From positions 1 through 7,884 of the forward strand of contig JBFLYE010000138.1 in assembly GCA_040756715.1 (NCBI GenBank): a stretch of DNA of 7,884 nt, read 5' to 3'. The notes under the pieces were generated by a model. That model was not told where the DNA came from. It searched no databases and was given only the letters and a program-made list of their open reading frames with translations. This DNA comes from JBFLYE01 sp040756715 [NCBI: bacterium]. GTDB taxonomy: Bacteria; UBA9089; UBA9088. Of the stretch, positions 1 to 7,884 are shown piece after piece; positions within the stretch are counted from its first letter, which is position 1; the number at the start of each line of letters is the position of its first letter. A program made the translations under genes and the position numbers.

Positions 1-3000
1 CCCAAGGAAAATACCCATCCTTCTCACCTAGAGGAAATGAGATAGCCTTTGCCAAACAGGGTTCTTCCTATGAGATATTCCTAATGAACAAAGATGGAAC
101 AAACATTAGGCAACTAACCAACAATGAAGTAGATGATGTTGAGCCTCTCTTCTCACCCAGTGGAGAAAGAATTGCCTATTCCTCAGGAAACATTATCTAT
201 TTAATGCGAAGGGATGGAAGCAAACAAACAAAGGTAGTGGATGGAACAAGGCCAGTATTCTCTCCCGATGGAAATTCCCTTGCCTTTCTTTACTTTAATA
301 CTGCCTATACCCTAGACCTAGAAACCTTAGAGCTTGAGCAGATAAAGGGAATAGATATGAGGGAAATAAAGAAAGAAGAAATAAAAGGCTTAAGGCAAAT
401 AGAAGAAAAGGTAAAGGGAATATTCTGGTCTTGTGGAAGTGTAGAGAATAAGCTACCGGTTCCAATTATAACTGGAGGATATACTGGCTATGAAGGAATG
501 CCAATAAGCTTAGATGGCTCAAGCTCTTATGACCCTGATGGGACAATTACAACCTATACTTGGGAAATAAACGAAATGTATTACGATGGCTCAATGACAA
601 CCATTGTAATCGATGATGACTACATTGGCTCTTTAACCTTAAGGGTAATTGATAATGATAAAGGAGAGGCAGAGACACAAACAACCATAACTATACTAAA
701 CTTAAATCCCCAAATAACCTTATCCTCTCCAAGCCAGGGAAAGGTAAACTACCCAATCCAATTTATCGCAGAGGTATTTGATACAGACCCTATAACCTTT
801 CTCTGGGACTTTGGTGATTTAGGAACATCCACTAGCGAAAACCCCATTCATTCATACACAAATGTAGGAACCTATACCATAACCTTAAGGGTATCAGACG
901 ATGATGGAGGCCAAACCATAGGAACAAAGACCATTGAAATCATAGAAGCAAACCCAGAGATTAAACTAAATCCAAAAGAAGGCTATATTGCAACCATAAT
1001 TACCATTGAGGGGCTTGGATTTAATGGGGTAGTTAGTATAGACTTTGGAACAACAAAGACAATTGCAACTACATTAAGCTCAAATGGAATGTTTCTCACC
1101 ACCTTTATGGCAGATACCCAGCCCTTAGGAAAGACAATAATCACAGCCAGGGATAAAGAGAGATTTGCCACAGAAACCTTTGCCATAGGCTTAGTCTCTG
1201 TCTTTACCAAAGAGGGAGAGATTATCGGAGGCTATCTTACGATTAAAGGTGGAATAGATGCCTGTCCTATAGGAGGAAGTGTCCTTGTTCTAGCAGGTGA
1301 TTATCTTGAGAATCTTTACCTTAATCAGAATATCTCCCTGATTGGCAAAGGAGCAACCATTCAAGGAAGTGTAACCATTGAGAGCAATAATTCCCTAATC
1401 TCTGGCTTTAAAATTACCCAAGGGATATTCTGCATAAATGGTGCAAATCCCATCATTACAAACAACATAATCACAGAAAATAATGGCATCTATTGTTCTT
1501 CTTCCTCCCCAATTATTACCAACAATACAATCGTGGGAAATAAAGAAAATGGCATTTATTGCCTTAATTCTTCCCCCTTTATTTACAACAATATCATTGC
1601 TGAGAATGCATCAGGCATCTATGTAGAATCTGGCAATCCTACGATGAACTACAACGATGTCTGGAATAATTCTTCTGGTAATTACTACAATTGCCCTGCT
1701 GGAGCAAATGACATCTCAGATGACCCACAATTTCAGCCTTCAGCCTTTAGCCTTCAGCCTTCCTCCCCTTGCATTGATGCTGGCTCAAATACTGCCCCAG
1801 CCATCCCAGCTACAGATAAAGATGGAAAGGAAAGAATCATAAATGGCATAGTTGATCTAGGTGCCTATGAATTCCCAGGAGAACCTGCAAGGGGCACAAT
1901 TGCTGGGATGATCACCTACAATGGAACAAAAACAGGAACACTCCATATCGCTTTATTTAATAATCCCTTGTTTTCTGGTGATTCACTTAAGGAAAAAATT
2001 ATCTATTCCCCCTCTTTCCCCCAACCCTATACCATTTCTAATCTGGAAAAGGGAAGCTATTATCTCTTGGCATTTCTTGATCTAGATGACAATGATAATC
2101 CAAGCATTAAAGAGCCCTTGGGAATCTATGGCAGCCTATCTTCTGTATATTCTCCCTTTAAGGTTATTGGCACACCAATTCCCATCCTTGTCTTTAGAGG
2201 CTCAATTAGCGAAGGAATAGACCTTGAATTAACCCATAATGTAGAAGCCTCTAAGGAATGGACATTCATCGTCTACCTTGATGCTGATAATAGCTTAGAA
2301 AGTTGGGCGATTGATGATTTTCTTGAGATGGCAAAGGTTGGCTCAGATTATAAGATAAATATTGTTGTCCAAATGGATAGGATTGAGGGAGGAAATAGCT
2401 CATACGGAAATTGGACAAAATGCCATAGATTTCTGATTACCAAGGATATGGAGCCTTATGAATCCAATGCTATCTCTGATTGGGGAGATGATCTAGGAGG
2501 AAGGGAGGTAAATATGGGTGATCCCGATACCCTTCGGGATTTCATCAATTGGGCAACTACTAATTATCCTGCCAAAAAATATAGCCTTATCCTATGGAAC
2601 CATGGTGGTGGTTGGCGAACACCCAAAAGGCAAATCCCTAAAAAGGGAGTATGCGTGGATGATACGAGTGGAGACATTCTCTTTATGAGTGAAGTAAAAG
2701 AATCAATTGGGAGTGCAAATACCCATCTAAACCTAATTGGCTTTGATATGTGCTTTATGGCTATGGTAGAGGTAGCTTATGCCCTGCGGGGTTTATGCGA
2801 TTGTTTAGTAGGCTCAGAGGAATTTGAATGGGCAGGTGGCTGGCCATATGATGCTATTTTAGGGGATTTAGCTAATACACCAAGTATCTCCCCTAAAGAA
2901 TTAGCAAGTATAATAACTACAAGATATGGTCAAAATTCTGAAGCACAATTAAAATATGATACTACCCAATCTGCATTAGATATGGATAAATTAGGAAATT

Positions 3001-6000
3001 TAATTGATGCAATTGATAGCTTTGCTGAGAGTATGAATGGAATTACTGATTGGGAAAAGATAAAAGAGGCAAGGCAAAGCCTCTCTGCCTATTCTGAATC
3101 AAAATATTTTCACAGTGTAGACCTTTATTTCTTTGCCGATAAGGTTAAAAGCCTTACCTTAGATACAGAGATCCAAGAATCAGCACAAAGGGTTAAAGAA
3201 AGCCTAATTTCAGCAATTATTGCCAATTATCGGGGCAAAGAGCGAGATGATGACGATGGCTATGGTTCTTATGGGCTTTCTATTTACTTCCCAAAGGATG
3301 TTAATGCTTACAATAATGACCCTCAGCATTATGCTTATGAGGAGGGGAATAAAATCTATCCCGTAGATTATGTAGATTGCCATAGATGGGATAATTTCTT
3401 AAGAAGATTTTATGATATAAAAGGTGGGACAATCACGGGTAAGATTTCTTATCAAGGAACAAAAACAGGGATTTTATATTATCAAGCATTTAATAATCCA
3501 CAATTTAGTAAAAAACCTATATATTATGGGACAACGACATTTAAAAAAGACCAGGGAACCTATACCTATACCCTCCAGGTTGACCTTGGAACATATTATT
3601 TAGCCTCATTCCTTGATCTAGATAATAATGGCAATCCAAGCATTGGTGAGCCCTTTGGAATCTATGGCAGCCTATCTTTTGTATATTATCCTTTTCAGGT
3701 GATTGGCACAGCAAATCCAATTTTTGCATCTTGTGGTTCTACTACCGAAGAAATAGACCTTGAATTGACTAAGGAAATAGAGGCTTTACCCATTCTTGGC
3801 TCAGTTTGTGTATACGATAAAAACAATAATTTTATCGGTAGCTATACGGCCATTCAACAAGGAATAAACAACTGCCCGATTGGAGGCACAGTCTCGGTTT
3901 CTCCTGGAATCTACAATGAGGCAATTTATATCAACAAAAATATTTCCTTAATTGGTGCGGGAGCAGATATTTGCACCATTACAGCATCTGGACTTGGCTA
4001 TGTAAGTGCGGTAACCTTTGATGGTGATGCCGCAGACAATGCTATAATCACAGGCTTTACCATAACTGGTGCAAATCGGCATGGAATATCTTGCATAAAT
4101 GGTGCAGAGCCAATTATCACAAACAACACAATCTCAGGGAATTACTGTGGCATTTACTGCGACAACAATTCTTCCCCAAAGATCATAAATAACACAATAT
4201 CAAGAAATGGTGAGGGTATCTATGGTTCTTCTTCCTCTCCCTCCATTACAAACAATACAATATCAGAAAATTACGATGGCATTTACTGCCACAACAATTC
4301 CTCTCCAATTATCACAAACAATATAATCTTTGGGAATAATAAGCGTGGTATCTTCTGCATAGATTCCTCCCCAAAGATTATAAATAACACAATTTCAGGG
4401 CATTGGCGTGGTATCTATTGCCTCTATTCCTCTTTTCCATCCATTGCAAGCAATACAATTTCGGGGAATTCTATTGGCATCTACGCAGGACTAGATTCTC
4501 GTCCAAATATCATAAATAACACGATCTCAGGGAATAAGGGGGATGGCATTTTCTGTGACTCCTCCCTAGATACAACTATTACAAATAATATAATCAGCGA
4601 GAATGGTAATGCAGGAATTTATTACTACCACTTCCCATCACCTATATGGGGAGACGAATGGGTTTATTTTTCATACATTACAAACAATACAATCAGTCAA
4701 AATAAGTATGGTATCTATTGCTACATCTCCATTTCTTCCCTACACTTTCTTGTCATCACAAATAGCATCATCAGCAAAAATAAAGAATGGGGTATTTATT
4801 CTTATGAGCTCACAAATAATGAAAGGATTGATTATAACTGTATCTGGGGGAATGGTCAAGATGGAAATAATAATTACTACAATTGTTCTTTAGGACCAAA
4901 TAACATCTCCTCTGACCCTCAATTTATCGGGATGGCTGATTTCCATCTTCAACCTTCTTCTCCTTGTAGAGATAAAGGCTTAAATACAGCAGGTATGATT
5001 CTATCAACCGATAAAGATGGAAAGGAAAGGATAGTGTATGGTATAATTGATCTGGGTGCTTATGAATTTCAAGAATTCCAAGGGCCTCCAATCTATAGCA
5101 TTCTTATGGGTAGGGTTACTGATATATCAGAAGTTCCTATTGAAGGAGCAAGGATAGAAATATTTGGTCCTTCATCCTATACTGCAACCACTGATGAAAA
5201 TGGCAAATATATTATCTTTCGCCTGGTTGATGGAAAATATACAATATTTGCAAAGGTCAGTGATTTCTATGGTTCTTATACAGAGAATGTAGAAATAAAA
5301 ACAGGAACAATTACTACAGCTAATTTTAGATTAAACCCTATTGATATAGTCTATGTAGATGATGATTATACAGGTATAGAGCTTGGCACAGAGGATAATC
5401 CATTTAATACGATTATGGAAGGCATCTCACTTTTTGAAGAAAAAGGCACAGTTATGGTTTGCCCAGGAACCTATAGCGAAAATATATTGATCGAAAAAAG
5501 GATTTCTCTGGTTGGGATTGGAACACCAACCATCTTTCCAAATATGGAAGATGGTCTAACATTTAAAGGTAACAAGGCAGACAATGCCTCTATCTCTTTC
5601 TTTATGATCACTGGGGGAAGAAATGGGATATGTTGCTATGATGCAAAGCCTGTTATCACAAACAATATAATTGCCGGCAATATTGAAAATGGTATCTTTT
5701 GCTTTTCTCCTTCAACCATTACCCATAATACAATTATGGGGAATCTTAAGAATGGAATCTATGGACATAGCTTTTCTTGTATAGAGAACATAATTACAGA
5801 TAATGGAGAAAATGGAATCTCCTGCTTAAGAGGTAATTCAACCATCTTAAACAATACAATCGCAAAGAATAGAAAAGATGGTATTTATGGCAATATTTTA
5901 AAAGCAACCATTGTTAATAATGTAATTTCTGATAATGAAAATGGAATTTCTTGCTCAGGCTCAGATTTAACCATCTTAAACAATACAATCGCAAAGAATA

Positions 6001-7884
6001 GGACAAATGGTATTTTCTCCACTGCTAAAATTGTTAACAATATTATTGCCGAAAATGGCATAACAAAAGATGATGCTTATGGAATATATTCAACTGGTAA
6101 TCCTTCAATCTTTAACAATTGCCTCTTTAGAAATGGCTTAGGTGGAAGTAATAATTATAAGGGATGTGATCCGGGAAGGAATGATATATATCTTGACCCT
6201 CAATTTATAAGTTTGTGGGACTATCATCTAAGACCAGATTCTCCCTGTATAGATGTTGGTAAGGAGAGTGATTTAGAACTTCCATTAACTGATAAAGATG
6301 GAAAGGAAAGGATAAAAAGAATAATTGATTTAGGTGCTTATGAATTTCAAGGGATACCAACAAATCCTAAGATCACACCAATGCCAAAGAGGGGTTCGGT
6401 TGGAAAGGTAATAACGATTGAAGGCTTAGGGTTTTTAGAAAACCATCAAATAACCATTGATTTTGGAATAACCTTTACGATTGCCACTACCTATTCATCC
6501 CCCAAAGGAACATTTTTCATAACATTTATCATAAATACCCAACCACCAGGAATAAATGTAATTACAGCAGGGAATAGCTTTGGAGTTGCTACAAGTCTAT
6601 TCTTTCTCTTGATTCCCTCGGTTGTTGTTTATAATCCAGAGGGAGAGATAATTGGGATATATCCTACCATCCAGGATGGAATAGATGTCTGTCCAATTGG
6701 GGGAACTGTCTCTCCTACATTGGATGCCTATATTGAGGCAATTTATATCAACAAAAGGATTGCTTTAATTGGAAAAGGGACAACTACAATTTCATCCTCA
6801 GAGCTTGGTGAGAAAAATACACTAACCTTTGAGGGAGATGGTGCAGATTTTGCCTTAATCTCTGGTTTCAATATAACGGGGGCAAGAAAGATATATTATG
6901 AGGAATTTAACTACAATGGTATTGGTATATTCTGTAAAAATGGGGCAGACCCAATTATCACAAAAAATATAATCTCAGGGAATAGCTATTATGGGATTTT
7001 TTGTAAGGATTCTTCTCCAACCATTTCTGACAATATAATCTCAAAGAATGGAAATGATCAATGTGATCTTTATTATACAGAAGGCGGTATTCGTTGTGAA
7101 AACTCATCTTCAAATATTACAAATAATATAATTGCTGGAAATAGAAGTGGTATCGTAGTGGATCCAAGTGTTTCTCCTTTTCAAGGCTTTCCTGAGAGGA
7201 TAAAAAAGCATATTTTAGAAGATTATGGTTCATATCCAAACATTACAAACAATATTATTTTGGAAAATAAGATTGGCATTGCATGTGGTTGGAATTCCTT
7301 TCCAAATATTACAAATAACACAATCTTAAGAAATCTTTACTTTGGAGGCTTCTTCAGCTTTTCTTTTGCAAATATTACAAACAATATTATTGTAGAAAAT
7401 GGGACAACTACCGATGGATATGGTATTTATCAATTTATCGACTCTAATCATCCACCGGCTATCTCTATGCTTGAACATAACTGTGTTTGGAACAATGGTC
7501 TGGATGGGAATAATGGATACTATAATTGCTTTGAACATGAAATAGTAAACAATATATCCCTTGACCCCCAATTTATTGGTGATGAAGATTATCACTTACA
7601 ATCTACCTCTTTCTGTATAGATACGGGTTTAAATGAAGCACAAGGAATTCCTGTAACTGACAAGGATGGTAATCCAAGAATACAGGATGGAAACAATGAT
7701 GGAATTGCTATTGTAGATATGGGGGCATATGAATATCCTGAGAAAAAAACTGCATTGGGCTTCCTCTTTGGCACAGTTACCGAGGATTTAAATTCCCCTG
7801 CCTTTTCCTTTGCTCTCTTCTCTGATGGCCCTCAAAGATACTTAGGGGGAGGATGTAAAGATGATACAATTGTTAATAATGGCT
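1..7884 (+). CDS. Giant multidomain probable surface protein with embedded C11 peptidase (internal fragment, both ends missing)
   Basis: A single open frame with codons starting at base 3 runs through the entire window without a stop; bases 1-2 and 7884 belong to split codons. The visible part is 2,627 residues, roughly 290 kDa, and the full protein is longer. Residue n of the fragment starts at base 3n. Domain order is PD40 propeller end, PKD, PKD, TIG, beta-helix 1, module A, C11 peptidase, module B, beta-helix 2, CarboxypepD_reg, beta-helix 3, TIG, beta-helix 4, partial module. These families are typical of secreted or cell-envelope proteins, so surface exposure is inferred; no signal peptide, membrane segment or sorting signal is visible. 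Clear domain matches along nearly the whole length show that the frame is real and undisrupted. Arg codons are mainly AGA/AGG. I do not recognise the specific protein; adhesion, polysaccharide binding and proteolysis are all possible roles. Confidence 0.96.
3..359 (+). other. Domain: TolB/PD40-type beta-propeller blades (C-terminal end)
   Basis: Three PD40-type blade motifs are visible: SFSPRGNEIAFAK from base 18, LFSPSGERIAYSS from base 147 and VFSPDGNSLAFL from base 255. They sit between strands such as EIFLMNKDGTNIRQLT (from base 78) and IIYLMRRDG. The pattern FSPxGxxIAF followed by IxLMxxDG and a QLT-like strand is the hallmark of TolB-like WD40/PD40 repeats, which build protein-interaction propellers, usually outside the cytoplasm. 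Only about three blades are present, so the rest of a six- or seven-bladed propeller must lie upstream. The third blade is less regular, reading AYTLDLETLELEQI instead of the LMxxDG strand, which suits the last blade before the next domain. Confidence 0.88.
360..452 (+). other. Charged, probably helical linker
   Basis: About 31 residues rich in Lys, Glu and Arg (REIKKEEIKGLRQIEEKVKG and onward) join the propeller to the first PKD domain. The composition and spacing suggest a short amphipathic helix or small coiled coil. It ends with a GIFWSCGSVENK segment that holds a lone cysteine. No family is recognised. Confidence 0.55.
456..704 (+). other. Domain: PKD domain 1
   Basis: The segment opens with PVPIITGGYTGYEGMPISL, continues with the diagnostic DGSSSYDPDGTITTYTWEI, and closes with the strand SLTLRVIDNDKGEAET. 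The order (P-I opening, SSSxDPDGxIxxYxW core, LxVxDxxG closing strand) is that of PKD domains, Ig-like beta-sandwiches used as spacers or for polysaccharide or protein contact in secreted enzymes and surface proteins. The W of the central strand is present, but the usual WDFGDG turn is replaced by WEINEMYYDG, so this copy has drifted. It sits directly before PKD 2 with almost no linker. Confidence 0.88.
705..950 (+). other. Domain: PKD domain 2
   Basis: The central motif TFLWDFGDLGTSTSENPIHS leads into the YTNVGTYTITLRVSDDDGG strand pair, an almost textbook PKD signature (WDFGD, then xxPxHxYxxxGxYTxxLxVxD). The N-terminal part, SSPSQGKVNYPIQFIAEVFD, lacks the DPDG turn and has the shorter FDTDPITF form, common in the second member of tandem PKD arrays. 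Length, about 82 residues, is normal. It ends at ETI-like strand TKTIEIIEA just before the TIG-like domain. Confidence 0.93.
951..1190 (+). other. Domain: IPT/TIG-like Ig-fold domain, copy 1
   Basis: NPEIKLNPKEGYIATIITI followed by EGLGFNGVVSIDFGTTKTI has the layout of IPT/TIG domains (xxPxxGxxGxxVTIxGxGF, then a strand with a short FG-type turn). These Ig-like folds are common in bacterial surface proteins. The middle strand MFLTTFMADTQPLGKTIITA and its companion are clearly paralogous to the domain at 6360..6617: both share ITIEGLGF, the IDFG turn, TIATT and TQPxG. It precedes beta-helix 1 directly, just as copy 2 precedes beta-helix 4. Confidence 0.75.
1732..1766 (+). repeat. Heptanucleotide tandem repeat ttcagcc inside the cap of beta-helix 1
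   Basis: Units at 1732, 1739, 1746 and 1753 read ttcagcc, ttcagcc, tttagcc, ttcagcc, followed by a degenerate ttcctcc. Because 7 is not a multiple of 3, successive units are read in different phases, giving FQPSAFSLQPSS. This replaces the sequence between DPQF and SPC in the other caps (such as IGMADFHLQPS in helix 2) and is one residue shorter. The frame stays open. Confidence 0.85.
1815..1834 (+). repeat. 20-base perfect repeat in the cap of beta-helix 1 (copy 1 of 3)
   Basis: gataaagatggaaaggaaag is found identically at 1815, 5010 and 6291, encoding DKDGKER in the caps of helices 1, 2 and 3. The helix 4 cap encodes DKDGNPR with different codons (from 7659). Confidence 0.9.
1893..2249 (+). 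other. Domain: Ig-like module A with EF-hand-like loop
   Basis: About 119 residues starting with GTIAGMITYNGTKTGTLHIA and containing YYLLAFLDLDDNDNPSIKEP. The 12-residue stretch DLDDNDNPSIKE (2079..2114) has acidic or polar side chains at EF-loop positions 1, 3, 5 and 9 and Glu at 12, so calcium binding is plausible (inference). The strand pattern resembles carboxypeptidase-regulatory or Cna-B-like beta-sandwiches that carry a D-rich loop. It is paralogous to module B at 3423..3788: loop, GIYGSLS, VIG and the closing IDLELT segment all match. The pair brackets the C11 peptidase. No exact family name is assigned. Confidence 0.7.
2601..2603 (+). other. Predicted catalytic His of the C11 peptidase
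   Basis: The codon cat encodes the His of LILWNHGGGW (fragment residue 867). In clan CD peptidases the catalytic His follows a hydrophobic strand and is followed by Gly, as here. Assignment is by motif only. Confidence 0.88.
2751..2753 (+). other. Predicted catalytic Cys of the C11 peptidase
   Basis: The codon tgc encodes the Cys of LIGFDMCFMA (fragment residue 917), 50 residues after the predicted His. It follows a hydrophobic strand in the D-x-C context typical of C11. Most relatives read DAC; DMC is a mild variation next to the nucleophile. Confidence 0.88.
3423..3788 (+). other. Domain: Ig-like module B with EF-hand-like loop
   Basis: This is a second copy of module A placed immediately after the peptidase. 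It starts GGTITGKISYQGTKTGILYY and contains YYLASFLDLDNNGNPSIGEP, then GIYGSLSFVYYPFQVIG, and closes with EIDLELTKE. The loop DLDNNGNPSIGE (3615..3650) is a better EF-hand match than in module A because it has Gly at position 6. The loops of A and B are exactly 1,536 bases (512 codons) apart, and 22 consecutive bases just downstream of each loop (2121 and 3657) are identical, so the two copies share a duplication origin. A structural or calcium-dependent role next to the peptidase is inferred. Confidence 0.72.
3918..3939 (+). repeat. 22-base perfect repeat in the entry segments of beta-helices 2 and 4 (copy 1)
   Basis: The 22 bases encoding EAIYINK here are identical to those at 6735..6756, 2,817 bases (939 codons) away. 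Helices 1 and 3 have related but different sequence at this point (ENLYLNQ and ENILIEK). The match links the N-terminal caps of helices 2 and 4 as the closest pair. Confidence 0.88.
4083..4856 (+). repeat. Coil repeats of beta-helix 2, about 22 codons each
   Basis: Eleven successive coils, most 63-69 bases long, each have a GI(Y/F/S) turn, a short Ser/Asn/Pro stretch, then xIxNNTIS. At DNA level, acaaacaatacaatc-like and ataaataacacaat-like segments recur about every 66 bases. The Asn pair (NN) forms the asparagine ladder known from right-handed beta-helices. The residue after GIY/GIF is Cys in most coils. Confidence 0.9.
5010..5029 (+). repeat. 20-base perfect repeat in the cap of beta-helix 2 (copy 2 of 3)
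   Basis: Identical to 1815..1834 and 6291..6310, including every synonymous position. It encodes the DKDGKER part of the cap motif. Confidence 0.9.
5106..5336 (+). other. Domain: CarboxypepD_reg-like beta-sandwich
   Basis: MGRVTDISEVPIEGARIEIF, TATTDENGKYIIFRLVDGKY and ENVEIKTGTITTANFRLN give the full signature of a carboxypeptidase regulatory-like domain (GxVxD..g.Pi.GA.v, TT.e.G.Y.i..l..G.Y, v.v..G.....f.L). At about 77 residues it has normal length. These transthyretin-like folds act as spacers or binding modules in surface proteins. Here it separates beta-helix 2 from beta-helix 3, in the place where modules A and B occur around the peptidase. It lacks the D-rich EF-like loop of those modules. 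Confidence 0.9.
5808..6050 (+). repeat. Two-coil tandem duplication in beta-helix 3
   Basis: Copy 1 (5808..5936, 43 codons) and copy 2 (5937..6050, 38 codons) both start with gaaaatggaat and encode ENGISC, TILNNTIAKNR and IVNN in the same order. The 33 bases at 5840..5872 and 5969..6001 are identical, 129 bases apart. The copies have diverged in the loops between these anchors and copy 2 has lost five codons, all in frame. Confidence 0.9.
6291..6310 (+). repeat. 20-base perfect repeat in the cap of beta-helix 3 (copy 3 of 3)
   Basis: Identical to 1815..1834 and 5010..5029. The surrounding cap sequence has diverged between copies, which makes the preserved codons stand out. Confidence 0.9.
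6360..6617 (+). other. Domain: IPT/TIG-like Ig-fold domain, copy 2
   Basis: TPMPKRGSVGKVITIEGLGF, then QITIDFGITFTIATTYSS and FINTQPPGINVITAGNSFG-like strands repeat the layout of the domain at 951..1190. Position-by-position agreement (PxxG opening, ITIEGLGF, IDFG, TIATT, TQPxG, ITA) makes paralogy clear. The opening PKRGSVGKVITIEG fits the IPT/TIG pattern better than copy 1 does. It is followed by SVVVYNPEGEIIGIY, which matches the SVFTKEGEIIGGY after copy 1, so the junction into the next beta-helix is duplicated too. Confidence 0.78.
6618..7739 (+). other. Domain: right-handed parallel beta-helix 4 with C-terminal cap
   Basis: The entry contains YPTIQDGIDVCPIGGTV and EAIYINKRIALIGKG and resembles helices 1 and 2, but the stretch between them reads SPTLDAY and lacks the usual Pro-Gly turn. 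Seven coils run from 6924 to about 7496, including GIFCKNGADPIITKNIIS and GIACGWNSFPNITNNTIL. One coil, from about 7149, has a loop of some 20 extra residues with FPERIKKHILEDYGS. The cap (about 7497..7736) has GYYNC, LDPQF, TDKDGNPRI and VDMGAYEY. It is longer than the others because of DGNNDGIAIVD, another D-rich possible calcium loop. Binding or structural role inferred; no active site assigned. Confidence 0.9.
6735..6756 (+). repeat. 22-base perfect repeat in the entry segments of beta-helices 2 and 4 (copy 2)
   Basis: Second copy of the repeat at 3918..3939, again encoding EAIYINK. The codons just upstream differ strongly from those in helix 2, so the match begins abruptly at the Glu codon. 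Confidence 0.88.
7740..7883 (+). other. Start of a further module, cut by the window edge
   Basis: After beta-helix 4, the 48 residues visible include ALGFLFGTVTEDL, AFSFALFSDGPQ and GGGCKDDTIVNNG. The GTVTED opening and the FALFSDGP strand resemble the start of module A (GTIAGMITYNG, then IALFNNP) and of the CarboxypepD_reg-like domain. It is probably another beta-sandwich in the same position relative to its helix as module A after helix 1. The fragment is too short to assign a family. Confidence 0.45.

Follow-up and report, generated by a model that had tools for sequence, protein, structure and literature searches.

A C11 (clostripain-like) peptidase domain with predicted self-cleavage sites in the middle of a giant beta-helix protein

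Clostripain, as described in an extract of PMC11296011, carries a signal peptide and a propeptide (residues 28–50) and otherwise consists of the enzyme alone. Internal processing is also reported in extracts on two other enzymes: PmC11 is cleaved at Lys147 (His133+14) and requires cleavage for full activity, and the processing sites of globupain are K137 (His132+5) and K144. We analysed a window of 7,884 nucleotides, the whole of contig C138 of its genome, in which a C11 domain lies in the middle of a giant protein (Table 1). This domain has the catalytic dyad, the S1 aspartate and, as modelled, the fold in common with clostripain and PmC11 (MEROPS family C11; PDB 9cip and 3uws), and both self-cleavage positions of clostripain align with it free of gaps, around a nonapeptide of the same length. 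The window protein is unlike clostripain in that a beta-sandwich ends immediately ahead of the first strand of C11, with over 600 amino acids on either side of the enzyme.

The gingipains RgpA and Kgp of Porphyromonas gingivalis (clan CD, family C25) offer a comparison of manner of working only. According to an extract of PMC10319874, they too are clan CD Arg/Lys peptidases embedded in a large polyprotein, which also contains Ig-like and adhesin parts, is proteolytically processed into pieces that stay together non-covalently on the surface, and has a type IX tail. They differ in belonging to another peptidase family and in having the enzyme near the N-terminus after a propeptide; their processing falls between domains, whereas that predicted for the window enzyme falls inside the catalytic fold; and the extract of PMC10319874 names no beta-helices, while the tail of the window protein lies beyond the contig. 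No C25 domain is matched in the window protein by Pfam or NCBIfam at E up to 0.1. Autotransporter proteases such as Ssp are serine peptidases with one helix and a C-terminal barrel; Pfam matches of the window chain, which is incomplete and lacks its C-terminus, include no C-terminal beta-barrel. The subtilase autotransporter Ssp resembles the window protein, which is probably exported too, in joining a protease to a right-handed beta-helix on an exported protein (extract of PMC9977779). The giant extracellular proteins of PVC-related lineages are likewise very large and predicted to be exported, with several tandem beta-helices, and the extract of PMC12057145 names carbohydrate-related and toxin-like domains in them and no C11 peptidase. 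In the openly licensed literature that we searched, no paper on this architecture turned up, whether C11 was paired with beta-helices, with PKD domains or with giant proteins.

Pfam recognizes Peptidase_C11, Beta_helix (seven stretches, E 2.2e-69), PKD_4 (two stretches) and CarboxypepD_reg in the frame, and NCBIfam adds similarity to a TolB-propeller at its start and four choice_anch_Q stretches (choice-of-anchor Q, NF041518, 123.1 bits, above the cut-off of 25). The initial annotation had correctly placed two modules and a C11 enzyme between beta-helices at 1893–3788, which runs from the start of M1 to the end of M2, but the TIG domain that it also named is absent from Pfam matches at E up to 0.1. 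Since both protein ends are missing, a signal peptide and a sorting tail would lie outside the window.

Table 1. Features of the window; positions are nucleotides of the window, and amino acids (aa) are numbered along the open frame.
Feature	Position	Strand	Remarks
Single open frame	3..7883	+	2627 aa, stop-free, incomplete at both ends (contig ends)
TolB/PD40-like beta-propeller, C-terminal part	15..290	+	aa 5-96
Two PKD domains	501..941	+	~aa 167-313; first weak, second aa 235-313
Beta-helix 1	1338..1748	+	approximate, by motifs
Choice-of-anchor Q stretch after beta-helix 1	1746-1874	+	aa 582-624
Module M1	1893..2249	+	aa 631-749, beta-sandwich, directly abuts C11 start
Peptidase C11 (clostripain) domain	2253..3413	+	aa 751-1137
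Catalytic His867	2601..2603	+	aligned with clostripain His176
Arg872, predicted first self-cleavage site	2616..2618	+	aligned with clostripain Arg181
Predicted excised nonapeptide	2619..2645	+	aa 873-881; Lys881 = second site, aligned with clostripain Arg190
Asp915, S1 specificity residue	2745..2747	+	aligned with clostripain Asp229
Catalytic Cys917	2751..2753	+	aligned with clostripain Cys231
Module M2	3426..3788	+	aa 1142-1262
Beta-helix 2	3948..4950	+	approximate, by motifs; best Pfam stretch aa 1344-1464
Choice-of-anchor Q like stretch after beta-helix 2	to ~5069	+	
CarboxypepD_reg beta-sandwich	5106..5333	+	aa 1702-1777
Beta-helix 3	5508..6230	+	approximate, by motifs
Beta-helix 4	6765..7590	+	approximate, by motifs

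Peptidase_C11 (PF03415) matches aa 757–1110 at E 1.7e-52 with 179.6 bits against a curated cut-off of 25.8. The NCBIfam clostripain equivalog TIGR02806 scores 87.7 bits, below its curated cut-off of 550; thus the domain is a C11 relative and not clostripain itself. A phmmer comparison with clostripain 9cip (E 1.8e-24) pairs H867, R872, K881, D915 and C917 with clostripain H176, R181, R190, D229 and C231 (numbering from the extract of PMC11296011). H867, D915 and C917 are invariant across 21 aligned C11 rows, and D915 predicts specificity for Arg/Lys. The predicted model of aa 629–1262 has a caspase-like fold with the C11 C-terminal domain, and superposes on 9cip with a VIA-align Z of 39.0 (rmsd 2.9, 373 residues), H867 and C917 both lying within the superposed part. 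It also matches 6mzo, which is titled an inactive zymogen, at Z 31.7; as the C11 fold is common to zymogens, this counts against the fold match as proof of a working enzyme. The earlier description of an apparently intact enzyme in mid-chain, with two related modules and beta-helices on its flanks, nevertheless stands, its catalytic His and Cys both being present.

Basic residues occupy both putative activation sites between His and Cys, and the stretch from H867 to K881 is gap-free against 9cip in the phmmer alignment. K/R fills column 881 in all 20 ungapped rows, the highest share among the 350 columns, and column 872 in 18 of 21 rows. By motif, 24 of 25 C11 domains have K/R at the second site, while at His+5 it is found in 20 and missing from five; a Methanophagales domain has neither site. 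The spacing from His to the second site, where the loop exists, ranges from H+12 to H+25 and is 14 in 8 of the 25 domains. The activation linker is only moderately confident in the predicted model, and the conserved K/R could have a structural reason.

We think it probable, judging from these residues and their conservation, that the domain is a working Arg/Lys endopeptidase in a giant and probably exported multidomain protein, and that it matures as clostripain does and in so doing nicks the chain. The enzyme would cut itself after Arg872 and Lys881, most likely in the manner of clostripain, and drop the nonapeptide that gates the active site; a light chain containing His867 and a heavy chain containing Cys917 would remain, associated non-covalently. 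Since the enzyme lies within a longer chain, such self-activation would nick the whole polypeptide. The N-terminal part (propeller, PKD, helix 1, M1 and light chain) would measure at least 872 aa and the C-terminal part (heavy chain, M2 and helices 2–4) at least 1746 aa, with the C11 fold as their sole link. The active enzyme would then be displayed among beta-helix and Ig-like domains acting as spacers or binders, and may digest proteins around the cell.

C11 domains occur in 12 of 19 genomes of the host's small phylum, and C11 is joined to a beta-helix in 4 of 15 scanned frames inside the phylum versus none of 10 scanned outside. Helix 1, M and C11 are collinear in relative G002 (46% identity over 668 columns), and the order C11-then-helix is found again in G004. 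The single C11 of the genus-level relative G001 sits in a subtilase fusion, so G001 offers no close orthologue of the window protein. Among the matches listed, with places chosen by hand, C11 open frames outside the phylum have a median of 609 aa and reach at least 1500 aa in 8 of 77 cases, as compared with 8 of 16 inside it by the same rule; the general statement that C11 enzymes mostly stand alone is therefore fair outside the phylum and fails within it. Partners of C11 in the phylum include propeller plus beta-helix, cohesin/dockerin, PKD, a papain-like peptidase and a subtilase, a variety that would be expected if the neighbours were interchangeable carriers. It is thus possible, if less probable, that an active, tethered enzyme cleaves itself with no consequence for the large protein, the helices and Ig-like modules serving only to place an ordinary scavenging protease at the cell surface or on a substrate. 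Weighing against this, chains in which large parts flank C11 on both sides retain the two activation sites, and if the sites are used, the chain is cut there.

The initial annotation had proposed, as one possibility, that the enzyme cuts its own chain after Arg/Lys and frees beta-helix segments by cutting linkers between domains. The first half of this proposal gains support at one place, the R872/K881 linker inside the enzyme, from alignment and conservation; for inter-domain cuts and helix release we find no evidence. The predicted specificity (D915) would allow such cuts, and the only other 10-residue stretch with five K/R (aa 2097–2107) falls shortly before the third helix unit ends, but no conservation of inter-domain sites was seen and the chain is poor in K/R (6.7%), which rather suggests few cleavage sites, so that we consider linker cutting unlikely.

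M1 and M2 are identical in 67 of 123 columns (54%, E 1e-38) and are each other's most identical rows, and M stands a few residues ahead of C11 in 4 of 15 scanned frames of the phylum, as might be expected had C11 been inserted into a duplicated module to make a specific M1-C11-M2 device. We regard that history as very doubtful. Within the phylum, 12 of 19 genomes carry M, with many M-bearing frames that have no C11, and in other scanned frames the position before C11 is taken by a different Ig-like domain (four) or a subtilase (four). In a weakly supported tree that does not pair them, M1 groups with the pre-C11 M of G002 (91/97, a group of four rows) and M2 sits in another group (82/80), neither grouping being starred; the window's C11 is sister to that on contig C179 of G004 (99/99), which follows a HYDIN-like Ig domain. 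The bracketing by one module, earlier singled out, is thus not supported as a special feature, M being a generic module. Folded alone, M is modelled with a pLDDT of 97; Foldseek against the PDB gives nothing at E 0.001 or below (best 1.9e-2), the best VIA-align match is a pilotin (Z 8.5, 3.0 A, 97 residues), many transthyretin-like and fibronectin III domains follow at Z 6–8, and Pfam matches on 21 M rows are weak (DUF2141 in seven, best E 0.0079). With structure matches this weak, we call M a beta-sandwich only. DNA searches of the host genome, with the last 185 bases and the first 400 bases of the window as queries, revealed no contig that overlaps an end and would extend the protein. Finally, the contig is short with both ends open and the protein is repeat-rich, but an assembly artefact fusing C11 to an unrelated repeat protein is hardly credible, given that neither the C11 segment nor its junctions are touched by any exact repeat of at least 24 bases, every exact repeat shared by M1 and M2 is shorter than that, and the helix-M-C11 order returns in G002 and C11-helix in G004.

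The host genome encodes a SprA-like protein that scores weakly in NCBIfam (137.4 bits, where the cut-off is 200) and has no Pfam match and no PDB sequence match at 0.01. Type IX tails occur in relatives (L036, L041, L042, L046 and others); the window has no C-terminus. These weak SprA-like matches and tails suggest type IX-like export, in a phylum outside the Bacteroidetes, the sole group in which a 2016 survey found the type IX system (extract of PMC4793230). More tentatively, C11 may act in giant surface proteins as an integral joint that cleaves itself: on export it would excise its nonapeptide and leave two halves, each bearing helices, with nothing but the mature enzyme to clamp them. Such a design would be convergent with the processed gingipain polyproteins, and a type IX-like system outside Bacteroidota may make use of it.

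What appears new here is the match of R872 and K881 to the self-cleavage sites of clostripain in a C11 domain that lies in mid-chain. If maturation with nicking is correct, C11 activation would be usable inside very large structural proteins, where it necessarily breaks the main chain, and this one protein would provide a test of mid-chain proteases as joints. It would also give the gingipain design, in which a single processed chain combines a clan CD protease with adhesive domains, a second and unrelated example, and the signals from SprA-like proteins and type IX tails would suggest that a little-studied phylum may have a type IX-like route.

The contig (7884 bases, complete, in a genome of 1,552,737 bases and 218 contigs) carries one stop-free frame that runs off both of its ends, so the start and end of the protein both lie outside the window. 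Reading from the N-terminal side, the final part of a TolB/PD40-like propeller is followed by PKD domains and then by a beta-helix that has a choice-of-anchor Q stretch. Modules M1 and M2 come next, with the C11 peptidase between them, and after M2 there are a second helix, a CarboxypepD_reg sandwich and two further helices; helix borders are approximate. The initial annotation placed two copies of one module around the peptidase, and M1 and M2 are indeed related (67 of 123 aligned columns identical, E 1e-38); the TIG domain it also named is absent from the Pfam matches at E up to 0.1.

Locations of the frame, its C11 region and related loci
Feature	Location	Strand	Remarks
Stop-free frame	window 3-7883	+	2627 aa
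Module M1	aa 631-749	+	beta-sandwich
C11 peptidase	match from aa 751	+	H867, D915, C917
Module M2	aa 1142-1262	+	beta-sandwich
Exact repeats, at least 24 bases	window 5010/6291; around 5840/5969		away from C11 segment
N-terminal stretch copied in G000:C60 (L094)	window 39-1124		DNA identity 97% over 39-297, 85% over 289-1124
SprA-like protein	L093:1068-6926 (G000:C50)	-	divergent, 1953 aa, under curated cut-off
Second C11 of the same genome	L014:6246-9026 (G000:C133)		fused behind a subtilase (S8) domain
Two C11 domains in one chain	L011:3722-11473 (G002:C146)
Two C11 domains in one chain	L042:5871-9791 (G007:C180)
Papain-family (C1) peptidase, lectin-like domain and C11	L045:911-5866 (G015:C214)		single frame
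Endonuclease I, C11 and seven CarboxypepD_reg stretches	L088:1305-9488 (G260, outside phylum)	-	2728-aa frame

The mid-chain C11 peptidase looks intact by sequence and predicted fold, as first proposed. Its Pfam match scores 179.6 bits (cut-off 25.8), and the dyad and D915 are invariant across 21 aligned C11 segments, 17 from inside the host phylum and 4 from outside. Clostripain (9cip) is the top solved relative by sequence (E 1.8e-24). Modelled with AlphaFold2, aa 629-1262 reach a mean pLDDT of 73; within the C11 part, most blocks of ten residues score about 77-97 and the loops are weaker. In VIA-align, model residues 121-515, equal to window aa 749-1143, superpose on 9cip (Z 39.0, rmsd 2.9 over 373 residues, 25% identity), and the comparison with 6mzo, titled an inactive zymogen, gives Z 31.7.

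The window holds a real, new architectural variant of this known enzyme family. C11 occurs in 12 of the 19 phylum genomes, at 21 places in 19 open frames. Among the 15 frames taken into the Pfam scan, Beta_helix accompanies C11 in four (window, G002 C146, G004 C179, G015 C90) and M directly precedes it in four (window, G002 C146, G006 C293, G007 C9); in four other frames the preceding domain is a different Ig-like one, and in four a subtilase. The helix-M-C11 segment aligns continuously with that of G002 (46% over 668 columns). Outside the phylum, none of 10 scanned C11 frames, six of them picked for great length, has Beta_helix at E 0.001. C11 is present in 81 of 386 sampled genomes. Among the matches listed, at places whose match begins no later than profile position 4 and reaches at least position 280, median frame length is 609 aa outside the phylum (8 of 77 places at least 1500 aa) and 1498.5 aa inside (8 of 16; Fisher p 0.0008), with places in the same frame or related genomes being non-independent and frames cut by contig ends too short. 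Subtilase-C11 fusions also occur in G001, G002 and G004 (L013, L012, L039), and two C11 domains in two giant frames outside the phylum (L085, L086) and, adjacent, in L043 (G011:C336), where the first has an in-frame TAG.

An assembly misjoin at C11 is unlikely, since no long exact repeat lies there (exact matches between M1 and M2 include 20-base stretches but none of 24) and the arrangement recurs in G002 and G004. The C60 copy of the N-terminal stretch is split by an AT-rich 230-base stretch, with window bases 289-297 on both its sides.

Module M occurs in 12 of the 19 phylum genomes, often without C11, and is confidently predicted alone as a beta-sandwich (pLDDT 97); Pfam, Foldseek and VIA-align comparisons identified no family for it. 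A tree of 22 M modules puts M1 together with the pre-C11 module of G002 and two others (91/97), and M2 inside a group of ten rows (82/80). Neither belongs to a strongly supported set, although the two are each other's most identical rows. The C11 domains of the window and of G004 C179 are sisters (99/99), with different neighbours in the latter. We read this as generic parts shuffled around a conserved C11 enzyme.

Export by a type IX-like route is likely rather than established, the window stopping short of the protein's own C-terminal end, because type IX tails (22 TIGR04183 matches above cut-off in this genome) and sub-cut-off SprA (TIGR04189) matches occur in the phylum: the latter in 19 of 19 genomes, above cut-off in none, and in none of 14 control genomes. 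The SprA-like protein of this genome scores 137.4 bits against a cut-off of 200 and matches nothing in Pfam or the PDB. Where the C-terminus of a relative's C11 giant is visible, the chain closes with a Por_Secre_tail or CHU_C domain.

What most strongly extends the earlier account is a conserved pair of predicted self-cleavage sites, which gives the suggested self-cutting of the chain a definite predicted place, aa 872 and 881. Clostripain is described as cutting itself at Arg181 and Arg190, which removes residues 182-190, the linker being the gate of its pocket (PMC11296011); PmC11 is cut at Lys147, as required for full activity (PMC4850288), and for globupain the processing sites are K137 and K144 (PMC10315481). 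Pairwise alignment with 9cip shows no gap from H867 to K881 and sets R872 and K881 on Arg181 and Arg190, so aa 873-881 would form a nonapeptide as in clostripain. In the C11 alignment all 20 ungapped rows have K/R in column 881, the highest share among 350 columns, and 18 of 21 rows have it in column 872, against a K+R background of about 7% in C11 domains. By motif count, K/R stands at the second site in 24 of 25 C11 domains (21/21 inside the phylum) and at His+5 in 20 of 25 (19/21). Two observations count against a strict reading: linker length varies among the 25 domains, with His+14 spacing in only 8, and a Methanophagales C11 enzyme has neither basic site.

Clostripain has a propeptide, whereas M1 ends only just before the C11 match begins, leaving no space for one like it. 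The linker separates the catalytic residues, with His867 before it and Cys917 after. If the window C11 matured as clostripain does, the giant chain would therefore necessarily be cut there, and its two halves would be joined solely as the clostripain light and heavy chains are, by non-covalent forces (PMC11296011). The domain anatomy suggests that activation would break the giant chain in this way, with the halves held together by the C11 enzyme itself. In design, though not in family, the processed gingipain polyprotein described in PMC10319874 comes nearest.
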